Source: Acidimicrobiia bacterium (GTDB lineage Bacteria; Actinomycetota; Acidimicrobiia; IMCC26256; JAMXLJ01). Taken from it: a stretch of DNA of 64,000 bases. How positions within the stretch are numbered: the stretch's first letter is position 1; every line of letters begins with the position of its first letter. The stretch spans positions 1 through 64,000 of the forward strand of contig JAMXLJ010000085.1 in the NCBI GenBank assembly GCA_024281095.1, in the 5' to 3' direction. The notes below the pieces were generated by a model. It was not told the DNA's origin. It made no database searches and saw only the letters and a list, made by a program, of their open reading frames with translations. Position numbers and translations under genes: made by a program. This document shows, in pieces, positions 1 to 64,000 of the stretch.

Positions 1-1
1 G

Positions 2-667
2 CTCCAGGAACGGCTGCCACAGGCGACGGTTTCGAACTCGTACGGCATGACGGAGGCCGGCCCCGCGTTCATCGTGATGCCGAAGGACGAAGTCACGAAG
101 CGTGTCGGTTCGGTGGGCAAGCCGATCCCGCCAATGGAGGTCAAGATCGTCGACGACGACGGCGCCGATGTTCCTGCCGGAACTGTGGGCGAGTTGCTGA
201 CCCGTCTGCCCGGTCGTCAGCGCGAGTACTACCGCGACGACGACGCGACGACCGCCACCTGGACCGAGGACGGATGGCTCAGGAGCGGCGACCTCGCGTA
301 CCTCGACGACGACGGCTTCATCTACATCGTCGGCCGCAAGAAGGACATGATCATCCGCGGCGGCAACAACATCTATGCAACCGACGTGGAGGCCGCGATC
401 CTCGAGCATGCCGACGTACGCGAGGTCGCGGTGATCGGCGTCCCGCACGCCGTGCTCGGCGAGGACGTCGGCGCGTTCGTGGTGTTGCGGCCGGGCGCGT
501 CACTCACCGACGACGCGCTGCGCGAGTTCTGCGCGGACCGGCTGGCCGACTACAAGCGTCCGCGGCGGGTCACGTTCGTCGACGAGCTGCCGCGCAACGC
601 GACGGGCAAGGTCATGAAGCACATGTTGAAGGAACGGGTCGCCGAGACCACCGTCGAGGCGGGTTAG
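2..667 (+). CDS. Acyl-CoA synthetase, AMP-forming (C-terminal part)
   Basis: This is the 3' part of an ANL-superfamily ligase that starts before the window. Such enzymes adenylate a carboxylate and pass it to CoA. The reading frame is open from base 2 and shows the A5 motif YGMTEAGP, then WLRSGDLAYLDDDGF (A7) and GRKKDMIIRGGNNIYATDVE (A8). The end, LPRNATGKVMK, carries the A10 lysine, so the C-terminal domain looks catalytically complete. The MaoC-like gene follows after 33 bp on the same strand, which fits a fatty-acid or side-chain catabolic operon. The substrate cannot be told because the binding pocket lies mostly upstream. Confidence 0.93.
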   Translation, partial: LQERLPQATVSNSYGMTEAGPAFIVMPKDEVTKRVGSVGKPIPPMEVKIVDDDGADVPAGTVGELLTRLPGRQREYYRDDDATTATWTEDGWLRSGDLAYLDDDGFIYIVGRKKDMIIRGGNNIYATDVEAAILEHADVREVAVIGVPHAVLGEDVGAFVVLRPGASLTDDALREFCADRLADYKRPRRVTFVDELPRNATGKVMKHMLKERVAETTVEAG

Positions 668-700
668 GTTCGCACGGAATCACGGAGAGGAGCGGGACGC

Positions 701-1153
701 GTGGCGCTCACGGAGCTCAAGGGTCAGCAGACGGGTACGCAGCGAGTGGTCATCGAGCGCGGCCCGGTGCGCGTGTTCGCCGACGCGCTCGGCGACGACG
801 ACCCCGTGTACCGGGGCGACAACGCGCCGGTGCCGCCGACGTTCCCCTTCGTGATGCCGTACTGGGGCTCCCTCGGCACCGGCGGCGCGGCCGGGTTGCC
901 CATCGAGAAGCTGCGCGGCCCGGGCCGGGCCATCCTGCACGGCGAGCAGGAATTCGAGTACCTCAGCTGGCCGCATGTGGGCGACGTGCTCGAAGGCACC
1001 ACCACCATCACCGACGTCTACGAGAAGGAACGCGGCGACGGCGGGAAGATGGAGTTCTACGTCACCGAGACGGCGTGGAAGCAGGCCGACTCGGGCACGC
1101 CGGTGCTGAACGCCAAGTTCACGCTCCTGATCATGGTCCGGCCCCCGAAGTAG
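701..1153 (+). CDS. MaoC-like (hot-dog fold) dehydratase N-terminal domain protein
   Basis: A 150-residue protein starting at GTG behind a GGAGAGGAG-type ribosome site. It resembles the MaoC_dehydrat_N/FAS1_DH family: residues 5-45 contain the RGPVRVFADALGDDDPVYR segment typical of the first hot-dog strand and helix, followed by PPTFPFVMPYWG. The later part has HGEQEFEYLSWPHVGD, matching the usual 'H.eqeF.y..p...GD' segment. Family members hydrate enoyl-CoA, often as heterodimers. No C-terminal MaoC partner is visible here, so the partner or the activity is open. It is probably co-transcribed with the upstream acyl-CoA synthetase. Confidence 0.8.
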   Translation: MALTELKGQQTGTQRVVIERGPVRVFADALGDDDPVYRGDNAPVPPTFPFVMPYWGSLGTGGAAGLPIEKLRGPGRAILHGEQEFEYLSWPHVGDVLEGTTTITDVYEKERGDGGKMEFYVTETAWKQADSGTPVLNAKFTLLIMVRPPK

Positions 1154-1210
1154 CGGGCGGGTCGCGGTCCTCGTCACGGCGTTCCTCGCGGTCTTCGCAC
1201 AGGTCTTCGC

Positions 1211-1894
1211 ATGACGTCGGTCGCCGGCGTCGACGGCTGCCGGCGGGGTTGGGTCGTGGTCGTGCTGCGCGACGGCGCCTTCGCGCGCGCGTTCACCCGC
1301 GCGTCGTTCACCGAGGTGATGGCGGAGGTTGCGGGCTGTTCCGCGGTCGGCGTCGACATGCCCATCGGCCTCGTCGACGCGGGCGCCCGCGAGTGTGAAC
1401 GGCTTGCGCGCGAGGCGCTCGGTTCCCGGGCCGGAACGATCTTCCTCATGCCCCCGCGCGCGGTGCTCGAGGCCCCGTCACACGCGGAGGCGCTCACCCG
1501 CTGCCGGGAGCTCGGTGTACCGGGCGTCTCGGCCCAGGGATACGCTCTGCGCGGCAAGGTGCTCGAGCTCGAGGCCGCGCTCCGGGGCGGCGGCGCCGGC
1601 ATGCCCGTTCTCGAGGTTCACCCGGAGCTCTCGTTCCACGCGATGGGCGACGGCGAGCCGCTCCCACGGAAGCGGACGTGGGACGGCCTCTGGCGACGTG
1701 ACCACCTGCTGCGGTCGCAGGGCATCGGTTTGCCAGCCGAGCTTCCCGACACGGTGGGCGCGGCTCCGGACGACGTCCTCGACGCGGCCGCGGCGGCGTG
1801 GACCGCGTCGCGCTCCGTCGACCGTGAGGCCGTCTCGCTGCCGGATCCGCCGCAGCGCGGGCCGCGCGGCGAACACATCGCGATCTGGTACTGA
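1211..1894 (+). CDS. DUF429 domain protein
   Basis: A 227-residue protein beginning VAGVDGCRRGWVVV, the usual opening of DUF429 proteins, which are predicted to have an RNase H-like nuclease fold. The conserved GVDMPIGL block (about residue 55) and the EVHPELSFHAMG block (about residue 137) supply the acidic residues expected of the fold. The function of the family is unknown. It lies 57 bp after the MaoC-like gene and converges with the following hydrolase gene. The 20 bases before the ATG contain the decamer GGTCTTCGCA twice, with no strong ribosome site. Confidence 0.75.
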   Translation: MTSVAGVDGCRRGWVVVVLRDGAFARAFTRASFTEVMAEVAGCSAVGVDMPIGLVDAGARECERLAREALGSRAGTIFLMPPRAVLEAPSHAEALTRCRELGVPGVSAQGYALRGKVLELEAALRGGGAGMPVLEVHPELSFHAMGDGEPLPRKRTWDGLWRRDHLLRSQGIGLPAELPDTVGAAPDDVLDAAAAAWTASRSVDREAVSLPDPPQRGPRGEHIAIWY

Positions 1895-1915
1895 CGCCCT
1901 TGCTCCGTTGCAGGG

Positions 1916-2785
1916 TTACCAGGCGATGTCCGTGAGGAACTGCTGCACCGCGTCCACCGTCGACGCCGGGTTGTCACCGGCGGCGTGATGACCGGCGCCG
2001 CCGATCGTCACCAGCCGCGCCCCTGGGATCAACGCCGCGACCTCCTGCGCGCCTTCGTCGGACAGCACGTCGCTCTTCGCTCCGCGGAGCACGAGCACAG
2101 GGCACGTGAGGCGAGGCATCTCCTCGTCCATGCCGGACGTGAGCTCGCGCCAGCCACCGAACTCGCGGCCGCTCTCGCGCATGCGCCGGCCCAGCGCGTG
2201 CTTCCACTCCCATCGGCCGTCGGGTCGTTGACGGAGATTGCGACGCAGATTCTCCGGCTTCACGTTCGCACGGTTCGGCAGGTACCCGGCGACCTCGGCC
2301 GCGGCCTCCTCCAGCGACGCGAACGACTCGTGCCGGGTCAGGAACTCGATGATCCGGTTGACGCCCTCGTCTTCGAGCCTGTGGCCGATGTCGACGAGAA
2401 CCATCCCCGCGACGAGATCGGGTCGCGCCGCCGCCAAAGTGAGACTCGTGATGCCGCCGAGCGACGCGCCCGTGAACACGGCGCGCTCGATGCCGAACTC
2501 GGCGAGCAGCGGCGGCAGTGTGGCCGCGATCGCCTGGCGGGTGAGGCCTGCGTCGGTGTCGTCGATCGCGTCGGAGTCGCCGTGCGCGGGCAGATCGGGC
2601 GCGACGACGTGTGCGCGGGGCCGCAACGCGTCGCCGAGCTCCTCCCACATGTACGCCGTCTGGCCGCCGCCGTGGAGGCACACGACCGGCGGTCCCGCGG
2701 AAGGGCCCCATTCGAGGTAGTGCACCGTGCGGCCGGCGACGACCGTGAAACCGCTGCGTCCGCCGCGCGGGACGTCGTGGATCAC
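1916..2785 (-). CDS. Alpha/beta hydrolase
   Basis: A 289-residue alpha/beta-hydrolase-fold enzyme. HGGGQTAYMW gives the oxyanion-hole segment, GASLGG the nucleophile elbow (Ser), and GGAGHHAAGDNP the catalytic His loop; VLRGAKSDVLS carries the likely acid. I chose the GTG at 2785 because it overlaps the stop of the amidohydrolase gene as GTGA, which implies translational coupling. The open frame extends much further 5' but that stretch is antisense to or out of frame with real genes. It is a paralogue of the hydrolase at 17314-18156, which also sits beside an amidohydrolase. Likely a C-C or ester hydrolase; substrate unknown. Confidence 0.88.
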   Translation of the reverse strand: MIHDVPRGGRSGFTVVAGRTVHYLEWGPSAGPPVVCLHGGGQTAYMWEELGDALRPRAHVVAPDLPAHGDSDAIDDTDAGLTRQAIAATLPPLLAEFGIERAVFTGASLGGITSLTLAAARPDLVAGMVLVDIGHRLEDEGVNRIIEFLTRHESFASLEEAAAEVAGYLPNRANVKPENLRRNLRQRPDGRWEWKHALGRRMRESGREFGGWRELTSGMDEEMPRLTCPVLVLRGAKSDVLSDEGAQEVAALIPGARLVTIGGAGHHAAGDNPASTVDAVQQFLTDIAW

Positions 2786-3930
2786 TGGTCGCGCCGCAAC
2801 AACCAGGCGATGTTGTGATTGAACAACTCGGGTGCCTGCTCCGGCACTCCGCCGCCGGTGCACTGGTTCCTGTAGTCGTCGACCGGCGTCGCCGTGCCCT
2901 CGCCGTGCGGATAATCGCTGCACATCATGAACAGATCGCCGGCGCGTTCGCGCAGCAGATCGGGGCGTTCGTACGCGAACGCGGCCACGCGCACCTGCCG
3001 CCGGATGTAGTCGCTGGGTCGCTCGGGAAGGTCCGTGAGCGCGCGCCCGTTCTGGCGGCGGTGGAAGTCGAAGGAGCCGTCGAGCGAGGGCAGGAAGTGC
3101 GCGGTCCACGCGGCCGACAGCTCCATCACGCCGATTCGCAGAGCGGGGTGACGCGCGAACACTCCGTGGATGGCGAGATCGCTCAGCGCGAGTGCGGGCG
3201 CGATCCAGATGAAACTGGTCTGCAGGACGGGGTCGACGGTGTCGAAGTCGCCCGAGTACCACTCGTCGGCGAAGGGCCGTTCGAAGTTCGAGACGTGGAA
3301 CACGGGTGTGACGCCGTAGTCGACGAACAAGGACCACGCGCGGTCGAGCCCGGGGTCGTGGAGTGCCTTTCCGTCCACCGGCGCCGGCGCCATCATCGCG
3401 AGCCGTACGCCGCCGCGGCTGAGCGCCGCGAGCTCGCGCTCGAGCCAGGCGAGGTTTCGCAACGTCACGTGTCCGACGGGATGAAGGCGGCCACCGCCCT
3501 GGTCCGCCACGTCGACCGCCCATCGGTTGTACGCGGCCATGTTGACCTCGAGGGCGTGCAGGTCGCGCCCGACCACCCGCTCCCATACGAGCCCGGCATT
3601 CGGGAAGAGCACCGCTTCGTCGACCCCGAGCAAATCGAGATGCGCGAGACGCGCGGCGGGGTCCGAGTAGTGACGGGGCGCGTCGTCGTAGTTGACGTCC
3701 GCGCGGGCGCCGTCGCGGTTCCGTTGCCGCCCGTGGCCGGTGCCGTCGACGTCTCCCGGCTGGAAGACCTCGGCCGGGTAGATGCGCTCGCCCTTCCACG
3801 TGACCCAGCCGAACCCCTGATCGTCGTCGACGATACGAACGCAGACGTCGCGGTCGGCCGACGGCGCGTACTGGGCCCACAGCTCCCGGGCTTCGAAGAG
3901 GTGCTGGTCGGCGTCGATGAGCGCGGTCAT
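2782..3930 (-). CDS. Amidohydrolase family protein (amidohydrolase_2 type)
   Basis: A 382-residue metal-dependent hydrolase or decarboxylase of the amidohydrolase-2 group. It opens MTALIDADQHLFE, the first-strand DxH metal motif, and later has VFHVSN and the MCSDYPHGEG segment that carries the final metal/catalytic Asp. I used the ATG at 3930 because AAAGGGGGACACGAG precedes it; an in-frame ATG exists at 3960. The gene is first in a two-gene operon with the hydrolase at 1916-2785. A TGACR-N4-YGTCA palindrome lies 43 bp upstream. Members act on aromatic or heterocyclic acids; the substrate here is not known. Confidence 0.88.
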   Translation of the reverse strand: MTALIDADQHLFEARELWAQYAPSADRDVCVRIVDDDQGFGWVTWKGERIYPAEVFQPGDVDGTGHGRQRNRDGARADVNYDDAPRHYSDPAARLAHLDLLGVDEAVLFPNAGLVWERVVGRDLHALEVNMAAYNRWAVDVADQGGGRLHPVGHVTLRNLAWLERELAALSRGGVRLAMMAPAPVDGKALHDPGLDRAWSLFVDYGVTPVFHVSNFERPFADEWYSGDFDTVDPVLQTSFIWIAPALALSDLAIHGVFARHPALRIGVMELSAAWTAHFLPSLDGSFDFHRRQNGRALTDLPERPSDYIRRQVRVAAFAYERPDLLRERAGDLFMMCSDYPHGEGTATPVDDYRNQCTGGGVPEQAPELFNHNIAWLLRRDQ

Positions 3931-3972
3931 CTCGTGTCCCCCTTTGTCTCCTCGCTCCATTGTGCCCACACC

Positions 3973-3986
3973 TGACGCACACGTCA
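3973..3986. promoter_or_regulatory. Putative operator TGACGCACACGTCA
   Basis: A 14-bp inverted repeat with arms TGACG/CGTCA and a 4-bp centre, lying between the divergent amidohydrolase (start 3930) and acyl-CoA synthetase (start 4008). It is one of seven intergenic sites in the window that fit TGACR-N4-YGTCA. Spacing from both start codons (43 and 22 bp) suits repression of both promoters. The regulator is unknown. Confidence 0.65.
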
Positions 3987-4007
3987 TATTCGTGAGACGA
4001 TGACCGC

Positions 4008-5561
4008 ATGGGTGTGGATGCCGGCGCCGCGCGACGTCTCAACCTCGCCGACGTGTTGCGCGAACACCGCCGGAGCCGGCCCGCGGGAGTTGCCGTCGTC
4101 GACCGCGACCATCGCGCCACGTTCGCGGAGCTCGACGAGCGCGTGAACCGTCTGGCGAACGCGCTCGGCGACGCGGGCGTCGGGCCCGGCGACCGGATCC
4201 TCTGGCTGGGGCAGAACTCGTTCCGTATCGCGGAAGGCCTCCTTGCCGCGGCGAAGTTGGGCGCGATGTTCTGCCCGGCGAACTGGCGGCAGAGCCCCGA
4301 CGAGCTCGCGTTCGTCATCGACGATCTCGACGCGCACGTCGTGTTCTGGCAGGAGGAGGAGATCGGCGTCAATGTGCGCGAGGCGCGTGGTCGCGCCCAT
4401 TCGAACGCGCTCTGGGTGCAGCACGACGCGGAAGGCGACGGGACGTACGAGCAGCTCGTCGCATCCGGCGCGCCGCACGATCCGGATCATGACGTCGATC
4501 CGTCGTCATCGTTGCTCGTGGTCTACACCGCGGCCTTCGGCGGGCGACCGAACGGCGCGATGCTCAGCCACACTGCACTGATCGCGCAGGGTCTCGTGCT
4601 GGGCGACCTGAGCGAGTTCGACGACTCGTCCGTGTACCTGAACTCGGGGCCGCTGTTCCACATCGGCACGTTCATGAACACGCTCGCGACGTTCGTGTAC
4701 GGCGGCACCAACGTGTTCACACGGCGTGTCGACGCCGAAGAGCTGTGCCGGCTCATCGACGACGAGCGCTGCACCGGCGCCTTCCTCGTCGGGCCGATGT
4801 TCACGCAGATCCTCGAGGCGAACGCGGGCCGCCGCTACGACCTCCGGTCGCTGCGCACGTCGAGGGTGGGGCCCGAGTGGGACGCGATGGTGTCGCCCGA
4901 CACGAGCCGTTGGGCCCGGAATCCCGGCGGCTACGGCCAGACCGAGGTGATGGGCATGCTCACGTACAACGCCCTCGGAGTCGGCGGCATCGGCACCCAC
5001 GGGCGCCCGTCGCCAGTCGTGCAGGTACGGATGGTCGATCCCGACGATCGGGAGGTGCCCGCCGGCGAGACGGGTGAGATCGTCGCTCGTGGTGCAACGG
5101 TCATGAACGGGTACTGGAAGCGCCCCGAGCTCAACGCGCAGCGCCGCCGCGACGGCTGGCATCACACCAACGATCTCGGCCGGCGCGAGAGCGACGGCAC
5201 CGTCACGTTCGTCGGACCGAAGACGCGCATGATCAAGTCTGCAGCCGAGAACATCTATCCGGCCGAGGTGGAGGCGTGCATCGCGACCCACCCGTCGATC
5301 GCAGAGTGCGCCGTCATCGGCGTCCCCGACGAGGTGTGGACCCAGAGCGTGAAGGCGATCGTGGTGGTGCGCGACGGTGAGGCGGTGACGGCCGAGGACA
5401 TCATCGGGCACTGCCGTGAGCGGATCGCGTCGTACAAGAAGCCGCGTACCGTGGAGTTCGTGAGCGGACTTCCCCGCGCCGGGTTCGTGGTCGACTACGA
5501 CGCCCTCGACGCGAAGTTCGGCGGCGGCGGATACCCGGGCGGGCGGAACCGCAGCGCATGA
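4008..5561 (+). CDS. Acyl-CoA synthetase-like protein with degenerate catalytic motifs
   Basis: A 517-residue ANL-superfamily protein. The fold markers are clear: GGYGQTEVMG (A5), TGEIVARG, and KTRMIKSAAENIYPAEVE (A8). Three catalytic motifs are altered. The A3 P-loop reads YTAAFGGRPNG (about residue 171) where the family has YTSGTTGxPKG. The A7 TGD reads TND. The C-terminus reads LPRAGFVVDYDALD (about residue 490), so the A10 lysine is missing. It may be a weak or altered ligase, or a non-catalytic acyl-binding paralogue. An ATGA overlap couples it to the DUF2889 gene. It starts 22 bp after the palindrome at 3973-3986. Confidence 0.88.
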   Translation: MGVDAGAARRLNLADVLREHRRSRPAGVAVVDRDHRATFAELDERVNRLANALGDAGVGPGDRILWLGQNSFRIAEGLLAAAKLGAMFCPANWRQSPDELAFVIDDLDAHVVFWQEEEIGVNVREARGRAHSNALWVQHDAEGDGTYEQLVASGAPHDPDHDVDPSSSLLVVYTAAFGGRPNGAMLSHTALIAQGLVLGDLSEFDDSSVYLNSGPLFHIGTFMNTLATFVYGGTNVFTRRVDAEELCRLIDDERCTGAFLVGPMFTQILEANAGRRYDLRSLRTSRVGPEWDAMVSPDTSRWARNPGGYGQTEVMGMLTYNALGVGGIGTHGRPSPVVQVRMVDPDDREVPAGETGEIVARGATVMNGYWKRPELNAQRRRDGWHHTNDLGRRESDGTVTFVGPKTRMIKSAAENIYPAEVEACIATHPSIAECAVIGVPDEVWTQSVKAIVVVRDGEAVTAEDIIGHCRERIASYKKPRTVEFVSGLPRAGFVVDYDALDAKFGGGGYPGGRNRSA

Positions 5562-6334
5562 CCGCGTTCACCGAAGGTCCCTACCGCCGTCGCATCCGTC
5601 TGGTCGCCACCGAAGCTGGAGCATCGGTCGTCGAAGCCGAGCTCGAAGACGACTTCCATCACTTCGCAGTCACGCTGCGACACGCGGGCGGACGTGTCGA
5701 GGACGTTGCGGGGCGCGCGCTGCGCTGGCCGTGGACGACATGCGCCGACGCGGTCGTGCCGCTTCGACAGCTCGAAGGAATGGACCTCTCCCCGCGTTGC
5801 ACCGCGGTCGCGTCGTCGGCCGACCCGCGCGCGAACTGCACCCACCTCTTCGACCTTGCCGGCCTCGCGGTCGCGCACGCGGCACGCGGTCTCGGGCGCC
5901 GGCAGTACGACGCCGAGATCCCGCGGCCCGTCGAGGGCCGCAGTCGCGCGCGTTTGTGGCGCGACGGAGGACTGCTGCTCGAGTGGCAACTCGTCGACGG
6001 CGCGGTCGTCGACGCACCGCCGTACTCCGACGTCCCGTGGAACGGCGGCTTCATGCGCTGGGCAGACTCGACGCTCGACCCCGACACGGCGGAGGCGGCG
6101 ATCGTGCTGCGGCGGGCGTGCACGATCGGATCCGGTCGGGGGATGGACCTCGACCGCTACGAGACCGCCGGTGATCTCGAGCGGATCATGTCGGGCGTCT
6201 GCTTCACGATGCAGCCGGTGCGGATCCACCGCGCCGAGCGGATCAAGGGCTCCGTCCGAGACTTCGCGTCCCGACCCGACCGACTCCTGAGCGACGACCC
6301 ACCGGAGCAACCCTCGGCCTCAACTGGAGGATGA
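5558..6334 (+). CDS. DUF2889 domain protein
   Basis: A 258-residue protein that resembles the DUF2889 family: an N-terminal beta-rich part with EAELEDDFHHFAVTLRH, then the conserved NCTHLFDLAGLAVAHA block near residue 92, and a final CFTMQPVRIHRAERIKGSVRDF segment. The role of the family is unknown; members often lie among acyl-CoA ligase and oxidoreductase genes. The ATG overlaps the stop of the acyl-CoA synthetase-like gene as ATGA, so the two are probably made together and may act together. Confidence 0.72.
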   Translation: MTAFTEGPYRRRIRLVATEAGASVVEAELEDDFHHFAVTLRHAGGRVEDVAGRALRWPWTTCADAVVPLRQLEGMDLSPRCTAVASSADPRANCTHLFDLAGLAVAHAARGLGRRQYDAEIPRPVEGRSRARLWRDGGLLLEWQLVDGAVVDAPPYSDVPWNGGFMRWADSTLDPDTAEAAIVLRRACTIGSGRGMDLDRYETAGDLERIMSGVCFTMQPVRIHRAERIKGSVRDFASRPDRLLSDDPPEQPSASTGG

Positions 6335-6340
6335 GCCTGC

Positions 6341-6357
6341 CTCGACACCGGGTCGAG
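6341..6357. terminator. Weak stem-loop between convergent genes
   Basis: CTCGAC and GTCGAG form a 6-bp stem around a 5-nt loop, 7 bp after the DUF2889 stop codon and before the convergent LLM gene. There is no T-run, so intrinsic termination is only a possibility. Confidence 0.3.
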
Positions 6358-6431
6358 GGTTGCGGGTCCAGGGTTCGGGGGTCGAGCGCCGTGTCCCGGG
6401 TTGGTCCTCGTGAGCGGGCCGGAGCCGCGGC

Positions 6432-7280
6432 TCAGTCGCCGTCGAGGCTCACGAGGTCGGCGAACCGGCGCAGGCCGTCGACCGCGTCCTTCGAGCGGGT
6501 CCACGGCGACACGACGAGCCGGGTGACACCGAGCTCCTCCCACCGCGCCACGTCGTCACGCGACTCGACCGGGCCGCCGAGGCAGACCTCGAACGGCTCC
6601 CCCGCCCGGCCGCTGTCGGCCCGCAGCTTGCGCAGGCGCTCGAGCTGTCCGGGGGCGGTCGCAAGCGTGTGCGACATCCCGATCCAGCCGTCGCCGGCAC
6701 GAGCCGCGCGACGCAGCGCCGCGGCGCTCTCACCACCGATCAGCAGCGGTGGCCACGGTCGCTGTACCGGCTTGGGCTCGAACGCCACCGCCGCGAAGTC
6801 GAAGAACTCGCCGTGGTGCTCGATCACCGGCTCGGACCAGAGCCGCTTGCACACCTCGAGCGCTTCGTCGACACGGCGGCCGCGGGTGGAGAAGTCGAGT
6901 CCGGTCGCGGTCCACTCCTCCTCGAGCCAGCTCGCACCGATCCCGATCTCGGCCCGTCCGCCGGAGACGATGTCGAGCGTCTGGATCGCACGCGCGGCAA
7001 CGAAGGGATGGCGCAGCCCGAGGTTGTACACGTGGCTGCCGAGACGGATGCGTTCGGTGCTGCCCGCCAGGAAGCTGAGATACGCGAAGCAGTCGAACGC
7101 CGGCGTGGTGGGTGGAACGGGCGGCACGTCTTCACCTGGGTGGGGCGAGCGGCTCATCTCCACCGGGAAGACGAGGTGCTCCGGCAACCAGACCGACTCG
7201 TAGCCCAGCCGCTCCGCCTCGATCGTGCACTGGAGGAAGAACGCCGGATTGAGCCGGCCGAGCGCGATTCCGAACTTCAC
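6432..7280 (-). CDS. LLM-class (luciferase-like) F420-type oxidoreductase
   Basis: A 282-residue TIM-barrel flavin/F420-dependent oxidoreductase. Typical features are the N-terminal MKFGIALGRLNPAFF strand, SVWLPEHLVFP, LGSHVYNLGLRHPFVAARAIQTLDIVSGGR, and the IGIGASWLEEEWTATGLDF segment seen in the TIGR03619-like group. PPLLIGGES is the usual phosphate-binding stretch. The start is GTG behind GAGGAGG. It follows the SDR gene at 7314-8090 by 33 bp, so the two probably share a transcript. F420 rather than FMN use is inferred from family membership; the substrate is unknown. Confidence 0.87.
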   Translation of the reverse strand: MKFGIALGRLNPAFFLQCTIEAERLGYESVWLPEHLVFPVEMSRSPHPGEDVPPVPPTTPAFDCFAYLSFLAGSTERIRLGSHVYNLGLRHPFVAARAIQTLDIVSGGRAEIGIGASWLEEEWTATGLDFSTRGRRVDEALEVCKRLWSEPVIEHHGEFFDFAAVAFEPKPVQRPWPPLLIGGESAAALRRAARAGDGWIGMSHTLATAPGQLERLRKLRADSGRAGEPFEVCLGGPVESRDDVARWEELGVTRLVVSPWTRSKDAVDGLRRFADLVSLDGD

Positions 7281-7313
7281 CGAAGCCTCCTCGTCGTCAA
7301 TCGCGCCACCGGC

Positions 7314-8090
<777 letters not shown>

Positions 8091-8118
8091 GGTGGGCGGA
8101 GGCTACTGCCCCGTACAC

Positions 8119-8132
8119 TGACGGTCACGTCA
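8119..8132. promoter_or_regulatory. Putative operator TGACGGTCACGTCA
   Basis: A 14-bp inverted repeat fitting TGACR-N4-YGTCA, placed between the two divergent SDR genes, 29 bp from one start and 35 bp from the other. It belongs to the same site family as 3973, 12601, 18222, 21959, 50785 and 53179. Confidence 0.65.
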
Positions 8133-8166
8133 GAGAACGCGCCGTCGTATCGCCGCGGAGGTGCCG

Positions 8167-8955
8167 GTGAGTTACGCCATCGAAGGCAAGCGGGTGCTCG
8201 TCACCGGAGCATCGACAGGGATCGGCGCCGCACTCGCAGAGGGCTTCGCCGCCCGCGGCGCGGTCGTCGGGATCTGCGCCCGGCGCGCCGCGCTGCTCGC
8301 CGATGTGCTCGACCGCGTGCAGAAACATTCACCGGAGTCGCGCGCCTGGACCGTCGATCTGTCCGACCTCGATACGGTCGAGGCGTTCGCCCGTCGCGCC
8401 GACGCGGAGATGGGCGGCGTCGACGTGCTCGTGAACAACGCAGGCGCACCGAAGCGCCGGAAGGTCACCGATCTCACGCCGGCGGTCGTCGAGTCGATCA
8501 TGGCGCTCAACTACTTCTCGCCCGTCCGCCTCACGCTCGCTTTGCTCCCCGGGTTGATCGAACGGCGGGGTCGCATTGTGAACATCTCCTCGATCGCGGC
8601 CCGCCTCGGGCCACCCGGTGAGGCCGCGTACGCGGCGACCAAGGCGGCCCTGACGGCATGGTCGGAATCTGCGGCCGTCGACCTCGCCGACACCGGGGTG
8701 AAGGTGCACGTGGTCGCACCCGCGGTGATCGACACCGACCTGTTTCATCTCCCCGATAACGATCCGGCGATGACCGAAGGCGTCGACGCGTTGCCGACGG
8801 ACGCGATGGTTGCGCCCGTGCTCGCGCAACTGGAGTCGGGCGCGTTCGAAACCTACGTACCCGAGTCGTTCCGCGACATCGTCGTCGGCAAGTTCCAGAA
8901 TCCCGAAGCCTTCATGGAAGGCACCATCGCCTACGCGCGCTCGCACCGCAGCTAA
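8167..8955 (+). CDS. Short-chain dehydrogenase/reductase (SDR)
   Basis: A 262-residue SDR with TGASTGIG near the N-terminus, NNAGAPKRR, the Ser of IVNISSIAA and the YAATK catalytic pair. The C-terminal part (FRDIVVGKFQNPEAF) matches SDRs annotated as ketoreductase or dehydrogenase of broad type. I prefer the GTG at 8167 because GGAGG at 8157-8161 is correctly spaced from it; an in-frame GTG at 8161 would overlap that ribosome site. It is divergent from the SDR/LLM operon and shares its palindromic site. Immediately downstream is the repeat-bounded DUF559 cassette. Confidence 0.88.
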   Translation: MSYAIEGKRVLVTGASTGIGAALAEGFAARGAVVGICARRAALLADVLDRVQKHSPESRAWTVDLSDLDTVEAFARRADAEMGGVDVLVNNAGAPKRRKVTDLTPAVVESIMALNYFSPVRLTLALLPGLIERRGRIVNISSIAARLGPPGEAAYAATKAALTAWSESAAVDLADTGVKVHVVAPAVIDTDLFHLPDNDPAMTEGVDALPTDAMVAPVLAQLESGAFETYVPESFRDIVVGKFQNPEAFMEGTIAYARSHRS

Positions 8956-8962
8956 CCCGGCA

Positions 8963-9080
8963 TTCCGGCGTCGTTTCACGCGCACAATGCGCGCCATTCG
9001 ACGCCGGAAGCACGCGGGGCGGACACTTCCCGGTTCTGGCGTCACTTCACGCGCACAATTCGCGCCATTCGACGCCGGAA
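8963..9080. repeat. Left pair of 47-bp palindromic repeats
   Basis: Two 47-bp imperfect palindromes, at 8963-9009 and 9034-9080, are separated by 24 bp (71-bp pitch). Each has outer arms of the form TTCYGGCGTC and GACGCCGGAA; unit 1 also has an inner CGCGCA-CAA-TGCGCG hairpin. The second unit ends 3 bp before the stop codon of the DUF559 gene. The pair is repeated in inverted orientation at 10048-10165 on the other side of that gene. Confidence 0.85.
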
Positions 9081-9083
9081 CGC

Positions 9084-10004
9084 TCAGGCGGCGTCGATCA
9101 GGAGCGAACGCAGGGCGCGGCAGAGGTCGATCGCGCCCGATTGCAGGTCAGGTCCCGTGACGTGAAGCACCCGCCACCCCAACGCCGTGAGGTCGTTTCG
9201 GCGACCGAGGTCACGCACGTATTTCGCCCGGCCTCCATGGTGCAGGTAGCTGTCGTACTCGATCGCGACCTTGATCCGCGGATATGCGATATCCGGGCGC
9301 GCCAGAAGGTTGCCGGCGTGGTCGACAATCTCGTACTGCAGCACGGGATCCGGCAGACCCGCGTCTCGAAGTGCCTTGAACAAGAGATGCTCTCGGACGC
9401 TTTCGGCGAGATCGGCCTGTGGGTGCCTTCGAGCGAGCACCGCTTTGAGCACACCGATCCCCCGGCGGCCGCGTTGCGACAGCTCCTCGACGCGCCGCCA
9501 CAGCTCGGCGAAGGCCACCAGGTCTCGCCGAAGTGCCTCATCGACGGCGAGCTCGAGCGTTGACTCGTGCAATACCGCGGCAGCATCGATCAACGTCCGC
9601 GCCGGAAGCGTCACCGGCACATCGGAGACGTCGACATCGTCGGGCGACCACGCCCGCGTCTCGTGCACGACGAGACCCACGTGACGCGCCCGTCGCCAAC
9701 GCGGTGTCGAAATCTCCGTGACGTGCCGCCTGGCACCGGGAAGGTCGTAGATGGCCAAGGCCGAGCGGTGCGAGATCGCTGCCGGCCCGGGAGCGGCTTT
9801 GCATGCCGCAGCCCCGAGGCCCCGCCAATCCGGTTCGGGGCCCGCGAGGCGGTACACACCGCGGAAGACCGCGATCCACTGCCCTGTGGAGACGCGATAG
9901 CCGCACTGCCTTGCCCTGAGGCCGCAGGCGAGCGCGTCGTCGAGCGTGAACGCGTGCTGCCGTTGCACCAGTCGAGCCAGTTTCCGATCCGCCTCCCTGC
10001 CCAC
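9084..10004 (-). CDS. AbiEi-antitoxin-like / DUF559 endonuclease-fold protein
   Basis: A 306-residue protein. The N-terminal part (about 1-75) has ALACGLRARQCGYRVSTGQW and FRGVYRLAG, typical of the AbiEi-type winged-helix antitoxin domain. The C-terminal part (about 215-300) reads DIAYPRIKVAIEYDS then RRNDLTALGWRVLHVT, the DUF559/Vsr-like PD-(D/E)xK nuclease pattern with candidate Asp and Glu metal ligands. No AbiEii toxin gene is adjacent. The start is a GTG without a clear ribosome site. The gene is enclosed by two inverted pairs of 47-bp palindromes, which suggests a mobile or selfish cassette. Function is unknown; nuclease activity is a fold-based inference. Confidence 0.78.
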   Translation of the reverse strand: MGREADRKLARLVQRQHAFTLDDALACGLRARQCGYRVSTGQWIAVFRGVYRLAGPEPDWRGLGAAACKAAPGPAAISHRSALAIYDLPGARRHVTEISTPRWRRARHVGLVVHETRAWSPDDVDVSDVPVTLPARTLIDAAAVLHESTLELAVDEALRRDLVAFAELWRRVEELSQRGRRGIGVLKAVLARRHPQADLAESVREHLLFKALRDAGLPDPVLQYEIVDHAGNLLARPDIAYPRIKVAIEYDSYLHHGGRAKYVRDLGRRNDLTALGWRVLHVTGPDLQSGAIDLCRALRSLLIDAA

Positions 10005-10047
10005 GGCGACATCGAATCATGTCCCTGTGACAGCCAACGCGCCGGGT

Positions 10048-10165
10048 TTCCGGCGTCAGTTGCCGCGCAGTATTCGCGTGAAGTGACGCCAGAACGCTCG
10101 GATGTCGCGTCGCACCGGTTCTGGCGTCAGTTGCCGCGCAATATGCGTGTGAAGTGACGCCGGAA
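10048..10165. repeat. Right pair of 47-bp palindromic repeats, inverted relative to the left pair
   Basis: Two 47-bp units at 10048-10094 and 10119-10165, again with a 24-bp spacer and 71-bp pitch. The reverse complement of the first unit shares its first 20 bases with the unit at 9034 (TTCTGGCGTCACTTCACGCG) and ends in the same GACGCCGGAA. The whole therefore forms 118-bp inverted termini around the DUF559 gene. The 24-bp spacers of the left and right pairs are not alike. Confidence 0.85.
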
Positions 10166-10178
10166 CGCTTTGGGGGGG

Positions 10179-10961
10179 CTAGTCGAAGAGGTCGGGTTGT
10201 TCGCGGGTGATCCGGGCGTAGAGCGGTTGGAAGCTGAAGTAACCCGCGATGTGGGAGCCAACCTGCGTCGAGGTGAGCTTGGCGTTCTCGGGCTCGATCA
10301 ACACGGGCGTGCCCGCGGCCTCGGCCAGGAGCTGGGCCTGGCACGACCGCTCCATCGTGATGAACCACCACACGGCCTCGTCGACCGAGTGCCCGACGGT
10401 CAACAAGCCGTGGTTGCGCAGGATCACGGCCTTGCTGTCACCGAGTGCCGCGGCGATGCGCTTGCCCTCCTCGGTGTCGAGCACGACGCCGGTGAAGTCG
10501 TCGAACACCTCGTGGTCGTCGTAGAAGGCGCACACGTCCTGGGTGATCGGGTCGAGCTTGCGGCCGAGCGTCGACCACGACTTCCCGTAGATCGAGTGCG
10601 AGTGCGCGGCGGCCATCACGTCGGGACGGGCCGCGTGCACCTGCGAGTGGATCGCGAACGCAGCCTGGTTGACCGACGCGTTCCCCTCGACGACGTCGCC
10701 CCGGTCGTTGACGAGGATGAGGTCCGACACCCGGATGTGGTGGAAGCTCATCCCGAACGGGTTGACCCAGAAGTGATCGGTGAGCTCGGGATCGCGGGCG
10801 GTGATGTGCCCGGCCACACCCTCGTCGAACCCGAACTTGCCGAACAGACGGAAGCCGGCCGCGAGGCGCTGCTTGCGATGCAGACGCTCCTCGTCGACGG
10901 TGTCGAACTTCGGCTTGTAGTCCTTGACGATTGCGTCGATGTCGAGCTCGGTCTCGGCCAT
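10179..10961 (-). CDS. Class II aldolase/adducin family protein
   Basis: A 260-residue protein of the class II aldolase/adducin fold, which binds a divalent metal and acts on sugar phosphates or related hydroxy-acids. Visible markers are GHITARDPE near residue 50, the AAHSHSIYGKSWSTLG metal-binding His pair, and ILRNHGLLTVG with a third His. The C-terminus (FSFQPLYARITREQPDLFD) is typical of the non-sugar-phosphate subgroup. I took the ATG at 10961; a longer frame exists but has no support. It lies 111 bp downstream of the aldehyde dehydrogenase on the same strand and may share its transcript. Confidence 0.87.
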   Translation of the reverse strand: MAETELDIDAIVKDYKPKFDTVDEERLHRKQRLAAGFRLFGKFGFDEGVAGHITARDPELTDHFWVNPFGMSFHHIRVSDLILVNDRGDVVEGNASVNQAAFAIHSQVHAARPDVMAAAHSHSIYGKSWSTLGRKLDPITQDVCAFYDDHEVFDDFTGVVLDTEEGKRIAAALGDSKAVILRNHGLLTVGHSVDEAVWWFITMERSCQAQLLAEAAGTPVLIEPENAKLTSTQVGSHIAGYFSFQPLYARITREQPDLFD

Positions 10962-11072
10962 GGTGTTTCGACTCCCGGCGATGGACGACAAGACGGCCAG
11001 GCGGCCAGAACGTGTTCCACCAGTGTAGGGGTCGGGCGCCCGCACCCCGCCGGCCGCCCGGGCCCGACGCCG

Positions 11073-12539
11073 CTACGACTCGGGCAGGCCGATCGTCTTC
11101 GTCTCGAGGTACTCCTCGAAGCCCTCCACACCGTGCTCTCGACCCACGCCGCTCTGGCGGTACCCGCCGAAGGGCGAGTCGGGGCCGAACCACTGTCCGC
11201 CGTTGACCGAGATCGTGCCGGTGCGGATCCGGCGGGCGACGTTCATGGCCCGCTCGAGCGACGCCGAGCTCACCGACCCCGACAGGCCGTACCGCGAGTT
11301 GTTCGCGATGCGGATCGCGTCGTCGTCGTCGCCGTACGGGATGACCACGAGGACCGGGCCGAAGATCTCCTCCTGCGCGACGGTCATGTCGGGCTTCACG
11401 TCGACGAACAACGTCGGCTCGACGAAGTAGCCCTTGTCGAACCGGTCGGAGCGCTTGCCGCCGACGAGCAGCCGGGCACCCTCCGCCTTGCCCTTCTCGA
11501 TGTAGCCGAGCACCCGCTCCATCTGGCGCGCGTTGATCAACGGGCCGGCGATGTTCGCCATGTCGTTGGGGTCGCCGTACCCGACGGTCTCGAACGCGGC
11601 CTTCAACAGCTCGACGCCCTCGTCATAGCGCGACTGCGGCAGGAGCATGCGGGTCGTGATCGCACAACCCTGGCCCGCGTGCACGCACACCATCGAGCCC
11701 ATGCCGACCGAGGCCGCGAAGTCGGCGTCGTCGAGGACGATGTTGGCGGACTTCCCACCGAGCTCGAGGAACACCTTCTTGATGGTCTCGGCGCCGTTGA
11801 TCATGATCCGCCGGCCCGTCGCGGTCGATCCGGTGAAGCTCACCATGTCGACGCGCGGATCGCTGGTGAGGATCTCCCCGACCGCGGCGGCGTCGCCCGA
11901 GGTGACGACGTTGACCACACCCGGCGGGATGTCGGTCTGCTCGGCGATCACCTTGCCGATGAACGTGGCACTCCACGGCGTGTCGGGCGCGGGCTTCAGC
12001 ACGACGGTGTTGCCCGCGGCGAGCGCGGGCCCGAGCTTCGACAGGTTCAGCATGAACGGGAAGTTCCACGGCGTGATCGCGGCAACGACCCCGACCGGCT
12101 CGCGCACGACCAGGCGGCGGCTGCGCATGCCGAAGAACTCGTGGACAGGCAGCTCCTGCTCCCACTGCTGACGGTCGATCTGATCGATGTCCCACTGCAG
12201 GTCGGCGATGCACGTGTCCTGCTGGATGGCGTACGTCAGCGCGATGGGTGCGCCGACCTCGGCGACGATCTGCGGGCGCAACGTCTCCTTCTCGCGTTCG
12301 AGCCCCTCCTTCAGCTGCTGGAGGCAGCGCTTGCGGAGCTCACGGTCCGTGGACCACGTCGTCTCGTCGAACGCGCGCCGGGCGGCCTCGATCGCGGCGC
12401 GCACGTCCTGCTCGCCGCCGTCGGCGACCTGCCCGATGACCTCTTCGGTGGCGGGGTTGACGTTGTCGAACGTGCGACCGGACGCAGCTTCGGTGAGCTT
12501 GCCGTCGATCAGCATCCGGGACTCACCTTGCACGCCCAT
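11073..12539 (-). CDS. Aldehyde dehydrogenase (NAD(P)-dependent)
   Basis: A full-length, 488-residue member of the aldehyde dehydrogenase superfamily. It shows ITPWNFPF and FTGSTATGR (cofactor binding), LELGGKSANIV (general-base Glu), and HAGQGCAITTR with the nucleophilic Cys. The usual QEEIFGPV and PFGGYRQSG blocks follow. AGGAGGGG precedes the ATG. The protein would oxidise an aldehyde to its acid in the cytoplasm. The TGACR-N4-YGTCA palindrome at 12601 lies 62 bp upstream, which places this gene with the putative regulon. Confidence 0.93.
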   Translation of the reverse strand: MGVQGESRMLIDGKLTEAASGRTFDNVNPATEEVIGQVADGGEQDVRAAIEAARRAFDETTWSTDRELRKRCLQQLKEGLEREKETLRPQIVAEVGAPIALTYAIQQDTCIADLQWDIDQIDRQQWEQELPVHEFFGMRSRRLVVREPVGVVAAITPWNFPFMLNLSKLGPALAAGNTVVLKPAPDTPWSATFIGKVIAEQTDIPPGVVNVVTSGDAAAVGEILTSDPRVDMVSFTGSTATGRRIMINGAETIKKVFLELGGKSANIVLDDADFAASVGMGSMVCVHAGQGCAITTRMLLPQSRYDEGVELLKAAFETVGYGDPNDMANIAGPLINARQMERVLGYIEKGKAEGARLLVGGKRSDRFDKGYFVEPTLFVDVKPDMTVAQEEIFGPVLVVIPYGDDDDAIRIANNSRYGLSGSVSSASLERAMNVARRIRTGTISVNGGQWFGPDSPFGGYRQSGVGREHGVEGFEEYLETKTIGLPES

Positions 12540-12600
12540 CTCGCCCCTCCTGGTTCGGCTCCTCGGGCAGGGGCGAGCGTAGCCCCGGCGCCCAATTCCC

Positions 12601-12614
12601 TGACAGCCACGTCA
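12601..12614. promoter_or_regulatory. Putative operator TGACAGCCACGTCA
   Basis: A 14-bp inverted repeat fitting TGACR-N4-YGTCA between the divergent aldehyde dehydrogenase (start 12539) and Ppx/GppA gene (start 12659). By gene content it more likely serves the dehydrogenase. Confidence 0.6.
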
Positions 12615-12658
12615 CAATGGCCCGAGCAATCCGCGACCGGCCGGTATGGTCGTGACGA

Positions 12659-14224
12659 ATGCGCATCGCCGCGCTGGACCTCGGCAGCAACTCGTTCCAT
12701 CTGTTGGTCGCGGACGTGCGGCCGGACGGCACGTTCCTCCCGCTCGTACGCGAGAAGGAGATGCTGCGGCTCGGTGACGCCGTGGCGAGCGAGGGGCGCG
12801 TCAACGACGGCTTGGTGGAGGCCGCGGTGGCGACCGTGCGCCGGTTCCGCAAGCTCGCCGAGGCCGCGGGCGCGACCGAGATCCTGGCCTGCGCCACGAG
12901 CGCGATCCGCACCGCGTCGAACGGCGACGACATCGTCGACCTCATCGAGTCCGACGCGGGGATCGTCGTCGAAGTGATCGACGGCCTCGAAGAGGCCCGG
13001 CTCATCTTCGGAGCGGTGCGCGCCAGCGTGGTGCTCGAACCTGCCCCCGCGCTGTGCTTCGACCTCGGCGGGGGCAGCGTCGAGATCATGGTCGGCGACG
13101 CCGGCGCGATGCACTGGGCGACGAGCGAGAGGCTCGGCGTGGCCCGCCTCACCAACGAGCTGGTGCACAGCGACCCGCTGTCGAAGAGCGATCGCCGAGC
13201 CCTGCGGAATCACATCGCGCGTGTGCTCGAGCCGGTGGCCGAGCGTGTCGCCGGGTTCGAGCCGGGGCTGGTCGTGGGCAGCAGCGGCACGCTCGAAGAC
13301 ATCGGGCACATGGTCGCCGCCCGTCGCGACGCGAACGTCCCGGTGTCGCTGAACCAGTTGACGTTCACGCGCGACGAGTTCCTCCCGCTGCATCGCGAGC
13401 TCACCACCTCGACCGCCGCCGATCGACGGAAGATCCCGGGTCTCGAAACTCGACGGATCGAGCTCATCCCCGCGGGTTCGATGTTCCTCGCGACCGCGAT
13501 GGAGGTGTTCGACTTCGAGGAGATGACCGTGAGCGAGTGGGCGCTTCGCGAAGGGATGGTCCTGGAGGCGATCGGCCGGCACGATCCCGAGGACTGGTCC
13601 GACGACCCGCGTTCCATCCGCCGTGCAGCAGTGAGCTCGCTCGCCCGTCGCTGTAGCTCACCCGAAGCGCATGCGTCCCACGTGGCGGTGCTGGCGCTGC
13701 AGCTCTTCGACGGGACTGCACCCCTCCACGGCCTCGGGTCGCACGACCGGGAGCTGCTCGAGTACGCCGCGCTCCTTCACGACATCGGCGAGCACGTGTC
13801 GCACGACGGCCACGACCGCCACGCGGCCTACCTCGTGCAGCACGGCGGCCTGCGCGGCTTCGACCCGGAGGAAGTCCGGGTGCTCACCGCCATCGTGCGA
13901 TGGCACCGGCGCGGCGATCCGAAGCCCACCGACGACACGATGATCGACCTGTCGCCCGACACCCGCGAACACGTCCGGATGCTCACCGCGTTGCTCCGCA
14001 TCGCCGACGGCCTCGACCGGGGCCGGCACCAGACGGTGTCGCGCGTCAGCGTGCGCTGCGGGCCGTCGCTCGTGCTCGTCGGCATCGCCGCGTCGGGCGA
14101 TCCCGAGCTCGAGCTCTGGGGTGCCCGTCGCAAACGTGACCTGTTCGAGAAGACCTTCGACCGCGAGCTCGAGCTCACGATCCATCCGTCGGCGCTGTCG
14201 CCGGCTACGAAGGCATCTTCCTGA
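12659..14224 (+). CDS. Ppx/GppA phosphatase family protein with C-terminal HD domain
   Basis: A 521-residue exopolyphosphatase/pppGpp phosphohydrolase-type protein. The N-terminal part opens AALDLGSNSFHLLVADV (ASKHA phosphate-binding loop) and has CFDLGGGSVEIMV and VGSSGTLEDIG. After about residue 315 there is an HD-type domain: HASHVAV, LLHDIGEHVSHDG and IADGLDRG carry the metal-binding His and Asp residues. This is the long, two-module form of the family. Likely role: polyphosphate or (p)ppGpp turnover. Its last 20 bases overlap the end of the convergent LLM gene. Confidence 0.92.
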   Translation: MRIAALDLGSNSFHLLVADVRPDGTFLPLVREKEMLRLGDAVASEGRVNDGLVEAAVATVRRFRKLAEAAGATEILACATSAIRTASNGDDIVDLIESDAGIVVEVIDGLEEARLIFGAVRASVVLEPAPALCFDLGGGSVEIMVGDAGAMHWATSERLGVARLTNELVHSDPLSKSDRRALRNHIARVLEPVAERVAGFEPGLVVGSSGTLEDIGHMVAARRDANVPVSLNQLTFTRDEFLPLHRELTTSTAADRRKIPGLETRRIELIPAGSMFLATAMEVFDFEEMTVSEWALREGMVLEAIGRHDPEDWSDDPRSIRRAAVSSLARRCSSPEAHASHVAVLALQLFDGTAPLHGLGSHDRELLEYAALLHDIGEHVSHDGHDRHAAYLVQHGGLRGFDPEEVRVLTAIVRWHRRGDPKPTDDTMIDLSPDTREHVRMLTALLRIADGLDRGRHQTVSRVSVRCGPSLVLVGIAASGDPELELWGARRKRDLFEKTFDRELELTIHPSALSPATKASS

Positions 14225-15098
14225 TCACGGCCTCCGCGAACTGCTCGGTCGCCTGCAACTTCGCGTCGAGACTCGACCGGTAGTCGCCGCCGCTCGTGGC
14301 CGCGATCATCCACGGTGCACAGATGAGGTCGGTCACGCCCGCCTCCTCGAAGCGGCGGTACAGGTCGACGTCGGGCATCTCGTTCAGAGCCATGTAGATG
14401 GTGAAGTCCTCGTCGCCGCGGCCTTCGCGCGCGAGGTGTTCCTTCATGAGGCCGAGGTAGTGCCAGGCGTCCTGTTCCGAATAGGCCTGAGCCGCGATCC
14501 AACCGTCGCCGAGACGAGCGGCACGCCGCAGCGCCGGCTCACTGTGGCCGCCGACGTAGATGGGCACGGGCCGGGGAGGCGTCGGGTTCATTTGCAGTGC
14601 GTCGAAGTCGTAGTGCGGCCCGTGGTACTCGACCCACCCGCCGCTCCAGAGCGCGCGCAGCGCCGGGATCATGTCGTCGAGACGGCGGCCCCGCGTGTGG
14701 AAGTCCTGGCCGGTCGCGTCGAACTCCTCCTTGCACCACCCGACCCCGACCCCGAAGCGCACCCGGCCGCCGGAGATGCAGGCCGCGGTACCCACTGCCT
14801 TCGCGACGGTGAACAGGTCGCGCGCCGGCGCGATGTACACGCCCGTGGTGAAGAGCAGCTGACGCGACACGGCGGCCATCGCGGAGATGAGGCAGAAGTT
14901 GTCGGGCCAATCCGTCTCGGGCGACCAGATGGGTGACCCGTCTTCATAGGGCGAGTACGTGTAGCGCGACTTCAGCGTGCGCGGGAAGAAGATGTGGTCC
15001 GACAGGTAGATCCCCGCGTAGCCGAGATCGTCGGTGGCCCGGCACAGGTCGAGCAGCTGATCCGTCTCGAGGAACGCGACCGCCTGGTGGAACCGCAT
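14205..15098 (-). CDS. LLM-class F420-dependent oxidoreductase (TIGR03619-like)
   Basis: A 297-residue luciferase-like TIM-barrel protein beginning MRFHQAVAFLETDQLL, with GIYLSDHIFFP, GVYIAPARDLFTVAKAVGTAACISGGR and FGVGVGWCKEEFDATGQDF. These are typical of the TIGR03619 group, which uses F420 by family knowledge. AAGGAGAG precedes the ATG at 15098; the open frame upstream runs through a heptamer repeat and is not coding. It is divergent from a SnoaL-like gene with the palindrome TGCAAC-CT-GTTGCA between them, and its 3' end overlaps the Ppx/GppA gene by 20 bp. Confidence 0.9.
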   Translation of the reverse strand: MRFHQAVAFLETDQLLDLCRATDDLGYAGIYLSDHIFFPRTLKSRYTYSPYEDGSPIWSPETDWPDNFCLISAMAAVSRQLLFTTGVYIAPARDLFTVAKAVGTAACISGGRVRFGVGVGWCKEEFDATGQDFHTRGRRLDDMIPALRALWSGGWVEYHGPHYDFDALQMNPTPPRPVPIYVGGHSEPALRRAARLGDGWIAAQAYSEQDAWHYLGLMKEHLAREGRGDEDFTIYMALNEMPDVDLYRRFEEAGVTDLICAPWMIAATSGGDYRSSLDAKLQATEQFAEAVIRKMPS

Positions 15099-15113
15099 CG
15101 TGCTCTCCTTGTC

Positions 15114-15148
15114 GCTCGTTGCTCGTTGCTCGTTGCTCGTCGCTCGTT
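15114..15148. repeat. Tandem heptamer GCTCGTT (about five copies)
   Basis: Three perfect head-to-tail copies at 15114-15134, one copy with a final T-to-C change, and one more perfect copy at 15142-15148. It sits 16 bp upstream of the LLM start, in its leader or promoter. It may be a simple slipped repeat or may affect expression. Confidence 0.7.
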
Positions 15149-15173
15149 GGTCGTCGCGGCGTCGGGCGCGAAT

Positions 15174-15187
15174 TGCAACCTGTTGCA
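15174..15187. promoter_or_regulatory. Putative operator TGCAACCTGTTGCA
   Basis: A perfect inverted repeat (TGCAAC, 2-bp centre, GTTGCA) between the divergent LLM (start 15098) and SnoaL-like (start 15248) genes. It is typical in size and position of a dimeric repressor site and differs from the TGACR-N4-YGTCA family. Confidence 0.5.
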
Positions 15188-15247
15188 GTGACGCGGGCGC
15201 GACGGTAGCGTCCGCGCGCACTACACGCCTCGTCCCCGAGGAGCGCG

Positions 15248-15715
15248 ATGTCGTCCGGTGCCCGCTACTCGCTCCAGGAGATCTCCGATCGCCTCGAGAT
15301 CGACGACCTGCTGTCGCGCTACACGTTGGCGATCGACGGGAAGGACTTCGATGCGCTCGACGAGGTCTTCACGCCCGACGCGACGATCGACTACACGACC
15401 TCGGGCGGGATCAAGGGGCAGTACCCCGAGGTGAAGGCGTGGCTCGCGAAGGCGCTCAGCCTGTTTCCGATGACACAACACCTGCTCGGCAACCGGCGCG
15501 TGGCCGTCGACGGCGACGCCGCGACCAGTCGCACCTACTTCTACAACCCCATGGGCGCGCCGAAGGACGGCGGTGGCCTGCACATGTTCTACGTCGGCGG
15601 CTACTACAACGACCGTCTGGTGCGTACCGCCGACGGGTGGCGCATCACCGACCGCTTCGAGGAAACCGCCTGGATGGACGGCAGGCCTCCGGCAAACCTC
15701 GAGATCCCGACGTAA
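15248..15715 (+). CDS. SnoaL-like / NTF2-family protein
   Basis: A 155-residue protein of the NTF2-like fold, SnoaL_4 type. It has the standard EISDRLEIDDLLSRYTLAIDGKDFDALDEVF opening and FTPDATIDYTTSGG, followed by four strands ending WRITDRFEETAWMDG. Such proteins act as isomerases, dehydratases or lactone hydrolases with a polar cavity, or simply bind ligands. GAGGAGCGCG precedes the ATG. It shares a divergent control region with an F420-type LLM oxidoreductase, which suggests a joint pathway. Confidence 0.85.
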   Translation: MSSGARYSLQEISDRLEIDDLLSRYTLAIDGKDFDALDEVFTPDATIDYTTSGGIKGQYPEVKAWLAKALSLFPMTQHLLGNRRVAVDGDAATSRTYFYNPMGAPKDGGGLHMFYVGGYYNDRLVRTADGWRITDRFEETAWMDGRPPANLEIPT

Positions 15716-15721
15716 CCAGAG

Positions 15722-16345
15722 GTGTACGGCCTCGACGCGACGCTGCGCGAGCACATCGAAGCGAACGTGCGCGCCTTCGAGCGCCGTGCCGTCGAGCCGG
15801 GTGAGCGCCGCGCCGCAGCCGTGGCGGTCACGATCGTCGCCGCGGAGGACCCGCGCGAAGCCGCGTTCATCATCACGGCTCGGGCGGCCGGCCTGCGCAA
15901 CCATGCGCGCCAGTGGGCGCTTCCCGGCGGCCGTATCGACGCCGACGAGGACGCCGCGACGAGCGCACGCCGCGAGCTGCTCGAGGAGGTTGCGCTGCGG
16001 ACGGACCCCGCGGCAGTGCTCGGGTTGCTCGACGACTACCCGACCCGGTCCGGATTCGTCATCACGCCGGTGGTCGTGTGGGGCGGCTCCGGTACGGGGC
16101 TCGAGCCGAACGCGGCCGAGGTCGACAGCCTGCATCGCGTGCGCCTCGCCGATCTCGACCACGAGGGGTCACCGCGGTTCGTCGACATCGCGGAGAGCGA
16201 CGCGCCGGTGATCCAACTCTGGGTCGACGGCCACTGGATCCATGCGCCGACTGCGGCCATCCTCTATCAGTTCCGCGAGGTCGCGTTGCACGGCCGCGCG
16301 ACCCGCGTCGCTGATCTGGAGCAGCCGGTCTGGGCGTGGCATTGA
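15722..16345 (+). CDS. Nudix hydrolase, possible CoA diphosphatase type
   Basis: A 207-residue Nudix protein starting at GTG, 6 bp after the SnoaL-like gene. The Nudix box spans about residues 70-92 (GGRIDADED followed by RRELLEEVAL), with the usual final Gly replaced by Ala. Just before it, LRNHARQWALPGGR resembles the extra signature of CoA pyrophosphatases, which cleave CoA and acyl-CoA. The C-terminal helix is also of that type. The link to CoA is an inference that fits the CoA-rich neighbourhood. Confidence 0.82.
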   Translation: MYGLDATLREHIEANVRAFERRAVEPGERRAAAVAVTIVAAEDPREAAFIITARAAGLRNHARQWALPGGRIDADEDAATSARRELLEEVALRTDPAAVLGLLDDYPTRSGFVITPVVVWGGSGTGLEPNAAEVDSLHRVRLADLDHEGSPRFVDIAESDAPVIQLWVDGHWIHAPTAAILYQFREVALHGRATRVADLEQPVWAWH

Positions 16346-16365
16346 TCTCGAGAGCGGGAGTGGCC

Positions 16366-17295
16366 ATGGATGTCGAGTTGCGCGAGGTCGCCGACGGTGT
16401 ATGGGCGTATCTCCAGGACCGCGCCACCTGGGGATACAGCAACGCCGGGCTCGTGGGCGGTGACGGCGCGTCCCTGCTGGTCGATACGTTGTTCGATCTC
16501 CGCCTGACCCGAGCCATGCTCGACGCGATGGCACCCGTCACTGCCACGCGCGGCATCGAGACGGTCGTGAACACACACGCGAACGGTGACCACTGCTTCG
16601 GAAACCAGCTCGTGCGCGATGCCCGCATCGTGGCCTCGGCTGCGTCGGCGGCGGAGATGGACGACGTGCCGCCGTCGGTGCTGCACGCGTTCAAGCAGCT
16701 CGACCTCGGGGAAGCGGGGAACCATTACGTCGCCGATGCGTTCGGCCCGTTTCGCTTCGACGACATCGAGCCCACCCCGCCGACCGACACCTTCGACGGC
16801 TCGCTCACACTCGCCGCTGGTGGCCGTGCCGTCGCGCTCGAGGAAGTCGGGCCCGCGCACACTCGTGGCGATGTGATCGCGTGGGTGCCCGATGCACGTG
16901 TCGTGTTCACCGGCGACATCCTCTTCATCGGCTCGACGCCGATCATCTGGACGGGTCCCGTCGCGAACTGGCTCGCGGCATGCCGGCGCATCCGCGAGCT
17001 CGACGCCGCCGCGATCGTGCCCGGGCACGGTCCGCTCACCGACGCCGCCGGCGTGCGGCAAGTCGAGGGATATCTCGAGTGGCTGCAACGCGAGGCGACG
17101 AAGCGGCGCGACGCGGGCATGAGCGCACTCGACGCCGCGTGGGACGTCGAGCTCGGCGACTACGAGGGCTGGGCCGACGCGGAGCGCGTGGTGGTGAACG
17201 TCGACGCGGTGTACGCGGAGCTCGACCCCGGGCACCGGCGAATCAACGCCGTGGACGCATTCCGCGAGATGGGCCGGTACCGGGCGGCCCACTGA
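16366..17295 (+). CDS. MBL-fold metallo-hydrolase
   Basis: A 309-residue metallo-beta-lactamase-fold protein. The first metal motif is THANGDHCFGN (an HxNxDH variant of HxHxDH); other ligands are in VGPAHTRGD, FTGDILF (Asp) and IVPGHGPLT (His). I chose the ATG at 16366 because GGGAG is properly placed before it; an in-frame GTG at 16336 would overlap the Nudix gene. The family hydrolyses esters, lactones or thioesters. It ends close to the convergent hydrolase gene at 17314. Confidence 0.87.
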   Translation: MDVELREVADGVWAYLQDRATWGYSNAGLVGGDGASLLVDTLFDLRLTRAMLDAMAPVTATRGIETVVNTHANGDHCFGNQLVRDARIVASAASAAEMDDVPPSVLHAFKQLDLGEAGNHYVADAFGPFRFDDIEPTPPTDTFDGSLTLAAGGRAVALEEVGPAHTRGDVIAWVPDARVVFTGDILFIGSTPIIWTGPVANWLAACRRIRELDAAAIVPGHGPLTDAAGVRQVEGYLEWLQREATKRRDAGMSALDAAWDVELGDYEGWADAERVVVNVDAVYAELDPGHRRINAVDAFREMGRYRAAH

Positions 17296-17313
17296 CCGAC
17301 CGGCGCTCGGCCC

Positions 17314-18156
17314 TCACTCGAGCAGGAAGTCGCGGATTGCGGCGTCGTGTTCCACGGGCCGGTCCATCGTCACCGTGTGGCCGGCCCCGCCGATCGTCAC
17401 GAGCCGGGCGCGCGGCTGGTCCTGCAGCATCCGCTGCGCGATCTCGACCGAGAGAAGGTCGCTCTGCGAACCGCGCAACAACAGCGTCGGACAGCGCAGC
17501 GCGCGCCAACGCTCCCATTGCTCGGCCGGAGGGATCTCCTCACGCGGCCTGGCGAAGTCGCGCATGGCGGGGTCCCACTTCCACGTGACGCGTCCGTCGT
17601 CGCCGACGCGCAGATTGTGCGCGACGCGGTGCCGCAACATCGCCGCATCGGCGAGCGGGTTCTCGGCGCGCATCTTGTCGTACGCCTCGTCACGCGATGC
17701 GAACTCGACCGCGGTGCCCGCGTTCTGCATGATCCGTTCCACACCCGCGCGGTCGACCTCGGGGCCGATGTCGACGACGACGAGCCGCTCGACCCGATCA
17801 ACATGCGCACCCGCGAAGCAGTACGCGTTGATGCCCCCCATCGACGCACCGACCAGCGAGACCCGTTCGGCGCCGAGCGCGTCGAGGAACGCGCCGACGT
17901 CGTCGACCATGACCCGGCTCCCGTAGACACCGGCCCACTGCGTGTCGCCGTGACCCCGTTGGTCGAGCGCGAGCACGTGGAATTCCTCGGCCAGCGAGCG
18001 GGCCGCGTGATCCCATGTGCGGGCATGCCCCGTGAAGCCGTGGAGGAACACGACGACGGGCAGGCCGTCACCACCCCAGTCGACGAAGTGGAACTCGAGA
18101 CCGCGCATTGCCAGCGTGTGCGAACGGGGCTGCGCGAGGGGCTGGGTTTCGGTCAT
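17314..18156 (-). CDS. Alpha/beta hydrolase
   Basis: A 280-residue alpha/beta hydrolase with HGFTGHARTW (oxyanion region), GASMGG (nucleophile elbow Ser), LLRGSQSDLLS (acid) and GGAGHTVTMDRP (His). It is the paralogue of 1916-2785; the two share the same layout of elbow, cap and His loop. The ATG at 18156 is preferred over a GTG 24 bases upstream. It is divergent from an amidohydrolase gene with a TGACR-N4-YGTCA site between them, so the hydrolase-plus-amidohydrolase pairing occurs twice in the window. Confidence 0.88.
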   Translation of the reverse strand: MTETQPLAQPRSHTLAMRGLEFHFVDWGGDGLPVVVFLHGFTGHARTWDHAARSLAEEFHVLALDQRGHGDTQWAGVYGSRVMVDDVGAFLDALGAERVSLVGASMGGINAYCFAGAHVDRVERLVVVDIGPEVDRAGVERIMQNAGTAVEFASRDEAYDKMRAENPLADAAMLRHRVAHNLRVGDDGRVTWKWDPAMRDFARPREEIPPAEQWERWRALRCPTLLLRGSQSDLLSVEIAQRMLQDQPRARLVTIGGAGHTVTMDRPVEHDAAIRDFLLE

Positions 18157-18221
18157 GACGGCAGTATCGCCCGCTCCCACGAGCGGTGCACCTGACTCCG
18201 CCGAGGCGTCGGGCGATACGC

Positions 18222-18235
18222 TGACAACTGCGTCA
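18222..18235. promoter_or_regulatory. Putative operator TGACAACTGCGTCA
   Basis: A 14-bp inverted repeat fitting TGACR-N4-YGTCA, extended to 16 bp by a flanking C and G. It lies between the divergent hydrolase (start 18156) and amidohydrolase (start 18261), 26 bp before the latter. Confidence 0.65.
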
Positions 18236-18260
18236 GCAGCCGAGGTCCCGGGAGGGTTCC

Positions 18261-19544
18261 ATGCAGATCGACGACATGATCATCATCAGCGTCGACGACC
18301 ACGTGGTGGAGCCTCCCGACCTGTTCGAGCGTCACGTGCCGGCCAAGTACCGCGATATCGCTCCGCACGTGGTCCGCAAGGAAGACGGCACCGATGTGTG
18401 GCAGTTCCACAACATGGAGGTGCCGAACATCGGTCTGAACGCGGTCGCGGGCCGTCCCCCCGAGGAGTACGGCATCGACCCGACGAGCTTCGACGAGATC
18501 CGACCGGGTTGCTTCGATCTCGAGAAGCGGATCCTCGACATGAACGCCAACGGCGTCCTCGGCTCGTTGTGCTTCCCTTCGCTTCCCGGATTCGCCGGTC
18601 GCCTCTTCGCCGCGGTCGACGACAAGGACGAGGCCCGTGTGCTCGCGCAGGCCTACAACGACTGGCACATCGACGAGTGGTGCGGCACGTTCCCGGGCCG
18701 GTTCATCCCGCTCAGCATCCCGTTGATCTGGGACCCCGACGCCATGGCCGCCGAGATCCACCGCGTGGCGAAGAAGGGCTGCCACGCGGTGACCTTCGCG
18801 GAGAACCCCGAACCGCTCGGCTTGCCGAGCCTGCACTCCGACCACTGGGACCCGTTCTGGAAGGCGTGCTCCGACGAGGGCACGACGGTCTGTATGCACA
18901 TCGGGTCGTCGTCGAAGCTCGTCGTGACCGCGCAGGACGCGCCGATCGACGTCATGATCGTGCTGCAGCCGATGAACATCGTGCAGTGCGCGGCCGACCT
19001 CATCCACTCCCCTGTGTTCACGAAGTTCCCGGACCTCACGGTCGCGCTGTCGGAGGGCGGCATCGGCTGGATCCCGTACTTCCTGGAGCGCCTCGACCAC
19101 ACGTACAAGGTGCACAGGGCGTGGACGGGCGCGGACTTCGGCGACAAGTTGCCGAGTGAAGTGTTCATGGAGCACGTCGTGCTGTGCTTCATCTCCGATC
19201 CCGTCGGGGTGCAGCTCGCGCGCCGCATCGGCACCGATCGCATCACGGTGGAGATCGACTATCCGCACTCCGACACCATCTGGCCGAACGCGCCCGAGCG
19301 TCTGATGGCCGAGTTCGGGGCGACCGATCTCACCGACGACGAGATCGACCAGATGACGTACAAGAACGCGATGGGGTTCTTCCGCTACGACCCGTTCGCC
19401 CACCGGCCCAAGGACCGCTGCACCGTCGGCGCGCTGCGGGCGGAGGCGATCGGCGTCGACGTCGAGCCCAAGTCGGCCGCGTCCCGGCCCAAGAGCGCGC
19501 CGGTCGGGCGACTGAAGATCACCGACCTCACGCCCACCGCCTGA
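18261..19544 (+). CDS. Amidohydrolase family protein (amidohydrolase_2 type)
   Basis: A 427-residue protein beginning DDMIIISVDDHVVEPPDLF, a well-known opening of the actinobacterial amidohydrolase-2 group in which DxH supplies metal ligands. CMHIGSSS provides the next His, and EIDYPHSDTIWP the final Asp region. It is close in length and sequence to the protein at 49470-50750; both keep the block NIGLNAVAGRPxEEYG. A shared ligand is likely but not shown. The family includes decarboxylases and ring-opening hydrolases. The methyltransferase gene follows 23 bp later. Confidence 0.9.
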   Translation: MQIDDMIIISVDDHVVEPPDLFERHVPAKYRDIAPHVVRKEDGTDVWQFHNMEVPNIGLNAVAGRPPEEYGIDPTSFDEIRPGCFDLEKRILDMNANGVLGSLCFPSLPGFAGRLFAAVDDKDEARVLAQAYNDWHIDEWCGTFPGRFIPLSIPLIWDPDAMAAEIHRVAKKGCHAVTFAENPEPLGLPSLHSDHWDPFWKACSDEGTTVCMHIGSSSKLVVTAQDAPIDVMIVLQPMNIVQCAADLIHSPVFTKFPDLTVALSEGGIGWIPYFLERLDHTYKVHRAWTGADFGDKLPSEVFMEHVVLCFISDPVGVQLARRIGTDRITVEIDYPHSDTIWPNAPERLMAEFGATDLTDDEIDQMTYKNAMGFFRYDPFAHRPKDRCTVGALRAEAIGVDVEPKSAASRPKSAPVGRLKITDLTPTA

Positions 19545-19567
19545 GGACGATCCCGACGTCCCGGCCG

Positions 19568-20320
19568 GTGCCGTCCGACCACGAACGCCACAACCGCGCC
19601 TTCTGGGACCGCGACGCCGACGACTACCAGGCGCTCCACGGCGCGGTGCTGGACGACGCGCCGCGGGCATGGGGCGTGTGGCGCATCCCCGACGAGGATG
19701 TCGGCGCGCTCGGCGACGTGCGCGGCCTCGACGTGCTGGAGCTCGGTTGCGGCGCGGCCCAATGGTCGATCGCACTCGCCCGTACCGGAGCGCGGGTCAT
19801 TGCACTCGACCTCTCCGGCGGTCAGCTGCGCCACGCGCGTGACGCGGCCGGCAAGGCGGGTGCGCGCTTCCCACTCCTGCTCGCGAGCGGCGAGGCCGTC
19901 CCGCTGCGCGACGAGTCGATGGACGTCGTGTTCTGCGACCACGGCGCCATGTCGTTCTGCGACCCGGATCGCAGCCTCGCGGAGGCCGCCCGTCTGCTGC
20001 GACCGGCGGGCCGGCTCGTGTTCTGCCACACCACTCCGCTCGTCTACCTCACGTACGACGAGCAACGCGAGCGACAGAGCCGCTCGCTCCAGGTGGACTA
20101 CTTCGGGATCCGCACCTTCGTGTACGGCGAAGGCACGGCCGACTTCCAACTGCCGTACGGCGAGTGGATCCGCTTGTTCCGCAAGCACGGGCTCGTGGTC
20201 GACGACCTCGTGGAGCTACAGGCACCGAAGGGCGCGACGACGACCTACAGCGACTTCGTGCCGTACAAGTGGGCGAGGCGCTGGCCCGCCGAGCAGATCT
20301 GGAAGCTTCACAAACGCTGA
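19568..20320 (+). CDS. Class I SAM-dependent methyltransferase
   Basis: A 250-residue methyltransferase with the SAM-binding motif VLELGCGAAQWSIAL near residue 56, then VIALDLSGGQLRHA, and VFCDHGAMSFCDPDRSLAEAARLLRPAGRLVF as motifs II and III. The N-terminus (HNRAFWDRDADDYQALHG) is typical of methyltransferase_11-type enzymes. The GTG at 19568 is the first usable start after the upstream stop, although no strong ribosome site is seen. It likely forms an operon with the amidohydrolase. The substrate is unknown. Confidence 0.85.
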   Translation: MPSDHERHNRAFWDRDADDYQALHGAVLDDAPRAWGVWRIPDEDVGALGDVRGLDVLELGCGAAQWSIALARTGARVIALDLSGGQLRHARDAAGKAGARFPLLLASGEAVPLRDESMDVVFCDHGAMSFCDPDRSLAEAARLLRPAGRLVFCHTTPLVYLTYDEQRERQSRSLQVDYFGIRTFVYGEGTADFQLPYGEWIRLFRKHGLVVDDLVELQAPKGATTTYSDFVPYKWARRWPAEQIWKLHKR

Positions 20321-20347
20321 TTCCCGCCGCCGTTGGGACGAGTGGGA

Positions 20348-21952
20348 TCAGCGGCGCTCGAACTCGAAGCCGGCGGCCTCACGGTCCCAGGTCACGTCCG
20401 TGACGCCCTCGTCGCGCAGCTGGTACTTGAGCACCCGCCCGACCGGGTTGCGCGGAAGATCGTCGCGGAACTCGATGTAGCGCGGGAGCGCGAAGTACGG
20501 GACCCGCTCGACGGCCCAGCGGCACAGGTCCTCCTCGGTGAGCTGCGCGCCCTCCTGCAGCACCGCCGTGACCTTGACGTCGTCTTCACCCTGCTCGCTC
20601 GGCACCGCGTGCACCGCGACGTCCTTCACCGCTTCGTGCGCGACGAACGTCCGCTCGAGCTCGAAGCTCGAGATGTTCTCGCCCCGGCGGCGCAGGTAGT
20701 CCTTCTTCCGGTCGACGAAGTACAAGAAGCCGTCGTCGTCGAGCCGCGCGAGGTCGCCGGTGTGGAACCAGAGATTTCCGAAGACCCCGAGCGTCGCCTC
20801 GGGCCGCCGCCAGTACCCGGCGAACATCAGGTTCGGGCCGTTCGGACGGCAGACGATCTCACCGATCTCGCCCACCGGCAGCTCGGTGTCGTCGTCGTCG
20901 ACGATCTTCACCTCGAACTCGACCGTGTTCGGCTTGCCCATCGCGCCGGGCTTGTTCGACTCGCCCGCAGGCAACGAGCCGATGAGGGACGCCTCGGTGA
21001 GGCCGTAACCACCGGAGAACGTCGCGCAGCCGAAGCGCTCGCGCCAGATGCGATCGGTGTCGGGCGGCATCGGCGCCGCCGCGCACAGGCGGAGGTTGTG
21101 GCCGGCCTGGTCAGGGTGATCCTCGGCCGCGTTCGCGATGAGGATCGCGAGCGACCCGAGCATCGACAACATCGTCGCGCCGGTCCGCTGCACCTCGGGC
21201 CAGAACCGCGACACCGAGAACCGCCGGGCGATGCTCGCCCGACCGCCCACGATGAGCGTGCCGACCACGCACACCGAGATCGCGTTGAAGTGGAACAGCG
21301 GCAGCGGCGTGAGCACGACGTCGTCGGGGCGCCGGCCCCACAGCCTCGTGATCTGGTCGGCCAGTGACACCACGTAGTTGTGCGGGAGCATGCAGCCCTT
21401 CGACGGCCCCGTGGTGCCGGCGGTGTAGATGAAGCACGCGAGATCCGCCGGTGTGAGGCCCGGATCGGGCGGCGGGCTCGCGGGCGCCAACTCCATGATC
21501 CCCGCCCAGTCGTGCACGGGACGCGCGGTGACCACTGCGTCCGCCGGCCCGGCGACGACGACCGCGCCGAGCTCGTCGAGATCGGCGCCGACCGCCTCGA
21601 CGCGCGACGCGAAGTCACCCTGCACGATCACGACCTTGGCGCCGGAGTCGGCGAGGACGTGGCGGAGGAACTCGCCCTTGTACGCGGTGTTGACCGGCAC
21701 CTGGATCGCGCCGAGCTTGAGCGCCGCGAAGAACGAGATGACCTGCTCCGGACTGTTCTCCAGCAGGGTCGCGACGCGGTCGCCGCTGCCCACCCCGAGC
21801 TCGCTCAGTGCGTTGGCGACGCGGTTCGACGCCGCGTCCATCTCGGCGGCCGTGTACGCGACGCCCTCGAAGTCGAGATACGGACCGTCGGGGTCGGTGG
21901 CGAGGCGTTGCGCCAGGGCGTCGAGCACCGTCTTCTGGGGCCTGAGTGCCAT
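20348..21952 (-). CDS. Acyl-CoA synthetase (AMP-forming)
   Basis: A 534-residue ANL ligase. The P-loop YTAGTTGPSKG (about residue 175), GGYGLTEAS, FHTGDLARLDDDGF and RKKDYLRRRGENISSFELE are intact. The C-terminus reads LPRNPVGRVLKYQLRDEG: where the family has TGK, this has VGR, so the A10 lysine position is Arg. The nearby VLK lysine is the conserved second one. The ending TWDREAAGFEFER is shared by a group of crotonobetaine/fatty-acid-CoA ligase-like proteins. Its ATG lies only 7 bp from the palindrome at 21959, which implies a short or absent leader. Confidence 0.9.
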   Translation of the reverse strand: MALRPQKTVLDALAQRLATDPDGPYLDFEGVAYTAAEMDAASNRVANALSELGVGSGDRVATLLENSPEQVISFFAALKLGAIQVPVNTAYKGEFLRHVLADSGAKVVIVQGDFASRVEAVGADLDELGAVVVAGPADAVVTARPVHDWAGIMELAPASPPPDPGLTPADLACFIYTAGTTGPSKGCMLPHNYVVSLADQITRLWGRRPDDVVLTPLPLFHFNAISVCVVGTLIVGGRASIARRFSVSRFWPEVQRTGATMLSMLGSLAILIANAAEDHPDQAGHNLRLCAAAPMPPDTDRIWRERFGCATFSGGYGLTEASLIGSLPAGESNKPGAMGKPNTVEFEVKIVDDDDTELPVGEIGEIVCRPNGPNLMFAGYWRRPEATLGVFGNLWFHTGDLARLDDDGFLYFVDRKKDYLRRRGENISSFELERTFVAHEAVKDVAVHAVPSEQGEDDVKVTAVLQEGAQLTEEDLCRWAVERVPYFALPRYIEFRDDLPRNPVGRVLKYQLRDEGVTDVTWDREAAGFEFERR

Positions 21953-21958
21953 GGCGCC

Positions 21959-21972
21959 TGACACTACCGTCA
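21959..21972. promoter_or_regulatory. Putative operator TGACACTACCGTCA
   Basis: A 14-bp inverted repeat fitting TGACR-N4-YGTCA, 7 bp upstream of the acyl-CoA synthetase start codon and 61 bp from the GNAT start. At this position a bound protein would cover the transcription start or ribosome site, consistent with repression. Confidence 0.65.
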
Positions 21973-22032
21973 GGCACACGACGGATCCGATGCCATGCTC
22001 GGTCGTTCGGCGTCGGCCGTAACCTCTGCTCC

Positions 22033-22521
22033 ATGTTCCGGCTGACATCCGAGGTCGATCCGGCATTCCTCGCTTCCATGCTCGACGAAGCGATCCACTG
22101 GGATCCCGACATCCCGCGCCGACCTCTGGCCGCCCTGCTGCAGACCGAGGCCGGCCGCTACGTCGAGGACTGGGGTCGCCCCGGTGACGACGCGCTCGTC
22201 GCACTCGCGCGCGACGAGGAGCCGGCCGGCGCGACGTGGGTGCGGTTCTTCGATCCGGCGCGCCCCGGTTACGGCTTCATCGACGCCGCAACACCGGAGC
22301 TGTCCATCGCGGTCGCCCGCGCGTATCGGGGCCGCGGTGCGGGGAGTCTCCTGCTCGGCGGGATACTCGGACGCGCCCGGGCGCGCCGCGTGCCGCGCGT
22401 GAGTCTTTCGGTGCATCGCGAGAATCCGGCGCGATCGCTGTACGAACGGTTCGGCTTCACGAAGGTCGACCAACGTGGCGACGCGTGGACGATGGTGGTG
22501 GACCTCGGCGCGGTGCGCTGA
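22033..22521 (+). CDS. GNAT family N-acetyltransferase
   Basis: A 162-residue GNAT protein. The acetyl-CoA loop is seen as IAVARAYRGRGAGSLLLGGIL, followed by VSLSVHRENPARSLYERFGFTKV, the standard end of the fold. I used the ATG at 22033, which gives a normal family length; the open frame runs further upstream across the control region. It probably acetylates a small molecule or protein amine; no substrate can be read from the sequence. It converges with the TAP-like hydrolase gene. Confidence 0.87.
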   Translation: MFRLTSEVDPAFLASMLDEAIHWDPDIPRRPLAALLQTEAGRYVEDWGRPGDDALVALARDEEPAGATWVRFFDPARPGYGFIDAATPELSIAVARAYRGRGAGSLLLGGILGRARARRVPRVSLSVHRENPARSLYERFGFTKVDQRGDAWTMVVDLGAVR

Positions 22522-22535
22522 CGACGAAGCGGCCG

Positions 22536-24104
22536 CTAGCAGACCGTCCCCGCGGCGGGCGCGACCGCGTCGACGAGGTATCGAACGATCGCGGGATCGA
22601 GACAGCGGTCGCCGGCCGGGAACGCGGTATGCCCTTCGCCGCGGTGCAGCAGCAGCACGCCCGAGCCGAGCTCGCCCGCAAGGCCATGGGCCCAAGCCAC
22701 CGGCGTCGCGGGATCGCCGGTGGTGCCGACCACGACGATCGGCGCGGCACCGGCCGCCACGATCGGAGCAGCGCGACCGACCGAAGGAACCGGCCAGAAC
22801 GCGCACGGCATACCGAGGCCGACGTTGCCCGCACCGAAGTGGGGCGCCGCGGCGCGGGCCTCCACCTCGACCTGTCGGTAGGCCGCGACATCGCCGAGGC
22901 TGGGCCCGTCGAGACACCCGATCGCGAGAAACGCGGGATATTCGACCGAGTACGTGCCGTTCGTGCGTCGGTTGACATACGCGTCGAAGAACTGGATCAG
23001 GTCGCTCCCGTCGCCCCGCGCCGCATGCGCGAGGGCGAGCGCGAGGTCCGGCCACGCGGCCCGTCCGCCGTACAGCGCGGTCGACACGCCGAGCTCGAAC
23101 TGCGTCGGCCCGAGTGTTCGGGGCCGTCCGTCGACACGGCCGGAGATCGGTCGCACGTCGACCGCGGCGGCGAGCGCGTCGTACGCCGCGCGCGGATCAC
23201 CCCGCGACGAGAACGCGCACTGGGGATCGTTGGCGCAATCGGCGAGAAACGCGTCGAGCGCCTTCTCGAACCCCTGCGCCTGCTGGATCGTGACGTCGTG
23301 GGCCGACAACGCCGGATCGACTGCACCGTCGAGGACGAGCGCCCGCACGCGATCGGGGAAGAAGTGGGCGTACAACGTTCCCAGATACGTGCCGTACGAG
23401 TATCCGAGGTAGGTGAGCTTCGGGTCGCCGAGCGCCTGGCGGATGAGGTCCATGTCGTGCGCGGTGGCCTCGGACGAGAGGTATGGCAACAGTCGCCCGC
23501 TGCGGGCTGCGCACGCGTCGGCGAACTGCTTGCTGGCGCTCTCGAGCGCCTGCTCCGAAGCGGCCGTCTCGGGCGAAATGTCGGGCGCGAAGAGGTAGTC
23601 GAGCCGATCGCCGCAGTCGACCGGTGTGCTGTCGCCCGTGCCGCGCGGATCCCAGCCCACGAGGTCGAACCGATCGCGCAGTTCGGCCGGGAAGCCGAGC
23701 GGGAGGTTCCGGACGAGCTGGATGCCGGAAGCGCCCGGGCCGCCCGGATTCATCAACAGCGACCCGACCCGGGCGGCCCGCTTGCGGGCCTTGATCCGGA
23801 AGAGCGCGATCCGCACGGTGCCGAGCTCCGGATGCGCGTAATCGAGCGGCGCCGTGAGCGTTGCGCACTCACCTCCGGTGCAACTGCTCCAGGCCGGCGG
23901 GCCGGGCGTCGTCGCGTTGGCCCGGCCGGCCCCGGCCGATGACGTGGTGCTCGTCGTGGCGCGCGTCGTCGAGGATGCGGAGCGGCCCGACCCACTACCG
24001 GAGCAGCCCCCCAGTGCAACCGCGAGCACGGCGAGCGCGGCGGCGGCGCCGACGCCGCGGCTGCGGAGATGGTCAGAGACGCGACAGGACACCGAGCACC
24101 ACAT
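22536..24104 (-). CDS. Exported alpha/beta hydrolase, TAP-like (tripeptidyl aminopeptidase/carboxylesterase type), lipoprotein
   Basis: About 522 residues. A hydrophobic stretch ends in a lipobox-like LGGC (Cys at about residue 34), followed by a Ser/Thr/Gly-rich linker, so it is probably lipid-anchored outside the membrane. NPGGPGASG, WDPRGTGDS and GYSYGTYLGTLYAHFFPDRV (nucleophile Ser) mark the alpha/beta hydrolase domain. VVVGTTGDPATPVAWAH and HRGEGHTAF give the acid and His of the TAP-like C-terminal domain. Family members cleave peptides or esters. ATGs at 24131 and 24104 are both possible; the start is uncertain. It is divergent from tatA. Confidence 0.88.
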   Translation of the reverse strand: MWCSVSCRVSDHLRSRGVGAAAALAVLAVALGGCSGSGSGRSASSTTRATTSTTSSAGAGRANATTPGPPAWSSCTGGECATLTAPLDYAHPELGTVRIALFRIKARKRAARVGSLLMNPGGPGASGIQLVRNLPLGFPAELRDRFDLVGWDPRGTGDSTPVDCGDRLDYLFAPDISPETAASEQALESASKQFADACAARSGRLLPYLSSEATAHDMDLIRQALGDPKLTYLGYSYGTYLGTLYAHFFPDRVRALVLDGAVDPALSAHDVTIQQAQGFEKALDAFLADCANDPQCAFSSRGDPRAAYDALAAAVDVRPISGRVDGRPRTLGPTQFELGVSTALYGGRAAWPDLALALAHAARGDGSDLIQFFDAYVNRRTNGTYSVEYPAFLAIGCLDGPSLGDVAAYRQVEVEARAAAPHFGAGNVGLGMPCAFWPVPSVGRAAPIVAAGAAPIVVVGTTGDPATPVAWAHGLAGELGSGVLLLHRGEGHTAFPAGDRCLDPAIVRYLVDAVAPAAGTVC

Positions 24105-24226
24105 GCTGAGCAGGCCGATACGGTCGCACATCCCCGGCCCGGCGCACCGTCACGGCGCCCAACGGAGGTCTACGCTGGTGAGCGATCAGGGCCGCCCGTG
24201 CACCAGGAAGCGAGAAGGGACCGCCC

Positions 24227-24412
24227 GTGCACACTGTCCTCGCCGAGATCCTCGGCCCCGACCTGTTGATCATCCTCGCCGTCGTCGTCTTGCTGTTCGG
24301 GGGGTCGCAGATCCCGAAGCTCGCCCGTTCGCTCGGCCAGGCCCACAAGGAATTCCGCGAGGGCATGTCCGACGGTGCGAACGACGACACGAAGGGCGAG
24401 ACGAAGCCCTAA
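24227..24412 (+). CDS. tatA: Sec-independent protein translocase subunit TatA/TatE
   Basis: A 61-residue protein with the TatA pattern: short N-terminus, one membrane helix (LIILAVVVLLFGGSQ), the FGGSQIPKLARSLGQ hinge and amphipathic helix (usual FGxxKLP), and a charged tail. TatA forms the pore that moves folded proteins across the membrane. The start is GTG behind AAGGGA. It stands alone; no tatB or tatC is in the window. TatA paralogues cannot be told from TatE on sequence alone. Confidence 0.88.
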   Translation: MHTVLAEILGPDLLIILAVVVLLFGGSQIPKLARSLGQAHKEFREGMSDGANDDTKGETKP

Positions 24413-24460
24413 TCCGGCCCGCCTCCGGCCGCACCGGCCTGGCGGCCGGCGCGGCGCTGA

Positions 24461-25213
24461 TCAACCGGCCATGATGCCGCCGTCGACGGAGACGATCGAC
24501 CCGGTCATGTAGCGGGCCTCGTCGGACGCGACGAACAACACCGCGTTCGCGACGTCTTCGGGCTCGGCGTACCCGAGCGGCGAGCTGATGTTGGCGAAGT
24601 CCTGCATCGACGCCCCGTGCGGGAACGTGAACGTCTGGATCATCGGCGTGTTCATGCCACCCGGCGCCACTGCGTTCACGCGCACTCCCCGGCCGAGGTA
24701 CTCGTACGCCAGCGCGCGCGTCAGGTTCACCACACCGCCTTTCGACGCGCAGTAGGCGGCCGAGTACTTCTGGCCCTTCAAGCCGGAGTTGGACGCGATG
24801 TTCACGATCGCGCCGCCTCGTTCGAGCATCGCGGGCAGCACCGCCTGGCACATGAGGAACGTGCCGGTGAGGTTGACCGCGATGATGCGCGACCACTGCT
24901 CGAACGACTCCTCCTCGCTGTGCGCGAAGCCACCGATGCCGGCCGCGTTGACGAGCACGTCGGGCGGGCCGACCTCTTCGCCGACGCGCGCGACGGCCGC
25001 GCGCACCTGCTCTGGCTCGCGCACGTCGAGCGCATACGCGCGTGCAGTTCCGCCCCGTTCGCCGACCTCGGCCGCGACCTTCTCGGCTGCATCGGCCGCG
25101 ACGTCGAGCACCGCGACGCGTGCCCCTTCGTTGGCGAGCATCGACGCGGTGGCGCGTCCGAGCCCGGACCCCGCACCGGTCACGACGGCGACCCGGCCGG
25201 CAAAACGCGTCAT
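24461..25213 (-). CDS. Short-chain dehydrogenase/reductase (SDR)
   Basis: A 250-residue classical SDR. TGAGSGLG (cofactor), NAAGIGG, the Ser of IVNIASNSG and YCASK (Tyr-Lys) are all present, ending in IVSVDGGIMAG. GAAGGAGG precedes the ATG. It resembles 3-oxoacyl reductase or alcohol dehydrogenase-type SDRs; the true substrate is unknown. One half-site TGACG lies 36 bp upstream (25248-25252) without a proper second arm. It converges with tatA. Confidence 0.9.
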   Translation of the reverse strand: MTRFAGRVAVVTGAGSGLGRATASMLANEGARVAVLDVAADAAEKVAAEVGERGGTARAYALDVREPEQVRAAVARVGEEVGPPDVLVNAAGIGGFAHSEEESFEQWSRIIAVNLTGTFLMCQAVLPAMLERGGAIVNIASNSGLKGQKYSAAYCASKGGVVNLTRALAYEYLGRGVRVNAVAPGGMNTPMIQTFTFPHGASMQDFANISSPLGYAEPEDVANAVLFVASDEARYMTGSIVSVDGGIMAG

Positions 25214-25490
25214 CGTGGTCCTCCTTCGTTGTGGCGCGGCGGATCTTACGTCCCGTCAGGAAATGATGTGCGCCGTGCTCACCTGCGAAAACGCACGGCA
25301 GGGACAAGCGCAACCATGGAGTTGGCTCCAGTAGAGAGGACCGGTTCACGGTGAACGACATGATCAGCGACGGATGGACACGGACGCGGACGGAGCGTTG
25401 GTGAAGACCCTCACCGACCCCGTTCGGGCGGCCCCTCGGTTCGCGTAACGTACGTCACCTGAGCATTCGGGGTTGGAGCGGCAGGAACCC

Positions 25491-27257
25491 GTGACGTTTG
25501 CAGAACGATTACAGCCGGCGCGACTCCGCTCGTCTCCGCTGTCGATACGGGGCGCGCAGCCACTCTACGGGGCGCTGGTCTTGCTGATATGCCCTCTACT
25601 TGTATCCGCGGGTGTGCTGCTCTTCGATGTCGGTTCGAAGTTCCATGCGCTGGATGACAACGCGCTCAACGAGTTGCAGACGCGTGACGTCGGGCGACAT
25701 CTCGTCCTGCTGGGGCCCTACTCACGCTCGGGCTGGAACCATCTTGGCCCGGCGATCTACTACGTGTTGGCGGTTCCGTACCGGCTGACTGGAAGCCACT
25801 CAGTGGGGCTCTATGTCGGGGCATTGATGATCAATAGCATCGCTGTCGCCGGCATCTTGATGATCTCGTGGCGTCGGGGCGGCCTACCGATTCTGATCTT
25901 GTCCGCCTTGGGCCTCAGCGCGGTCCTCCACAACCTCGGCCCGTCATTCCTCCGCGATCCGTGGAACCCCTATGTAACTGTGCTTCCGTTCGGATTGATG
26001 TTGTTTCTGACGTGGGAGCTTGCTACCGGCGCGGTATGGGCTCTTCCCGTGTCCGCGGGCGTCGCGACCTTCTTGGTACAGACCCACGTTGGCTACATCC
26101 CGCTTGCGCTTCCGCTGCTGATCGGGGGTGCAGTTTCGCTTGTGATCACCACACGACGGCTGCGGGGCAGGAGCGATGGGGCTCGCTGCCTCCTGCGGGC
26201 GAGCGCGATCTCAGTTGCAGTACTGGGTGTGATGTGGCTTCCACCGGTCCTGGCTGTGGTGTTGAACCGACCCGGCAATCTCGGCGACGCGGCTTACTAC
26301 TTCATTCACACAAACAGTCATCACAGCCTGACCGACGGCTATCGCGTAGTTGCCGCGCAACTCTCACTCAGACCGGAATGGATCACCGGCGCGCATACGC
26401 CGAGCAAGATCTCACTCGAACCGACTGCGCTTCGGTCAAATCCTCTGCCTTGGCTCATCTTGCTGTTCGCTGCCGCGAGCTTGTTCTTGTGGCGCAGACG
26501 GATCGGAGAGGGGACGCACCTCGCGGTCGTCGTCGCGGCAACGCTGGCCCTCGGCATCCTGTCGGTCGCCCGCACCAGCGGGCCGATCTACGCCTATCGC
26601 CTCCGATGGACCTGGATGCTGGCGATGGCTGCCTTTGTCGTCGTTGCTTGGGCCGGCTGGGTGCTCGTTGCCCCTGTGTTGCTGCACCGCCGGAGATTCG
26701 TGCTTGCCGCGTTGCTCGTCGGCATGATCGTCGGACTCAGCATCGCGAACGCGGCTGCGGCGGGACAGACATCCACGCCGGACGATCCGGCGGCGTCGGT
26801 TCTTGCAAAGCTCATGCCCCGGGTGGTCAGCGCGCTACCGCGTGGTACCGGGCCGGTTGTCGTCCAGCCGACCTTCTTCGACGTCTACTCCCAGGGCGCG
26901 GTGCTCTGGCTCGAGCGCACCGGGATCAACGTGCGGGTCGGGTCGGCCCTGGCTGGCGCCCAGACGTTTGGTGTCAGACGCGTCTACCACGGCGGCCCCG
27001 TGCGTGCGACGCTGATGGTCGGTTCCGGCGGCGTTTTCGACGTGTTCGCAGGCAATCCTCGGCTGCAGCTCATCGCGTATCACGGCCGCGTCTCGCCGGC
27101 TCAACGGGTCCCGATCGCTGCCCGTCTCGTGGATCTCGCAGCGCAATATCACGCCGGGCGCATCAGCACCCGCGACTTCTTGCGTACACGCGCCAAGCTC
27201 AACCACGAGATAGGGGACGCCGTCGGCTTCTTCATCGAGCGCAAGACCAGGTCCTGA
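25491..27257 (+). CDS. Multipass membrane protein, glycosyltransferase (GT-C)-like, lower GC
   Basis: About 588 residues with roughly ten hydrophobic segments between residues 25 and 425 and a soluble C-terminal part. DDNALNELQTRDVGRHLVLLGPYSR after the first helix recalls the extracytoplasmic acidic loop of GT-C mannosyl/arabinosyltransferases, and WNHLGPAIYYVLAVPYR fits too. No close family can be named. The GTG at 25491 is preferred because AGGA precedes it; a TTG at 25473 is in frame. Codons ending in A or T are clearly more frequent than in neighbouring genes, which suggests transfer. About 280 bp lie upstream. Confidence 0.7.
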   Translation: MTFAERLQPARLRSSPLSIRGAQPLYGALVLLICPLLVSAGVLLFDVGSKFHALDDNALNELQTRDVGRHLVLLGPYSRSGWNHLGPAIYYVLAVPYRLTGSHSVGLYVGALMINSIAVAGILMISWRRGGLPILILSALGLSAVLHNLGPSFLRDPWNPYVTVLPFGLMLFLTWELATGAVWALPVSAGVATFLVQTHVGYIPLALPLLIGGAVSLVITTRRLRGRSDGARCLLRASAISVAVLGVMWLPPVLAVVLNRPGNLGDAAYYFIHTNSHHSLTDGYRVVAAQLSLRPEWITGAHTPSKISLEPTALRSNPLPWLILLFAAASLFLWRRRIGEGTHLAVVVAATLALGILSVARTSGPIYAYRLRWTWMLAMAAFVVVAWAGWVLVAPVLLHRRRFVLAALLVGMIVGLSIANAAAAGQTSTPDDPAASVLAKLMPRVVSALPRGTGPVVVQPTFFDVYSQGAVLWLERTGINVRVGSALAGAQTFGVRRVYHGGPVRATLMVGSGGVFDVFAGNPRLQLIAYHGRVSPAQRVPIAARLVDLAAQYHAGRISTRDFLRTRAKLNHEIGDAVGFFIERKTRS

Positions 27258-27566
27258 GGCGCCGCAAAGGAGCCCTGGACGGGACGGGCGCTGCAGCACG
27301 GGCGCAGGTCGGTCTCCGGGCTCCCACAGGGGGACACGCCGCGACGCGCGCGGCGATCACTTCGAGTGAGCCAGGTGGCAGCGGGCACGGTGCCGGCGGC
27401 GCGCGCGTTGCGCCCGGGTGCCAGCGGCCGGGTGTTGCCGGCGAGGCTGCGCCAGTGACCGTCGAGGCGCGGGCGGCCCGCTACCGGGTGCCCCGAGGCG
27501 CCGACGGGGGGCCGCACGATGCAACGCTCCGTCGGATCCCGTTCGGCGCCGATGTAGTTTCCGCCC
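27258..27566. other. Non-coding spacer of about 309 bp
   Basis: GC-rich DNA between the membrane-protein gene and the acyl-CoA synthetase gene. I see no open frame with a ribosome site, no tRNA-like arms and no member of the TGACR-N4-YGTCA sites. There is a small GGCGC/GCGCC hairpin at 27398-27414. It probably holds the promoter of the downstream gene. Confidence 0.5.
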
Positions 27567-29048
27567 GTGCCCGCATTGGTCGACGAGCTGCTGCGCGAGG
27601 CCGCGGCGACCCGCCCGGACCGCGAGGCCTATGTGCACGGGCCCGACCGCATCACGTATGCCGCGCTCGACCGTGCGGCCGACGGGTTCGCGACCGTGCT
27701 GCTCGAGCACGCGGTCGGCCGCGGGGATCGTGTCTGCCTGCTGCTGCCGTCGTCGATCGACTTCGCGGTCTGCTACCTCGGCGCGATTCGCGTCGGGGCC
27801 ATCACATCGGCGATCAACCTGCGACTCGGCGCGACCGAGGCCGCGAGCATCGTGGAGCGCAGCGAGCCCGTGCTCACGGTCGTCGACCACGGTCGCGACG
27901 CGCCGGCGCGCCGCTCCGCCGGCGCGGTGATCGAGCGGTCGGACCTTCGCGACGCGTTCGGCGCTCCCCCGCCCGCCGACGGCCTGCTCCCCCGCCGCGC
28001 ACCCGACGACGCCACGTGCATCGTGTGGACGAGCGGCACCACCGGGGTGCCGAAGGGCGCGGTGTACGACCACACCACTCAGGAAGCGATCTCGCGCAAC
28101 ATCGGCGAGCTCACAGTCGACGGGGAGCGACGCCTCGTCGTATTGCCGTTCCCACACGTCGGCTACATGACCCGCATGTGGGACGAGCTCGCGCACGTCA
28201 CCACGCTCGTGCTCGCGGGCGAACCGTGGTCGGCCACGGAGACCCTCCGCCTCATACGCGAAGAGGCCATCACCATGGCGACGGGCGTGCCGACGCAGTG
28301 GTCGCTCGTGCTCGCACACCCGGATCTCGCGCGCACCGACTTCTCGGGTCTGCGCGTGGCGGGTCTCGGTGCCGCGGCGATCGCTCCGGAGCTCGTGCGG
28401 ACGATGCGGTCCGTGCTCGGTTGCCCGGTGCTGACGCGCTACACGAGCACCGAGGCCGGCGTCACCACGAGCACGCGCATCGGCGACCCCGACGAGGTCG
28501 TCGCCACGACCGTGGGGCGTCCGGCACCCGAGGTCGAGATGCGCGTCGTCGATCGGGAAGGCGCCGCCGTCGAGCGCGGCACAGTGGGCGAGGTCATCTG
28601 CCGGTCGCCGGCAATGATGCGCGGCTACTGGCGCGACCCGGATCACACCGCCGAGGTCATCGACGGTGACGGATTCCTTCACACAGGCGATCTCGGCTAC
28701 GTCGGTGACGACGGCAATCTTCGCCTCGTCGGTCGGCTCAAGGAGATGTACATCCGCGGCGGATACAACGTGTATCCCGCGGAAGTCGAAGGTGTGCTCG
28801 CCGACCATCCGGGCGTCGATCGCGTCGCGATCGTCGGTGCACCCGACCCGGTGCTCGGCGAGATCGGAGCTGCGTTCGTCGTGCCCGCGGATCCCGCCGC
28901 CCCGCCCACGCTCGACGACTTACGCGACCTCACCCGCAGCCGTCTCGCCGACTACAAGGCGCCCGACCGCCTGGTCGTGGTCGACGAACTTCCGCTCACC
29001 TCGATGCACAAGGTCGACAAGAGGGAGTTGCTTCGGCAGCTGGGTTGA
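27567..29048 (+). CDS. Acyl-CoA synthetase (AMP-forming)
   Basis: A 493-residue ANL ligase with all motifs intact: WTSGTTGVPKG (A3, about residue 154), RYTSTEAGV (A5), FLHTGDLGYVGDDGNL (A7), GRLKEMYIRGGYNVYPAEVE (A8), and LPLTSMHKVDKRELLRQ with the A10 lysine. It should activate a fatty or aromatic acid to its CoA thioester. The start is GTG. It is the best-preserved complete acyl-CoA synthetase in the window. The small acidic DUF5709 gene follows. Confidence 0.93.
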   Translation: MPALVDELLREAAATRPDREAYVHGPDRITYAALDRAADGFATVLLEHAVGRGDRVCLLLPSSIDFAVCYLGAIRVGAITSAINLRLGATEAASIVERSEPVLTVVDHGRDAPARRSAGAVIERSDLRDAFGAPPPADGLLPRRAPDDATCIVWTSGTTGVPKGAVYDHTTQEAISRNIGELTVDGERRLVVLPFPHVGYMTRMWDELAHVTTLVLAGEPWSATETLRLIREEAITMATGVPTQWSLVLAHPDLARTDFSGLRVAGLGAAAIAPELVRTMRSVLGCPVLTRYTSTEAGVTTSTRIGDPDEVVATTVGRPAPEVEMRVVDREGAAVERGTVGEVICRSPAMMRGYWRDPDHTAEVIDGDGFLHTGDLGYVGDDGNLRLVGRLKEMYIRGGYNVYPAEVEGVLADHPGVDRVAIVGAPDPVLGEIGAAFVVPADPAAPPTLDDLRDLTRSRLADYKAPDRLVVVDELPLTSMHKVDKRELLRQLG

Positions 29049-29114
29049 GCAACCGTTTCCATGTGCGCGACACGGGGTACCGCGCACATGACCGACGAGC
29101 GAGTGAGGAACCGC

Positions 29115-29522
29115 ATGCGGCCTGACGAGCGCGAGGCGAGCGGCGAGCCGCTCGAAGCGGAGGGTGTCCCCGACCTCGAGGGCCCGCTCCCCGAGAAAGA
29201 GGCGACGGGCGACCCGCAGGAGGGCGTCGCGCCGCCGAACTACTTCCCCAAGGCGGCGACCGACTGGGGCACGACGGCCGAAGAGCAGCGCCGGACCGAG
29301 CCACTCGACCTGCGCCTGCAGCGCGAACTCCCCGACTTCACGCCCGCCGACGTGGTGCCCGAGGACGACGAGTGGCGCGAACCGGTACGCCTCGTCGACG
29401 AGGGCGACGAGGACGTCGGCCTCGAGGACGACGAGAAGGATCTCGTGGCCACCGCCTACGAGGACGAGCCCGACGACTTCAGCGCCGAAGAAGCCGCACT
29501 CCACATCGAACCGGAGCGGTAG
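29115..29522 (+). CDS. Acidic DUF5709-like protein
   Basis: About 135 residues, very rich in Glu, Asp and Pro, with no membrane segment or enzyme motif. The block EPLDLRLQRELPDF and the repeated acidic clusters resemble actinobacterial DUF5709 proteins, whose role is unknown. GTGAGGAA precedes the ATG at 29115; an ATG at 29088 and a GTG at 29061 are also in frame. It is probably disordered. It converges with the flavin reductase gene and ends 9 bp from it. Confidence 0.65.
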   Translation: MRPDEREASGEPLEAEGVPDLEGPLPEKEATGDPQEGVAPPNYFPKAATDWGTTAEEQRRTEPLDLRLQRELPDFTPADVVPEDDEWREPVRLVDEGDEDVGLEDDEKDLVATAYEDEPDDFSAEEAALHIEPER

Positions 29523-29531
29523 CGGCCGCCG

Positions 29532-30026
29532 TCACGCCGGGTGGCCGGGCTCGAAGTCGCGCACGCGTTGGAACGTGAGGCGCGGGTCGGTGCCGCCGTG
29601 GGTCTCGCCGGCGATCGGGTCGAGCAAAAAGCCGACGTGGTCGCCGGTGTCGACCTGCTCCAGCACGCGCCCGGCGAACCAGTCCACGCCGTCGAGGACG
29701 GGTACGTCTGCCGGCCCGGGACTCCACGCGCACTGGGAGAACTTGTCGACCTCGTCGCCGGTCTCCTCACCGAAGAGCCTGGCGAGCTCCACATCGTTCA
29801 CACGTGGCGCGTGCACGACGAGCACGTCGCTCGCCGCCGCCACGCGGAAGGTGTGATTCGCCTTCGAGATCCACGCCCCGAATCGAACGGGATGGATGCT
29901 GCATTGCGTCGCGAAGCCGACGAGGCATCCCGATCGCTCGCCGCGGGCGGCCGCGGTGACGATCCACATCGGGTAGTCGATCGAGTCCGCGATCTCGTCG
30001 AGGACGCGGGCACCTTCACCCGTCAT
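29532..30026 (-). CDS. Flavin reductase-like, FMN-binding split-barrel protein
   Basis: A 164-residue protein of the flavin-reductase-like split barrel: MWIVTAAARGERSGCLVGFATQCSI is the usual first beta-hairpin, and later come VHAPRVNDVELARLFG and DWFAGRVLEQVDTGDHVGFLLDP. The family supplies reduced flavin to monooxygenases or binds FMN/F420. Its ATG overlaps the stop of the LLM gene at 30023-31024 as ATGA, so an oxygenase-plus-reductase pair is likely. Confidence 0.85.
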   Translation of the reverse strand: MTGEGARVLDEIADSIDYPMWIVTAAARGERSGCLVGFATQCSIHPVRFGAWISKANHTFRVAAASDVLVVHAPRVNDVELARLFGEETGDEVDKFSQCAWSPGPADVPVLDGVDWFAGRVLEQVDTGDHVGFLLDPIAGETHGGTDPRLTFQRVRDFEPGHPA

Positions 30027-31024
30027 GACGCAGCCGGGCTGGACGGCTTGATGCGCGGCAGCACCTTCGACGCGAACAGCTCCAGGCTCTCCCACCCGAC
30101 CTCGGGCGCGATGCCACCCATGAGCGGGTGCAGCACGACCGTGCCGAGCTCGCCGCTCTGCGCGAGCGCGACACACTCGTCGGGCGTCACGACCCGATAG
30201 ACGCGCCGCAGCTCGGGATCGTCGACCGAACTTGCCTTCACGTGCACAGCGGAACGCTGGCCCGGCGTCTGCCAGGCCGAGTACGTCTGCGCGTCGAACA
30301 GCGCGTGCGCTCCGATCTGTGCCCAGGTCTTGTCGGGGTCTTCGCTCACCATCACCATGCCTGGCCCGGTCGGCAGGCTCGCCCAGCCGCCCTCGAAGCC
30401 GACCGCGGCACACTCGTCGCGGTACACGTCGGCCAGCGCGGGGTCGTCGATCGCGGGGAAGAACGGCAATCGCAGGCGTGCGGCCCGCCGAGCGGCGATC
30501 TCGGTCGACCCGCCGATCATCATGAGCGGATGGGGCTTCGACACCGGTGCGGGCGTGACGCGGATCGTGCGGCCCCGCCACACGAACGGCTCGCCCGTCC
30601 ACGCGCGCCGCATCACGTCGACGTACTCCTCGAGGAGGGCGCCGCGGCGCGAGCGGTCGACGCCGGCCATCTCGAACTCCTCGTAGCGGTACCCGAGGCC
30701 GGCGACGAAGCCGATGCGCCCGCCGCTCAGCACGTCGACCGCCGCGAGCTGCTCCGCAAGGCGCACGGGGTCGTGGAGCGGAACCAGCAAGGCCGAGATC
30801 GTGATGTGGGCCGCGCGATTGCATGCGGAGATCGCGGCCGCGAGCGTGACCGGCGCCGAGAGATACCCGTCATCGGTGCCGTGATGCTCCGAGAGGACGA
30901 TCGCGTCGACGCCGTGTTCCTCGCCCCACGCGCACTGCTCGAGGCAGGCCCGGTACTGCGCGGCATGGGTGGTGGACGCGAACCGCGGCACCCGCAGGTC
31001 GTAACGCAACGCAACCATGGTCAT
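30023..31024 (-). CDS. LLM-class (luciferase-like) monooxygenase/oxidoreductase
   Basis: A 333-residue luciferase-family protein starting MTMVALRYDLRVP, with AIVLSEHHGTDDGYLSAP, ISALLVPLHDPVRLAEQLAAVDVLSGGR and FVAGLGYRYEEFEMAG. HPLMMIGGSTEIAARRAA is the phosphate-binding part. The HHG of SEHHG is typical of members that act with reduced flavin. AAGGAG precedes the ATG. Because the next gene is a coupled flavin reductase-like protein, FMN is as likely as F420 for the cofactor. Substrate unknown. Confidence 0.88.
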   Translation of the reverse strand: MTMVALRYDLRVPRFASTTHAAQYRACLEQCAWGEEHGVDAIVLSEHHGTDDGYLSAPVTLAAAISACNRAAHITISALLVPLHDPVRLAEQLAAVDVLSGGRIGFVAGLGYRYEEFEMAGVDRSRRGALLEEYVDVMRRAWTGEPFVWRGRTIRVTPAPVSKPHPLMMIGGSTEIAARRAARLRLPFFPAIDDPALADVYRDECAAVGFEGGWASLPTGPGMVMVSEDPDKTWAQIGAHALFDAQTYSAWQTPGQRSAVHVKASSVDDPELRRVYRVVTPDECVALAQSGELGTVVLHPLMGGIAPEVGWESLELFASKVLPRIKPSSPAAS

Positions 31025-31158
31025 CGCCAGACTCCTTCGGTCGGCTCGTCCGGTCCGGGCGCGGCGCCGGAGTGTAACGACGCCTCGTCGCCAGAGGTGA
31101 GGCCGCACCGGCGCGGGTCAGCGAGTGAACACGCGACGCCGGGGTAGCCTCCTGCGCG

Positions 31159-32553
31159 GTGTCACCGAGAGGCTCGGCCGCCGGCCGCACTCATCCGGCA
31201 CGCGACGATTCGCCACGCGTCGCGCCTGCCGTCACGAGTGTCGACGAGCCGGCCTCTCCGTCGAAGCCCGGACCCGACGAGCCCGCCGAGCCGCCGGCCC
31301 GCGAGGACGGCATCTCCGACCGCTGGTCCGACCTGCTCGACTACCTCTCGGACGCGGCGGCCCTGATCGGTCTCGATCCGGATGTGCACGCGCGCTTGCG
31401 CGTCCCTCGGCGCATCCTCGAGGTCGCGGTGCCGATCCAGCGCGACGACGGTCGGGTGGAGGTGTTCACCGGCTGGCGTGTGCACCACAACACGAGCCGC
31501 GGCCCCGGCAAGGGAGGCATCCGCTTTCACCCGGCCCTCGACCGTCGTGAGGTGAGCGCACTCGCGGCCGCGATGACCTTCAAGACCGCGCTGATGGACC
31601 TGCCCTTCGGCGGGGCGAAGGGTGGTGTGCGCTGCGACCCGATGTCGCTGTCGCTCGCCGAGCTCGAGCGCCTGACCCGCCGCTACACCTGGGAGATCAT
31701 CACGCTGCTCGGCCCCGACAAGGACGTCCCGGCGCCCGACGTCAACACCGACGGGCGTGTCATGGGTTGGCTCATGGACACGATCTCGCTCGCACGCGGC
31801 GAGAACGTCGCGAGCTCAGTGACGGGCAAGCCGACCGTCATCGGGGGCACCGAGGAGCACGCCGGCTCGACGGCGAGCGGTGTGGTCCACGTCGTGCGTG
31901 ACGTCTTCGCTGAGCTCGGCGTGCAGCCGGCCGGGCGCCGTGCCGTCGTGGAGGGTTTCGGGAAGGTGGGCGCCCCCCTGACCTTCCTGCTGCACTCCGC
32001 GGGCCTGCGGGTGGTCGCGGTGAGCGACATCGGCGGCGCCGTGTACAACCCGGGCGGCCTCGACGTCGCGAGCCTGTCGGCCCACGCGGCGCGCACCGGT
32101 TCGGTGGCCGGGTTCCCGGGTGGCGACCCACTCGACCCGACGGAGCTCTTCGCGGTGCCGTCGGATCTCGCCGTGCCCGCCGCGCTCGAGGGCACGATCG
32201 ACGAGAAGATCGCGGCGTCGGTCGCCGCGCCCGTCGTGGTCGAGGCGGCCAACGGGCCGATCACCGCGGACGCCGATCGCATCCTCGACGCTCGCGGGGT
32301 CGTCGTGGTCCCCGACATCCTCGCCAACGCGGGCGGCGTGATCGACTCGTACTTCGAGTGGGCCCAGAACCGTCAGGGCGTCGCGTGGGAGCAGGGCGTC
32401 GGCGGCCGGCTCCTCCAACGGATCATGCACAAAGCGTTCGCCGAAGTCTGGGCGCGGTCACAGTCGCTGCACGCCGACCTGCGCCGCACCGCCTACGCGG
32501 TTGCGACCCAGCGTGTCGCCGACGCGATGACGGCCCGAGGCCTCTTCCCGTGA
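31159..32553 (+). CDS. Glu/Leu/Phe/Val dehydrogenase family protein
   Basis: A 464-residue amino-acid dehydrogenase. The catalytic N-domain has GPGKGGIRFHP and DLPFGGAKGGV (substrate and catalytic Lys), and VPAPDVNTDGRVMGW (catalytic Asp). The Rossmann domain has VVEGFGKVG, and near the end ILANAGGVIDSYFEW. These fit glutamate dehydrogenase (oxoglutarate to glutamate, NAD or NADP). About 45 extra residues, rich in Pro and Ser, precede the domain, so the true start may be later than this GTG. An LLM gene overlaps its stop by GTGA. Confidence 0.9.
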   Translation: MSPRGSAAGRTHPARDDSPRVAPAVTSVDEPASPSKPGPDEPAEPPAREDGISDRWSDLLDYLSDAAALIGLDPDVHARLRVPRRILEVAVPIQRDDGRVEVFTGWRVHHNTSRGPGKGGIRFHPALDRREVSALAAAMTFKTALMDLPFGGAKGGVRCDPMSLSLAELERLTRRYTWEIITLLGPDKDVPAPDVNTDGRVMGWLMDTISLARGENVASSVTGKPTVIGGTEEHAGSTASGVVHVVRDVFAELGVQPAGRRAVVEGFGKVGAPLTFLLHSAGLRVVAVSDIGGAVYNPGGLDVASLSAHAARTGSVAGFPGGDPLDPTELFAVPSDLAVPAALEGTIDEKIAASVAAPVVVEAANGPITADADRILDARGVVVVPDILANAGGVIDSYFEWAQNRQGVAWEQGVGGRLLQRIMHKAFAEVWARSQSLHADLRRTAYAVATQRVADAMTARGLFP

Positions 32554-33443
32554 GCCGTCCAACCGATCTGGGACGCGTCGGGATCTGGACGTTCGCCCTC
32601 AACCTCGTGCCGTCGACACGCGCCGGCGAGCTGGCGCGCCGGCTCGAGGAGCTCGGGTACGGGACGCTCTGGATACCCGATGCGCTCGCACGCGATCCGC
32701 TGGTACAGGCCGCGCTCCTCTTGTCGGCGACCGAGACGCTGCGCGTCGGCACGGGCATCGTGTCGATCTACGGGCGTGACGCGGCGACGATGACCGCGGG
32801 ATGGCGCACACTCAGCGAAGCGTTCCCGGGCCGTTTCGTCCTCGGCCTCGGCGTCAGCCACGCGCCGATGGTCGAGGGCCTCTTCCAGCGGGACTACGCG
32901 CCACCGGTCGCCACGATGCGCGGGTACCTCGAACGGATGGACGCGGCGCCGTTCATGGGCGTGCCGCCCCCGGAGCCGTCGCGACGGGTGCTCGCCGCGC
33001 TGGGCCCGCGCATGCTCGCCCTCGCGGCGGAAAAGACAGACGGTGCGCATCCCTACAACGTGACCCCGGAGCACACCGCTTCCGCGCGCGAGCAGCTCGG
33101 TGCCGCGAAGATCCTCGCACCCGAACAGGCCGTGGTGCTCGAGAGCGACCCGGCCGAAGCCCGCCGTATCGGCCGGGCTCATCTCGCGATCTACCTGTCG
33201 TTGCCGAACTACGTGAACAACCTGCGCCGCCTCGGATTCACGGACGAAGATCTCGCGGGCGGCGGCAGCGACCGCCTCGTGGACGGCATCGTCGCGTGGG
33301 GCGACGCCACGGCGATCGCTGCCCGTGTGCGTGCCCACCTCGACGCCGGCGCAGACCATGTCGCCGTTCAGGTGGTCGCGCCGGACGGCCAGACGGTGCC
33401 GCTCCGGCAATGGGAGACGCTCGCGGACGCGCTGCCGCGCTGA
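32550..33443 (+). CDS. LLM-class F420-dependent oxidoreductase (TIGR03620-like)
   Basis: A 297-residue luciferase-like protein that opens LGRVGIWTFALNLVPSTRAGELARRLEELGYGTLWIPDA, characteristic of the TIGR03620 group. TGIVSIYGRDAATMTAG and FVLGLGVSHAPMVEG follow. The group is shorter in the middle than other LLM proteins and is thought to use F420. The GTG at 32550 overlaps the dehydrogenase stop (GTGA), so the genes are translationally coupled. Why an F420 enzyme should be tied to glutamate-type dehydrogenase is unclear. Confidence 0.88.
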   Translation: MSRPTDLGRVGIWTFALNLVPSTRAGELARRLEELGYGTLWIPDALARDPLVQAALLLSATETLRVGTGIVSIYGRDAATMTAGWRTLSEAFPGRFVLGLGVSHAPMVEGLFQRDYAPPVATMRGYLERMDAAPFMGVPPPEPSRRVLAALGPRMLALAAEKTDGAHPYNVTPEHTASAREQLGAAKILAPEQAVVLESDPAEARRIGRAHLAIYLSLPNYVNNLRRLGFTDEDLAGGGSDRLVDGIVAWGDATAIAARVRAHLDAGADHVAVQVVAPDGQTVPLRQWETLADALPR

Positions 33444-33503
33444 GCCCGACGCATTACGACGTCGCGCTCCAGCCGGAGCGCCGAAAATGCCGATGAAGCT
33501 CGC

Positions 33504-34388
33504 GTGCTGCGTCGCCTGTCTCCGCTGGTGTTGACCGCCGGCCTGGTCGCCACATGCGCCGGGTCGGCCGCGTTCTCCCTCCATGTCGCCGTGCTCGACA
33601 CCGGGCGCGTTCGAGCCGGCGCAGGCGAGGTGCTCCGTTCCGCGCCGGTGGAACGAGCGATGACGGAACGCATCGTCGCCGCGCTGCGCGCCCAGGTGCC
33701 GGGCACCGATGCCGTGCCGCCCCAGCAGCTCACCGACGTAGCGACGCGGGTGCAACGCGATCCGCGCTTCGTGTCGGCGTTCGGCGCCGGCGTCGTCGGC
33801 GTGCAACGTCACGTGTTCGATGGCCGCCCCGGCCTGGTGCTCCTGCCCGAGGCGCCCGTGACGGCCGCCCTCCGGGACGCGGTCACCGCACGGGCCCCCG
33901 CGCTTGCCGGCGCGCTCCCGCCGGGCGTCGAACTCAATGTCGACATCGATGCGCGGTCGGTGCCGAACCTCGAAGCGGTCGGGCACGGCATCGACAACGC
34001 GATGCTGGCTTTGCTCGTCGGGACCGCGGCGCTCGTCGTGGCGATCGTGACGGCGAGACCACGCCGGCGCGCGGTTGCGCGTGTGGCCCGTTGCATGATC
34101 GGGATCGGCGTGTTCGAGACGATCCTGTTCGGCGCGGTTCCGAGGGTCGTGCTGTGGGCCTTCGGACCGTGGGCGCAGGTCGCGGGGGCCTATCTCCGCG
34201 CCACCATGACGCCGTTGGTCATCGCGAGCATCGTCCTCTTGGTGGGCGGCGCGTGGGCGTTGACGCTCGTGCACCGACTCGAGGTCGCGGCCGGACGGCG
34301 GGCGCGGGAACAGGCGCTCGCCGATCTTGCCCGCCGTACCGAGTGGCGCCCGCCGGCGGTGGAGCGGGCACCACAACGGAGCCGCTGA
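33504..34388 (+). CDS. Membrane protein of unknown function
   Basis: A 294-residue protein I cannot assign. It has an N-terminal membrane helix (about 7-28), an extracytoplasmic domain of about 135 residues with repeated pairings such as RSAPVERAMTERIVAALRAQVP, then three helices (about 166-186, 195-220, 232-253), and a basic C-terminal tail. The arrangement of one helix, a soluble domain, then three helices recalls actinobacterial integral membrane proteins of unknown role. The start is GTG with a weak ribosome site. It converges with the histone-like gene. Confidence 0.65.
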   Translation: MLRRLSPLVLTAGLVATCAGSAAFSLHVAVLDTGRVRAGAGEVLRSAPVERAMTERIVAALRAQVPGTDAVPPQQLTDVATRVQRDPRFVSAFGAGVVGVQRHVFDGRPGLVLLPEAPVTAALRDAVTARAPALAGALPPGVELNVDIDARSVPNLEAVGHGIDNAMLALLVGTAALVVAIVTARPRRRAVARVARCMIGIGVFETILFGAVPRVVLWAFGPWAQVAGAYLRATMTPLVIASIVLLVGGAWALTLVHRLEVAAGRRAREQALADLARRTEWRPPAVERAPQRSR

Positions 34389-34401
34389 CCCCCGGCGGGG
34401 G
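34389..34401. terminator. Hairpin between convergent genes
   Basis: CCCCC-GGC-GGGGG directly after the stop of the membrane-protein gene and 9 bp before the end of the histone-like gene. It is symmetrical and could end both transcripts, although there is no T-run. Confidence 0.4.
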
Positions 34402-34410
34402 CCGGCACCC

Positions 34411-35157
34411 TCAGCGCGCGGCGCGCTTTCCCGTCGACTTGCGGGTCGTCGACTTGCGGGCGGTGGACTTCCGGGCGGTCGTCTTCCGGGCGGTGGACTT
34501 CCGGGCGGTCGTCTTGCGCACGCCGGTCCTCTTCGCACCCGTGCGCTTCGCCGCCGTCTTCCGGGCCGTCGTCTTCCGGGCCGTCGTCTTCTTCGCACCC
34601 GCCCGCTTGGCGGTGGACTTCCGGGCGGTCGTCTTGCGGCCCGTCGACTTGCGGCCCGTCGTCTTGCGGCCAGTCGTCTTGCGGACGCCCGTCTTCTTCG
34701 CACCCGTGCGCTTCGCCGTCGTCTTGCGAGCCGCCGTCTTGCGAGCCGTCGTCTTGCGGCCCGTGGTCTTCCGGCCAGTCGTCTTGCGGCCCGTCGTCTT
34801 CCGCGCGGTCGTCTTCTTCGCACCCGCCCGCTTCACGCCTGTCTTGCGAGCCGTCGTCTTGCGAGCGCCGGCCTTCTTGGCACCGGCTTTGCGCCCACCG
34901 GCCTTCTTCGCACCGGTGCGCTTCGTGCCGCCTCGTTTCGCGGTCTTGCGGCCCGAGGCCTTGCGTCCGGCGCGCTTCGCCCCGCCGCGACCACGCGATT
35001 CCTCTTCCCCGGGGGCCAACAACGGCAGCGGCGGCACGGGCAACGAACTCGCCATGCGGCCGACGCGTTCGCCGGCGGCCTCTGCGAGCTCACCGATCCG
35101 TTCCCCGAACTGTTCAATCCGACTGTCGCTGTTCTCCGATCCTTCGTCGGGTCGCAC
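34411..35157 (-). CDS. Histone H1-like Lys-rich repeat protein
   Basis: A 248-residue, extremely basic protein. Residues 1-50 form an acidic to neutral head (RIEQFGERIGELAEAAGERVGRM, a likely amphipathic helix). From about residue 56 to the end it is built of K/R-T-T/A-x-R/K pentads and KKT blocks, such as RKTTGRKTTGRK. The tail matches those of mycobacterial HupB and streptomycete HupS, yet no HU domain is present. It should bind DNA or RNA without specificity and compact it. GAGGAGG precedes the GTG start. An 18-bp palindrome lies upstream at 35193. Confidence 0.8.
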   Translation of the reverse strand: MRPDEGSENSDSRIEQFGERIGELAEAAGERVGRMASSLPVPPLPLLAPGEEESRGRGGAKRAGRKASGRKTAKRGGTKRTGAKKAGGRKAGAKKAGARKTTARKTGVKRAGAKKTTARKTTGRKTTGRKTTGRKTTARKTAARKTTAKRTGAKKTGVRKTTGRKTTGRKSTGRKTTARKSTAKRAGAKKTTARKTTARKTAAKRTGAKRTGVRKTTARKSTARKTTARKSTARKSTTRKSTGKRAAR

Positions 35158-35192
35158 GGACGGCCTCCTCGTTCGGCATCATGACCAGTCAG

Positions 35193-35210
35193 GGCGCGAC
35201 GCGTCGCGCC
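35193..35210. promoter_or_regulatory. 18-bp perfect palindrome upstream of the histone-like gene
   Basis: GGCGCGACG followed by its reverse complement CGTCGCGCC, 36 bp upstream of the histone-like GTG. It may be an operator for that gene, or a hairpin ending the enoyl-CoA hydratase transcript is excluded by orientation since both genes read leftward and this lies between them; it could still terminate the upstream hydratase message. No T-run is present. Confidence 0.4.
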
Positions 35211-35269
35211 GGCTCTCGATCCCCGCGTGCGTACCCGTCCCACACGAAGTTGAATCGGAAGCTTCGCAA

Positions 35270-35962
35270 TCAGAGATCGAGCGTCGCGCCGACAACCGCG
35301 GCGCGACGTATCGCCTTCGCCTTCGTACGCATCAACACATCGCGAGGAGCGCGGACGATCCAATCGGTGGCGCGCGCAACCTCCGCGCCGAGCTCTCCGA
35401 GCGGAACGACACTCGACACGAGGCCGAACCGCAGGGCTTCGGCGGCGTCGACGGGCCGACCGGTGAGACAGAGCTCCCGCGCCCGGGCACCGCCGATCGC
35501 ATCGTGGAGCGGGCCGTAGACGACGTCGCCGAAGGCGATCTCGGGGTGCGAGAAGCGAGCGGTGTCCGCGGCGATACGGATGTCGCACATGACCGCGAGG
35601 TCGAAACCGCCGGCCACGGCGGGCCCGTTCACGGCCGCGACGAGCGGGAGCGGGAACTCCAGGCACGCGCGATGGAACCGATCGCTCGACTGCCACAGGG
35701 TCGTCTCGAACGCCGGATCGGACGCCGCCCGATCGAACTCGCGCAGATCGAAGCCCGAGCAGAACGTCGACCCCGCCCCGGTGACCACCACCACCTTGAC
35801 CGCGTCGTCGCCGGAGAACGAGTCGAGCGCGCCGGAAAGTGCGTCCCGTACGTCTACCGAGAGCGCATTCCTCCGTTCGGGATCGTCGAGGACGATGCGC
35901 GCCACACCTTCCCGGGGAGGGTGGACAACGATGCCGTGCCGCGGCTCGGAAGGCTGGCTCAT
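35270..35962 (-). CDS. Enoyl-CoA hydratase/isomerase family protein
   Basis: A 230-residue crotonase-fold protein: ARIVLDDPERRNALS, TFCSGFDLREF (oxyanion-hole region), AAVNGPAVAGGFDLAVMCDIRIAA and ARFSHPEIAFG, where the Glu is the expected catalytic acid. The protein lacks the long C-terminal helix of some members. It should hydrate or isomerise an enoyl-CoA. Its ATG overlaps the stop of the MarR gene (ATGA), so the regulator and the enzyme are co-translated. Confidence 0.88.
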   Translation of the reverse strand: MSQPSEPRHGIVVHPPREGVARIVLDDPERRNALSVDVRDALSGALDSFSGDDAVKVVVVTGAGSTFCSGFDLREFDRAASDPAFETTLWQSSDRFHRACLEFPLPLVAAVNGPAVAGGFDLAVMCDIRIAADTARFSHPEIAFGDVVYGPLHDAIGGARARELCLTGRPVDAAEALRFGLVSSVVPLGELGAEVARATDWIVRAPRDVLMRTKAKAIRRAAVVGATLDL

Positions 35963-36429
35963 GCCCGGGACGCCGGCACCGGATCCACGACTTCACCATC
36001 GAGCACATGGCCGAGCGCCGTCCGGAGCATCGACACATCACGGTCGTCGAGATGCCGCGCGAAATGTTCGTAGACGCCACGGAGATGCACGCCACTTGCC
36101 TCGCGCAGGCGCTTGCGGCCCTCGGCGCTGATGACCGCGAACATGCCGCGGCGGTCGCCGGGGCACGGCTCGCGGCTGACCAGCCCGGCCTCCACCATGC
36201 GGTCGACGAGCCGGGTGAGGCCGCTGCGGCTGAACATGACGCGGCGGGCCAGCTCCTGCATACGGAGCCGGCCCTGCGTCGCCCCGTTCAGATTCACGAG
36301 CACGTCGTACCAGGCGAGCGGCAGATCCTGCGCTTGCACGAGCTCGGTCTCCAGCGCGTGCGTGACCGCGGCGTGGGCGCGAAGGAACTGCTCCCACACG
36401 GCAAGCCGCTCGTCGTCGACCCGTCCCAT
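35959..36429 (-). CDS. MarR-family transcriptional regulator
   Basis: A 156-residue winged-helix regulator. LAWYDVLVNLNGATQGRLRMQELARRVMFSRSGLTRLVDRMVEAGLVSREPCPGDRRGMFAVISAEGRKRL spans the DNA-binding domain, with the recognition helix around RSGLTRLVDRM and the wing at DRRGMF. The family forms dimers that respond to phenolic or aromatic ligands. It heads a two-gene unit with enoyl-CoA hydratase and is divergent from the pirin gene, so it may control both. Confidence 0.9.
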   Translation of the reverse strand: MGRVDDERLAVWEQFLRAHAAVTHALETELVQAQDLPLAWYDVLVNLNGATQGRLRMQELARRVMFSRSGLTRLVDRMVEAGLVSREPCPGDRRGMFAVISAEGRKRLREASGVHLRGVYEHFARHLDDRDVSMLRTALGHVLDGEVVDPVPASRA

Positions 36430-36548
36430 CGGGTCGATCGTAACTGCGGTTCCGGCATCGCCTCCGGGCCGCAGCAGATCCGCCGTACCGCGAGTCGTTC
36501 CTGTCGTCCATGATGCACCCGGCGCGGCTCGACCACTGGAGGACGGCG

Positions 36549-37283
36549 ATGGCGACACCGGCAGACGCAGACGCAGACACGACAGTCGACGTGCGTCGCG
36601 CCGCCGACCGCTTCCATACGGCTCTCGGGTGGCTCGACTCCTGGCACTCGTTCAGCTTCGGCGGCCACTACGACCCGGCCAACACGGGACACGGGTTGTT
36701 GCTCGTGAGCAACGACGACACCGTGGCACCGGGCGCGGGGTTCAGCGCCCACTCACATCGCGACATGGAGATCGTCACGTGGGTGCTCGAAGGAGAGCTC
36801 GAGCACGCGGACAGCGCCGGCAATCACGGAGTCATCCGGCCCGGATTGGCACAGCGAATGAGCGCGGGCCGGGGGATCACGCACTCCGAGATGAACGCCA
36901 GTGGCGACGCACCCGTGCATTTCGTTCAGATGTGGGTGCTTCCCGACGTGCGCGGCATCGAACCGGGCTACGAGCAACGCGACGTCGGCGACGCGCTCAC
37001 CGAGCCCCGCCTCGTCGCCGTTGCATCCGGGCGTGGACACGACGGCGCCGTCGCCATACACCAGCACGACGCCGTGCTGTGGGTTGCCCGCCTCGGTGCT
37101 GGGGACTCGGTGACCACTCCCGATGCGACTCACGTGCACGTCTTCCTTGCCCGTGGAAACGCGCGGATGGACCGTGCGGGTGAGCTGTCGACGGGCGACG
37201 CCGTTCGTCTCACGCGCGCAGGTGCGCTCACACTCGTCGCCGGCGACGACGGTGCGGAAGCGCTGGTATGGGAGATGGCCTAG
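36549..37283 (+). CDS. Pirin family protein (bicupin)
   Basis: A 244-residue bicupin. The N-terminal cupin has HSFSFGGHYDP, FSAHSHRDMEIVTWVLEGELEHADS and RMSAGRGITHSEMN, giving the four metal ligands (three His and one Glu) of pirins. The C-terminal cupin is degenerate, as usual. Bacterial pirins act as quercetin dioxygenases or redox-linked partners. CTGGAGGACGGCG precedes the ATG at 36549; an earlier ATG at 36510 is less likely. It is divergent from the MarR gene. Confidence 0.88.
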   Translation: MATPADADADTTVDVRRAADRFHTALGWLDSWHSFSFGGHYDPANTGHGLLLVSNDDTVAPGAGFSAHSHRDMEIVTWVLEGELEHADSAGNHGVIRPGLAQRMSAGRGITHSEMNASGDAPVHFVQMWVLPDVRGIEPGYEQRDVGDALTEPRLVAVASGRGHDGAVAIHQHDAVLWVARLGAGDSVTTPDATHVHVFLARGNARMDRAGELSTGDAVRLTRAGALTLVAGDDGAEALVWEMA

Positions 37284-37287
37284 AACC

Positions 37288-37995
37288 TCAGCGGTCCTTT
37301 CGCGGCGCGAAGTCGGGACCCATGTCCGTGTCCACCAATGCCTCGGCGCGCTCCGACGCGGCACTGTGAAGTCGCCGCTTCGTGGCTCCGTACACCGCCG
37401 TCGGCAGATCGGTGAGCTCTGTGGCGAACTCCGTGACCCGCAACGGGAACCGTTCCCCGGCGACGACTTCGTGCACGAAGCCCTTCTCCGCCGCCTCTCG
37501 TGGCGACAGCACCGCTGCGCCGAGGATTGCCTCCTCCGCCCCGACGGTGCCCAGCGCGCCTTGCGCGATCACCGTCGCCCAGGTCGGCATGACGAGGCCG
37601 ATCGCGGTCTCGGTGAGCCCGATGTTCGCCTCGACGTCCGCGGCGATGCGCCAATCGCACGCGAGCGCGAGCACGGCGCCACCCGCGACCGCGTGCCCGG
37701 TGACGGCGGCGACCGTCGGCAACGGTGCATTCCACAGAGCGAGCAGGCCGCGAGCGATGCGCCGCAACGAAGCGGTCCGGGTCGCCGCGTCCGGCTCGCG
37801 AACGAGCTCGAGGTCGATGCCGCCGGAGAAGCAGCGCGGCCGCCCCCACAAGACGAGCGCGCCCGCGTGCTCGTGCTCGGCCCGGGTCAGCGCGTCCTCC
37901 AGCCCGGCGACCGACACGTCGTTCAGCACGTTGGCCTTGCCGTCGTCGATGCGAACGTGCGCGACGCCGTCGGTGAGCTCGTAGGCGACTGTCAT
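37288..37995 (-). CDS. Enoyl-CoA hydratase/isomerase family protein
   Basis: A 235-residue crotonase-type protein: VAHVRIDDGKANVLN, RCFSGGIDLELV (oxyanion hole) and TGHAVAGGAVLALACDWRIAA. NIGLTETAIGLVMPTW has the Glu at the usual catalytic place. It differs clearly from the hydratase at 35270-35962. A crotonase of this sort takes enoyl-CoA or related thioesters. It converges with the pirin gene, with 4 bp between the stops, and is divergent from the TetR gene. Confidence 0.88.
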   Translation of the reverse strand: MTVAYELTDGVAHVRIDDGKANVLNDVSVAGLEDALTRAEHEHAGALVLWGRPRCFSGGIDLELVREPDAATRTASLRRIARGLLALWNAPLPTVAAVTGHAVAGGAVLALACDWRIAADVEANIGLTETAIGLVMPTWATVIAQGALGTVGAEEAILGAAVLSPREAAEKGFVHEVVAGERFPLRVTEFATELTDLPTAVYGATKRRLHSAASERAEALVDTDMGPDFAPRKDR

Positions 37996-38138
37996 GGCGA
38001 CATACTCGCACCGCCGCCGCCCTCCACCGGATGAGCGTGAGATGGAGCCGAGGCGCAGCCGGACGGCCCCCGGGGCGCAGCGCCATCGACCCGTGGCGAC
38101 GATTGCACGCACTGTGAAACAACACCTACCCTGACCCG

Positions 38139-38795
38139 ATGGCGACCGAGACGAGCCCGAACGTGATGGTCGACGGGCGCAACGCCCGCGCGACCCGAAC
38201 GCGGCATGCGGTCGTCGCCGCGCTGCTGGCGCTCATCGAGGAGGGCGACCTTCGTCCCACGGCGCGGCGCGTCGCCGCGCGCGCCGGCGTGTCGCTCCGG
38301 TCGGTGTACGTGCACTTCGACGATCTCGAGGACCTGTTCCGGTCCGCGGCCGAGCAGGAGTTCGAGAAGATCGCGCAGCTGGTGCAGCCGCTGCCCACGA
38401 CGGGTCCGCTCGAGTCGCGCCTCGACGCCTTCGTCGACCAGCGCGCCCGCGTGCTCGAGGCCGGCGCCGCGGTACGACGGGCAGCCGTCGTGCAGGCGCC
38501 GTTCTCGCCCACGCTCGCACGCGTGATCGACATGGCCCGCCGGGCGGGCCGGCTCGAGATCGAGCGGGTGTTCGACACCGAGCTGCGCGAGCGCAGCGAC
38601 GCGGCGCGTCGCGAGCTGCTCGCGGCCCTCGGCACGATCGGGAGCGCCTCGACCTGGGACAGCCTGCGCATGGTCGAGGGGCTCGACGTGACGCAGGCCC
38701 GTCACCTCCTGCGCCGGATGCTGCACGCACTGCTCGACCGGCCCGGCGAGACCCGCGCGGTGGGTCGCGACGCAGCAGGCGGGCAGCAGACCTAG
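38139..38795 (+). CDS. TetR-family transcriptional regulator
   Basis: A 218-residue TetR-type protein. The N-terminal helix-turn-helix runs over RTRHAVVAALLALIEEGDLRPTARRVAARAGVSLRSVYVHFDDLEDLF (about residues 21-68), and the ligand domain is helical, with a YVHF-type helix-4 motif. It lies 49 bp before the LivH-LivM fusion on the same strand and may control that importer. It is the only TetR protein in the window, so it is also a candidate, not more, for the TGACR-N4-YGTCA sites, although none lies near it. Confidence 0.9.
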   Translation: MATETSPNVMVDGRNARATRTRHAVVAALLALIEEGDLRPTARRVAARAGVSLRSVYVHFDDLEDLFRSAAEQEFEKIAQLVQPLPTTGPLESRLDAFVDQRARVLEAGAAVRRAAVVQAPFSPTLARVIDMARRAGRLEIERVFDTELRERSDAARRELLAALGTIGSASTWDSLRMVEGLDVTQARHLLRRMLHALLDRPGETRAVGRDAAGGQQT

Positions 38796-38844
38796 TTTCC
38801 GCGACTGCTTCGGGGGGGAACGCAGTGCCGGAACGGAAGGACGG

Positions 38845-40989
38845 ATGACGGGGGGAAGAGCAACCATCGCGGGTGTCGTCCGGCTGCTCCGCACGTCCGA
38901 CGCGGGGCGAGCCGCCGCGTTCCTCGTCATGCCTGTCGTCGCCCTCGTGCTCCGGCAGGCATGGGCCGTCCCGTGGGGCGTCGTGGTGCAGGGACTCGTG
39001 ATCGGCGGCCTGACGTCGCTCGTCGCGCTCGGCGTCGCGCTCGTGTACCGAGCGAACCGCATCGTGAACTTCGCGCAGGGCGATCTCGGCGCGGTGCCGG
39101 CCACGCTCGGGGTGTTGCTGGTCATGGCGACCGGCCTGCCGTACCTGCTCGGGTTCGCCGTGGGTCTCGCGGCGGCTGTCGTGCTCGGCGTGCTCGTGGA
39201 AACCCTCGTGATACGCCGGTTCTTCCACGCGCCCCGTTTGATCCTCACGGTGGCGACGATCGGCATCGCGCAGATTCTCGCGGGATGCGGGTTGCTCCTC
39301 CCCCGGTTGTTCAGCAGCTCCGCGATCGGGCCGCGGCTCGAGGCGCCCTTCACATGGTCGTTCACCGTCTCGCCGATCCGTTTCGACGCGAACGACGTGC
39401 TGACGCTCATGGTGGTCCCCGCGACGTTCCTCGCCCTCGCGCTGTTCCTGCGACGCTCGAGCATCGGCATCGCGATCCGCGCCGCGGCCGAGCGCGCCGA
39501 CCGCGCCTCGACGCTGGGCATCCCCGTGCGGCGACTCCACACGATCGTGTGGGTCGTCGCGACGGTGCTCGCGTTCGTCGCGATGTTCCTGCGAGCCGGC
39601 GTGATCGGGCCGCAGATCGGCAGCGTGCTCGGCCCCGGGATCCTGTTGCGGACGCTCGCCGCCGCAGTTGTCGGCCGGATGGAGCGCTGCCCCACCATCG
39701 CGGCGGCCGCGCTCGGCCTCGGCGTGATCGAACAGGACATTTTCTGGCACTGGCACCAGGCCGCGTACATCGACCCTGCGCTGTTCGTGATCATCCTCGT
39801 GTCGTTGTTGCTCATCGGACGGCCACGAACGACGACGCGCTTCGACGCCGATGCCACGTCCACCTGGCAGGCCGCGCGCGAGGTGCGCCCGGTGCCGCGG
39901 GAGCTCGCGCACCTGCCGGAGGTCCGGTTCGTGCGGTGGGGCTTCGGCGCCGCGCTGATCGTGTTCCTCGTGTCGTTGCCCGGCTGGCTCGACGAGAGCC
40001 GGGTCAACCTCGCGGCGGCGATCGTCATCTTCGGCATCATCGGCCTGTCGCTCGTCGTGCTCACCGGCTGGGCCGGACAGGTCAGCCTCGGGCAAATGGC
40101 CCTCGTCGGCGGGGGGGCGGCGGTGGGCGGCGCGGTGACATCGCGCCTCGGATGGGATCTCTCCCTCGCGCTGCTCGTCGCCGGCCTCGCCGGTGCCGCT
40201 ATCGCGGTCGTGATCGGCTTTCCCGCGATCCGGCGCGGAGGTCTCACGCTTGCCGTGATGACGCTGGCCTTCGCGCTGGCTGCGTCGTCGTACTTCCTGA
40301 ACCGACAATTCTTCCGAGGGTGGCTGCCGGCCCTTCGCATCGACCGGCCCGCACTGTTCGGTGCCATCGACATCACGTCGGAGACCCGCTTCTACTACGT
40401 CACACTCGTATGTCTCGCGATCGCGCTCGCGATGGTGCGCGGCGTGCGGCGCAGCCGTACCGGGCGTGTGCTGATCGCCATCCGCGAGAACGAGCGCGCC
40501 GCGCGCGCGTACGGCGTGGACGCGACGCGCACGAAGTTGGCCGCCTTCGCGTTCTCGGGATTCCTCGCCGCCTTCGCGGGGGCGTTGTTCGTGCATCACC
40601 AAACCGGTCTCGGGACCGCGCCGTACTCGCCCGAGGAGAGCCTCGTCGTCTTCTCGATGGTGGTCATCGGCGGCCTCGGGTCGGTCCCGGGCGCGCTCCT
40701 GGGCGCCGCGTACGTTCGCGGCGTCGACTGGTTCGTGCCGTCCGATTACCGGTTCCTCGCTACCGGTGCGGGGTTGTTGCTCGTCTTGATGATCACGCCG
40801 GGCGGGCTCGGCGCGGTCCTCTACGACGTGCGGGACTGGTACCTACGAAAGGTCGCCGGCCGTCGGCGTGTCGTCGTGCCGAGCCTCGTCGCCGACGCCC
40901 GCACGCCCGAACCCGTCCCGGTTCCCGAGGCCGCGGTCGCGGAAGCCGGCGAGGCGGCGGACGCGGTCGTTCCCGGAACGTTCTCGTGA
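38845..40989 (+). CDS. Branched-chain-type ABC importer permease, LivH-LivM fusion
   Basis: A 714-residue membrane protein containing both permeases of a branched-chain amino-acid-type importer. Residues about 30-320 are LivH-like (QGLVIGGLTSLVALGVALVYRANRIVNFAQGDLG). Residues about 365-640 are LivM-like (GWAGQVSLGQMALVGGGAAVGG at about 408, and ENERAARAYGVDATRTKLAAFAFSGFLAAFAGALF). The tail (670-714) is Ala/Glu/Val-rich and soluble. The two permeases are normally separate proteins. GGAAGGACGG precedes the ATG. The stop overlaps the GTG of the next gene (GTGA). Confidence 0.92.
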   Translation: MTGGRATIAGVVRLLRTSDAGRAAAFLVMPVVALVLRQAWAVPWGVVVQGLVIGGLTSLVALGVALVYRANRIVNFAQGDLGAVPATLGVLLVMATGLPYLLGFAVGLAAAVVLGVLVETLVIRRFFHAPRLILTVATIGIAQILAGCGLLLPRLFSSSAIGPRLEAPFTWSFTVSPIRFDANDVLTLMVVPATFLALALFLRRSSIGIAIRAAAERADRASTLGIPVRRLHTIVWVVATVLAFVAMFLRAGVIGPQIGSVLGPGILLRTLAAAVVGRMERCPTIAAAALGLGVIEQDIFWHWHQAAYIDPALFVIILVSLLLIGRPRTTTRFDADATSTWQAAREVRPVPRELAHLPEVRFVRWGFGAALIVFLVSLPGWLDESRVNLAAAIVIFGIIGLSLVVLTGWAGQVSLGQMALVGGGAAVGGAVTSRLGWDLSLALLVAGLAGAAIAVVIGFPAIRRGGLTLAVMTLAFALAASSYFLNRQFFRGWLPALRIDRPALFGAIDITSETRFYYVTLVCLAIALAMVRGVRRSRTGRVLIAIRENERAARAYGVDATRTKLAAFAFSGFLAAFAGALFVHHQTGLGTAPYSPEESLVVFSMVVIGGLGSVPGALLGAAYVRGVDWFVPSDYRFLATGAGLLLVLMITPGGLGAVLYDVRDWYLRKVAGRRRVVVPSLVADARTPEPVPVPEAAVAEAGEAADAVVPGTFS

Positions 40990-43988
40990 CCTTCATCCGG
41001 CGCTGGTTCCGCGAGCTCGGCGGCGGTGCGTCACTGTTCCCGTTGTTCGTGCTGTTCGGGCTCACCGCGGTCGAGCAGTTCGACCAACGGGCATTCGACG
41101 TCTTGTTGCCGAACATCCGCGATCACTTCGGCCTCGACACGCAGGCCATCCTCGCGGTCGTGGGGCTCACGGGCGCCGCCGCACTCGTGATCGCGGTGCC
41201 GATCGGCTTCTACGCCGACCGCGCCTCGAGGGTTCGCATCGCGACTTTCGGCGCGCTCGCATGGGGCGTGTTCTCGGTGCTGACCGGGCTCGCGCCCGCG
41301 TTGTGGGTCCTCGCTCTGGCCCGGGCCGGCTCGGGTCTCGGTGGCGCAACCATCGTCCCGACCCACAACTCGCTGCTATCCGACTACTACGACATCCCCG
41401 ATCGGGCGAACATCTACGCCGCACACCGGGCCGCCTACGCCGTGGGCGCGTGCGTCGGGCCGTTGTTCGCGGGCCTGCTCGCGTACTCGTTCGGATGGCG
41501 CACGCCGTTCATCGTGTACGCGATCCCGACGCTGGTGTTCGTCGTGCTCGCGCTTCGGCTCCGCGAGCCGGGGCGTGGTCATTTCGAGCGCGCCGCGATG
41601 GGTGCGAGCGAAGATGTGCAAGGCACCGAGGACGTCCCGCCGTCCATCGCGGAGTCGTGGCGGATCGTGTGGAGCGTCGGCACGTTGCGCCGCGTCTTCT
41701 ACGCGCTGCCGTTCCTCGCGGTCGCATTCCTGGGCCTGGTCAGCCTGTCGTCGCTGTACTACTCCGAGGTCTTCCATCTCGACGCGCGCACGCGCGGCTA
41801 CATCGCGGCCGCCGTCGAACCGGGACAGCTCGTCGGTCTGTTCGCCGGCATCCCGATCGCGACCCGCCTCCTCGCACGCGACGCGGCACTGGTGCTGCGG
41901 TTCCTCGCGCTCGTCGCGGTCGTCGTAGCCGTCGCGTGGATCGGCTTCGCCCTGAGCCCGTGGCTGCCGCTCGCGATCACGATGAACGTCATCGTGTCGT
42001 CGGTCGTCGTGATCCTGATCCCCGGCATCTTCGCGGTGCTGTCGCTGGCGATCCCGCCCAAGATCCGCTCGTTCGGGTTCTCCGTGGCCGGTTTGTGGAT
42101 CCTGCCGGGCTTGCTGCTCCTGCCGATCATCGGCGGCGCGGCCGACTCGTGGGGAATCCGCCCGGGGCTCATGCTCATGGTGCCGGTGTTCCTCATCGGC
42201 GCGCTGATCATCGCCTCGGCCGGCAGCGAGGTGAACGCGGACATCCGCCGGGTGTGGGCCGCGGCCGCGGCCCAGGCCGAGGTGTTGTACGAGCGGCGGC
42301 AGGGCCGGGTGAAGCTCCTCCTCGTGCGGAGCGTCGACGTGCACTACGACGGCGTGCAGGTGCTCTTCGGCGTCGACTTCGAGATCGACGAGGGCGAGAT
42401 CGTCGCGCTGCTCGGCACGAACGGTGCCGGAAAGTCGACGCTGCTGAAGGCGATCTCCGGTCTGGTGCAGGCGAGTGGCGGCGCGATCGTCTTCGACGGC
42501 CGCGACATGACGCACACGCCTCCCGACGAGATCGCGAGACGCGGTGTCACGCAGGTGCCCGGTGGACAGGGCGTGTTCCCGTCGCTCACCGTCGCCGAGA
42601 ACCTGCACCTCGCCGGATGGCTTCGCCGCCGGGACCCGGAGTACCTGCGCGCGTCGACGGAGCGCGTCCTCGAGATCTTCCCCGTGCTGCGCGAGCGGCT
42701 CGACGACGTCGCCGGCAACTTGTCGGGCGGTCAGCAACAGATGTTGACGCTCGGGATGGCGTTCATCGAACGACCGCGGCTGCTGATGATCGACGAGCTC
42801 TCACTGGGCCTCGCACCGACCGTGGTCGAGCAGCTGCTGACGATCGTGCGCGACCTGCGCGAGCGTGGCACGACCATCATCCTCGTCGAACAGTCCGTCA
42901 ACGTCGCCCTCACGGTGGCCGAGACCGCGTACTTCATGGAGAAGGGCGAGATCCGCTTCCACGGCCCGACCGCGGAGCTGCTCGAACGGCCCGACGTGCT
43001 GCGATCCGTGTTTCTCGAGGGGGCGGCCTCGGTCGCGAACGGCGAGTCGGGCGCGTCGCCGCGTGTGCGTGTCCCGGCGACGCCGGCCGCACCGGCGCGG
43101 GCGCCGGCTCCGGAGCGCGACCACGACGGTCGACGTGACGGCGCTGCCGCCCGGCACGACGTGCGCATGCAGGTGCGCGACGTCACCAAGGCCTTCGGCG
43201 GTATCCACGCGCTCTCCTCGGTCAGCTTCGACGTGCAGGCCGGCGAGCTGCTCGGGTTCATCGGGCCCAACGGAGCGGGCAAGACGACCCTCTTCGACGT
43301 GATCTCGGGGTTCCTCGACCCGGACACGGGCAGCATCCTGGTGTCACACGCGGGCGAGACGCGTGACATCAGCCGCCGCTCACCGCAATACCGGGCCCGC
43401 CACGGCTTGGGCCGGTCGTTCCAGGACGGACGGCTGTTCCCCGCCCTGACGGTCGCCGAGACGATCGCGGTCGCGCTCGAGACCCACGTCGAGGTGCGCG
43501 ACCCCGTGGCGGCCGCGTTGAACCTTCCCGCGGTCGTCGACTCCGAGCACGCCGTCGCCACGCGGGTGGAAGAGCTCATCGAGCTCATGGGCCTCGGCGC
43601 ATTCCGCGACAAGTTCGTGCGTGAGCTGTCGACAGGGAGCCGTCGCATCGTCGATCTCGCGTGCGTCGTCGCGCACGGCCCCTCGGTGCTGTTGCTCGAC
43701 GAGCCGTCGTCGGGCATCGCGCAGCGCGAAGCCGAGGCGCTCGGCCCGTTGCTCCTGCGCATCCGTGACGCGCTCGGCACGAGCCTGCTCGTGATCGAGC
43801 ACGACCTGCCGCTGCTGTCGTCGATCGCGGACCGCATGATCGCCCTCGACCTCGGCGAGGTGATCGCCGCGGGGCCGCCGGCCGAGGTCGTGCACGAGCC
43901 GCGCGTGGTCGCGTCGTATCTCGGCACCATGGAGGCCGCGGTCGCGCGCTCGGGAGCCCGTCCGACGTCATCGACACCAGAGGACTGA
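40986..43988 (+). CDS. Triple fusion: MFS transporter - LivF-like ATPase - LivG-like ATPase
   Basis: A single 1000-residue open frame with three parts. Residues 1 to about 415 are a 12-helix major facilitator module (LLPNIRDHFGL, IGFYADRASRVR as the loop 2-3 signature). Residues about 437-680 are a LivF-type ATPase: Walker A GTNGAGKST at 477, signature LSGGQQQ at 579, Walker B LLMIDE near 600. After a Pro/Ala linker (about 690-725), residues 728-980 are a LivG-type ATPase: Walker A GPNGAGKTT at 760, a changed signature LSTGSRR, Walker B VLLLDEPSSG. No stop or frame break separates them. GTGA links it to the permease fusion. Confidence 0.92.
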   Translation: MTFIRRWFRELGGGASLFPLFVLFGLTAVEQFDQRAFDVLLPNIRDHFGLDTQAILAVVGLTGAAALVIAVPIGFYADRASRVRIATFGALAWGVFSVLTGLAPALWVLALARAGSGLGGATIVPTHNSLLSDYYDIPDRANIYAAHRAAYAVGACVGPLFAGLLAYSFGWRTPFIVYAIPTLVFVVLALRLREPGRGHFERAAMGASEDVQGTEDVPPSIAESWRIVWSVGTLRRVFYALPFLAVAFLGLVSLSSLYYSEVFHLDARTRGYIAAAVEPGQLVGLFAGIPIATRLLARDAALVLRFLALVAVVVAVAWIGFALSPWLPLAITMNVIVSSVVVILIPGIFAVLSLAIPPKIRSFGFSVAGLWILPGLLLLPIIGGAADSWGIRPGLMLMVPVFLIGALIIASAGSEVNADIRRVWAAAAAQAEVLYERRQGRVKLLLVRSVDVHYDGVQVLFGVDFEIDEGEIVALLGTNGAGKSTLLKAISGLVQASGGAIVFDGRDMTHTPPDEIARRGVTQVPGGQGVFPSLTVAENLHLAGWLRRRDPEYLRASTERVLEIFPVLRERLDDVAGNLSGGQQQMLTLGMAFIERPRLLMIDELSLGLAPTVVEQLLTIVRDLRERGTTIILVEQSVNVALTVAETAYFMEKGEIRFHGPTAELLERPDVLRSVFLEGAASVANGESGASPRVRVPATPAAPARAPAPERDHDGRRDGAAARHDVRMQVRDVTKAFGGIHALSSVSFDVQAGELLGFIGPNGAGKTTLFDVISGFLDPDTGSILVSHAGETRDISRRSPQYRARHGLGRSFQDGRLFPALTVAETIAVALETHVEVRDPVAAALNLPAVVDSEHAVATRVEELIELMGLGAFRDKFVRELSTGSRRIVDLACVVAHGPSVLLLDEPSSGIAQREAEALGPLLLRIRDALGTSLLVIEHDLPLLSSIADRMIALDLGEVIAAGPPAEVVHEPRVVASYLGTMEAAVARSGARPTSSTPED

Positions 43989-43989
43989 C

Positions 43990-45669
43990 ATGCAACCGAC
44001 TCATCTCCCCCGGCGTCCCGGCAACCTTCGGCGCTACGGGCCGATCATCGGCGTGCTCCTCGTCGTGGCGATCGTCGCGGTGATCGTCGCGGCTACGAGC
44101 GGCGGCGGCGGCGACAACGGCAAGAAGACCGCGGTGTCGTCCGGCACCGTCGGCACGCCGCCGACTGTGTTCAGCCGCAGCGCCAAGATCGACTGGGGCC
44201 CCAACTGCGACACCCGCACGGGCCGGGTCGCGATCCCGTCGATCTACGCACCGCCGTGCGTCGCTCCGTTCCACGGCGACAACGGCGGCGCGACGTCGCC
44301 GGGCGTCACCGCCGACTCCATCACGGTCGCGCTCTACGTGACCCAGAACGACCCGCTGCAGCAGGCATTCGCCGCGAGCGCGGGCGCGAACGTGACGCCG
44401 GAGACGAACGCGGACCAGGTCATCGATTACGCCAAGATCTACGCCGCGCACTTCGAGCTCTACGGGCGCAAGGTCAACATCGTGAAGTACCACGCGAACG
44501 GCGGTCCGAGTGACGAGACCGCGGCCAAGGCGGACGCGATCAAGATCGCCACCGACATCAAGCCGTTCGCCGTCTTCGGCGGTCCGCTGCAGACCAGCGC
44601 GTTCGCCGACGAGCTGACGGCACGCAAGATCCTGTGCATCGGCGTGTGCGCGGGCACGTTCCCCGAGAGCTTCACCCGGCCGCGTGAGCCGTACATTTGG
44701 CAGACCGGCCCGGTCACGAGCCAGTCGACGGCACTTGCGGCCGAGCTCATCGGCAAGCAGCTCGCGGGCAAACCCGCGAACCACGGGGGCAATGACGTGA
44801 AGGACAAGCCCCGGGTCTTCGGTGTCCTCCACTACGACACGCCCGACGGCCAGTACGCGTCCATGTTCACGAGCTTCCAGAATGCGCTGGCGAAGTACAA
44901 GGTGAAGGTGGCGAGCGACGTGGCGTACCCGCTCGACCTCACCCGCGCCGCGGAGCTCGCCCGCACCGCGATCGCGAAGCTCAAGAGCGCCGGGGTGACG
45001 AGCGTGATCATCAACGGCGACCCGATCATGCCCGCGTACTTCACGAAGGAGGCCACCCGGCAGGGCTGGTTCCCGGAGTGGATCATCGGGCCAACCCTGT
45101 TCGTCGACACGACGGTCTTCGGCCGCACGTACGACCAACAGCAGTGGGCGCACGCGTTCGGCGTGTCGTACGTTCCGGCGCGCGGCGTACAGGTGACGCA
45201 GGACGCGTACAACCTCTACGTGTGGCAGTACGGCCACAAGCCTCCGAGCAACATCTACTCCGTCACGAACTTCGACCCCTCGCTCTTCTCCATCGGCGTG
45301 CACCTCGCAGGGCCGATCCTCACGCCCGAGACGTTCCAGGCCGGCCTCTTCCGCTACCCCGTGACCGGCGGCGGCCCGACCACGCCGACGATCTCGCGCG
45401 GACAGCACGACATCTGGCCGGGTGTCGACTACGGCGGCATCGACGACGCGACCGCGGTGTGGTGGAACGCCGACGCGACAGGTACCGACGAGATCGGCAA
45501 CAACGGCAAGGGCCTCTACGAGTACGTCAACGAGGGCAAGCGGTACCGGCCGGGTCAGTTCCCGACCGGCGACGGGTTTTTCAGCCCGGCCACGTCGGTG
45601 ACGATCTTCCAGGACCTGCCGCCGTCGGACCGGCCGCCCTCGTACCCACCGCCGCCGCGGCCGGCATGA
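43990..45669 (+). CDS. Membrane-anchored substrate-binding protein of the Liv-type importer
   Basis: A 559-residue binding protein of the periplasmic type-1 fold, starting 1 bp after the triple-fusion stop. One helix (about 17-37) anchors it, with no lipobox Cys. A Ser/Gly linker follows, then DWGPNCDTRTGRVAIP with a Cys that may pair with the Cys of APPCVAPF, and GVTADSITVALYVTQNDPLQQAF, which begins the ligand-binding fold. It is longer than usual LivJ proteins because of extra C-terminal segments. It should deliver ligand to the LivH-LivM fusion. Ligand identity is unknown. Confidence 0.87.
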   Translation: MQPTHLPRRPGNLRRYGPIIGVLLVVAIVAVIVAATSGGGGDNGKKTAVSSGTVGTPPTVFSRSAKIDWGPNCDTRTGRVAIPSIYAPPCVAPFHGDNGGATSPGVTADSITVALYVTQNDPLQQAFAASAGANVTPETNADQVIDYAKIYAAHFELYGRKVNIVKYHANGGPSDETAAKADAIKIATDIKPFAVFGGPLQTSAFADELTARKILCIGVCAGTFPESFTRPREPYIWQTGPVTSQSTALAAELIGKQLAGKPANHGGNDVKDKPRVFGVLHYDTPDGQYASMFTSFQNALAKYKVKVASDVAYPLDLTRAAELARTAIAKLKSAGVTSVIINGDPIMPAYFTKEATRQGWFPEWIIGPTLFVDTTVFGRTYDQQQWAHAFGVSYVPARGVQVTQDAYNLYVWQYGHKPPSNIYSVTNFDPSLFSIGVHLAGPILTPETFQAGLFRYPVTGGGPTTPTISRGQHDIWPGVDYGGIDDATAVWWNADATGTDEIGNNGKGLYEYVNEGKRYRPGQFPTGDGFFSPATSVTIFQDLPPSDRPPSYPPPPRPA

Positions 45670-45708
45670 TCGGGGGACCCGCGGTCGCGTCCTCTACGGT
45701 TGTCGCCC

Positions 45709-47388
45709 ATGCTGCCGAGCGCGCCGGAACGACGTCCGCAACGCCCCCTGCTGCGCCGGTATGCACCGATCCTCGCCGTCGTCGTGGTGGTGGCGATCGT
45801 CGCGGTCGTGCTCAGCACGCGGGGTGGAGGCGGCGGCAAGACGAACATCACGACGAAGCCACTCGCCAACGGCGAGCCGCCGCTGTTCCAGGCCCATACG
45901 AAGACCGACTGGGGCCCGAACTGCGACACACGCACCGGCCGGGTCGCGGTGCCACTGCTCTACGCGCCGCCGTGCGTCCCGTTGTTCAGCGGTGACAACG
46001 GAGGCGCGACGGCGCCGGGCGTCACCCCCGACACGATCACGGTCGCGGTGTACGAGACCCAACCCGACCCGCTGCAGCAGGCGTTCTTCGAGCAGAGCCG
46101 CGCCGACGAGGACGTGAAGAAGGAGGAGGCCACCCAGCAGGCCTACGTCGACTTCTTCCAGTCGCACTACGAGACCTACGGCCGCAAAGTGAAGCTCGTG
46201 TTCGTCAAAGCGAGCGGCGGCGACGGCGACGACAACGCGGCGAAGGCCGACGCCATCAAGGTCGCGACGCAGATCCACGCGTTCGCTTCGTTCGGCGGTC
46301 CCGCGATGACGTCGGCGTACGCCGACGAGCTCGCCGCCCGGCATGTGTTGTGCCTGGCCGACTGCCTGCTCGCGCAGCCTCAGAACTTCGTCGACACCCG
46401 CGCGCCGTATCTCTGGCCGACCGAGCCGTCGTTCGAGCAGGACGGCGTGCACTGGGCCGAGTTCATCTCCAAGGAGCTCGCCGGCCGCAACGCCGATCAC
46501 GCGGGCGACCCGGCGTTGCAGTCGAAGCCCCGCCGGTTCGGCGTGCTGCGCTACGACGACGGTCAGGGCACGTTCGCGAGCACGGTGAAGAACGTCGAGG
46601 ACCGCCTCCACGCCGACAAGGTCCCGATCAGCGCGGACGTGTCGTACGCGTTCGACCTGAACCGCGCGGCCGAGGAGGCGCGCACGGTGATCGCGCAGCT
46701 CAAGGCGGCGAACATCTCGAGCGTGCTGCTCGCCGCCGACCCTGTGATGCCGACGTTCTTCACCGCGGAGGCCACGAAGCAGAACTACTTCCCCGAATGG
46801 ATCGTGCTCGGCACGGTCTTCACCGACACGACGCTGTTCGGCCGCAACTACGACCAGAAGCAGTGGGCCCACGCGTTCGGGGTGTCGTTCGTACCCGTGC
46901 GCGGCGTCACCGGCACCGACGACCTCGCCAACATCCTCACCTGGCAGACGGGCAAGCCGCCGCCCGCGAAGACGTACAAGCTGCTGGTGCAGGCGCCGCT
47001 CATCCTGTTCACCGGCGTGCACCTGGCCGGGCCGCACCTGACGCCGGAAACGTTCCGCGACGGGATGTTCCGCTACACGCCGGCACCGACCGGGCCCGCG
47101 CACGTGCACTTCTCGTGGGGCCACCACGGCATCTGGCCCACGACCGACTACTTCGGCAGCGACGACGCCGCGCTGATCTGGTGGGATCCGAACGCGTCGG
47201 GCCCGGACGAGCTCGGCTATGTCGACAAGGGCATGTATCAGTACTCACACATGGGCCAGCGGTATCTGCCCGGGCAGTGGCCGGCCGGCAACGCGGACGT
47301 GTTCAACCCCGCGACCTCTGTCACCGTGTTCAACACGTTGCCCGCGGCGGACGTCCCACCGTCGTACCCCGCGCCACCACACCCCTGA
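45709..47388 (+). CDS. Second membrane-anchored substrate-binding protein
   Basis: A 559-residue paralogue of the previous protein, with the same plan: basic N-terminus, one anchoring helix (about 20-38), Gly-rich linker, the shared DWGPNCDTRTGRVA block, YAPPCVPLFSGDNGGAT, and ITVAVYETQPDPLQQAF. The ligand-facing parts differ more than the frame, so the two may bring different ligands to one transporter. I used the ATG at 45709; a TTG at 45700 is in frame. It lies 39 bp after its paralogue and closes the operon. Confidence 0.87.
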   Translation: MLPSAPERRPQRPLLRRYAPILAVVVVVAIVAVVLSTRGGGGGKTNITTKPLANGEPPLFQAHTKTDWGPNCDTRTGRVAVPLLYAPPCVPLFSGDNGGATAPGVTPDTITVAVYETQPDPLQQAFFEQSRADEDVKKEEATQQAYVDFFQSHYETYGRKVKLVFVKASGGDGDDNAAKADAIKVATQIHAFASFGGPAMTSAYADELAARHVLCLADCLLAQPQNFVDTRAPYLWPTEPSFEQDGVHWAEFISKELAGRNADHAGDPALQSKPRRFGVLRYDDGQGTFASTVKNVEDRLHADKVPISADVSYAFDLNRAAEEARTVIAQLKAANISSVLLAADPVMPTFFTAEATKQNYFPEWIVLGTVFTDTTLFGRNYDQKQWAHAFGVSFVPVRGVTGTDDLANILTWQTGKPPPAKTYKLLVQAPLILFTGVHLAGPHLTPETFRDGMFRYTPAPTGPAHVHFSWGHHGIWPTTDYFGSDDAALIWWDPNASGPDELGYVDKGMYQYSHMGQRYLPGQWPAGNADVFNPATSVTVFNTLPAADVPPSYPAPPHP

Positions 47389-47461
47389 CCCACCGGCCCT
47401 CACCGCCAGTTGGGAGGATGACGCCGCGAGATCCCGGGGCGGTCTCGACGACGCAGGGGTG

Positions 47462-48145
47462 TCAGCCGTTCTCGACGCGGGGCAGCGCGGTGCCGTCGGC
47501 GTCGACGGGGACCCACCCTTCCCCGAGCACATAGCGGCGGATCACGCGGGCCGGATTGCCCACCGCGACGCTGAAGTCGGGCAGCTCCCCGGTGACCACT
47601 GCGCCCGCGCCCACGACGACGTGACGGCCGACGCGCGCACCCGGCAACACGAGCGCGCCGTGGCCGAGCCACGAACCGGAGCCGATGTGCACCGGACGCG
47701 GTGCGGAGAATTGCTTTCCGATCGGCGTGTGCACGTCCTCGTATCCGTGGTTCGCGTCGGTGACGTAGACGTGGTGTCCCGTCCACACGTCGTCGCCGAT
47801 CACGATCTCGCGGTGGCCGACGATGCCGCTCCCCTTGCCGATGACGGTGCGGTCGCCGATCTCGATCACCGGGTTGCGATCGGGCACGTGCCCGGGCGCG
47901 ACGCCCGCGGACAGGCTCGAGTAGGGGCCGATCATGCAGCCCGCGCCGATGTGGATGTACTGCTCACCGAACAGCGCGGCGACGGGAAAGCAGATCGCGC
48001 TGCCCGGCCCGAGCCGGCCGAAGCGCCGTCCCCGCCGGCTGCGCGGGCCGATCGCGCCGAGCCGCACGGCCTGGTCCCACAGCCGGCGGATCGCCTCGCC
48101 GGCCGCGAGGCGCAATGGATCGAGTGCGCGGTCCGCATCTGCCAT
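47462..48145 (-). CDS. Hexapeptide-repeat acyltransferase (left-handed beta-helix)
   Basis: A 227-residue protein with hexapeptide repeats: HIGAGCMIGPYSSLSAGV, VIEIGDRTVIGKGSGIVGHREIVIGDDVWTGHHVYVTDANHGYED and HIGSGSWLGHGALVLPGARVGRHVVVGAGAVV. The DANH segment holds the usual catalytic His of O-acetyltransferases. It trimerises and transfers acyl groups to sugars or other small molecules. I took the ATG at 48145; the longer frame upstream overlaps a small membrane-protein gene. The TGA follows NPARVIRRYVLGEGWVPVDADG. Confidence 0.87.
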   Translation of the reverse strand: MADADRALDPLRLAAGEAIRRLWDQAVRLGAIGPRSRRGRRFGRLGPGSAICFPVAALFGEQYIHIGAGCMIGPYSSLSAGVAPGHVPDRNPVIEIGDRTVIGKGSGIVGHREIVIGDDVWTGHHVYVTDANHGYEDVHTPIGKQFSAPRPVHIGSGSWLGHGALVLPGARVGRHVVVGAGAVVTGELPDFSVAVGNPARVIRRYVLGEGWVPVDADGTALPRVENG

Positions 48146-48204
48146 CCGACGGACAGTAACGCCCTCCGGCTGCAGCCCGCCGGACGCGGATCCCCCGCGC
48201 CGGA

Positions 48205-48411
48205 CTACTGGCGCCGGCGCCGGCCGTCCGACAGCGACGCCCGAGCGCGGCGCAACACGACGAAGGCCACCGCCGCGGAACCGAGCACGACGCCGAGCAC
48301 CAGCGCGGTGAGGATGTTCGGCCACCCGGGATCCATCGGCTCCTCGGCCCGGCGGACGGCGAACACGGCCGCGGCGAAGATCGTTGCTCCGAACAGGGAG
48401 ACGGGCCCCAC
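48205..48411 (-). CDS. Small membrane protein of unknown function
   Basis: A 68-residue frame with two likely membrane helices (about 5-19 and 33-54) and a basic end (RRARASLSDGRRRRQ). The start is GTG with a weak ribosome site. It lies 59 bp before the acyltransferase on the same strand. I do not recognise a family; the hydrophobic pattern is the main reason to call it real. Confidence 0.5.
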   Translation of the reverse strand: MGPVSLFGATIFAAAVFAVRRAEEPMDPGWPNILTALVLGVVLGSAAVAFVVLRRARASLSDGRRRRQ

Positions 48412-48615
48412 AGCCGGAATCTACCCGCCGCTGTGACCGGCGGACCCGGGACCCGGTGACGGCGGATCCGCCCCGCCACCGCGCCGGGCGGCGGGGACGG
48501 CGGGGCGGACCCTCACACAGGAGGGACGCGACGGGGGGTGGCGCGGCCTCTCCCGCGCGACCTGTACCCCCTCCCTGCGCGCGTCACGCAGGCGCAGGTC
48601 GGGTGTCGAGCGGCC

Positions 48616-49473
48616 TCAGTGGCCCGGCGGAGCCTGACGCAGCGCATCAAAGACCTCGTCGGGGTCGATCTCGGCCGCGTCCTTGAACGCGCGCAGCCTC
48701 GTGGACACCGCGGCCGCGGCGCCGAAGAACCCGCCCGGCACCCCGGCATCGTCGAACGCGGCCTCGATCTCGCGCAGCTCGGCGGCGAACCGCCATCCCT
48801 TGGGCGCGTGGAGGCGGGCCACGATTTCGGAACGCGCTTCGAGCCCCGGTTGCGAACGGGCCCACTCCGCCAACAACTGCGCCTCGACCCCTTCCGTGCG
48901 CGCATAGGCGCGCACCGCCATCAAGAGCGCGCCACCGCCTTTGGTGTACGCCGCGTACGCGGCCTTCATCGCGGAAGCCGCACCGATCGTGTCGCCGAGG
49001 CACACGACCTCGAACGTGGAGTCGTCGAAGAGCTCGGCAACGGCGCTGGCCCGCGCGCCGCTCAGGAACAGGCGCGTCTCTCCTCGCGCTCGGGGCGGAC
49101 CGCCGACGATCCCACCGTCGACGAACTCGCCGCCGGCGTCGGCCACCATGCGGTCGATCGCGCGAGCCGTCGCGGGCGCGATCGCGTTCGCGTCCAGGTA
49201 CGTGCCAGTGAACCCCGCGCCGACGACGTCGCGCGCCGTCTCCACGGCGGCCTCCGGCGGCACCACCGACACCACGACATCGCTCGACGCCGCGAGACTG
49301 CGAAGATCGGGCGCGGGAGTCAGCGATGCGAACGCGGCGCGTGCGCGCGTCGCCTCGCTCCGACCGGCGGGGAGCCACTCCACCGCGACGTCGCGTGCCG
49401 TGAGCGCGGCGCCGACGGCCGCGCCCATCGCGCCCGGGTGCAGCAGACCGACGCGCGTGCGGGCCGCCTTCAG
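48616..49473 (-). CDS. NAD(P)-binding DUF1932-type dehydrogenase, probable CTG start
   Basis: A 285-residue protein of the 6-phosphogluconate dehydrogenase-like fold with a DUF1932 C-domain. From a CTG start it opens LKAARTRVGLLHPGAMGAAVG, the complete first Rossmann strand and glycine loop; GTYLDANAIAPATA and FVDGGIVGGPPRARGETRLFLSG follow. The first ATG (49428) would cut off that strand, and no ATG, GTG or TTG lies between the in-frame upstream stop and it. The CTG overlaps the amidohydrolase stop as CTGA, as GTGA and ATGA do elsewhere here. The substrate is unknown. Confidence 0.83.
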   Translation of the reverse strand: MKAARTRVGLLHPGAMGAAVGAALTARDVAVEWLPAGRSEATRARAAFASLTPAPDLRSLAASSDVVVSVVPPEAAVETARDVVGAGFTGTYLDANAIAPATARAIDRMVADAGGEFVDGGIVGGPPRARGETRLFLSGARASAVAELFDDSTFEVVCLGDTIGAASAMKAAYAAYTKGGGALLMAVRAYARTEGVEAQLLAEWARSQPGLEARSEIVARLHAPKGWRFAAELREIEAAFDDAGVPGGFFGAAAAVSTRLRAFKDAAEIDPDEVFDALRQAPPGH

Positions 49474-50750
49474 CGCTTGGCCCGGCGCGCGCCTGCGCCG
49501 AGCAGGTCACTGGCCTTCGTCATCGCCGGGCGCTTCCCGAAGCTCTTCGGTGTGATGTCGACGTCGGTGGCCTGGGCCCGCAGTGCACCGACGGTGCAGT
49601 CCTGCTTCGCCCGCCGGGCGAACGGGTCGAATCGGAAATGACGAGCCGCGTTCTCATGGGTGATCTTGTCGATCTCGTCGTCGGGCACGCCGTCGAAGGT
49701 CTTCATCAGGTACTCCGGCGAGGTCGGCCACGTCGTGTCGGAGTGCGGGTAGTCGCATTCCCACGTGATCGTGTCGATCCCGACCCGATGACGGTTCGGA
49801 ATGCCCGACGGATCGTCGATGAAGCAGGTGACGAAGCGTTCGCGGAAGAACTGGCTCGGGAGCTGGTCACCGAAGTCCTGGCCCGTCCAGCGATGATGGC
49901 GCGTGTAGATCCAGTCGACCCGATCGAAGAAGTACGGGATCCAGCCGATCCCGCCTTCCGACAGGGCGACCCGGAGGTCGCGGAACTTGCGCAGCACCGG
50001 CGACCACAACAGGTCGGCCGCCGCCTGGACGATGTTCATCGGCTGCAGACTGATGAGCACGTCGATCGGTGCGTCCTCCGCGGTGACGACCAGGGTCGAG
50101 CTCGACCCGATGTGCAGGCACACGATCGTCCCCGCGTCGACGCACGCCGTCCAGAACGGATCCCAGTGCTCGGAGTGGAAGCTCGGCAGCCGCAGCCGTG
50201 CCGGGTTCTCCGAGAACGACACCGCGTGGCAGCCCTTCTCGGCCAGGCGCCGTACCTCGCGGGCCATCTGGTCCGGGTCCCAGATCGGCACGAGGCCGAG
50301 CGGGATGAAGCGACCCGGATAGGAGCCGCACCACTCGTCGACGTGCCAGTCGTTGTAGGCCTGGAGGATCGCGAGCCCCGCGTCGAGATCCGACGAGCGC
50401 GCGAACAACTGCCCGCACAGGTTCGGGAACGACGAGAAGCACATCGACGCCAGCACGCCGTTGACGTTCATGTCTCTCACGCGCTGATGCACGTCGTAGC
50501 AGCCTTCACGGATCTCGTCGAAGGACGTCGGCTCCATGCCGTACTCCTCCAGCGGCCGCCCTGCTACCGCGTTGAGACCGATGTTCGGGATCTCCTTGCC
50601 GTCGTACATCCACACGTCGGTGCCGTCGTCCTTGCGCACGAGGCGCGGCGCGACATGCGCGTATCGCTTGGGTACGCGGCCGTCGAACATGCCGGGAGGT
50701 TCGACGACGTGATCGTCGACGCTGATGAGAACCATGTCCTCGGCCCGCAT
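49470..50750 (-). CDS. Amidohydrolase family protein (amidohydrolase_2 type)
   Basis: A 426-residue protein closely similar along its length to the one at 18261-19544: VLISVDDHVVEPPGMF (metal DxH), NIGLNAVAGRPLEEYG, CLHIGSSS, ECDYPHSDTTWP. AAGGGGGG precedes the ATG. It is followed by the coupled DUF1932 dehydrogenase, whereas its paralogue is followed by a methyltransferase. A TGACR-N4-YGTCA palindrome lies 35 bp upstream. Both paralogues are therefore predicted to answer to one regulator. Confidence 0.9.
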   Translation of the reverse strand: MRAEDMVLISVDDHVVEPPGMFDGRVPKRYAHVAPRLVRKDDGTDVWMYDGKEIPNIGLNAVAGRPLEEYGMEPTSFDEIREGCYDVHQRVRDMNVNGVLASMCFSSFPNLCGQLFARSSDLDAGLAILQAYNDWHVDEWCGSYPGRFIPLGLVPIWDPDQMAREVRRLAEKGCHAVSFSENPARLRLPSFHSEHWDPFWTACVDAGTIVCLHIGSSSTLVVTAEDAPIDVLISLQPMNIVQAAADLLWSPVLRKFRDLRVALSEGGIGWIPYFFDRVDWIYTRHHRWTGQDFGDQLPSQFFRERFVTCFIDDPSGIPNRHRVGIDTITWECDYPHSDTTWPTSPEYLMKTFDGVPDDEIDKITHENAARHFRFDPFARRAKQDCTVGALRAQATDVDITPKSFGKRPAMTKASDLLGAGARRAKR

Positions 50751-50784
50751 GGCGGCCCCCCTTCGACCGGCTCGACACGCGACA

Positions 50785-50798
50785 TGACGCGGATGTCA
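50785..50798. promoter_or_regulatory. Putative operator TGACGCGGATGTCA
   Basis: A 14-bp inverted repeat fitting TGACR-N4-YGTCA (the only one here with T at the Y position), 35 bp upstream of the amidohydrolase start. Confidence 0.62.
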
Positions 50799-50889
50799 GC
50801 GTAGTGGCGCGGGCCCGGCTAACGTCGCCTGCGCCGGTCACGCTCGCCCGGGGTCAGCTCGAGCGCCGGTTCCGAAGGGGGATCAGCCA

Positions 50890-51369
50890 ATGCACACGCG
50901 CCTGGTCGTCGCCGGCCTCGTCTCGGCCGCCCTCGCGCTCGCCGCGTGCGGGTCCAGTGGAGGCAAGACCGTCTCCAAGGCCGAGTTCCTGCGCAAGGGG
51001 AACGATCTGTGCGCCACGGCGAAGACCGATGTCGACAAGCTGAAGTCGCCCGACGCCGACCCGCAGTCGGATCTCACGAAGGCGCAGCTGAAGGAGATCG
51101 GCGACTACCTCGACAAGGCCATCCCGATCCAGAACCGCCTCATCGGGAAGCTGCGGGACCTCGGCGCGCCCGCGGGCGACGCCTCGAAGCTCTCGAAGCT
51201 CTACGACGAGTCCGACAGCGGCACGAAGGAGCTCACCACCGCGGCGAACCAGGCGCACAACGGCAACCAGGCGTCGTTCCGCGACCATCTGAAGAAGGGC
51301 GGCGACAAGCTCGACGCGGCGCAGAAGGGCGTCACCGATTACGGCCTCGACAAGTGTGGCAGCGTGTGA
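50890..51369 (+). CDS. Small lipoprotein of unknown function
   Basis: A 159-residue protein with a short basic N-terminus, a hydrophobic core and lipobox LAAC (Cys at residue 20). The mature part is helical and charged (KAEFLRKGNDLCATAKTDVDKL, then repeated Lys/Asp-rich helices) with two Cys (near residue 42 and at the end) that could pair. AAGGGGGATCAGCCA precedes the ATG. It resembles actinobacterial helical lipoproteins with no known role. It is divergent from the amidohydrolase and precedes the binding-protein gene. Confidence 0.78.
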   Translation: MHTRLVVAGLVSAALALAACGSSGGKTVSKAEFLRKGNDLCATAKTDVDKLKSPDADPQSDLTKAQLKEIGDYLDKAIPIQNRLIGKLRDLGAPAGDASKLSKLYDESDSGTKELTTAANQAHNGNQASFRDHLKKGGDKLDAAQKGVTDYGLDKCGSV

Positions 51370-51422
51370 CGGTCGAGCACGCGGTTGACGCGTGCCGCGT
51401 CGTGTGACGACACTCCTGCGCC

Positions 51423-52475
51423 ATGCAGCGCGCGCCGCACCCCATCCTCATCGGGTTCCTGTTCGACTTTCCGCAGGCCGACGGGGGGACGAGCTTCGAG
51501 GAAGCGGTCCGTCTCGGGTTCGACTCGATCGGTGAGGCGCGCATCGACCGTCCGGTCGAGTTCGTGCACCGTCACGTGCCCGGCCTGCCGCTCGGTACGG
51601 AACTGGCGGTGCAGCAGGGCTTCCGCGAGCTCGACGAGGCGGGCGTCCTCGCGATCCTCGGCCCGTCGATCTCCGACAACGGCCTGATTGCCGCACCGCT
51701 CGCCGACGAAGCCGGGATCGCGTGCATCAACTACACCGGCGGTGAACGCACGCGCAGCGAGTGGATGTACCACTACCAGATCGGGTCGTTGGAGGAGGAG
51801 CCCGCGATCCTCGCGGCGCGGCTGCACCAGCGGGGCCTCGAGCGCGCCGCGGTGATCTTCGACAACTCACCCGTGGGGCGTCGTTACGCCGAGTGCTTCG
51901 ACGACGCCCGCGCGGCCCTCGGCATCGAAGTGACCGGGACCAGCGCGATCTCGCCATTGTCGGAGGACGTCACCGCGGTCGCCGCACGCCTCCGCGACAC
52001 CGACCCGGCCGCGCTCGTGTACTTCGGGCTCGGGGTCGCATCGCGGGCGGTCGCGCTCGCGCTGCAGGAACTGGACTGGAACGTGCCCGTCGTCGCGAAC
52101 TCGTCACTCATGTTCGGATACGCGCGCCCCGACTGGCGTGACGGCTGGAAGGGTTGGGAGTACATCGACGGCATCGCCGACGACAACCGGATGCGTGCCG
52201 CGCTCGCCGAGCAGTCGAAGCGGGCCGCGGCCGGGCCGGTCGGGTGTGGGGCGTACGACATGGGCCGTCTACTCGCCGAGGGCATCGCCCGTGCCCATCA
52301 CCTCACGCGCGCCGGCGTCAAGGAAGGCCTCGAACGGGTGAAACAGCTTCCGGCAACGAGCGGCGTCGAGGGCACGACCATGGGCTTCGGCAACTACGAC
52401 CATGCTGCGCTGAAGGGGCGCTACCTCGTGCTGCGCGAGTGGCGCGACGGCCGCACCGTACAGGTCGCCGAATAG
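51423..52475 (+). CDS. Type-1 periplasmic-binding-fold protein without signal peptide
   Basis: A 350-residue protein of the Peripla_BP_6/LivJ-type fold: PILIGFLFDFPQ, VQQGFRELDEAGVLAILGPSISDNGLIAAPLADEAGIACINYTG, LERAAVIFDNSPVGRRYAECF and CGAYDMGRLLAEGIARA. Unlike the two binding proteins of the importer, it has no signal sequence, and an in-frame stop five codons before the ATG rules out a longer start. It is thus probably cytoplasmic, perhaps a ligand sensor or carrier. No transporter genes lie beside it. Confidence 0.85.
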   Translation: MQRAPHPILIGFLFDFPQADGGTSFEEAVRLGFDSIGEARIDRPVEFVHRHVPGLPLGTELAVQQGFRELDEAGVLAILGPSISDNGLIAAPLADEAGIACINYTGGERTRSEWMYHYQIGSLEEEPAILAARLHQRGLERAAVIFDNSPVGRRYAECFDDARAALGIEVTGTSAISPLSEDVTAVAARLRDTDPAALVYFGLGVASRAVALALQELDWNVPVVANSSLMFGYARPDWRDGWKGWEYIDGIADDNRMRAALAEQSKRAAAGPVGCGAYDMGRLLAEGIARAHHLTRAGVKEGLERVKQLPATSGVEGTTMGFGNYDHAALKGRYLVLREWRDGRTVQVAE

Positions 52476-52521
52476 CCGGAGCACCGGCTGAGCGACTCAC
52501 GGTCTCTTCCGCGCGCCCTTT

Positions 52522-53088
52522 TCAGACGTTGGCGCGAACCCGGCCGACCGCCTGCTTGCCGACGTCGCGCGCTCGATCGAGCACGCCGGCGGCGGCACCG
52601 GCGAGGATGTTGCCCGGCGGCTGGTCGGGTGAACGCGGGTGCGGACGGGTCGGCGCCACTTTCTTGCCCGCGGCGAGCCGTTCGCCGAGCTCGTTGAGTG
52701 CGCTGCGGGGCATCGCCTTGCGCACCTTCGGGAACATCTCCCGCTCTTCTTCCTTTACGTGGTGACGCACGTTCTCCATCATCACGGTCATCTTGGCGTC
52801 GAAACGCTCGTCGTCGGGCGACATGTGCTCGAGGTCCGCGAGAAGCCACTTCACGACGTTGTGCTCCTCGAGCGCTTCGAGCACCTCCGACGTCTCGTCG
52901 GGGTCCCAGCTGCGAACGCTCGGATAGAAGATCTGCTCCTCGATCACGGCGTGGACCGACAGCTCGCGGATGATCTTGTCCGCGACGGAACGCTTGGACC
53001 TCTTGCCGCGCGGCCCGGTGTTCTCGAAGCGCTTGAAGAGCTCCTCGACGGTGCGGTGGTCGTTCTTCAGCAACGTGATCGCGTCCAT
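52522..53088 (-). CDS. Hemerythrin HHE-domain protein
   Basis: A 188-residue protein. MDAITLLKNDHRTVEELF, LSVHAVIEEQIFYP, LEEHNVVKWLLADLE and VRHHVKEEEREMFP give the His and Glu residues of a four-helix non-haem di-iron bundle. After about residue 140 there is a Pro/Lys-rich tail that ends in a short helix. Such proteins bind oxygen, nitric oxide or iron and often respond to oxidative stress. GGAGAGGG precedes the ATG at 53088. It is divergent from the Gfo/Idh gene. Confidence 0.9.
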   Translation of the reverse strand: MDAITLLKNDHRTVEELFKRFENTGPRGKRSKRSVADKIIRELSVHAVIEEQIFYPSVRSWDPDETSEVLEALEEHNVVKWLLADLEHMSPDDERFDAKMTVMMENVRHHVKEEEREMFPKVRKAMPRSALNELGERLAAGKKVAPTRPHPRSPDQPPGNILAGAAAGVLDRARDVGKQAVGRVRANV

Positions 53089-53178
53089 GATCCCTCTCCG
53101 GAACGTTGGTCCCCGTTGGGATACCCAACTCGTCTGTGGACAAACGTGCCGCTCAGCGCCACACCACGGGGTTGTGAC

Positions 53179-53192
53179 TGACACCGCCGTCA
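53179..53192. promoter_or_regulatory. Putative operator TGACACCGCCGTCA
   Basis: A 14-bp inverted repeat fitting TGACR-N4-YGTCA, 36 bp before the GTG of the Gfo/Idh gene and 91 bp from the hemerythrin start. Confidence 0.62.
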
Positions 53193-53227
53193 TGCAAGGG
53201 TCTGCACCTCGACGTTCGGAGGGGACC

Positions 53228-54379
53228 GTGGACCGGGTGCGCTTGGGGATCGTCGGTATCGGAAACATCGCGCCCCTCAACGTCGCGGGGTACCTCGAGC
53301 ACGAGCAGTGCGACGTCGTCGCGCTGTGCGACCCGCGCCGTGAGAAGGCAGAGCGCATGGCGCGGGAGTGGAACGTGCCGACGGTCTACACCGACCTCGA
53401 GGAGCTGCTGGCCGACGGCGGCATCGACGCGGTGGAGATCCTCACGCCCACGAACCTGCACCACGATCACGTGATCGCGGCGGCGCGCGCCGGCAAGCAC
53501 ATCTCGTGCCAGAAGCCGATGGCGAACTCCGTTGCCGAAGCACGCGCCATGCTCGCGGCCGTCGAGGAGGCCGGTGTGGTCTTCCGGATCAGCGAGTGCT
53601 TCTTCCACTATCCGCCGCTCATGAAGGCACGCGAGCTCATCGAGGAGGGCGCGATCGGGCGCCCGACCGTCATCAGGATCAAGACCGTCGTCGCGAACAC
53701 GGACACGACGTTCCAGGCCTCACTCGAGCCGGAGGGATACATCTGGCGGTTCGACGAGCACAGCCCGGGCGGTCATCTGTTCGACGACGTCGTGCACAAG
53801 TACGCGACCGCGCTCTGGCTCGTGCCCGAGCACGTGCGGAGTGTGCAGGCGGTCGTGCGTCGCGGCCCGTTGTTCTTCGAGGCGCCGACCGCGGCGATCT
53901 GGGAGTACGAGCGCGACGACCTGCTCGGGATGATGGAGGTCAGCTACGCGCCGAATCAGATGATCCGCAGCCGGTACTACGGGGCCGACGAGTTCTTCGA
54001 GATCCAGGGCACCGACGGATTCATCTGGGTGACGCGGGCGACCGGGGAGATGCTCGACCTACCGCCCGTGATGCTCTACCGGCCGGATGGATCGACCGTC
54101 GGGTTCGGCAACCTCGACGCGAACTGGCTGCGCGGCTTCGTCGACTCCTCGAAGCACTTCGTCGACTCGCTGCTCGACGGCAGCGTGCCCGACATGACGG
54201 GCGACATGGCGATCCGCGTGCTCCAGCTCTGCTTCGCCGTGTACGAGGCATCCAACACGCGCGCCCCGGTCGATCCGGCGACGATCGAGGCCGCCGCCTC
54301 ACCGCCGTGGTGGCCCAAGGACCCCGACACGCTCCTCGAAGAGGCGATGGAGATCGGTCGGGCCCAGGGCCGAATCTGA
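53228..54379 (+). CDS. Gfo/Idh/MocA family oxidoreductase
   Basis: A 383-residue NAD(P)-dependent oxidoreductase. The N-terminal Rossmann domain opens VRLGIVGIGNIAPLNVAGYL. VEILTPTNLHHDHVIAAARAGKHISCQKPMANS has the family Lys in QKP (usually EKP). GGHLFDDVVHKY carries the catalytic His region. The family oxidises or reduces sugars, inositols and related hydroxyls. The GTG at 53228 follows GGAGGGG. A TGACR-N4-YGTCA site upstream places it with the acyl-CoA and amidohydrolase genes. Confidence 0.9.
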   Translation: MDRVRLGIVGIGNIAPLNVAGYLEHEQCDVVALCDPRREKAERMAREWNVPTVYTDLEELLADGGIDAVEILTPTNLHHDHVIAAARAGKHISCQKPMANSVAEARAMLAAVEEAGVVFRISECFFHYPPLMKARELIEEGAIGRPTVIRIKTVVANTDTTFQASLEPEGYIWRFDEHSPGGHLFDDVVHKYATALWLVPEHVRSVQAVVRRGPLFFEAPTAAIWEYERDDLLGMMEVSYAPNQMIRSRYYGADEFFEIQGTDGFIWVTRATGEMLDLPPVMLYRPDGSTVGFGNLDANWLRGFVDSSKHFVDSLLDGSVPDMTGDMAIRVLQLCFAVYEASNTRAPVDPATIEAAASPPWWPKDPDTLLEEAMEIGRAQGRI

Positions 54380-54422
54380 CAGGAACGTGACCGAGCGGGC
54401 GGCTGCGGCGGGGCGGAAACTG

Positions 54423-54438
54423 TCACACCCCCGTGTGA
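54423..54438. promoter_or_regulatory. Palindrome TCACACCCCCGTGTGA
   Basis: A perfect 6+4+6 inverted repeat (TCACAC, four C, GTGTGA) 62 bp upstream of the small Cys-rich protein start. A second, related element TCAC-GCAT-GTGA lies at 54471-54482. Either may be an operator; the first could also be a hairpin after the Gfo/Idh gene, but no T-run follows. Confidence 0.4.
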
Positions 54439-54499
54439 TGCTGGAAGGGACAGATCCCAAGCGTGTAGTTTCACGCATGTGATTCTCCGGGAGGTCCCG

Positions 54500-54703
54500 A
54501 TGCCCGAATCCACGAACATCTCCGCACTGGCCGAATCGGCACCGTCCGTCCGCTTCGAACCCTGCACCGTCTACGAGTACGACGAGGCGTCTCCCGGCTG
54601 CTGCGCGGCGTGCGGCTGGCTCGACGACGACCACGAGGTGCACGCCGTGGCGGTGGTGGCCCGATTCCCCGCGCCACGCCGGGTCGAGCGCCGGGCTTCG
54701 TAG
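54500..54703 (+). CDS. Small Cys-rich protein of unknown function
   Basis: A 67-residue protein. GGGAGG stands before the ATG at 54500; a GTG at 54479 is in frame. The middle reads SPGCCAACGWLDDDH, a CCxxC group that could bind zinc or iron together with nearby His, and the C-terminus is basic. I do not recognise a family. Two palindromes lie upstream, which suggests regulation. It is convergent with the ku gene. Confidence 0.6.
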   Translation: MPESTNISALAESAPSVRFEPCTVYEYDEASPGCCAACGWLDDDHEVHAVAVVARFPAPRRVERRAS

Positions 54704-54727
54704 CGCCCGGCCGCGGACGAGCGGCGC

Positions 54728-55654
54728 TCAGGCGGAGCGGCGCGACCGGGTCGACTTCTTCGCCGCCGCGGCCTTCTTGGTCGGGGTCGCCTTCTTCGAG
54801 CCGACGGACTGCTTCTTCGCCGGCGCCCGCTTGGCGGGCGCGGGCTCGGCTCCTGCGTCACCGTTGCCCGAGGCCCCGCTGCCCGCCTTCGCGAGGCTCG
54901 CCTCGAGCGCGGCCATGAGGTCGAGCACCTTGGCCGGCGCCTCCGTGGCAGGCTCGGCCAGGATCTCCTCGCCGGCCGCCTTGCGCTCGATGAGGTCCAT
55001 GAGTTGTTCGCGGTACTCGTCGTGGTACTTCTCGGGCTCGAACTCGCCGGACAGGGCCTCGATCAACTGCCGGGCCATCTGCAACTCACGATCGTTGACG
55101 GCGACGTCGTCGCCCGGCACCCCTTCGAGGCTGCCGGCGTCGACGACCTCGTCCGCGTAGCGCATCGTCTCCACGCACAACACGCCGTCGACGGGCCGGA
55201 TGGCGACGAGGTGTTCCTTCGAACGGATGACGATGCGGCCGATGGCGACCTTCTGCAGGCCGGTCATCGCCTCGACGAGCAGCCGGTACGGCTTCGCCGC
55301 GTTCTTGTCGGGGATGACGTAGTACGGCTGCTCGAAGAACAGCGGGTCGATGTCGGCCAGGTCGACGAAGTCCTCGATCTCGATGGTGTGGGTCGCGGTG
55401 GGCGCGAACGCCTTGAGCTCGTCGGGCTCGATGACGACGTAGTTCCCCTTGCGGATCTCGTAGCCCTTCACGATCTTCTCGTAGGGCACCTCTTCGCCCG
55501 TCGCCTCCGACACGCGCTTGTACCGGATCCGGGCGCCGCTGCCCTCCTCGAGCTGGTTGAAGCTGACGTCACGCGAACGCGTCGCCGTCGTCAGCTTCAC
55601 CGGCACCGACACCAGCCCGAAGCTGATCGAGCCGCTCCACACTGAGCTCGGCAC
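54728..55654 (-). CDS. ku: Ku protein, non-homologous end joining
   Basis: A 308-residue bacterial Ku. It starts VPSSVWSGSISFGLVSVPVKL, the standard Ku opening, and has IRYKRVSEATGEEVPYEKIVKGYEI and the ELQMARQLIEALSGEFEPEKYHDEYREQLMDLIERK segment before the tail. Residues about 255-308 form a Lys/Ala-rich extension (PAKRAPAKKQ), known in other Ku proteins to aid DNA binding. Ku forms a ring on DNA ends and recruits LigD. GGGAGG precedes the GTG start. It is divergent from the LigD polymerase gene. Confidence 0.95.
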   Translation of the reverse strand: MPSSVWSGSISFGLVSVPVKLTTATRSRDVSFNQLEEGSGARIRYKRVSEATGEEVPYEKIVKGYEIRKGNYVVIEPDELKAFAPTATHTIEIEDFVDLADIDPLFFEQPYYVIPDKNAAKPYRLLVEAMTGLQKVAIGRIVIRSKEHLVAIRPVDGVLCVETMRYADEVVDAGSLEGVPGDDVAVNDRELQMARQLIEALSGEFEPEKYHDEYREQLMDLIERKAAGEEILAEPATEAPAKVLDLMAALEASLAKAGSGASGNGDAGAEPAPAKRAPAKKQSVGSKKATPTKKAAAAKKSTRSRRSA

Positions 55655-55842
55655 TGAAAACCTCCCGTCGGGACACCCTCGTCGTTCAGACCGTCCGGGC
55701 CCCGCAAACCAATCGTTCGATGTTTCGTCTGGTCGACTCCGCTGCGGCCTCCCGGGCATCCGCCCAGGCCTTCGCTTCGTCTCTGGTTCAACTCGTTCCT
55801 ACTAGGTTCGCAGGTCGTGGGGCCGGTGTGCGAGCGGCTGCG

Positions 55843-56736
55843 ATGACGTCGGCCGAGATCGAGGTCGACGGTCGTCGCCTCAGCCTCACGAACCTCGACA
55901 AGGTGCTGTACCCCGAGAGCGGCTTCGTCAAGGCGCAGGTCATCGACTACTACGCCCGGATCGCACCGTTCATGCTCCCCCATCTGGAGGGCCGGGCCCT
56001 GACGCTCGTGCGCTGCCCGAACGGGGTGGACGGCGAACGGTTCTTCGAGAAGCGCTGCCCCCCGCACCACCCCGACTGGATCCCCGAGGTGGGCGAGCTG
56101 CACTCGTGCGAAGCCCGTGACCTCTCCGCAATGGTGTGGCTCGCGAACCTCGCCGCGCTCGAGCTGCACACCCTGCAGGCCCGGTTCAGCGAGCCCGGGC
56201 GGCCGACGGCCATCGTGTTCGACCTCGACCCGGGCCCGCCCGCCGGCGTGCTCGACTGCTGTCGGGTGGCGCTCGAGCTTCGCGACCTGCTCGCCGAGCT
56301 CGGGTTGCAGGCGGTCGTGAAGACCTCGGGATCCAAAGGACTGCACCTGTCGGTGCCGCTGCACACCGCGACCACCGCCGACCACACGAAGGCCGTCGCG
56401 CTGGCTCTCGGACGGATGCTCGCGACGCGCGACCCCAAGCGCGTCGTCACGGAGATGCGCAAGGAGCTTCGACAGGGCCGGGTGTTCGTCGACTGGAGCC
56501 AGAACGACGAGCACAAGACGACAATCGCACCGTACTCATTGCGCATCGCGCCCCGGCCGACGGTGTCCACGCCGGTGTCGTGGCACGAGATCGAGGAGAC
56601 GCTCGACGCGCGCGACGCCGAGCGGCTCACGTTCGAAGCGTCCGACGTGTTGCGCCGGGTGCAGGAGCACGGAGACCTGTACGAGCCGAACCTGACGATG
56701 GTGCAGTCGCTCCCGTCGTTCTCGGGCACGTCGTGA
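55843..56736 (+). CDS. ligD: LigD polymerase/primase domain protein (stand-alone)
   Basis: A 297-residue archaeo-eukaryotic primase-type polymerase of the LigD family. It opens LSLTNLDKVLYPESGFVKAQVIDYYARIAP. FDLDPGPP holds the two metal-binding Asp, VKTSGSKGLHLSVPL the catalytic Ser-Gly-x-x-Gly-x-His loop, and FVDWSQN the third Asp. No ligase or nuclease domain is attached and none is encoded nearby. It fills and extends ends during Ku-dependent repair. The ATG at 55843 gives the normal family length. It shares a 188-bp divergent control region with ku. Confidence 0.93.
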   Translation: MTSAEIEVDGRRLSLTNLDKVLYPESGFVKAQVIDYYARIAPFMLPHLEGRALTLVRCPNGVDGERFFEKRCPPHHPDWIPEVGELHSCEARDLSAMVWLANLAALELHTLQARFSEPGRPTAIVFDLDPGPPAGVLDCCRVALELRDLLAELGLQAVVKTSGSKGLHLSVPLHTATTADHTKAVALALGRMLATRDPKRVVTEMRKELRQGRVFVDWSQNDEHKTTIAPYSLRIAPRPTVSTPVSWHEIEETLDARDAERLTFEASDVLRRVQEHGDLYEPNLTMVQSLPSFSGTS

Positions 56737-56761
56737 CCGCAGTGGTTTAGCCTCCGGCCTC

Positions 56762-57583
56762 GTGGACATCGCGGGAAAGGTTGCGCTCGTCACCGGAGCG
56801 AGCCGCGGCGTGGGACGCGCAACCGCCGTCGCACTCGCCGACGCGGGCGCACGCGTCGCGTGCGCGGCGCGCGCCACCGATGCCGCCCCGGTCGCGCTGC
56901 CCGGGACGATCGACGAGACCGTCCGAACCATCACGTCGGCCGGCGGTGAAGCACTCGCGGTGCCGACGAACCTCGCGGTCGAACACGAGGTCGAGGCGAT
57001 GGTGTCACGCACCATCGCGCACTTCGGCCGGCTCGACGTGCTCGTCAACAACGCGGCGATCACATTTCCCGGCGATCTGTCGATCGCGATGAAGCGCTAC
57101 GACCTCATCATGGCGGTCGATTTGCGGGCGCCGCTGCTCGCGATCCGCGCCGCCGCGCCCGGCATGTGCGAGCGCGGCGAGGGCTCGATCGTCAACGTGT
57201 CGTCGCTCGCGGCGCTGAACTACTTCCCCACCCAGATGGTCTACGGGATGGCGAAGGCCGCGCTCGAGCACCTCACGGTGTCGGCCGCGGCCCAGATGCG
57301 GTCGTACGGCGTCGCCGTCAACACGTTCCGCATCGACGTGCCGGTCGCGTCCGAGGGGTTCCTCGCCGCGATGCCCGACGTCGACCACGCCGACTGGGAG
57401 CCGCCCGAGGTGGCGGCGGAGGGGATCGTGTGGATGGTGGGCCGGCCACCGGAGTACACGGGCCACAACGCGGGGATGGCTGCGCTGCGCGCTGAGCACG
57501 GCATCATGCCGTCACGTGCGGGGCGCGCCCACGTGCCGTCCACTGCGTTCGTGCGGGAATCTGCGCTCGAGCGCGGTGCTTGA
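56762..57583 (+). CDS. Short-chain dehydrogenase/reductase (SDR)
   Basis: A 273-residue SDR with TGASRGVGRA (cofactor), LVNNAAITFPG, the Ser of IVNVSSLAAL and the YGMAK Tyr-Lys pair. The C-terminal 30 residues (GIMPSRAGRAHVPSTAF) are unlike most SDRs. It starts at GTG, 25 bp after the LigD polymerase stop, so it could be read through from it, but no shared role is evident. Substrate unknown. Confidence 0.88.
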   Translation: MDIAGKVALVTGASRGVGRATAVALADAGARVACAARATDAAPVALPGTIDETVRTITSAGGEALAVPTNLAVEHEVEAMVSRTIAHFGRLDVLVNNAAITFPGDLSIAMKRYDLIMAVDLRAPLLAIRAAAPGMCERGEGSIVNVSSLAALNYFPTQMVYGMAKAALEHLTVSAAAQMRSYGVAVNTFRIDVPVASEGFLAAMPDVDHADWEPPEVAAEGIVWMVGRPPEYTGHNAGMAALRAEHGIMPSRAGRAHVPSTAFVRESALERGA

Positions 57584-57593
57584 AGCCCGTCGA

Positions 57594-57953
57594 TCATCCG
57601 CCCCACGACAACTCCTGGATGTAGATCCGGATGCGGCTGATGAGACCGTCGGGTGTGAGGTCGAAGACGAGCGCCTCCGGTGTGAGCTTCGGGGTGCCGT
57701 CGATCTCGACCGTCTCGCTGAGCTCGGCGACCGCGCTGCGCCCGTCGGCGCTGTAGCGGATCCGGCCGACTTCCATCGAATACCCCCGGAGCGTCGGCAT
57801 CAGCTCTTCGAGGTACGCGACGTAGACCGGCTTCGTCGCGTACGTGTCGCCGTACGGGCCGGTGCGGACCACGTCGTCGGCGAGGCACGCGGCGAAGCCC
57901 TGCCAGTCGTGCGCGGTCAAGGTATGCAGGTAGCGCTCCACGATCCCGGCCAC
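57594..57953 (-). CDS. SnoaL-like / NTF2-family protein
   Basis: A 119-residue NTF2-fold protein (VERYLHTLTAHDWQGFAACLADDVVRTGPYGDTYATKPVYVAYL), of the SnoaL polyketide-cyclase-like group, ending in a short strand ISRIRIYIQELSW. I chose the GTG at 57953; TATGGT lies about 12 bases upstream and may be a -10 element of a leaderless message. It is convergent with the SDR gene and divergent from the ABC operon. Function unknown. Confidence 0.78.
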   Translation of the reverse strand: MAGIVERYLHTLTAHDWQGFAACLADDVVRTGPYGDTYATKPVYVAYLEELMPTLRGYSMEVGRIRYSADGRSAVAELSETVEIDGTPKLTPEALVFDLTPDGLISRIRIYIQELSWGG

Positions 57954-57996
57954 GCCCGACCATAACGGCAGGAGTGGTTCCGGTACCGTGCGGTGG

Positions 57997-58698
57997 ATGC
58001 GGGTGCTCTCCGAGGCGACGGGGCTCGGCGTCTCCGTGCAGGGCCTCACCCACATCTACGCCGAGCACGGCAACCCCCTCGTGGTTCTCGATCAGCTCGA
58101 CCTGGCGCTCCGGCCCGCAGAGCACCTCGCCGTCACCGGCCGCTCCGGCGCGGGAAAGAGCACGCTGCTCGCGGTGCTCGGCGGCCTGGAGCGTCCACAG
58201 TCCGGAAGCGTCCTGGTGGGCGACGTCGATCTCGCGCGGCTCGACGGCGACGAGCTCGCTGCGTACCGGCGGGACCTCGTCGGTTTCGTGTTCCAGCACT
58301 ACGGCCTCCTCGGGAACCTCACCGCCCTCGAGAACATCGAGCTCGCGATGACCTTCACGGGCCTGCGCACCGGGCCGCGCCGGCGCCGGGCTCGCGAGCT
58401 GCTCGACGCGGTCGGGCTCGCCGAACGGGCCGACCACCGACCCAACGCGCTGAGCGGTGGCGAGGCCCAGCGCGTCGCAATCGCCCGCGCGCTCGCGAAC
58501 CAACCCCGCCTCGTCCTGGCCGACGAGCCGACCGGCAACCTCGACGACGAGAACACCGCGCACGTGCTGGACCTTCTCGCCTCCCTTCCCGCGCAGCTCG
58601 GCTGCACGCTCGTGGTCGTCACCCACAACCACGTCGTCGCGGCGCGCGCCGCGCGGCGTTGTCTCCTCGAGCACGGGAGGTTGGTCGCGGTCCCGTGA
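57997..58698 (+). CDS. ABC transporter ATPase, MacB/LolD type
   Basis: A 233-residue ATPase: TGRSGAGKSTLLAVLGGLERPQSG (Walker A), VFQHYGLLGNLTALENIELAM (Q-loop), ALSGGEAQRVAIARALANQPRLVLADEPTGNLD (signature and Walker B) and VVVTHNHVV (H-loop). The QxxLLxxLTALENVxLP arrangement and ADEPTGNLD are typical of MacB/LolD/FtsE-type exporters. The ATG at 57997 or the GTG at 57988 may be used. The GTGA overlap couples it to the FtsX-like permease. Confidence 0.9.
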   Translation: MRVLSEATGLGVSVQGLTHIYAEHGNPLVVLDQLDLALRPAEHLAVTGRSGAGKSTLLAVLGGLERPQSGSVLVGDVDLARLDGDELAAYRRDLVGFVFQHYGLLGNLTALENIELAMTFTGLRTGPRRRRARELLDAVGLAERADHRPNALSGGEAQRVAIARALANQPRLVLADEPTGNLDDENTAHVLDLLASLPAQLGCTLVVVTHNHVVAARAARRCLLEHGRLVAVP

Positions 58699-59999
58699 GT
58701 TGGCGCGATGCCTGCCGCATGGCGACACGGAGCATCGGCCGTCGTCTGGGCCGTGCCGTCCTCACGGTCCTCGCGGTCACGCTCGCGGCCGCGCTCTTGT
58801 CGGCCCTGCTGATCGTGGCCGGGACCGCCCGCACGCGTGTGCTGAGCCAGCTCTCCAAGGGTGGGCCGCTCGCAGGGATCCAGGTCGTCGCGGCCGCACC
58901 CGACCCGGGCCAGGTCGACACCGACAACCCGCGTCCCGGCCAACCGCGCGTGCTCGACGAAGCCGCGCGGCAACGCATCCGCGCGCTCACCGGCGTGCGA
59001 TCGGTGGTTGCGCTCATCTCGACGCCGGTCCGGGTCCTGCCGCCCGACCCGCCGCTCAGGGGCGCGCCGTCCGGCACGCCACCCGATCCGTTCACCCAGC
59101 AGATGACGGGCGTCGACACGGCGAAGAGCGGGCAGTTGCCGATCACGGTGGTGTCGGGTCGCCTGCCGGCGCCGCACTCGCTCGTCGAGGTCGCGGTCAC
59201 CGAGTCGTATCTGCGTCATCTGCAACTACCGAAGCAGCAGGCATCGCGAGTCGTCGGCACCGAGGTGGAGCTCGGTGCACCACGCCTCTTCACCGGTGAC
59301 GATCGTGTCCGCGGACGATGGACGCGCGCAATCATCGTGGGCGTGGTCGCGCAGGGCGTCGCGTCGGGTGACGTCATCGCGCCCATCGAACAGGTGCGCA
59401 CCGCCCAGGCGTGGACGGCGGCCGGCGACCCGACCGGCGACACCGCTTCGCCCTACAGCGGGCTGTTCGTCATCGCCAAGGGCATCAGCCGCGTCGGCGA
59501 GGTCCGAGCCGCGATCACCCAGGTGGGCTACTCCACGAGCGCACCCGAAAACCTGGTCGCGACCGTGCAGCGTTATCTGCATGTCGTCGAGATCGTGTTG
59601 AGCGGCATCGGCCTCATCGCACTCGTGATCGCCGCGCTCGGCATCACCAACGCGCTGCTGGCCGCAGTGCGGGAGCGGCGCAACGAGATCGGCGTCTTGA
59701 AGGCGATCGGCGCACGAGATCGCGACGTGCGCCGGATCTTCCTCATCGAGGCCACCCTGCTCGGTTTGTGGGGCGGCGCGCTCGGAACCGCGGCCGGCTT
59801 CGGGATCTCGGAGCTGATGGGCGCGATCGTGAACCACTATCTGCGCCAGCAGGGCCTCGCGGCCGTGCACGTCGGTGCACCGGTGGCGGTGCTCGTGGGC
59901 GGCGTCGCCGGCTCGGCAGTGCTGGCCCTCGTCGCAGGCACCGTGCCCGCGCAACGTGCCGCCCGTCTCCCGGCCCGCCAGGCGATGGGAGAGACGTGA
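58695..59999 (+). CDS. FtsX-like ABC permease (MacB type)
   Basis: A 434-residue permease. It has one N-terminal helix (about 21-42), a large extracytoplasmic domain (about 45-290), and three C-terminal helices with IALVIAALGITNALLAAVRERRNEIGVLKAIGARDRDVRRIFLIEA, the standard FtsX/MacB block. Such systems do not import; they transmit ATP energy to the outside or release lipoproteins and peptides. The GTG at 58695 overlaps the ATPase stop, and the next gene starts in a GTGA overlap, so three proteins are coupled. Confidence 0.9.
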   Translation: MSWRDACRMATRSIGRRLGRAVLTVLAVTLAAALLSALLIVAGTARTRVLSQLSKGGPLAGIQVVAAAPDPGQVDTDNPRPGQPRVLDEAARQRIRALTGVRSVVALISTPVRVLPPDPPLRGAPSGTPPDPFTQQMTGVDTAKSGQLPITVVSGRLPAPHSLVEVAVTESYLRHLQLPKQQASRVVGTEVELGAPRLFTGDDRVRGRWTRAIIVGVVAQGVASGDVIAPIEQVRTAQAWTAAGDPTGDTASPYSGLFVIAKGISRVGEVRAAITQVGYSTSAPENLVATVQRYLHVVEIVLSGIGLIALVIAALGITNALLAAVRERRNEIGVLKAIGARDRDVRRIFLIEATLLGLWGGALGTAAGFGISELMGAIVNHYLRQQGLAAVHVGAPVAVLVGGVAGSAVLALVAGTVPAQRAARLPARQAMGET

Positions 60000-60736
60000 G
60001 ACGCGTCGCCGGGTGGCTTGCCGCGATGCTGGCCACCGTGCTCGCGGCCGGGTGCACGGGTGCGCCGCGGACACTGCCCAAGACCCGCGCCGGGGCGCCG
60101 CTCTCGTACGTCGCGCTCGGAGGCGGCGAGGTGCTCGGCGACGGCACGGAGGATGCACTCCGCGACGCGTGGCCGCAGGTACTGTTCCGAACAGCGCTGC
60201 CCCGAAGCGCGACGTTCGTGAACTTCGCGTCCAACGGCGCGACCGTCGACGACCTTGCCAACCGTCAGGTACCACTTGCTTCAGCAGTCCATCCCGGCCT
60301 CGTGACGATCCAACTGTTCGACGACCTCTTCGACAGCACTCCCGTGGCAACGTTCGAGCGGACATTGCAGGGCGCGGTGCACGAGTTGCGCGGCGACGGC
60401 ATGACGCGCGTGCTCGTCGCCAACATCGGGCTGTTCGATCAACGTCCCGGATACCGCGCCTGCATCTCGCCTTCCGCCACCGGTGCACAGTGCGCGCTCT
60501 CCACTCCGCCACCGCAGCCCGCGGCGCTCGACGCGCGCACCGACGCCCTCAACGCGGCGATCGCACGGGTCGCGCGCGCGGAAGGTGCCACGCTCGTCGA
60601 TCTGCATGCCGCGCAGGCTGCCGACCGCGCCGCGGGTCGTGAGGCGTCGCACTACACCGACGCGATGACGGTCAACACCGAAGGCGCCGCCGCGACCGCG
60701 TCCGTGTTCGCCGCGGCGCTCCCCCGCTTCCCATGA
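59996..60736 (+). CDS. Lipoprotein with SGNH-hydrolase-like fold, catalytic residues missing
   Basis: A 246-residue protein with lipobox LAAGC (Cys 20). The mature part follows the plan of actinobacterial SGNH/GDSL proteins: ALGGGEVLGDG stands at block I where a GDS-type Ser is expected; FVNFASNGATVDDL matches block II; DDLFDSTPVATFERTLQGAV aligns with block III; and TDAMTVNTEGAAATA takes the place of the DxxH block. Ser and His are both absent, so it is probably not a hydrolase. GTGA overlap joins it to the FtsX-like permease; it may be the outer partner of that system. Confidence 0.78.
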   Translation: MRRVAGWLAAMLATVLAAGCTGAPRTLPKTRAGAPLSYVALGGGEVLGDGTEDALRDAWPQVLFRTALPRSATFVNFASNGATVDDLANRQVPLASAVHPGLVTIQLFDDLFDSTPVATFERTLQGAVHELRGDGMTRVLVANIGLFDQRPGYRACISPSATGAQCALSTPPPQPAALDARTDALNAAIARVARAEGATLVDLHAAQAADRAAGREASHYTDAMTVNTEGAAATASVFAAALPRFP

Positions 60737-60804
60737 GTTCCAACCGTGCGGACGGAGCGGAGCTCCGCTCGGCGCAGCCGTCCCGAGCGGGAGCGTAGGG
60801 AGCC

Positions 60805-61587
60805 ATGAGTTACAAGCGGCCGCCACGCGACGCGCAACGGCGCCGGGTGTATCTGGCCGAGACGCCACTCGGCGGGCGGCGCCTCCCGCTGTTGCCCGAC
60901 TGTGCGGCCTTCGCGGACCAGGTCGTCGGCAGCCTGTGGTGGCAGGCGCGTTTCCCGGCCCACGGCCTCGCTGAGATGCCCCGGTTCCGTCCGGGCCAGG
61001 GCGCGCGGCACGCCTTCTTCCGGCTCGACGAGGACGGCCCCACGATCACGCTGCCCCGCCGGTACCGCACCACCGGGGTCGTGCTCCACGAGCTGTGCCA
61101 TTGGGCCCTTGCCGAAGAGGACGACCTCCCGAACCACGGCCGCACGTTCGCCCGGTTGCTGCTCGACGCGACCAACGAGTTCGGCGGCGGTCAACGCGGC
61201 GAGGCGCTGGCGGCGAACTACGCGCAGCACCGCGTCCACGTCGGCCGCCCTCCGCACACCGATCCCGACGGGCGCCTGCGCTACGCCTGGGACGAGCGGC
61301 TCCATATCGGTCGGGGCCGCATCATCGACGTCCACCACCACGAGGTCGCCGGCGCCGGCAACATCACCACCACGTGCACCCGCGGCGTCTTCGAGGCGTG
61401 GGGTCGCAACCGGTCGAAGGTCCGCCTGCGGTACCAGTCCGAGCTTCTCGTCGTGCCCGCGACGTCGGTGTGGGACGCACGGCGGGTCTCGAATGTGGAC
61501 GACCTGCTCGACGTCTTCGGTGCAGGCCGGCCCGAGCGCGCGCCCGCCGCACACCGCCCGGTACCGCAGGACGCGCCGCACCAGTAG
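60805..61587 (+). CDS. Zinc-dependent metallohydrolase-like protein (TIGR04338-like)
   Basis: A 260-residue protein. RDAQRRRVYLAET at the start recalls the TIGR04338 group of actinobacterial metallohydrolases. TGVVLHELCHWAL (about residue 95) is an HExxH metal motif, and NHGRTFARLLLD supplies a third His. The C-terminal 120 residues have a beta-rich region (DVHHHEVAGAGNITTTC) that I cannot assign. AGGGAG precedes the ATG. The substrate is unknown. It comes before the cation diffusion facilitator gene on the same strand. Confidence 0.78.
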   Translation: MSYKRPPRDAQRRRVYLAETPLGGRRLPLLPDCAAFADQVVGSLWWQARFPAHGLAEMPRFRPGQGARHAFFRLDEDGPTITLPRRYRTTGVVLHELCHWALAEEDDLPNHGRTFARLLLDATNEFGGGQRGEALAANYAQHRVHVGRPPHTDPDGRLRYAWDERLHIGRGRIIDVHHHEVAGAGNITTTCTRGVFEAWGRNRSKVRLRYQSELLVVPATSVWDARRVSNVDDLLDVFGAGRPERAPAAHRPVPQDAPHQ

Positions 61588-61599
61588 CCTCGACGGCTC

Positions 61600-62538
61600 A
61601 TGCACGAAGGCAGCCGCCGTGCCGTCTTCGCCGCGTTCGCCGCCAACCTCGGCATCGCCGCGTCGAAGCTGCTCGTGTTCTTCGTCACCGGCGCGGCGTC
61701 GATCCTCGCCGAGGCGATCCATTCGTTCGCCGACACCGCGAACCAGGCTCTGCTCTTCGTCGGCGGCAGACGCGCACGACGGGCGCCGACGCGCGAGCAT
61801 CCGTTCGGCTTCGGCCGCGAGCGGTACTTCTGGGCGTTCGTCGTCGCCGTGATGCTCTTCACGCTCGGCGGGCTGTTCGCGCTGTACGAGGGCATCGACC
61901 GCATGCTGCATCCGCAGGCGGTGAGCCAACCGGGATGGGCGCTCGCGACCCTCGTCGTCGCCGTGGTGCTCGAGGCGCTGTCGTTCCGCACCGGCACGAG
62001 TGAGGCGAACAAGCTGCGCACCGAGGGCGAGACGTGGCCCCAGTTCATCCGCCAGTCGAAGAACCCGGAGATCACCGTCGTCGTCCTCGAGGACACCGCC
62101 GCGCTCATGGGACTCGCGTTCGCCCTCGCCGGGATCGTGCTGGCATGGGTCACCGGCGACGACCGTTTCGACGCCGGCGGCAGCATCGCGATCGGTGTGC
62201 TCCTCGGGGCGGTCGCGTTGGTGCTGGCGCGGGAGATGAAGAGCTTCCTGATCGGCGAGTCGGCCGGCGCCGGCATCGAGCAGCGCATCCGACAGGCGAT
62301 GGAGTCGAGCCCCGAGGTGCGGCGGGTCATCCACCTGCGCACGGTGCAGATCGGCCCGGAAGAGGTGTTCGTGGGAGCCAAGCTCGACATCCGCGCGTCG
62401 TCGATCCGAGACCTTGCCGAGGCCATCGACCGCATCGAAGTGCGCGTACGCACCGCGGTGCCGGATGCGACCGTCATCTACATCGAGCCCGACCTGTACC
62501 GCGCGCCCGCTTCTGAGGAACCCGTCGAAGACGGCTGA
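61600..62538 (+). CDS. Cation diffusion facilitator family transporter
   Basis: A 312-residue metal/proton antiporter. Helix 2 holds HSFADTANQ, and helix 5 holds VVVLEDTAALMG, the paired His/Asp metal ligands. The segment REHPFGFGRERYFWAFVVAVMLF is a common CDF feature. The cytoplasmic C-domain has IRQAMESSPEVRRVIHLRTVQIGPEEVFVGAKLDI. The family exports zinc, cobalt, iron or manganese. Its last 61 bases overlap the end of the convergent HNH gene. Confidence 0.92.
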   Translation: MHEGSRRAVFAAFAANLGIAASKLLVFFVTGAASILAEAIHSFADTANQALLFVGGRRARRAPTREHPFGFGRERYFWAFVVAVMLFTLGGLFALYEGIDRMLHPQAVSQPGWALATLVVAVVLEALSFRTGTSEANKLRTEGETWPQFIRQSKNPEITVVVLEDTAALMGLAFALAGIVLAWVTGDDRFDAGGSIAIGVLLGAVALVLAREMKSFLIGESAGAGIEQRIRQAMESSPEVRRVIHLRTVQIGPEEVFVGAKLDIRASSIRDLAEAIDRIEVRVRTAVPDATVIYIEPDLYRAPASEEPVEDG

Positions 62539-63740
62539 CTCCGTCGGCCCGTGTCGCGCTTCGGCCTGTTCTTCGGGTGGCGCGGGTCGTCGGGAGGCAC
62601 CATGGGGCGTTTACCGGCGCCTTCGACCAGAGCCCAGCCGTCATACGTCTTGAGATCGTGATGGTGCCCGCAGAGCCGGTCGAGGTTCTCGAGCCGGGTC
62701 CGAGGATTCTGTGCGAACGGTTCGCGATGGTCGATCTCGCGTGCAGCGTGGGCGCAGCCTTCGACCGTGCACGTCGGCGACGACCACAACAACGCAATCT
62801 TCTGCGCCGCCGTGGGCCCGCGACCGAGGTGGGTGACGTTGAGCACGTCGACGCCCTTCGTGATCACGAGCTTCAGGATGCTCTCACCCAGCAGATCTCG
62901 CGCGGTCGACGCCGGGACCGGGCCGATGCCGGTGATCTCGCACATCTCGTCGTCGCACGCGACCTCGCCACGTCGTAGGACATCGACGTCGACACGCAGC
63001 AGCGCGAGGTGTCGCAGATTCGGGCGGTTCCCTCCGGCGTCGGCGCCGCTCTTCGCGAGCGTGACCAACGCGTCGAACGCGTACGCCTGCCGTTCCTCGC
63101 GCCGATCCTCGGTACGGGCCAGATGGAACTGGGTGTCGAGCAACGGTGCGAGCGCGGCTTCGATCCGGGCGCCGTCGGCGACCGTGCCGCGCGCGGCGAG
63201 GTTCCATGCACCCTCGGCGTCGGTCCACGTACGAAGCCGGCGCGCGGCGTGGATGCGGCGGTGGGTCGCCTCGCGGTCTGCATCCGCGGCGGCGCGGGCG
63301 CGCAGCACCTCGTCGCGTAGCTCCTTGAGCGAGCCGCGCTCGGCCTGCTCCAACAGATGAGCCTCGGCATCCGGGTTCACGCTCGTACCCTCGACCACGA
63401 GTGCCGCCTGGGCGGCGGACAACCGGCCGTCGCGCAACCGCTTCTCGATCGTGGGGCGTTCCTCGACCTTGCGCGACAACTCCAACTGCGTACGCGCGGC
63501 GCCGACCGAGCTGCCGGAACGCTTGGCGATGAACTCCGCCGCGCTGCGGTGCCCGGCCCGCTGCCATGTGCGTGACTCCTCGAGCCGCCGGGCCAGCAGG
63601 GTCTTCGCGGCTGCGGCCTGCCGCTCGATCGCGTCGAAGTCGTCCCACAAGGACACAACCTCCGGAAGCGGAACCGCGTCGGGCTCGAGCGCGCGTACGC
63701 GCGCCGTCAGCTCGACCCGAATCTCCGCCACTCCGATCAC
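62478..63740 (-). CDS. DUF222 / HNH endonuclease-signature protein (13E12-type)
   Basis: A 420-residue protein. The N-terminal DUF222 part is helical (AIERQAAAAKTLLARRLEESRTWQRAGHRSAAEFIAKRSG). The HNH motif near residue 330 is CTVEGCAHAAREIDHREPFAQ followed by LENLDRLCGHHHDLKT, with CxxxC and HH metal groups. Many copies exist in actinobacterial genomes, some within mobile elements, and their cellular role is unclear. The GTG at 63740 or 63731 may be the start. Its 3' end overlaps the CDF gene by 61 bp. Confidence 0.88.
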   Translation of the reverse strand: MIGVAEIRVELTARVRALEPDAVPLPEVVSLWDDFDAIERQAAAAKTLLARRLEESRTWQRAGHRSAAEFIAKRSGSSVGAARTQLELSRKVEERPTIEKRLRDGRLSAAQAALVVEGTSVNPDAEAHLLEQAERGSLKELRDEVLRARAAADADREATHRRIHAARRLRTWTDAEGAWNLAARGTVADGARIEAALAPLLDTQFHLARTEDRREERQAYAFDALVTLAKSGADAGGNRPNLRHLALLRVDVDVLRRGEVACDDEMCEITGIGPVPASTARDLLGESILKLVITKGVDVLNVTHLGRGPTAAQKIALLWSSPTCTVEGCAHAAREIDHREPFAQNPRTRLENLDRLCGHHHDLKTYDGWALVEGAGKRPMVPPDDPRHPKNRPKRDTGRRSQPSSTGSSEAGARYRSGSM

Positions 63741-63801
63741 ACTTGAAGTATGAACGGGCGGTGTGACAGTAACGAGCGGTAGCGGACCGCCGCGGAAACG
63801 G

Positions 63802-64000
63802 TTACACGCGCGTCAGCACGTCGACACCGGACTCGGTCACGAGCACCGTGTGCTCGAACTGCGCGGTCCGCGCGCCGTCGCTCGTGACCGCGGTCCAGCC
63901 GTCGTCCCAGACCTGTTCACGCGGGCTTCCCATCGTGATCATCGGCTCGATGGTGAACACCATGCCCGGCTCGAGGATCAGCGTCGCGCGCGGCTCGAAG
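63802..64000 (-). CDS. map: Type I methionine aminopeptidase (C-terminal part)
   Basis: The last 66 residues of a methionine aminopeptidase that begins beyond the window. EPGMVFTIEPM carries the metal-ligand Glu, and TAQFEHTVLVTESGVDVLT the final Glu and the usual end of the fold; the stop is TAA. The enzyme removes the starting Met from nascent proteins. The frame is open to the window edge. Confidence 0.93.
   Translation of the reverse strand, partial: FEPRATLILEPGMVFTIEPMITMGSPREQVWDDGWTAVTSDGARTAQFEHTVLVTESGVDVLTRV

Follow-up and report, generated by a model that had tools for sequence, protein, structure and literature searches.

We analyzed a 64,000-nucleotide stretch of DNA from an Acidimicrobiia bacterium (the window), which contains what is probably a two-part element. 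The element would consist of a gene for a palindrome-specific endonuclease and a family of palindromes of fixed length, 47 or 48 bp, that the enzyme is predicted to recognize. Judged from the sequences of this locus and its relatives, it looks like a repeat-plus-enzyme partnership that has apparently not been reported. The locus is organized as follows:

8161..8955, + strand, SDR gene on one border of the cassette site; at the empty sites of relatives it converges with the aldolase gene
8963..9009, outer left unit (47-bp palindrome), starting 7 bp past the SDR stop codon
9034..9080, inner left unit (47-bp palindrome), 3 bp past the nuclease-gene stop codon
9084..10004, − strand, nuclease gene, 306 aa, with a GTG start at 10004 and its stop codon at 9084-9086
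10026..10032, TGTGACA (TGTCACA in gene sense), between the nuclease-gene start and the inner palindrome
10048..10094, inner right unit (47-bp palindrome), on the upstream side of the nuclease gene, its center about 67 bp from the start
10119..10165, outer right unit (47-bp palindrome), ending 13 bp ahead of the aldolase stop codon
10179..11045, − strand, flanking class II aldolase gene, the other border of the cassette site

The initial annotation had placed four imperfect 47-bp palindromes at 8963, 9034, 10048, and 10119, and all four were recovered at these coordinates. Re-measurement also returns the reported 24-bp spacer and 71-bp pitch of both pairs and the 3-bp distance between the end of the 9034 unit and the stop codon. 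The right pair is inverted, as had been described: the 9034 unit is 83% identical to the reverse complement of the 10048 unit, the first 20 bases included. On re-reading, the cassette likewise contains no transposase and shows no visible target duplication. The window contains nine occurrences of the motif TTCYGGCGTC, where chance would give 0.74; eight of the nine lie inside the four units. The TGTGACA at 10026..10032 is a possible promoter or operator, and a motif resembling it is found in 24 of 92 homolog loci. Many homologs, L059, L061, L064, L065, and L021 among them, have a short GGTGTCACACC-like motif between the gene start and the inner palindrome.

The enclosed protein is composed of two modules. 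Residues 1–194 form an AbiEi-like DNA-binding module, with a wHTH and the AbiEi second domain, defined by profile and structure matches, and residues 202–306 correspond by structure to an EDxHD/Vsr/DUF559-like endonuclease domain. The AlphaFold model has a mean pLDDT of 92.4. Its 1–194 region matches the AbiEi antitoxin 6y8q (Z 11.7 over 182 residues), and residues ~200–306 match I-Bth0305I (3r3p, Z 11.4), NGO0050 (Z 10.9), and Vsr (1cw0, Z 8.7). PADLOC AbiEi models cover residues 6–181 (E 1.4e-25), and Pfam returns an AbiEi_4 match together with a weak match to the MTES_1575 nuclease. Among 81 family members, MTES_1575 is matched by 69, AbiEi_4 by 66, and DUF559 by 52; the window protein is not one of the 52 that match the PF04480/DUF559 profile (E 0.01), and the paralog C120 is over the cut-off. 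The initial label of the gene as DUF559/AbiEi-like is refined here to AbiEi-like with an MTES_1575/Vsr-like nuclease. Residues E205, D238, E249, H256, and D265 are conserved in at least 90% of family members, R268 is nearly invariant, and E249 is invariant in every aligned member.

The assembly that contains the window (4.39 Mb, 177 contigs) was searched for further copies with a weight matrix over the retrieved loci. This draft genome holds 37 palindromes of the same class, each exactly 47 bp long. Four of these are at the window gene and 33 are dispersed elsewhere; these copies and the same pattern in relatives contradict a purely local oddity. GGCGTC is invariant near the left end of the 37 copies and GACGCC almost so at the right end. 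According to a simple gene caller, the dispersed copies lie mostly a few bases after stop codons. By hand count, the classifiable copies comprise about 13 between convergent genes, about 11 in co-directional arrangement, and one in divergent arrangement. Two paralogs of the nuclease gene are also present in the genome, C79 with different palindromes and C120 with doubtful ones. No match to the Y1_Tnp/RAYT transposase family (PF01797) is found in the genome, and a RAYT explanation was rejected on this ground.

In orphan copies, the pairing between arms is strongest 14–19 positions from the center and near random at positions 8–9, a profile that a hairpin would explain no better than dyad-symmetric duplex half-sites on one helix face. 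Interior mismatches in the 37 copies are often uncompensated, which points to dyad-symmetric duplex sites no less than to hairpins. A strict RNA hairpin was rejected because of these interior pairs, which are often open. Paired units are also observed elsewhere, with a pitch of 93 bp at L044:3994/4087 and L036:2689/2782 and of 72 bp at L031:11346/11418 and L028:10303/10375; the 21–22 bp gap between the two pitches is about two helical turns.

Relatives were sampled one per species, mostly as draft genomes, many of them metagenome-assembled. Protein homologs are present in 51 of 61 genomes, and a covariance model of the unit finds matches in 25 of the 61 (the window's included), nearly always over 47 bp; the same-genus genome G001 is not matched. 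The homolog set comprises 92 genes, nearly all from Acidimicrobiales, the order to which the window belongs. Inspection of their flanks reveals palindromes at one or both ends of most of these genes, with a sequence that differs from gene to gene. A strong palindrome (16 or more of 21 pairs, located within 300 bp) accompanies 64 of the 92 homologs, and 28 have none at this threshold. Within 200 bp, 51% of homologs have a palindrome of at least 16/21 pairs on the upstream side and 47% on the downstream side, compared with 0.8% in distal 200-bp pieces of the same loci and 0% in dinucleotide shuffles.

The two ends of a gene carry matching palindromes. In 44 of 47 two-ended loci, chosen at a threshold slightly looser than 16/21, the locus's own ends are more alike than any cross-locus pairing. 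Furthermore, palindrome similarity rises with protein identity (Mantel 0.18, against a maximum of 0.11 in 1000 permutations). The length is constant at 47 or 48 bp whatever the sequence of the class. In the odd palindromes (47 bp, n=64), 70% are paired at position 23 and 35% at position 24; in the even ones (48 bp, n=15), the step is from 100% at position 24 to 46% at position 25. The scan scored pairs out to position 23, which partly sets the lower edge of this step and does not set the drop past 23/24. Dispersal is not restricted to the window genome: in G055, where one palindrome was searched in one genome, the class of its nuclease gene has 14 copies, two of them at the gene. In the wider phylum, homologs occur in 63 of 246 genomes, and outside the order the pattern is present in a weaker form, with both ends marked in 7 of 28. 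Several palindrome-like units in a row are observed around some homologs (L074 flanks, L101 flanks, L142 upstream, L203 flanks).

Genomes such as G057, G041, and G011 contain about 15–25 such units each, and a cognate gene was not found in them; at least one of these genomes is incomplete. This is in part the situation that the initial annotation had named as adverse to its proposal. Such units can be likened to REPs that persist after the loss of their RAYT. In G057, two units separated by 830 bp were considered as a further cassette and rejected, as the pair encloses a methyltransferase-like ORF that is no relative of the nuclease.

The position of the palindromes bears on two alternative readings. 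In the first, the palindromes are operators for AbiEi-like repression of the gene, the dispersed copies are regulatory sites or decoys, and the nuclease domain is used otherwise. AbiEi antitoxins do act on paired 23-bp inverted repeats to repress their own expression (PMC7319586), and in many homolog loci the upstream palindrome is located about 60 bp before the start. However, matched palindromes are about equally frequent at the 3′ end, and the dispersed copies follow stop codons, often between convergent genes, rather than promoters. We consider autoregulation unlikely as the explanation. The second, still less likely, is that ordinary hairpin terminators or RNA-stabilizing REP-like repeats have spread passively and lie at the gene ends by chance. 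The preference for positions just past stop codons is indeed that of REPs (PMC3733652), but the palindromes are also present on the promoter side, their class is gene-specific and matched at both ends, and internal pairing at positions 8–9 is near random in the 37 copies.

The match of the window protein to the AbiEi models of a defense collection raises a third possibility, a defense or addiction module in which the nuclease attacks DNA that lacks its palindromes, or is restrained by them. No AbiEii (DUF1814) toxin gene is found beside the window gene; the cassette contains a single gene, bordered by the SDR and aldolase genes. These neighbors are metabolic and form no defense island, and no phage match was found, which together make this possibility improbable. 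A phage origin was likewise rejected for want of any phage match.

The insertion site is informative on the history of the element. The window cassette sits between convergent SDR and aldolase genes, and the same arrangement is found in G001, G007, and G030, each with a different palindrome class. In G042 and G020 the cassette is absent and the SDR/aldolase junction measures 14 and 9 bp, respectively. A further genome scan, in which most matches are from Acidimicrobiia, added two filled and five empty sites, giving six filled sites with six palindrome classes and seven clean empty ones. Empty sites in relatives, which had been proposed as a check, are thus found. Syntenic strains that carry the gene without the repeats were not encountered, as all six filled sites have matched palindromes. 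One more SDR/aldolase locus has a 976-bp gap without a recognizable relative. No target-site duplication is seen at the window cassette; the empty sites belong to diverged species, so short duplications could have been lost.

In the protein tree, the SDR/aldolase members form one clade, together with members from G042, G045, and G002 located at other contigs or positions. G042 has no cassette at the SDR/aldolase site and two relatives elsewhere, and the congeneric G030 is filled. We read this as mainly vertical inheritance of the gene with loss and occasional relocation, in which both flanking palindromes appear to turn over together. The retention of the gene at one site across families argues against frequent mobility. 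The simple non-autonomous cassette of the initial annotation is not the best description, since the same site is occupied in several families and the gene seems to be inherited mainly by descent, although clean empty sites and relocated forms exist. A cassette moved by an unrelated transposase that recognizes the 118-bp inverted ends would agree with the inverted ends and the clean empty sites, but is very improbable given that, over many loci, every nuclease gene has palindromes of its own, that the nuclease active site is conserved, and that no target duplication is seen. As for the dispersed units, the single orphan examined in relatives (L041) has no counterpart behind the orthologous gene of either G001 or G007.

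We therefore return to the two-part element, for which a mechanism can be proposed. AbiEi binds as monomers to a pair of 23-bp inverted repeats with 3 bp between them and bends the DNA (PMC7319586), and a 47-bp palindrome is about the size expected for two monomers of this type. Two monomers of the window protein may thus use the AbiEi-type module to bind both arms of one palindrome, and the EDxHD/Vsr-like domain would then nick or cut at or near such palindromes. Copy repair of the break could homogenize the palindromes at the two ends of the gene, and the same repair may occasionally seed or convert palindromes elsewhere in the genome. The element would work like a REPtron with an unrelated enzyme, being inherited mostly vertically with occasional loss or relocation.

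The comparative sequence evidence that we count in favor of this model is the gene-specific matched ends, the dispersed copies, the turnover of classes, the constant length, the filled and empty states of one insertion site, and the conserved nuclease residues. Against it we count the 28 of 92 homologs without a strong palindrome, the weaker pattern outside the order, the unit-rich genomes without the gene, the paralogs C79 and C120 with other or doubtful palindromes, and the lack of observed target duplications.

A preliminary lead extends beyond this group. An approximate DUF559 consensus was used as a query against a plasmid collection and matched proteobacterial, deinococcal, and cyanobacterial genes. 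Genes from Azospirillum, Sphingomonas, Sinorhizobium, and Deinococcus aetherius are among those flanked by GC-rich hairpins, either on one side or on both; some of the hairpins carry a YGTC tag. Near the DUF559 genes there are 2.9 hairpins per kb, compared with 0.4 per kb in the rest of these loci, a difference that is in part a contrast between intergenic and coding DNA. Examples of DUF559 genes between same-type GC-rich hairpins in Alphaproteobacteria and Deinococcus are L155:1239-1868, L151:1425-1915, L149:1318-1849, and L162:1416-1827. The proteobacterial genes may show a related pattern, which we take as a lead only. This hint matters because the CGTC REPs are reported to have no dedicated transposase (PMC3733652).

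In E. coli, a near-perfect 45-bp palindrome ends at the start codon of the DUF559 gene ycjD (L169:1433-1477), and CCCTCTCCC-type repeats are located downstream of the gene. Of 5426 E. coli genomes, 3361 contain the ycjD palindrome, each as a single copy, so that it is not dispersed. The gene did not serve as a clean empty-site test, as two ycjD-less strains have an efflux operon after sapF and no clean junction.

Palindromes are commonly dispersed in bacterial genomes, and only the GTAG REPs have a recognized enzyme. A nuclease family located between its own fixed-length palindromes is a candidate for an alternative repeat-making enzyme, and such a partnership could explain the origin of some "orphan" bacterial repeats. 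It is conceivable, if rather tentative, that AbiEi/DUF559/Vsr-like nucleases are a widespread palindrome-making or palindrome-maintaining class parallel to the RAYTs, including the missing enzyme of the proteobacterial CGTC-type or GC-rich (YGTC-CCCTCTCCCC...GGGGAGAGGG) repeats. No literature linking DUF559 to repetitive extragenic palindromes was found among open-access papers. The many natural pairs of protein and site would also allow the evolution of specificity to be studied in dimeric DNA-binding nucleases, and the large families annotated without a role as AbiEi/DUF559 "antitoxin" or "endonuclease domain" would gain a possible function.

The element shares individual features with several known systems. 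EDxHD homing endonucleases, such as I-Bth0305I, which dimerizes on a nearly 60-bp target (PMC3943268), and Vsr have the same catalytic fold with conserved acidic and His residues. In contrast to these enzymes, the window gene has no intron or intein, is fused to an AbiEi module, and is accompanied by dispersed palindromes. The type IV toxin–antitoxin system AbiE shares the fold of residues 1–194, and its sites, arranged as 23-3-23 (49 bp), are of similar total length; the window system differs in having no AbiEii gene, an extra nuclease domain, and palindromes both at the two gene ends and dispersed.

The CGTC REPs described by Di Nocera (2013) are palindromic repeats scattered through genomes, with an arm that contains CGTC; the authors state that they lack a dedicated transposase (PMC3733652). 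The window units are likewise dispersed palindromes with CGTC in the arm. However, the CGTC REPs have a stem of 8–9 bp, a one-sided unpaired CGTC tag, and a CCA tail (PMC3733652), whereas the CGTC of the window units lies inside a paired 47-bp palindrome with GGCGTC/GACGCC arms, and many homolog classes have no CGTC.

The closest resemblance is to REP/RAYT systems (REPtrons, REPINs; GTAG REPs). There, a low-copy enzyme gene is flanked by its own palindromes, which are also dispersed between genes after stop codons and whose class depends on the species (PMC3733652); see also PMC2817692 and PMC3116915. The same traits are found here: an enzyme gene of low copy number flanked by palindromes that are also dispersed (window genome and G055), intergenic copies after stop codons, and a class that varies between species. 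The initial comparison with RAYT and REP sequences, in which a nuclease gene is accompanied by hairpins of its own, therefore stands as a description of the organization, given the matched ends of the homologs and the dispersed copies of the same class. It does not extend to the parts: the window enzyme is an AbiEi and EDxHD/Vsr-like nuclease, unlike the Y1/HUH transposase of REPtrons, and its units are 47 or 48 bp long without a GTAG tag, compared with 20–40 bp for REPs. With the defining RAYT absent, we do not classify the system as a REPtron, although the REPtron is its closest working analogy. Each known family tested fails on a defining feature, while the organization is REPtron-like.

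Follow-up and report, generated by a model that had tools for sequence, protein, structure and literature searches.

Transporters are assigned to separate classes according to whether they are primary (ATP-driven) or secondary (gradient-driven). The described systems most like the locus analyzed here are the HAAT/Liv ABC importers for branched-chain amino acids (LivJHMGF) and the urea transporter UrtABCDE. The locus lies in a 64,000-nucleotide stretch of DNA (the window) that belongs to a 4.39 Mb assembly of 177 contigs, 98% complete. It shares with these importers the BPD_transp_2 permease family, ATPases of the LivF (1ji0) and LivG (MJ1267, 1g6h) families, and binding proteins of the Peripla_BP_6 family. 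Unlike in LivJHMGF and UrtABCDE, the permeases are fused, the ATPases are fused, a module of the major facilitator superfamily (MFS) precedes LivF, and there are two large anchored binding proteins (Table 1).

An initial annotation, made from the letters of the window, had described LivH and LivM as one 714-residue protein, coupled by a GTGA overlap to a gene for an uninterrupted 1000-residue MFS-LivF-LivG chain. Both frames, their coordinates and the overlap were exactly as described. The permease domains matched PF02653 in two stretches (6.4e-51). The 1000-residue frame contains no internal stops, and its product matched MFS_1 at 129 bits (cut-off 33.4), ABC_tran twice (8.6e-59), and the LivG-specific tail BCA_ABC_TP_C at 28.2 bits (cut-off 25.5). 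The Walker A, signature and Walker B motifs of both ATPases are intact and conserved; those of LivF are GTNGAGKST, LSGGQQQM and MIDEL, and its H-loop position is Gln (EQS), as in other LivF proteins. The second ATPase had been thought to carry a changed signature, LSTGSRR. It is not an anomaly, because LSTG[ST]RR is normal in both fused and unfused relatives and LSxG is kept; the sequence in an ordinary LivG is LAYGDQRR.

With two permease domains, LivF and LivG motifs, and a type I binding protein encoded alongside them, the system falls within the HAAT/Liv family (TC 3.A.1.4). Because two Peripla_BP_6 genes lie directly 3' of the fusion, the operon comprises a complete importer plus the MFS module. 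We rejected an assignment to the urea transporter UrtABCDE. The permease equivalogs were far below cut-off (UrtB, 82 vs 250; UrtC, 81 vs 296), UrtD fell just short (301.7 vs 304.1), and UrtE passed (304.5 vs 285.8) only when the whole protein, with its two ATPase stretches, was scored.

Table 1. Features of the operon and its immediate 5' neighbor, in window positions.
Feature	Position	Strand	Evidence or remark
TetR-type regulator	38139..38795	+	Pfam TetR_N 3.3e-06; just 5' of operon
LivH-LivM permease fusion, 714 aa	38845..40989	+	ORF and translation; two BPD_transp_2 stretches
GTGA stop/start overlap, LivH-LivM and MFS genes	40986..40989	+	translational coupling
MFS-LivF-LivG fusion, 1000 aa (P0001)	40986..43988	+	MFS_1, two ABC_tran, BCA_ABC_TP_C
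MFS carrier module, residues 1-430, Spns/ACS-like	40986..42275	+	MFS_1 2.1e-37; HnSpns 6e8j
MFS cytoplasmic loop 6-7	41559..41699	+	bears E223, R226, R236
MFS-LivF joint AEVLYERRQGR, short, length-conserved	42276..42308	+	8-18 aa in 41 loci
LivF-type ATPase domain	42309..43025	+	motifs; T. maritima 1ji0, E 2.1e-60
LivF-LivG linker, flexible, Pro/Ala-rich	43026..43160	+	17-82 aa across relatives
LivG-type ATPase domain, LSTGSRR signature	43161..43937	+	MJ1267 1g6h, E 7.6e-28
Substrate-binding protein 1, N-terminal membrane anchor	43990..45669	+	Peripla_BP_6 5.4e-09
Substrate-binding protein 2	45700..47388	+	Peripla_BP_6 3.8e-08

Judged from its position only, the TetR-type protein is a possible regulator of the operon. 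Further 5', a MarR regulator gene (35962-36558, minus strand) and a pirin-family gene (36510-37283, plus strand) have overlapping 5' ends in a head-to-head arrangement, and positions 34411-35157 (minus strand) encode a 248-residue, histone H1-like protein with long lysine-rich repeats of the RKTTARKTTGRK type. At a related locus (L042), a neighboring protein matches Pfam HC2. On the 3' side, a third Peripla_BP_6 protein (51423-52475, plus strand; 350 residues; 1.7e-21) has no visible signal peptide or anchor; it may be an AmiC-like sensor of ligand in the cytoplasm.

A hexapeptide-repeat acyltransferase gene (47462-48325, minus strand) adjoins the binding-protein genes. Homologues of it lie beside 14 of the 41 MFS-LivF-LivG systems, 4 of 6 MFS-less systems and none of the MFS-LivF systems. 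We considered whether the acyltransferase forms part of a detoxification valve with the MFS module, and dropped this idea because the gene is equally present beside systems without the module.

We searched Actinomycetota genomes for homologues. Strong matches were present in 52 of 61 near genomes. At the level of the class, the MFS module was found in 63 of 198 genomes (E ≤ 1e-25), and in an even draw across the phylum in 20 of 396 (E ≤ 1e-20). A search of viral contigs found none. The initial annotation had proposed looking for the same MFS-ABC-ABC order elsewhere; it occurs at 41 loci, the window included, as [LivH-LivM] + [MFS-LivF-LivG]. A two-domain [MFS-LivF] chain occurs at 25-26 loci, mostly with [LivH-LivM-LivG]; one copy is in the window's own genome (L060, G000:C122), which also has an ordinary Liv set of separate genes (L081, G000:C162). 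We also found [LivH-LivM] + [MFS-LivF] + [LivG], an MFS-less [LivH-LivM-LivF-LivG], and one locus (L058, 2671-7857) at which all five modules, LivH-LivM-MFS-LivF-LivG, form a single open frame of 1729 residues without N. The LivH-LivM fusion itself is present in relatives. The fused MFS module is always immediately N-terminal to LivF. In a class-level group of three species (genomes G210, G224 and G238) the MFS-LivF fusion is unusually expanded, with 4-7 matches each; nearly all of the 17 matches span the MFS-LivF junction, with no internal stops. A scan of named organisms with the full alignment returned mostly generic ATPase patterns, and the only named fused loci that it yielded were L082 and L083. 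The two metagenome-assembled genomes that carry them are labeled Actinomycetota and Acidimicrobiales, which places the family.

Because many genomes share this uninterrupted frame, several of them single-contig assemblies (G016, G059, G141 and G200), chance and assembly or frame error are excluded as the source of the fusion. There is thus no missed stop between the modules, one of two findings that would have counted against the fusion; the other, an MFS gene that is always separate in homologues, does not hold either. The lone apparent split between MFS and LivF (L242) was rejected, as a run of N interrupts the sequence there.

We built a tree of the importer core (LivH, LivM, LivF and LivG; 83 systems, 1105 columns). 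All MFS-bearing systems, together with their MFS-less [HMFG] and [FG] relatives, were separated from 13 ordinary Liv systems by a fully supported branch, which survived removal of two long rows. AU tests on quick trees with a small outgroup sample rejected both a single clade of MFS-bearing systems (p 3e-57) and a single clade of MFS-less relatives (p 2e-64). The simplest reading of the tree is that the module was gained once and lost at least four times (in L065; in L061; in L062; and in L063, L064, L066 and L079). Distances between MFS modules correlate with those between cores (Spearman 0.81 over 62 systems, a raw value that includes shared descent), in keeping with an integrated carrier. 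Divergence is faster among the MFS modules than among the ATPases. The fusion of an MFS module with this importer is old and conserved, in many uncultured actinobacteria.

At 45-62% identity, the binding proteins of the MFS-less group are nearer to those of the window than are the binding proteins of most MFS-bearing systems; substrate-binding protein 2 reaches the upper value with the binding protein of MFS-less L064. These importers probably act on a related ligand. Their existence, with such closely related binding proteins, indicates that the ABC part can do its work in the absence of the MFS module, which is therefore accessory. Two stand-alone MFS copies (L212 and L234) are placed within or next to the fused MFS clades, with no Liv genes in the approximately 12 kb examined, and were apparently released from a fusion. 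Given their position among or next to fused copies, the module can evidently stand alone.

The MFS module shows no sign of decay. In six close pairs its dN/dS (NG86) was 0.07-0.29, similar to LivH and LivG, which indicates purifying selection, and in one pair (L060/L074) it was the most conserved module measured, with 93% identity. The profile score above cut-off and a nearly invariant motif A Asp/Arg/Arg (D78 in 39, R79 in 40 and R82 in 41 of the 41 three-domain chains) place it in the MFS. Its nearest solved relative is the Spinster protein HnSpns (6e8j; E 1.4e-12). NCBIfam families for D-galactonate and aromatic acid transport match below cut-off, a weak pointer to anion:cation and aromatic-acid symporters.

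The initial annotation had suggested inspecting the pore residues for retention, and we mapped them on the residue roles described for HnSpns (PMC9440201). Retention was partial. Like Spinster, the three-domain chains keep the TM1 Asp (D41 in Spns; D33 in 38 of 41), the TM4 Arg (R122; R113 in 37 of 41) and the motif A charge relay, with its Asp (D133) in all 41. The position of Spns R42 is Q in the window. Unlike Spinster, the window has G120 in place of the TM4 proton-switch Glu (E129), and Glu is absent from the six commonest residues at this position in the 41 chains (R 18, K 6, G 5, D 4, Q 3, A 2). The periplasmic bridge between D60 (TM2) and R289 (TM7) is also absent, with T52 and E261 in the window and acidic or polar residues at the second position in most relatives. 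Because the Glu is replaced and the bridge is lost, Spns-like proton coupling cannot be assumed, and proton coupling is probably altered. By these comparisons the module is a carrier of Spns-like ancestry, and by test not a member of Spns.

The connection between the module and LivF is nearly fixed in length. The joint measures 8-18 residues in the 41 three-domain chains (median 12, SD 1.6) and 14-18 residues in 25 two-domain chains. The LivF-LivG linker varies from 17 to 82 residues (SD 15.8) and the LivM-LivF linker of MFS-less chains from 27 to 69; a longer one occurs in a single ordinary Liv system that does not belong to the clade. Two transporters of one pathway might have been joined merely for stoichiometric expression, without mechanical coupling. 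In 28 of the 36 relatives that we examined, the LivH-LivM gene could share with the MFS gene a 4-base NTGA overlap, a sign of tight translational coupling, and the MFS module always directly precedes LivF, both consistent with such an origin. However, the joint has kept its length over large divergence while the remaining linkers of these chains vary freely, and none of the 66-67 fused MFS-LivF loci examined is convincingly split. We consider this the least probable of the explanations.

Only three positions passed a comparison of three- with two-domain chains, in which we required at least 93% conservation in the former and less than 50% in the latter (cut-offs of our own choosing, and the two-domain chains are more divergent). 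These are E223 (40 of 41), R226 (41 of 41) and R236 (41 of 41), near-invariant only in MFS-LivF-LivG chains and all located in cytoplasmic loop 6-7. Binding of the cytoplasmic partner in LplT-Aas depends on the equivalent MFS loop, although the authors doubt direct contact (PMC11416262). AlphaFold models built from 3-4 sequences had pLDDT values of 45 and 49, too low to show docking. The best reading of the module is that of a transport-competent carrier docked on LivF.

The fixed joint would also suit an MFS module that transports nothing and serves as a membrane anchor or assembly scaffold, positioning the ATPases beside LivH-LivM. Through the joint the module is attached to LivF and, by way of LivF, to LivG; the Spns proton switch and bridge are lost; and the module has been lost where fusion of LivH-LivM to LivF-LivG itself provides a tether. 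On the other hand, flexible linkers suffice in the MFS-less relatives, so the ABC part needs no rigid anchor, and the module retains transport motifs (motif A, the TM1 Asp and the TM4 Arg) that are superfluous in a pure anchor. The detached proteins are also maintained. For the first two reasons we disfavor an anchor-only role, which the initial annotation had offered as one option, and think it unlikely; its description of a Liv-type importer made of two polypeptides, in which both ATPases are joined to an MFS carrier, stands, and the arrangement is kept in homologues.

Alternatively, LivF and LivG could drive the carrier, turning a secondary into a primary transporter, or lock it until ATP or ligand conditions are right. 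ATP-controlled transport has analogues in ArsA-ArsB and, for gating by an ABC protein, in SUR-Kir6.2; to our knowledge no such mechanism has been described for the MFS. The fixed joint fits this possibility, as do the loop 6-7 residues specific to three-domain chains and the replacement of the proton-switch Glu, mostly by Arg or Lys, a hint of altered proton drive. Yet the same ATPases already serve LivH-LivM, docking of ABC coupling helices is not known for MFS carriers, and stand-alone copies of the module exist. We regard control of this kind as distinctly unlikely. That the ATPases would energize or gate the module specifically through the fixed joint, one ATPase pair then serving two unrelated translocation pathways, is more doubtful again.

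The explanation that we prefer, with roughly even confidence, is that a transport-competent MFS carrier has become a permanent part of a HAAT/Liv-type ABC importer, held to LivF by a rigid joint. The binding proteins would hand ligand to LivH-LivM, and ATP hydrolysis by LivF and LivG would power its import. The MFS module would sit beside the permease with LivF beneath it, and the joint and the loop 6-7 contacts would hold both carriers in one complex, in which the state of the ATPases and that of the carrier probably influence each other. As a second, accessory carrier, the module would most likely transport an organic anion or lipophilic acid. It might take up the same ligand without ATP when the concentration is high, or it might let a product or counter-ion leave the cell. 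Against a working carrier count the faster divergence of the MFS modules, the loss of the Spns proton switch and bridge, and the Q at the R42 position; conservation of the fold and motif A could also have a structural role. As for the ligand, the binding protein had no sequence matches to solved structures. Genes for enoyl-CoA hydratases, acyl-CoA ligases and the hexapeptide acyltransferase in the neighborhood suggest, only loosely, acid or acyl metabolism.

The MFS-Liv fusion is apparently undescribed. We found no description of MFS-ABC fusions in the open-access literature, though examples, unnamed or listed, could exist in protein databases or TCDB; none of the NCBIfam matches listed was a model of the fusion. 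In these systems the two largest transporter superfamilies share one chain, conserved across several Actinomycetota classes, and uptake of nutrients through them seems to be common among these genomes. Nature provides variants in which the carrier is lost, released, or merged with everything else into one chain, so that control of an MFS carrier by an ABC ATPase is open to direct testing.

Several known systems share part of this arrangement. Spinster carriers, unlike the module described here, are not fused to ABC ATPases. The MFS lysophospholipid flippase LplT-Aas likewise joins an MFS carrier to a cytoplasmic enzyme, as a complex or in a single ORF (PMC11416262), but that enzyme is an acyltransferase instead of an ABC ATPase, and there is no second permease. 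The sensor kinase-MFS family (TC 2.A.1.34) is also a recognized class of MFS fusions (PMC3924187); its partner functions in signaling and is unrelated to ABC transport, unlike the ATPases joined to the MFS module in the window.
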